A stretch of 9,312 nucleotides of DNA from JBHIBR01 sp046759145 [NCBI: Nitrospinota bacterium] (lineage in GTDB: Bacteria > UBA8248). The notes beneath the pieces were generated by a model. The model saw only the letters and a program-made list of their open reading frames with translations, had not been told where the DNA came from and made no database searches. How positions within the stretch are numbered: position 1 is the first letter of the stretch; every line of letters starts with the position of its first letter. The position numbers were made by a program, and so were the translations under genes. Below are positions 1 through 9,312 of the stretch, piece after piece. The stretch is from positions 1 to 9,312 of the forward strand of contig JBHIBR010000045.1 of the NCBI GenBank assembly GCA_046759145.1. The letters run 5' to 3'.

Positions 1-54
1 AACTACATGGCCGTCTTCCCGGAGCTCTTGTCGGAGGGGAGGCCCTCGCCGTGA
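1..54 (+). CDS. 3' end of an upstream gene (partial)
   Basis: The first 54 bases read in frame 1 as the last 17 codons of a protein ending in ELLSEGRPSP, followed by TGA at 52-54. The stop overlaps the GTG start of the next gene in a GTGA arrangement, which is typical of translationally coupled genes in one operon. The purine-rich ribosome site of the next gene (GGAGGGGAGG, about 33-42) lies inside this coding end. Too little is present to assign a family. Confidence 0.5.
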   Translation, partial: NYMAVFPELLSEGRPSP

Positions 55-671
55 GGCAGAGCTTCGTCGGGGTGGACCTGTCGGGGGCGGAGAAGAGGCC
101 ATCGGGTTTTTGCCTCCTCCAGGGGAGGCGCGCGAAGACCCGTCTCCTCTTCGCGGACGAGGAACTCACCTGCTCCCTTCCCTCCTCCCCGACGGTGATC
201 GTGGTCGATGCCCCTCTCTTCCTCCCCCGGGGGCGCTGTTGCCTGAGGGAGGACTGCGCCTGCAGGAAGGGACGGGAGGCCCACTTCCGGGCCTGTGACC
301 GCGCGCTGCGGGGGCTCGGCATCCGCTTCTTCCCCATCACGCTCGGGCCCATGCGGCGGCTCACCCTGCGGGGGCTGGCGCTCCGGGCGCGGTGGGAGAG
401 CCTGGGCCACCGGGTGCTTGAGGGTTTTCCGGGCGGGGCGCAGGATGTGTGGAAGATGCCGCGCCAGAAGGACCCGAAGGGCCTCCTGCGTGCGCTCCGC
501 AAGCTGGGCCTCCTGAATGGAGGGAGGGCGGAGAGGACAGTCCACGAGCTCGACGCTATCTGCTGCGCCCTGGTGGCCCGCCAAGCCCACCAGGGGCGCG
601 CCCAGGCGCTGGGCGAGCCCGGGGAAGGGTTCCTCTACCTCCCGGAGGCGGGGGGTCCTCCTTTCCGCTGA
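51..671 (+). CDS. DUF429 family protein (RNase H-like fold, function unknown)
   Basis: This 206-residue protein starts at GTG 51, supported by a GGAGGGGAGG ribosome site just upstream and a 4-base overlap with the preceding gene. It has the layout of DUF429 proteins, a predicted nuclease-like family with an RNase H-type fold. The N-terminal strand carries GVDLSG (D9). A second acidic strand reads IVVDAPLFLP (D53). The late motif HELDAICCALVA carries D168. These spaced acidic residues are the expected metal-binding set of that fold. A cysteine cluster (C63, C64, C69, C71) follows the second strand and could bind a metal; this is inference. The length is normal for the family. No substrate or pathway is known, and the dehydrogenase downstream gives no clear hint. 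Family confidence is good, function is open. Confidence 0.75.
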   Translation: MRQSFVGVDLSGAEKRPSGFCLLQGRRAKTRLLFADEELTCSLPSSPTVIVVDAPLFLPRGRCCLREDCACRKGREAHFRACDRALRGLGIRFFPITLGPMRRLTLRGLALRARWESLGHRVLEGFPGGAQDVWKMPRQKDPKGLLRALRKLGLLNGGRAERTVHELDAICCALVARQAHQGRAQALGEPGEGFLYLPEAGGPPFR

Positions 672-731
672 GGGGGCCGCGGCCGCGCCGGGCGAGCCGT
701 CGGTCCACCGAACGGAGGAGAAAGTTCTACA

Positions 732-1766
732 TTGCGCGCCTGGTTGACCTACGGTTTTGGCGACATGCGGCTCCAGGAGGTGCCCGAGCCCGAGCCCCAG
801 CCGGGAGGGGTGCTCGTGCGCGTGGTGGCCGTCCAGCCCGGCATCACCGAGGTGCTCCTGCTCCGGGGCGAGGTGACGGCCCACTACGAGGACGTGCGGC
901 GGATGCTCGAAGAAAGCTCCCCCCGCCAGCTCTTCGGCCACGAGTTCTGCGGCGAGGTGGTGGCCCTGGGCGAGGGGGCCGGCCGCTTCCAGGTGGGCGA
1001 CCGGGTGACCGCCCAGCACGCCGAGGGCTACACCATCGGCTACGAGCTGCCCGGCTGCCTCGCGGAGTACGCGGCCCTGCCCGCAGAGCCCCTCGCCCGC
1101 GTGCCCGACAGAGTGAGCGACGGGGAGGCGGCCGCCTGCCAGCCCCTCGCGAGCGCGGTTGAGGCGGTCGAGGAGGCCGGGGTGGGGCCCGGCGACCGGG
1201 TGGCGATCCTGGGCCAGGGGGTCATGGGCCTTTTCCTCCTCCAGGCCTGTCGGGCGGCGGGGGCGAGCGAGGTCTACGGGGTGGACCCAAGGCCCGAGTG
1301 TCTCGCCCTTTCGCGGAAATTCGGGGCCGCCCTCGCCATCCCCTCCGACCGAACCGACCCGGTCCAGGAGGTGCTGCGTGCGACGGGAGGGCGGGGGGCG
1401 GACGTGGTCTTTGAAGCGGCTGGTGGGAGCCCGCGGGAGGGTCTGGCGGGAGATGAGGCGCTCCAGCAGGCGCTCCGCATGGTGGCCCGCCGGGGCCGGC
1501 TCGTCGGGATTGCCCACTATCACGAGCCGGTGCGTCTCGACCTGAACGCGCTGCGGAAGAAGCAGGTGCGCTACATCTTCCCGGGGGCGAGCTCGGTGGG
1601 CTGCCTCGAGAAGGCCCTCGACCTGATGGCCCGGGAGGAGGTGCAGATCAAACCCCTCCTCACCCACCAGCTCCGTGGGATCGAGCGCGTCCCCGAGGCC
1701 TTCCGGATCACGGCGGAGAAGCGCAGATACGGGGCCCTCAACCCGGCCCAGGTGCTGATGGGATGA
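732..1766 (+). CDS. Zinc-type (MDR) alcohol dehydrogenase-like protein
   Basis: This 344-residue medium-chain dehydrogenase/reductase probably oxidises or reduces an alcohol or aldehyde with NAD(P)H. The start is TTG 732, with GGAGGAG at 714-720, and the product opens MRAWLTYGFGD as MDR proteins do. The N-terminal GroES-like catalytic domain has the GHEFCGEV signature (H70, E71). The Rossmann domain has GQGVMGL (G161, G163, G166) and D185 at the end of the second strand, favouring NAD over NADP. It is odd in its metal site: the usual first zinc ligand Cys aligns with G37 (PGITE instead of CGTD), the later EPLA motif is QPLA (Q137), and the structural-zinc cysteines are absent apart from C109. 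It may bind zinc weakly or not at all. The last 78 bases recur 952 bp downstream behind a toxin-antitoxin pair. Substrate unknown. Confidence 0.85.
   Translation: MRAWLTYGFGDMRLQEVPEPEPQPGGVLVRVVAVQPGITEVLLLRGEVTAHYEDVRRMLEESSPRQLFGHEFCGEVVALGEGAGRFQVGDRVTAQHAEGYTIGYELPGCLAEYAALPAEPLARVPDRVSDGEAAACQPLASAVEAVEEAGVGPGDRVAILGQGVMGLFLLQACRAAGASEVYGVDPRPECLALSRKFGAALAIPSDRTDPVQEVLRATGGRGADVVFEAAGGSPREGLAGDEALQQALRMVARRGRLVGIAHYHEPVRLDLNALRKKQVRYIFPGASSVGCLEKALDLMAREEVQIKPLLTHQLRGIERVPEAFRITAEKRRYGALNPAQVLMG
1677..1754 (+). repeat. Direct repeat, copy 1 (3' end of the dehydrogenase gene)
   Basis: These 78 bases recur at 2629-2706 in direct orientation with two mismatches (C1730 to T and G1731 to A) by eye. 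Identity starts at GGGATCGAG and stops 9 bases before the coding end. The two copies then diverge: this one encodes QVLMG and stop, the other QVVLR and stop. Copy spacing is 952 bp. Confidence 0.9.
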
Positions 1767-1905
1767 GCAAAAAGGGCCGGGCGTCGGCGGGGGAAGGCCT
1801 GGTGCCGGCCTCCTCCGCCTCGCCAACGCCCTCTCCGCTATGTATCCTACGGCCAGCGGGGAGAAGCTTCTGGCAGAGGCTGTGCTCCTGGCGGTGGCGA
1901 GATGA
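1763..1905 (+). other. Intergenic stretch with a possible frame-broken gene remnant
   Basis: Between the dehydrogenase stop and the antitoxin gene there is no intact gene. An ATG at 1763 overlaps the dehydrogenase TGA (ATGA) and opens MSKKGRASAGEG. After about 50 bases a different frame gives an amphipathic helical stretch (RLANALSAMYPTASGEK) that runs to TGA at 1903-1905. The two halves would form one short protein of about 46 residues only if a frameshift is assumed. I do not recognise a family. This could be chance in GC-rich DNA. Confidence 0.2.
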
Positions 1906-1945
1906 AGGCTGCGAACATGGCGCGTAAGCTGGGGGGTTCGCCTTG

Positions 1946-2197
1946 ATGATCACGGACCGGATTGAAATCAACCCCAGGATGATGCTCGGGAAACCCGTCA
2001 TCCGGGGGACGCGCATCCCGGTGGAGCTTATCCTGCGCAAGCTCAGCGAAGGGGCCAGCGAGGCCGACCTGCTCGATGCCTACCCGCGCCTGACGCAGGA
2101 AGATATTCAGGCCGCCATCGGCTATGCGGCCGATATGGTGGCGCACGAGGAAACGGTCCTGGTGAAGCCGCCAGCCCGGAAACGTTCCAAGCGATGA
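1946..2197 (+). CDS. DUF433 family antitoxin-like protein
   Basis: This is an 83-residue protein. The start is taken as ATG 1946, with GCTGGGGGG about ten bases upstream; TTG 1943 would add one residue. It carries the DUF433 hallmark: IEINPRMMLGKPVIRGTRIP followed by a helix with LSEGASEADLLDAYPRLTQEDIQAAI. DUF433 proteins have a small winged or helix-turn-helix-like fold and are regularly encoded directly upstream of PIN-like DUF5615 proteins, so they are regarded as the antitoxin or DNA-binding partner. The C-terminus is basic (KPPARKRSKR). The next gene begins 3 bases after the stop, so the two are co-translated. G+C is visibly lower than in the flanking genes, which fits acquisition by transfer. 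Autoregulation of the pair is likely by analogy; no operator is evident. Confidence 0.85.
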   Translation: MITDRIEINPRMMLGKPVIRGTRIPVELILRKLSEGASEADLLDAYPRLTQEDIQAAIGYAADMVAHEETVLVKPPARKRSKR

Positions 2198-2200
2198 GCA

Positions 2201-2566
2201 ATGCGTTTCCTGGCGGATGAGAGCTGTGACTTCGCGGTAGTCCGGGCTCTGCGCGCCGATGGTCACGATGTGCTGGCCCTCGCAGAGATTTCCCCCCGGG
2301 CGGAAGACCAAGCAGTGATTGAACTCGCCGTTCGCGAGAGTCGCATCTTGCTCACCGAAGACAAAGACTTCGGTCAACTGGTCTATTCGAACCGACGGGC
2401 AAGAGGGGGCGTCCTCTTCCTCCGGTTTCCCGCGACGGCCCGGGAGGCTCTTCCCCGAACGGTGGTGGAACTCGTGAGACGACGGGGGGAGAGGCTCACC
2501 GATTCCTTCGTCGTGGTGGAGCCCGGCCGGATCCGGATCGGTCGGGCGCGTGAAGGTCAAGCCTGA
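2201..2566 (+). CDS. DUF5615 PIN-like toxin (putative RNase)
   Basis: This 121-residue protein starts at ATG 2201, three bases after the DUF433 stop. It shows the DUF5615 (Mut7-C/PIN-like) pattern in order: MRFLADESCD with acidic D6 and E7, then GHDVLALAEISPRAEDQAVI, then ILLTEDKDFGQL with D54 and D56, then GVLFLRF and a C-terminal helix-strand (TDSFVVVEPGRIRI). The acidic residues correspond to the metal-binding pocket of PIN-fold ribonucleases. With its upstream partner it forms a probable type II toxin-antitoxin module like VapBC; toxicity is inferred from family and context. No other gene lies between it and the duplicated dehydrogenase tail. All key acidic residues are present, so the toxin appears intact. 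Confidence 0.85.
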   Translation: MRFLADESCDFAVVRALRADGHDVLALAEISPRAEDQAVIELAVRESRILLTEDKDFGQLVYSNRRARGGVLFLRFPATAREALPRTVVELVRRRGERLTDSFVVVEPGRIRIGRAREGQA

Positions 2567-2619
2567 CGAACGCTGGCCCGGGGTCTACGCGCTCCGGAAG
2601 GAGGTCCGGGGCGGAGGTC

Positions 2620-2718
2620 GAGCTGGAAGGGATCGAGCGCGTCCCCGAGGCCTTCCGGATCACGGCGGAGAAGCGCAGATATAGGGCCCTCAACCCGGCC
2701 CAGGTGGTGCTGCGCTGA
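2620..2718 (+). pseudogene. Dehydrogenase 3'-end fragment (second copy of repeat)
   Basis: This stretch encodes only a C-terminal tail of an MDR dehydrogenase: ELEGIERVPEAFRITAEKR continuing to NPAQVVLR and TGA at 2716-2718. It matches the tail of the intact gene upstream at 76 of 78 bases (2629-2706 against 1677-1754). The reading frame upstream of about 2611 is not dehydrogenase-like and has a stop at 2551, with no start, so it is a gene fragment. The distinct final residues show it is not a simple copy of the current tail. It is either the original end of the gene displaced by the insert or a relic of a second related gene. Confidence 0.8.
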
Positions 2719-2738
2719 GGTCGAAGGAGGCCGCCACG

Positions 2739-2752
2739 GCGACGCGCGTCGC
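2739..2752. terminator. Palindrome between convergent ends (weak terminator candidate)
   Basis: GCGACGCGCGTCGC is a perfect 14-bp palindrome that can form a 5-bp stem with a 4-base loop. It is followed by TTT on the + strand and sits just beyond the eno stop, between convergent transcription units. The U-tract is very short, so termination is uncertain. Confidence 0.25.
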
Positions 2753-2754
2753 TT

Positions 2755-4594
<1,840 letters not shown>

Positions 4595-4624
4595 GGGAGA
4601 GCCACCGGGGGAGGAGAAAGGGCC

Positions 4625-5887
4625 TCAGGCCAGGGCCCTGGCCCTGCGCCGCTCGGGGTAGAGGGGGAACTGGGCGCAGAGCTCCCGCACCTCCCCCCGG
4701 ATGCGCGCCTGGCGGTCCTTGTCGTCGATGTGCTCGAGGACCTCGGCGATCCAGTCGGCGATCTGCCGCATCTCGGGCTCCCTCATCCCGCGCGTGGTGA
4801 CGGCCGGGGTGCCGACCCGCAGGCCGCTCGCCACGAAGGGGCTGCGCGTCTCGCCCGGGATGGTGTTCTTGTTGACCGTGATCCCCGCCCGCTCGAGGGC
4901 CCGCTCGCCCTGGCGGCCCGTGATGTCGGTGTCGCGGAGGGCGATGAGCATGAGGTGGTTGTCGGTGCCGCCCGAGACGAGCTGGAGCCCCTTCTCGAGC
5001 AAGCGCTCTGCCATGGCGCGGGCGTTGAGGACGATCTGGTGCTGGTACTCGCGGAACTCCGGCCGGAGGGCTTCCTGGAAGCACACCGCCTTGGCGGCGA
5101 TGACGTGCATGAGGGGTCCCCCCTGCATGCCCGGGAAGACGCGCTTGTTCATGAGCTCGCCGTATTCCTCCCGGCACATGATGACGCCCCCCCGGGGGCC
5201 CCGCAGGGTCTTGTGGGTGGTGGTCACCACGAACTCGCAGTGGGGGACCGGGCTCGGGTGGTCCCCCGAGATGACCAGGCCCGCGATGTGGGCGATGTCC
5301 GCCACCACCTTCGCCCCCACCTCGTCGGCGATCTCCCGGAAGCGGGCGAAGTCGATGATGCGGGGGTAGGCGCTCGCCCCGACGACGATGAGCTTCGGGC
5401 GCTGCTGGCGAGCGAGCGAGCGAACCTGGTCGTAGTCGATGGTCTCGGTGTCCTCCCGGACGCCGTAGGGATAGACGGTGAAGTAGAGGCCCGAGAAGTT
5501 GATGGGGTGTCCGTGGGTGAGGTGGCCGCCGTGGGAGAGGTTCATCCCCAGGATGGTGTCGCCCGGCTCCAGCACCGTCATGTAGACGCCCATCATGGTC
5601 TGGGCGCCCGCGTGGGGCTGGACGTTCACCACGTCCGCCCCGAAGAGGGCCTTGCAGCGCTCGATGGCCAGGCGCTCGCACACGTCCACAAACTCGCACC
5701 CACCGTAGTAGCGCTTGCCCGGGAGCCCCTCGGCGTATTTGTTGGTCAGGACCGAGCCCTGGGCCTCCAGAACCGCCTCGCTCACGAAGTTCTCCGAGGC
5801 GATGAGCTCGAGGGTGCCGTGCTCCCGCTCGACCTCTTGCACCAGGGCCTCTGCGACCTCGGGGTCCACCTCGGCCAGTCGTCCCAT
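4625..5887 (-). CDS. glyA: Serine hydroxymethyltransferase
   Basis: This 420-residue PLP enzyme transfers the hydroxymethyl group of serine to tetrahydrofolate, giving glycine and 5,10-methylene-THF in the cytoplasm. ATG 5887 is chosen over longer in-frame starts because AGAGGGG lies about 5 bases upstream and the product ([10 protein letters not shown]) then has family length. Signatures are [47 protein letters not shown] (D197, H200) and the PLP lysine K226 in [14 protein letters not shown]. It is complete at the C-terminus. The 52-base gap to rpiB contains a small hairpin (TCCGCC-TGC-GGCGGA at 5913-5927) of unknown role. Its one-carbon product feeds thymidylate synthesis, a sensible partner for nrdR next door. 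Confidence 0.98.
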
Positions 5888-5939
5888 GGCGTCCCCTCTC
5901 ACGGCAGCTCCCTCCGCCTGCGGCGGACGGGGCCGCCCT

Positions 5940-6485
5940 TCACGACCTGCGGCCCGGCACTGCCTCCCGATCGGGCTCCACAGCCGCCGGGCGCGCCGGG
6001 CTTCCCGGCTCCCCCCGGGTCCGCCCCCTCGAGAGCGCCTCCCGCTCCAGCGCCCCGATCTTCTCCACCCGGCGCCCGTGCCGTCCGCCCTCGAAGGGGG
6101 TCTCCAGCCACACCCCCAGCACCTCTTCGGCCAACTCCTTGGCCAGCACCCTCCCCCCCAGGCAGAGCACATTGGCGTCGTTGTGGGCGCGCGCCACCCG
6201 GGCGGTGAACTCGTTGTGGCAGAGCGCTGCCCGCACGCCCGGGAACTTGTTGGCCACGATGGCCATCCCCGTCCCCGTCCCGCAGATCAGCACCCCCCGC
6301 GCCAGCTCCCCTTCCGAGACCGCCCGGGCGAGGCGGCCTCCGAAATCGGGGTAATCGCACCCCCCTTGGCTCTCGGGCCCGAAGTCGCGCACCTCGAGGC
6401 CCCGGCGCTCCAGGGCACCCTTCAGGGCTTCCTTGAGCTCATAGCCCGCGTGGTCGGAGGCGATGCCGATGATTGATGGGTTCAT
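5940..6485 (-). CDS. rpiB: Ribose-5-phosphate isomerase B
   Basis: This 181-residue RpiB/LacAB-family isomerase interconverts ribose-5-phosphate and ribulose-5-phosphate in the non-oxidative pentose phosphate pathway. The signatures are [13 protein letters not shown] (D11, H12), [25 protein letters not shown] with the catalytic C68, and [24 protein letters not shown] (H101). The core ends near residue 150. The remaining ~30 residues are an Arg/Pro/Gly-rich tail not needed in the ~150-residue family and are likely disordered. The start is ATG 6485; no strong ribosome site is visible just upstream. It is the first gene of the rpiB-glyA-nrdR-eno run and has a promoter candidate at 6543-6572. Confidence 0.95.
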
Positions 6486-6542
6486 GGGTCACACTGAGAG
6501 GGGCGGGTCGGAGTGTTGGGATCCCTCTTTTCCCATTTCCCC

Positions 6543-6572
6543 ACACTAGCGGCCCGCTCCCTTCGCTGTCAA
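6543..6572 (-). promoter_or_regulatory. Sigma-70-type promoter candidate for the rpiB operon
   Basis: On the minus strand TTGACA (6572-6567) is followed after 18 bases by TAGTGT (6548-6543), giving a leader of roughly 50 bases to the rpiB ATG. The -35 is perfect; the -10 matches at three positions (T, A and the final T). It lies back to back with the promoter candidate of the + strand gene. Confidence 0.5.
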
Positions 6573-6588
6573 GCGCTCCACCACTGCG

Positions 6589-6617
6589 TTGACAGGCCTC
6601 CGGGGACCCCCTAGCAT
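6589..6617 (+). promoter_or_regulatory. Sigma-70-type promoter candidate for the alkyltransferase gene
   Basis: TTGACA (6589-6594) and TAGCAT (6612-6617) are separated by exactly 17 bases. A start site near 6624 would leave a leader of about 30 bases to the ATG at 6653, with AGAGG at 6643-6647 as ribosome site. Its -35 is only 16 bp from the divergent -35 of rpiB. Confidence 0.6.
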
Positions 6618-6652
6618 GCGGGAGGGAGAGCGCCCACTCCCAAGAGGCCGAG

Positions 6653-7165
6653 ATGTCCCCTCAGCTCTTCCTCCTGGAGACTCCCCTCGGGGTGGCCGCC
6701 CTCGCGGCGGATGGCGAGGCGATCCGCCGCATCTTCCTCCCCCAGCCCGACGCCCGCGCGGCCGAGACCACCGTCCGGGGAGCTTTCCCCGAGGGAGAAC
6801 TCCTCCCGAAGCCGCCGCCTGCGGGGCCCCTGGCGAGGGCAGCGGCCGAGCTCCAGGCCTATCTTCGGGGAGAAGCGAGGGAGCTCACCTTCCCGGTCAC
6901 CCTCGAGGGCCTCTCGGAGCACGCCCGCCGGGTGCTCGCCGCCATGCGCCGGATCCCCTACGGCGAGGTCCGCACCTACGCTTGGCTCGCCCGCGAGGCG
7001 TTCACCCACCCCCGCGCCGCCGCCGGGGCGTGCGCCCGAAACCCTTTCCCTCTCTACTTCCCCTGACACCGGGTGGTGGCCTCCGGCGGAGGCCTCGGGG
7101 GATTCGAGGGGGGGCTCACCCTCAAGCGGCGCCTCCTCGCCCTGGAGGGGGCGAAACTCGTCTGA
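6653..7165 (+). CDS. O6-alkylguanine-DNA alkyltransferase with selenocysteine at the active site (candidate)
   Basis: Read through the TGA at 7064-7066, the frame gives a 170-residue Ogt/MGMT protein, which removes alkyl groups from O6 of guanine by transfer to its own active-site residue. ATG 6653 has AGAGG 5 bases upstream. The DNA-binding region contains RRIPYGEVRTYAWLA, and R121 lies nine residues before the NP motif, where the family's arginine finger sits. Then comes RNPFPLYFP, TGA, HRVVASGGGLGGF and LLALEG. The TGA stands exactly where the family has the alkyl-accepting Cys (PCHRV). The His (H139) and Glu (E165) of the Cys-His-Glu set are intact, and all 32 codons after the TGA fit the family. 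A SECIS-like hairpin follows. If the TGA were a true stop, the protein would lack its whole active site. The alternative is a recent Cys-to-stop mutation. Family call is very secure; selenocysteine is likely. Confidence 0.85.
7064..7094 (+). promoter_or_regulatory. UGA plus SECIS-like hairpin in the alkyltransferase gene
   Basis: After UGA (7064-7066) and 11 bases comes GGCCTCCGGCGGAGGCC (7078-7094): a perfect 7-bp stem closed by a GGC loop. The loop begins 22 nt counting the U as 1, and its first two bases are G. This agrees with the known bacterial SECIS layout: a stem-loop inside the coding region just after UGA, with G in the apical loop as SelB contact. Confidence 0.7.
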
Positions 7166-7299
7166 ATCTACTTTGGGCGAACGAGAATTCTGCATTCTTT
7201 CCAAGAGAACCAGGGAGGCCAGTGCAAGTTGGTGGGCCGAGAATACGGTTACAATTGTTTGATTTTAAAGGGGTTTTTCCATGTGCGCGCAAAATTTCC

Positions 7300-7345
7300 T
7301 TGACATTTCCGTCTTGACATTTGTGTCAAAAGAACTGAATATTAT
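7300..7345 (+). promoter_or_regulatory. AT-rich promoter/operator-like region with repeated TTGACATTT
   Basis: TTGACATTT occurs twice in direct orientation 14 bp apart (7300-7308 and 7314-7322). The second is the left arm of an inverted repeat, TTGACA-TTTG-TGTCAA (7314-7329). TATTAT at 7340-7345 could be a -10, but the spacer to the second TTGACA is 20 bases, longer than ideal. The layout looks like a promoter with an overlapping operator ahead of the small gene at 7380. Confidence 0.4.
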
Positions 7346-7379
7346 TTGTAGGACACTAAATACGTAGGGACATAAGCCC

Positions 7380-7586
7380 ATGCAGGGGGGCAAAATGCGG
7401 GAGCGAGCACCCAAGAGAATTAGTCCGGAAGAGGCTGTCGCCGAGGGCGAAAAGGCTCTGGCGTTGGCCGCCTCTGAGGGGATGTCCAAGGAAGATAAAC
7501 TCGAATTGAGAGAGATTCTGCGAAGTAAAGGCGTACCGGAAAGCAGTCTCAAAAAGCTTTTCCCTGACCTAACGTACCCCGAGTAG
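7380..7586 (+). CDS. Small hypothetical protein
   Basis: This is a 68-residue protein of unknown family. It starts at ATG 7380, or more likely at ATG 7395 (63 residues), where AGGGGGG precedes by 4-5 bases. The sequence is charged and helical: RISPEEAVAEGEKALALAAS, then SKEDKLELREILRSKGVPES, then LKKLFPDL. There is no signal peptide or membrane segment. The composition is clearly lower in G+C than the flanking genes, which suggests acquisition. A promoter/operator-like region lies 35-80 bases upstream. The end faces a broken minus-strand gene with an 11-base gap. The opposite strand is also open here, but its product has a far less protein-like composition. Confidence 0.5.
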   Translation: MQGGKMRERAPKRISPEEAVAEGEKALALAASEGMSKEDKLELREILRSKGVPESSLKKLFPDLTYPE

Positions 7587-7597
7587 CAATCTAGGCG

Positions 7598-7843
7598 TTA
7601 GCCGTATTTCCCAATTCTCTTCGCCTGCCCCACAAAATCCTTCACCGACCATCCCATCGGTCCGGCGTATTTGCGTGCGACGGCGTAGAGCTGATCGTCG
7701 TCAAAGCACCGACTCGTAAGGAAGCGAATGATTTCGCGGTCGGAGAGCTTCCGCCCGCGGCCCTAGAACCCAGTCCGCGCGGCCTCGATAACTAATTCTG
7801 GCTCCGCAGAAAAGGCCCACCTGGTGAAGTCTTCGGGCCGCAT
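7598..7843 (-). pseudogene. Small unknown gene interrupted by an amber codon
   Basis: From ATG 7843, with GGGAGA 7-12 bases upstream, the minus strand reads MRPEDFTRWAFSAEPELVIE and on to AARTGF, then TAG (7765-7763). It continues in the same frame as GRGRKLSDREIIRFLTSRCF, DDDQLYAVARKYAGPMGW and SVKDFVGQAKRIGKYG to TAA at 7600-7598. Both halves look like genuine protein, so I read one gene of 81 codons with a nonsense mutation; TGG or CAG to TAG is a single step. I do not recognise the family. The interrupting codon is amber rather than UGA, so the selenocysteine explanation used for its neighbours does not apply. No second start with a good ribosome site is evident after the TAG. Confidence 0.5.
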
Positions 7844-7949
7844 GGGCGATTCTCCCAATGTGCGGGCGGAATCTCCAGGTGGAGCCATTACTGCCCCTAG
7901 ACACACCCATACGCCAGCGGTGGAGCCTAAGCTCAGCAACGATAGTACC

Positions 7950-8444
7950 ATGGCGCGTCTTGGCATCTTGCTGGCCTTCCTCCTCCTCTCCCCCCTCGCC
8001 TGCGGGCGGGGCGCCCTGGAGCTCTCCTCCCTGCGCAGCTCGGCCGGCCTGCCCATCCGCCACATCCAGGTGGACCCAGCCGCCGTCCGAAACCCCCAAC
8101 TGCTGCCCGGCCGATCCCAGCTCGTGGCCACGGTGTGCGCGCGCCTGCGCACCCTGGGGGGGGGCTTCTCGTGCGGCGCGTCGGGGGGGGCCGGCGGCGG
8201 GTGGGCCATCCTGCTCCTGGACGTGAGCGGCTACGAGAGCGAGGACTACCTCTCGCGTCCCCTCATCTGTGTGGCGGGGCGGCTCACCCTGTGGGATGGG
8301 ACCACGCGGGAGCTCCTCTGGAGCGGAGGCAAGGGGGTCGCCCCCTGGGGAGGGGTGTGCGCGCGGGAGGTTCGGCGGGTGGAGGAGGACCTGGGGGAGC
8401 GGGCCTGGGAGGAATTCTTGAGAACCGTCCTTCCAGCCCGTTAG
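7950..8444 (+). CDS. Exported protein, probable lipoprotein, function unknown
   Basis: This is a 164-residue protein. ATG 7950 is chosen because a signal peptide begins there (MARLGILLAFLLLSPLACGR); an upstream in-frame start would bury it. The signal ends in SPLAC with C18, an imperfect lipobox (the -3 position is Pro), so lipid attachment is plausible but unproven. The mature part has strand-rich stretches (GWAILLLDVSGYESEDY, RPLICVAGRLTLWDGTTREL), four further cysteines in C-containing motifs and a charged C-terminal helix (REVRRVEEDLGERAWEEFL). I recognise no family. No strong ribosome site is visible. It ends right at a strong terminator. A periplasmic or membrane-anchored location is expected. 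Confidence 0.65.
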   Translation: MARLGILLAFLLLSPLACGRGALELSSLRSSAGLPIRHIQVDPAAVRNPQLLPGRSQLVATVCARLRTLGGGFSCGASGGAGGGWAILLLDVSGYESEDYLSRPLICVAGRLTLWDGTTRELLWSGGKGVAPWGGVCAREVRRVEEDLGERAWEEFLRTVLPAR

Positions 8445-8446
8445 AA

Positions 8447-8479
8447 AAGAAAGCCGCCGGAGGCCCCGGCGGCTTTCTT
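8447..8479. terminator. Strong bidirectional rho-independent terminator
   Basis: AAGAAAGCCGCCGG (8447-8460), a 5-base loop AGGCC and the exact complement CCGGCGGCTTTCTT (8466-8479) form a perfect 14-bp stem. The outer A/T pairs give a T-rich tail on both strands (TTTCTT on +, TTTCTTTTCT on -). It lies between the convergent lipoprotein gene and the deiodinase-like gene and should serve both. Confidence 0.9.
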
Positions 8480-8498
8480 GGCTCTCAGAGAAGTGAGC

Positions 8499-9158
8499 CT
8501 ATCGCGGCATGGCTGTCTGGGTCTGCCCCTCGCGGGCGGTGAGCTCCTCGAGCGCCCCGTCGATCCAGGAGGCCTCGGTCCAGGTGGACTTGTAGACAAC
8601 GGTGCCCCCCTTGTCCACCACGAAGACCATGTTGGGCATCCCCCCGTAGGCCTTCACCGTGGCCTCGTCGAGGCCGTCCACGGCCACGGGCACGCGCATC
8701 TGGGTGATCTCCACGAGCTCCCGCGCGTAGCTCATCTTCTGCTCGTAGCTCGTGTGCTGCTTGTACTTCTTAAAGCTCCGCTCCTCGGGGTGAGGCTCCT
8801 TGGAGTAGACGACGACGAACTGGACGTCCTTCCCTTCCCACTTCCTCGAGAGCTCGTCCATGGGGGCAACCTGCCTCCGGAAGGGAGGTCAGGTGACCGC
8901 CCCGAACTCGACCACCAGGTGTTTCTTGCCCCGGAAGTCGGAGGTACGGAAGCGGCTGCCGTCCGTGCGCTCGAGCTCGAAATCGGGGCAGGGCTCTCCG
9001 GGCCGGAGCTTCTCGATGAACTGCTTCTTACGGAGCGCCCGGAAGCCCGAGAGCTGGCGCTTGAGCATCTTCCAAGGGTCGATGTAGAGCAGGCTCCAGA
9101 ATCCGAACAATGGGCCCGGCGGCCGGTCCGGGTATTCCGCCCTCGGCAGCATCCTCAT
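8499..9158 (-). CDS. Deiodinase-like thioredoxin-fold selenoprotein (candidate)
   Basis: Read through TGA (8891-8889), the minus-strand frame gives 219 residues with selenocysteine at position 90. Start ATG 9158, or ATG 9152 which has better spacing from the AGGGAGGAGG ribosome site. Residues 14-37 are hydrophobic/aromatic without a clear signal peptide. A redoxin fold follows: LRPGEPCPDFELERTDG, RGKKHLVVEFGAVT, UGA, PPFRRQVAPMDELSRKW, VQFVVVYSKEPHPEE, and a cis-Pro-like GMPNMVFVVDKGG. FGxxTUPPF is the active-site signature of iodothyronine deiodinases and their bacterial DI-like relatives; the vYxxEpH stretch matches them too. Bacterial members are presumed thiol/peroxide redox enzymes rather than hormone deiodinases. 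A SECIS-like hairpin follows the UGA. The lone alternative, a stop mutation, would separate two well-conserved halves in the same frame. Downstream is a strong terminator. Confidence 0.88.
8862..8891 (-). promoter_or_regulatory. UGA plus SECIS-like hairpin in the deiodinase-like gene
   Basis: On the minus strand, GGAGGCA-GGT-TGCCCCC (8878-8862) forms a 4-bp stem, an A/C mismatch and 2 more pairs around a GGT loop. The loop starts 21 nt counting the U of UGA as 1, almost the same as in the alkyltransferase gene, and begins with GG. A competing hairpin (CCTCC-CTTCC-GGAGG) lies directly after UGA. Confidence 0.6.
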
Positions 9159-9208
9159 CCTCCTCCCTGGAAAAAACCTCGGCCTTCCTCCCCCGGAGTC
9201 TGCACACG

Positions 9209-9225
9209 TGCGGGCGGAGCCCGCA
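9209..9225 (-). terminator. GC-rich hairpin after the upstream minus-strand gene
   Basis: TGCGGGC-TCC-GCCCGCA on the minus strand is a perfect 7-bp stem with a 3-base loop. It sits about 33 bases after the stop of the gene entering from the right edge and before the deiodinase-like gene. There is no U-tract, so it is a weak terminator candidate or an RNA-stabilising hairpin. Confidence 0.35.
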
Positions 9226-9257
9226 ACTGAGCGTTCAGGCCAGCGCCGACCCCGCCG

Positions 9258-9312
9258 TCACGATTTCTTGGAGGTCTGCACCTGGAAGGTCGTCACGAGC
9301 CGTTGCAGGCTC
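9258..9312 (-). CDS. 3' end of a minus-strand gene, possibly a chemotaxis receptor (partial)
   Basis: The minus strand from the right edge reads SLQRLVTTFQVQTSKKS and then TGA at 9260-9258. The LQxLVxxFxV pattern close to a C-terminus is common at the end of methyl-accepting chemotaxis proteins, but 17 residues are too few to be sure. Another frame is also open here, so the reading itself is moderately secure. Confidence 0.4.
   Translation of the reverse strand, partial: SLQRLVTTFQVQTSKKS

What the first reader, a model, noticed from the sequence alone, without database searches (positions are those of the whole stretch)
6653..7165. DNA repair alkyltransferase with UGA (selenocysteine) at the suicide active site
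The alkyl-accepting cysteine codon of the PCHRV motif is TGA. The frame continues without damage for 32 codons to the family's normal end, with the arginine finger (R121), His (H139) and Glu (E165) all conserved, and a SECIS-like hairpin follows. Ogt/MGMT is consumed after one reaction, so spending a costly selenocysteine on a single-turnover protein is striking. A selenol would be ionised at neutral pH and more nucleophilic than the activated thiol. A selenoether product might even be reversible, which could allow turnover; that is speculation. Related cases may already be catalogued in selenoproteome surveys; I cannot check.
Basis: partly seen in the sequence, partly recalled or inferred. 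Interest (0 to 1): 0.92.

Follow-up and report, generated by a model that had tools for sequence, protein, structure and literature searches.

The report
Selenocysteine-containing DNA alkyl-damage repair protein
This bacterial gene makes a well-known DNA repair protein in which the single-use reactive cysteine is replaced by the rare amino acid selenocysteine; the protein type was already listed in selenoprotein catalogues, but it turns up in many more bacterial groups here and no natural example seems to have been tested.

Summary
Window 6653-7165 (+) encodes an O6-alkylguanine-DNA alkyltransferase (MGMT/Ogt) whose nucleophile codon is TGA (7064-7066, residue 138, PUHRVV); the frame stays coding to its usual end. 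Selenocysteine is the best reading. A pattern scan of the genome collection found 106 loci, 104 of them MGMTs with TGA there, in at least eight phyla. In one order 40 of 87 MGMT matches contain TGA, none TAA or TAG. Of 57 genomes with a TGA form, 55 have SelB or tRNA-Sec. A bSECIS-like hairpin follows in 86 of 105 Sec genes against 13 of 67 Cys genes. A second UGA gene, deiodinase-like, lies in the window. Limits: the window's genome is not held, so its sel genes are untested; its hairpin alone is not significant; no reads. The kind is not new: Sec-MGMT is catalogued (PMC2398784, PMC9312934, PMC13188914) and an engineered human Sec-MGMT works (PMC4150793). Added here: breadth (but patchy), a Cys-form MGMT beside it in 13 of 15 related genomes, a close Sec/Cys pair, and a retained Asn. 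Turnover through a reversible selenoether has no support.

The parts
6653..7165 (+). MGMT/Ogt (O6-alkylguanine-DNA alkyltransferase) gene with in-frame UGA, 170 aa plus stop
   Evidence: AlphaFold2 model pLDDT 94.3, pTM 0.88 (C standing for Sec) matching solved MGMT structures
7064..7066 (+). TGA codon at the alkyl-acceptor position, read as selenocysteine 138
   Evidence: aligned with the active-site Cys of 1wrj and 4wxc
7078..7094 (+). bSECIS-like hairpin GGCCTCC-GGC-GGAGGCC, loop starts 18 nt after the UGA, G first in the loop
   Evidence: family-level support, not significant in the window alone
6642..6647 (+). Shine-Dalgarno-like AAGAGG five bases before the ATG
   Evidence: sequence
8499..9158 (-). 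deiodinase-like gene with in-frame UGA, a second predicted selenoprotein of the same genome
8889..8891 (-). TGA codon (residue 90, AVT-U-PPF) at the deiodinase active-site position

Best explanation
It is a natural selenoprotein form of the suicide DNA repair protein MGMT/Ogt. The ribosome reads UGA 7064-7066 as selenocysteine with SelB, tRNA-Sec and the hairpin just downstream (inferred from relatives; not shown for this genome). The folded protein binds DNA with its helix-turn-helix, R121 takes the place of the flipped base, and the selenolate of residue 138, in the pocket with N130, H139 and E165, takes the alkyl group from O6-alkylguanine in one step and stays alkylated (inferred from what is known of the MGMT family). 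Selenium makes the nucleophile ionised at neutral pH, so the likely gain is faster or less assisted transfer; this gain is inferred from the engineered human enzyme and not shown for any natural one.
For: MGMT homology through the UGA and a confident MGMT fold. Coding signal continues past the UGA and drops after the next stop. 106 loci with UGA in this motif in the genome collection, 104 of them MGMT on translation. UGA and never TAA/TAG in the 87 matches of one order; of the 40 UGA rows there I read 27, 26 have the UGA at the active site and one (L255) was not located. SelB over cut-off in 54 of 60 and tRNA-Sec over cut-off in 53 of 60 genomes searched; of the 57 with a UGA-MGMT 48 have both and 55 at least one. 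bSECIS-like hairpin in 86 of 105 Sec genes (window included) against 13 of 67 Cys genes and 1626 of 5250 synonymous recodings; stems of 6 or more pairs in 92 of 105 against 10 of 67; pairs changed on both sides in the window's register, n=23. Second UGA gene in the window, whose 38 best matches in 18 related genomes each contain TGA. An engineered Sec human MGMT protects E. coli from MNNG while the Ser form does not (PMC4150793, abstract and passages).
Against: The window's genome is not held, so its sel genes are untested; the reads cannot be inspected. The window hairpin alone is not significant, only 49 of 105 Sec genes individually fold better than nearly all their recodings, and the 45 nt after the deiodinase-like UGA fold worse than most shuffles (z +1.29). 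The window protein has a long branch in the tree (1.05, highest identity 54%), which could be relaxed constraint or merely poor sampling. SelB is common anyway in at least one phylum (134 of 199 Planctomycetota), and the tRNA-Sec model exceeds its cut-off in 5 of 14 control genomes. Two UGA-MGMT genomes, G003 and G231, show neither SelB nor tRNA-Sec over cut-off. In 59 genomes drawn across the phylum of G020 only the seed has a UGA-MGMT, so the form is patchy.
Confidence: 0.92

Rival explanations
1. A decaying pseudogene: UGA is a true stop and a 137-residue product without the nucleophile is made.
For: Long branch of the window protein in the tree.
Against: R121 and E165, which no search pattern demanded, and the helix after the UGA are kept; codon-position GC is unchanged after the UGA; 104 loci have UGA at this very codon, and stops in one order are UGA only.
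Confidence: 0.03
2. A sequencing or assembly error turned TGC or TGT into TGA.
For: Reads are not available to check.
Against: In the related phylum the best match of 15 of 18 genomes carries UGA at the same codon, and the window holds a second UGA gene of a known selenoprotein family.
Confidence: 0.02
3. UGA is read as a different amino acid (general recoding, such as Trp or Gly codes).
For: A stop read through in frame is compatible with recoding.
Against: In both genes the UGA sits at the reactive Cys/Sec position of the family, the MGMT gene itself ends in UGA, and SelB plus tRNA-Sec accompany the UGA form in 48 of 57 genomes.
Confidence: 0.01
4. A Sec protein, but one whose job has shifted from DNA repair to redox or alkyl-electrophile detoxification.
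For: Most selenoproteins of known function are oxidoreductases (PMC2398784, passages); 13 of 15 related genomes with the UGA form also hold an MGMT match without a stop, 12 of which were read and have PCHR.
Against: Arginine finger and Glu are kept and the model is an MGMT with its helix-turn-helix region; no second Cys is conserved for a redox cycle (next best column 4 of 40); in 5 of 7 Nitrospirota genomes with the UGA form it is the only PF01035 match.
Confidence: 0.05

Closest known systems
Methylated-DNA-protein-cysteine methyltransferase selenoprotein family (pfam01035) in selenoproteome catalogues: PMC2398784 (1 sequence in the GOS table), PMC9312934, PMC13188914 (example ABB14497.1, credited to Zhang and Gladyshev 2007, PMC1976440, not held)
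   Same: Same family and, by inference, the same Sec-for-Cys exchange; the reviews list it among predicted families.
   Different: The window gene is a divergent member (highest identity 54%), with enolase 70-71% identical to G001, G003 and G004 of a Tectomicrobia/Nitrospinota-like group and an 85% match to a 149-residue fragment in G002. The passages seen give no breadth, paralogue or hairpin data for this family.
Ordinary Cys MGMT/Ogt/Ada-C (human AGT, E. coli Ada 1sfe, Sulfurisphaera tokodaii 1wrj, M. tuberculosis Ogt 4wx9)
   Same: Fold, arginine finger, Asn, His and Glu.
   Different: Nucleophile is encoded by UGA (Sec) instead of TGC/TGT.
Engineered human AGT U145 (PMC4150793)
   Same: Sec at the same active-site position; shown to repair in E. 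coli.
   Different: Artificial UAG system. The engineered Sec enzyme tolerates loss of Asn137, whereas natural Sec forms keep it, including 7 genes that break my search pattern at other places (L118, L238, L240, L245, L246, L256, L257).
Deiodinase-like bacterial selenoproteins (PF00837)
   Same: The neighbour at 8499-9158 (-) matches this family, with UGA at the DIO3 active-site position.
   Different: Not part of the MGMT finding; an independent sign that this genome decodes UGA.

Membership tests
MGMT/Ogt alkyltransferase (PF01035, TIGR00589) | Match to the family profile over its cut-off | tested here: met
   88.9 bits against 27; 73.5 against 46.4; the N-terminal PF02870 domain is just under its cut-off (20.4 against 21)
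MGMT/Ogt alkyltransferase (PF01035, TIGR00589) | Reactive Cys in P-C-H-R-V | tested here: not met
   The codon is TGA, so it is filed as a Sec variant of the family, not as an ordinary member
MGMT/Ogt alkyltransferase (PF01035, TIGR00589) | Arginine finger, Asn, His and Glu of the active site | tested here: met
   R121, N130, H139, E165 present and invariant in 40 rows (Asn and His were demanded by the pattern that found 39 of them). Arginine-finger label recalled; Asn/His/Glu roles in PMC4150793
MGMT/Ogt alkyltransferase (PF01035, TIGR00589) | MGMT fold | tested here: met
   Model pLDDT 94.3; the 39 PDB matches with E <= 0.001 are MGMT entries or tags made from them
MGMT/Ogt alkyltransferase (PF01035, TIGR00589) | Removes O6-alkyl groups from DNA once per molecule | not testable with these tools
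   needs purified protein
Bacterial selenoprotein | In-frame UGA aligned with Cys of homologues | tested here: met
   Aligned with Cys of 1wrj and 4wxc; 90 homologous loci: 72 Cys, 18 stop (85 read by a script that accepted only Cys or stop)
Bacterial selenoprotein | bSECIS hairpin shortly after the UGA with G at the start of the loop (criteria recalled) | tested here: met
   Present in the window and in 86 of 105 Sec against 13 of 67 Cys genes; window alone not significant
Bacterial selenoprotein | selA, selB, selC and selD in the same genome | not testable with these tools
   No genome is held for the window; in other genomes only selB and selC were searched
Bacterial selenoprotein | Selenium in the native protein | not testable with these tools
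   needs mass spectrometry

The most novel reading that the evidence does not exclude
Selenocysteine MGMT is a widespread, functionally separate branch of alkylation repair: several lineages keep it beside a Cys-form Ada/Ogt, and the selenolate gives it kinetics or a substrate range that the thiol form lacks, possibly including slow regeneration from the selenoether. This would be Sec used as a one-shot nucleophile outside redox chemistry.
Probability: 0.2. Interest if true: 0.8.

Novelty: new member of a known kind. Interest (0 to 1): 0.45.

Why it matters
The family stands in the catalogues as a prediction, and the listings of the searches made here (held open-access library only) showed no experiment on a natural member. 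The 104 loci, a close Sec/Cys pair and genomes carrying both forms make the question directly testable. In practice such genes are cut short by any method that takes UGA as a stop, as the mechanical ORF list does here.

Tried and rejected
Rejected: pseudogene, sequencing error, general UGA recoding (see rivals). Not used as evidence: the open frame itself (other frames are open too) and the window hairpin taken alone. Rejected: a resolving Cys for a redox cycle; no column other than 138 has Cys in more than 4 of 40 rows. Tested idea: Sec frees the enzyme from the Asn that the human Cys enzyme needs (PMC4150793). The pattern-derived rows cannot test this, as the pattern demands Asn; of 27 UGA genes that I fetched, 19 are the same genes as pattern loci and one more fits the pattern. 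Seven genes that break the pattern elsewhere, six of these plus L118, all keep Asn; L255 was not located. So no relaxation is seen, on few independent genes. Led nowhere: Rfam scan of the window (0 matches), viral contigs (0 matches), exact taxonomy of the window. Scripts stopped with errors (38 after printing its first counts); the work was repeated.

Rows dropped: L038 and L074 (pattern hits that are not MGMT) from hairpin counts and tree; L015 (short upstream) from the tree; the first Cys control of 43 loci was widened to 67 because its filter was too strict, and five further Cys loci with PCHRA are in neither.

Full report
Observation. The window's + strand at 6653-7165 reads as a 170-residue MGMT/Ogt with TGA at 7064-7066. 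The mechanical ORF list stops the gene at residue 137. With the TGA read as a residue, the protein scores above the curated cut-offs of PF01035 and TIGR00589. Residue 138 aligns with the reactive Cys of solved MGMTs 1wrj and 4wxc. R121, N130, H139 and E165 are invariant in 40 aligned rows; Asn and His were demanded by the pattern that found 39 of these rows, R121 and E165 were not. An AlphaFold2 model has mean pLDDT 94.3 and pTM 0.88, and its 39 PDB matches with E <= 0.001 are MGMT entries or tags made from them.

Is it coding after the TGA? An open frame is weak evidence here, since the other two forward frames are open too. The codon-position GC pattern continues across the TGA (0.77/0.57/0.88 before, 0.84/0.50/0.91 after), while the 214 bases after the second stop have GC 0.42. 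K158, L161 and E165, invariant in the 40 rows, lie beyond the TGA.

Family evidence. A pattern for N-P-x5-P-TGA-H-R-V with a later G was run over the genome collection (84,980 species by the tool's description): 106 stretches matched, and on translation I judge 104 to be MGMTs, L038 and L074 being chance. The viral collection gave 0. Record titles and tree labels place the loci in Thermodesulfobacteriota, Nitrospirota, Nitrospinota, Tectomicrobia, Planctomycetota, Chloroflexota, Bacillota and Fusobacteriota at least. Eighteen rows with a short form, about 52 codons from an MKTF-type start to the UGA, form their own well-supported branch, mostly labelled Desulfobacterales or Deltaproteobacteria.

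Prevalence without the pattern. In the 18 genomes of the phylum that holds G001 (L006, Ca. Tectomicrobia), 17 match the window protein; in 15 the best match has one TGA, and 13 of these 15 also have a match without a stop, 12 of which were read and show PCHR (that of G027 was not fetched). In 61 Nitrospirota genomes 7 have a TGA MGMT, the only PF01035 match in 5 of them. In 59 genomes drawn across the phylum of G020 only the seed G020 has TGA, and one fragment has TAG: the form is patchy. In the order of G233, 85 genomes give 87 matches to the Sec profile: 40 rows contain TGA, 47 no stop, none TAA or TAG. I fetched and looked at 27 of the 40: 26 have the UGA at the active site, L255 was not located. 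In the three rows with two TGA (L213, L239, L240) the second follows the usual end of the protein and is taken as the natural stop. Nineteen of the 27 are the same genes as pattern loci.

Machinery. The window's own genome is not held. In 60 genomes (those of 50 of the 106 loci plus the rest of the G001 phylum), SelB is over its cut-off in 54 and tRNA-Sec over its cut-off in 53 (one of them, G016, only at 49 bits). 57 of the 60 have a UGA-MGMT; 48 of these have both SelB and tRNA-Sec, 55 at least one; G003 and G231 have neither. Controls: SelB rings over cut-off in 2 of 14 named genomes, tRNA-Sec in 5 of 14, so the latter is the weaker test. In 199 Planctomycetota SelB is over cut-off in 134, so SelB alone separates little there. 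SelA and SelD were not searched.

Hairpin. With fixed criteria (loop 3-8 nt starting 17-24 nt after the UGA, stem of 5 or more pairs, G among the first two loop bases; adapted from recall of the bSECIS model), 86 of 105 Sec genes (the window among them) and 13 of 67 Cys genes qualify; synonymous recodings of the Sec genes qualify in 1626 of 5250. Looser criteria gave 100 of 105. Taken one by one, 49 of 105 Sec and 7 of 43 Cys genes fold at least as well as all but 2 of 50 recodings. An unbroken stem of 6 or more pairs near that place is found in 92 of 105 Sec and 10 of 67 Cys genes; no single register serves more than 28% of the Sec genes; in the register used by the window (n=23) several pairs change on both sides and stay paired. 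The window by itself is not significant (528 of 1000 recodings qualify, 90 of 1000 fold as well; z -0.23 for 45 nt and -2.60 for the 17-nt stem).

Sec/Cys exchange. L183 (G329, Nitrospirota) is a Cys (TGT) form, identical at 116 of 145 residues to the Sec form L191 (the gene of L041), and still folds a qualifying hairpin after the codon, which looks like a recent Sec-to-Cys change with a relic bSECIS. L114 (G029) is a Cys form inside the Nitrospinota/Tectomicrobia Sec branch, in a genome that has SelB and tRNA-Sec. The tree (174 rows) needs 14 label changes against 53.4 in shuffles, but 69 of 170 inner branches are open, so one or several origins cannot be told apart. The window sits on a long branch without a supported place; its highest identity is 54%, to L006.

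A second selenoprotein gene in the window. 8499-9158 (-) is deiodinase-like with UGA at residue 90. The UGA aligns with the active-site position of a type III deiodinase (4tr3; recalled as the Sec position). In 18 related genomes the search gave 56 rows; the best 38 each contain one TGA (two of them also a TAA), in 17 of the 18 genomes; the 18 weaker rows have TAG, TAA or no stop, one TGA with TAA. I did not read where the TGA lies in those rows. The 45 nt after the window's UGA do not fold better than shuffles (z +1.29).

Comparison with what is known. The family Methylated-DNA-protein-cysteine methyltransferase, pfam01035, is listed as a selenoprotein family with one sequence in the GOS survey (PMC2398784, passages) and in two reviews (PMC13188914 and PMC9312934, passages). 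The 2026 review credits Zhang and Gladyshev 2007 (PMC1976440; not held; seen only in the reference list). Human AGT with Sec at position 145, made by an engineered UAG system, protects E. coli from MNNG, Ser145 does not, and N137A inactivates the Cys but not the Sec form (PMC4150793, abstract and passages). Seven natural Sec genes that break my pattern elsewhere still keep the Asn, so nature has not used that freedom in this small sample. The listings of five searches of the held library showed no experiment on a natural Sec-MGMT; subscription journals are mostly absent from it.

Mechanism. Shown: UGA at the nucleophile codon, conserved fold and pocket, family-level recoding signals. Inferred: Sec insertion here, single transfer of the alkyl group to selenium, and a speed or activation advantage. 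Unsupported: turnover by a reversible selenoether; no second Cys is conserved to help it. Verdict: a genuine, divergent member of a known but, as far as seen here, untested selenoprotein family. Confidence was lowered from 0.93 to 0.92 on checking, because Asn and His conservation proved partly built into the pattern.

Noticed in passing
window 8499-9158 (-): Deiodinase-like gene with in-frame UGA; related genomes give up to three such TGA-containing matches each.
   Followed up: partly
L183 (Cys) against L191/L041 (Sec): Close MGMTs (116 of 145 residues identical) with TGT against TGA at the active site and the hairpin kept in the Cys gene: a likely relic bSECIS after a Sec-to-Cys change.
   Followed up: partly
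L008, L017, L020, L024, L033 and similar loci: A short Sec-MGMT form (MKTFADKAYDLL...PEVPUHRVV) without room for the N-terminal domain; it resembles alkyltransferase-like or short archaeal forms (recalled).
   Followed up: no
window 1943-2566 (+): Adjacent DUF433 and DUF5615 genes, probably a toxin-antitoxin pair (role recalled).
   Followed up: no
window 7166-7379: Stretch of GC 0.42 after the MGMT gene in otherwise GC-rich DNA, followed by a 68-aa ORF (7380-7586) without a Pfam match.
   Followed up: no
window 7824-8444 (+): 206-aa ORF with no Pfam match next to the deiodinase-like gene.
   Followed up: no
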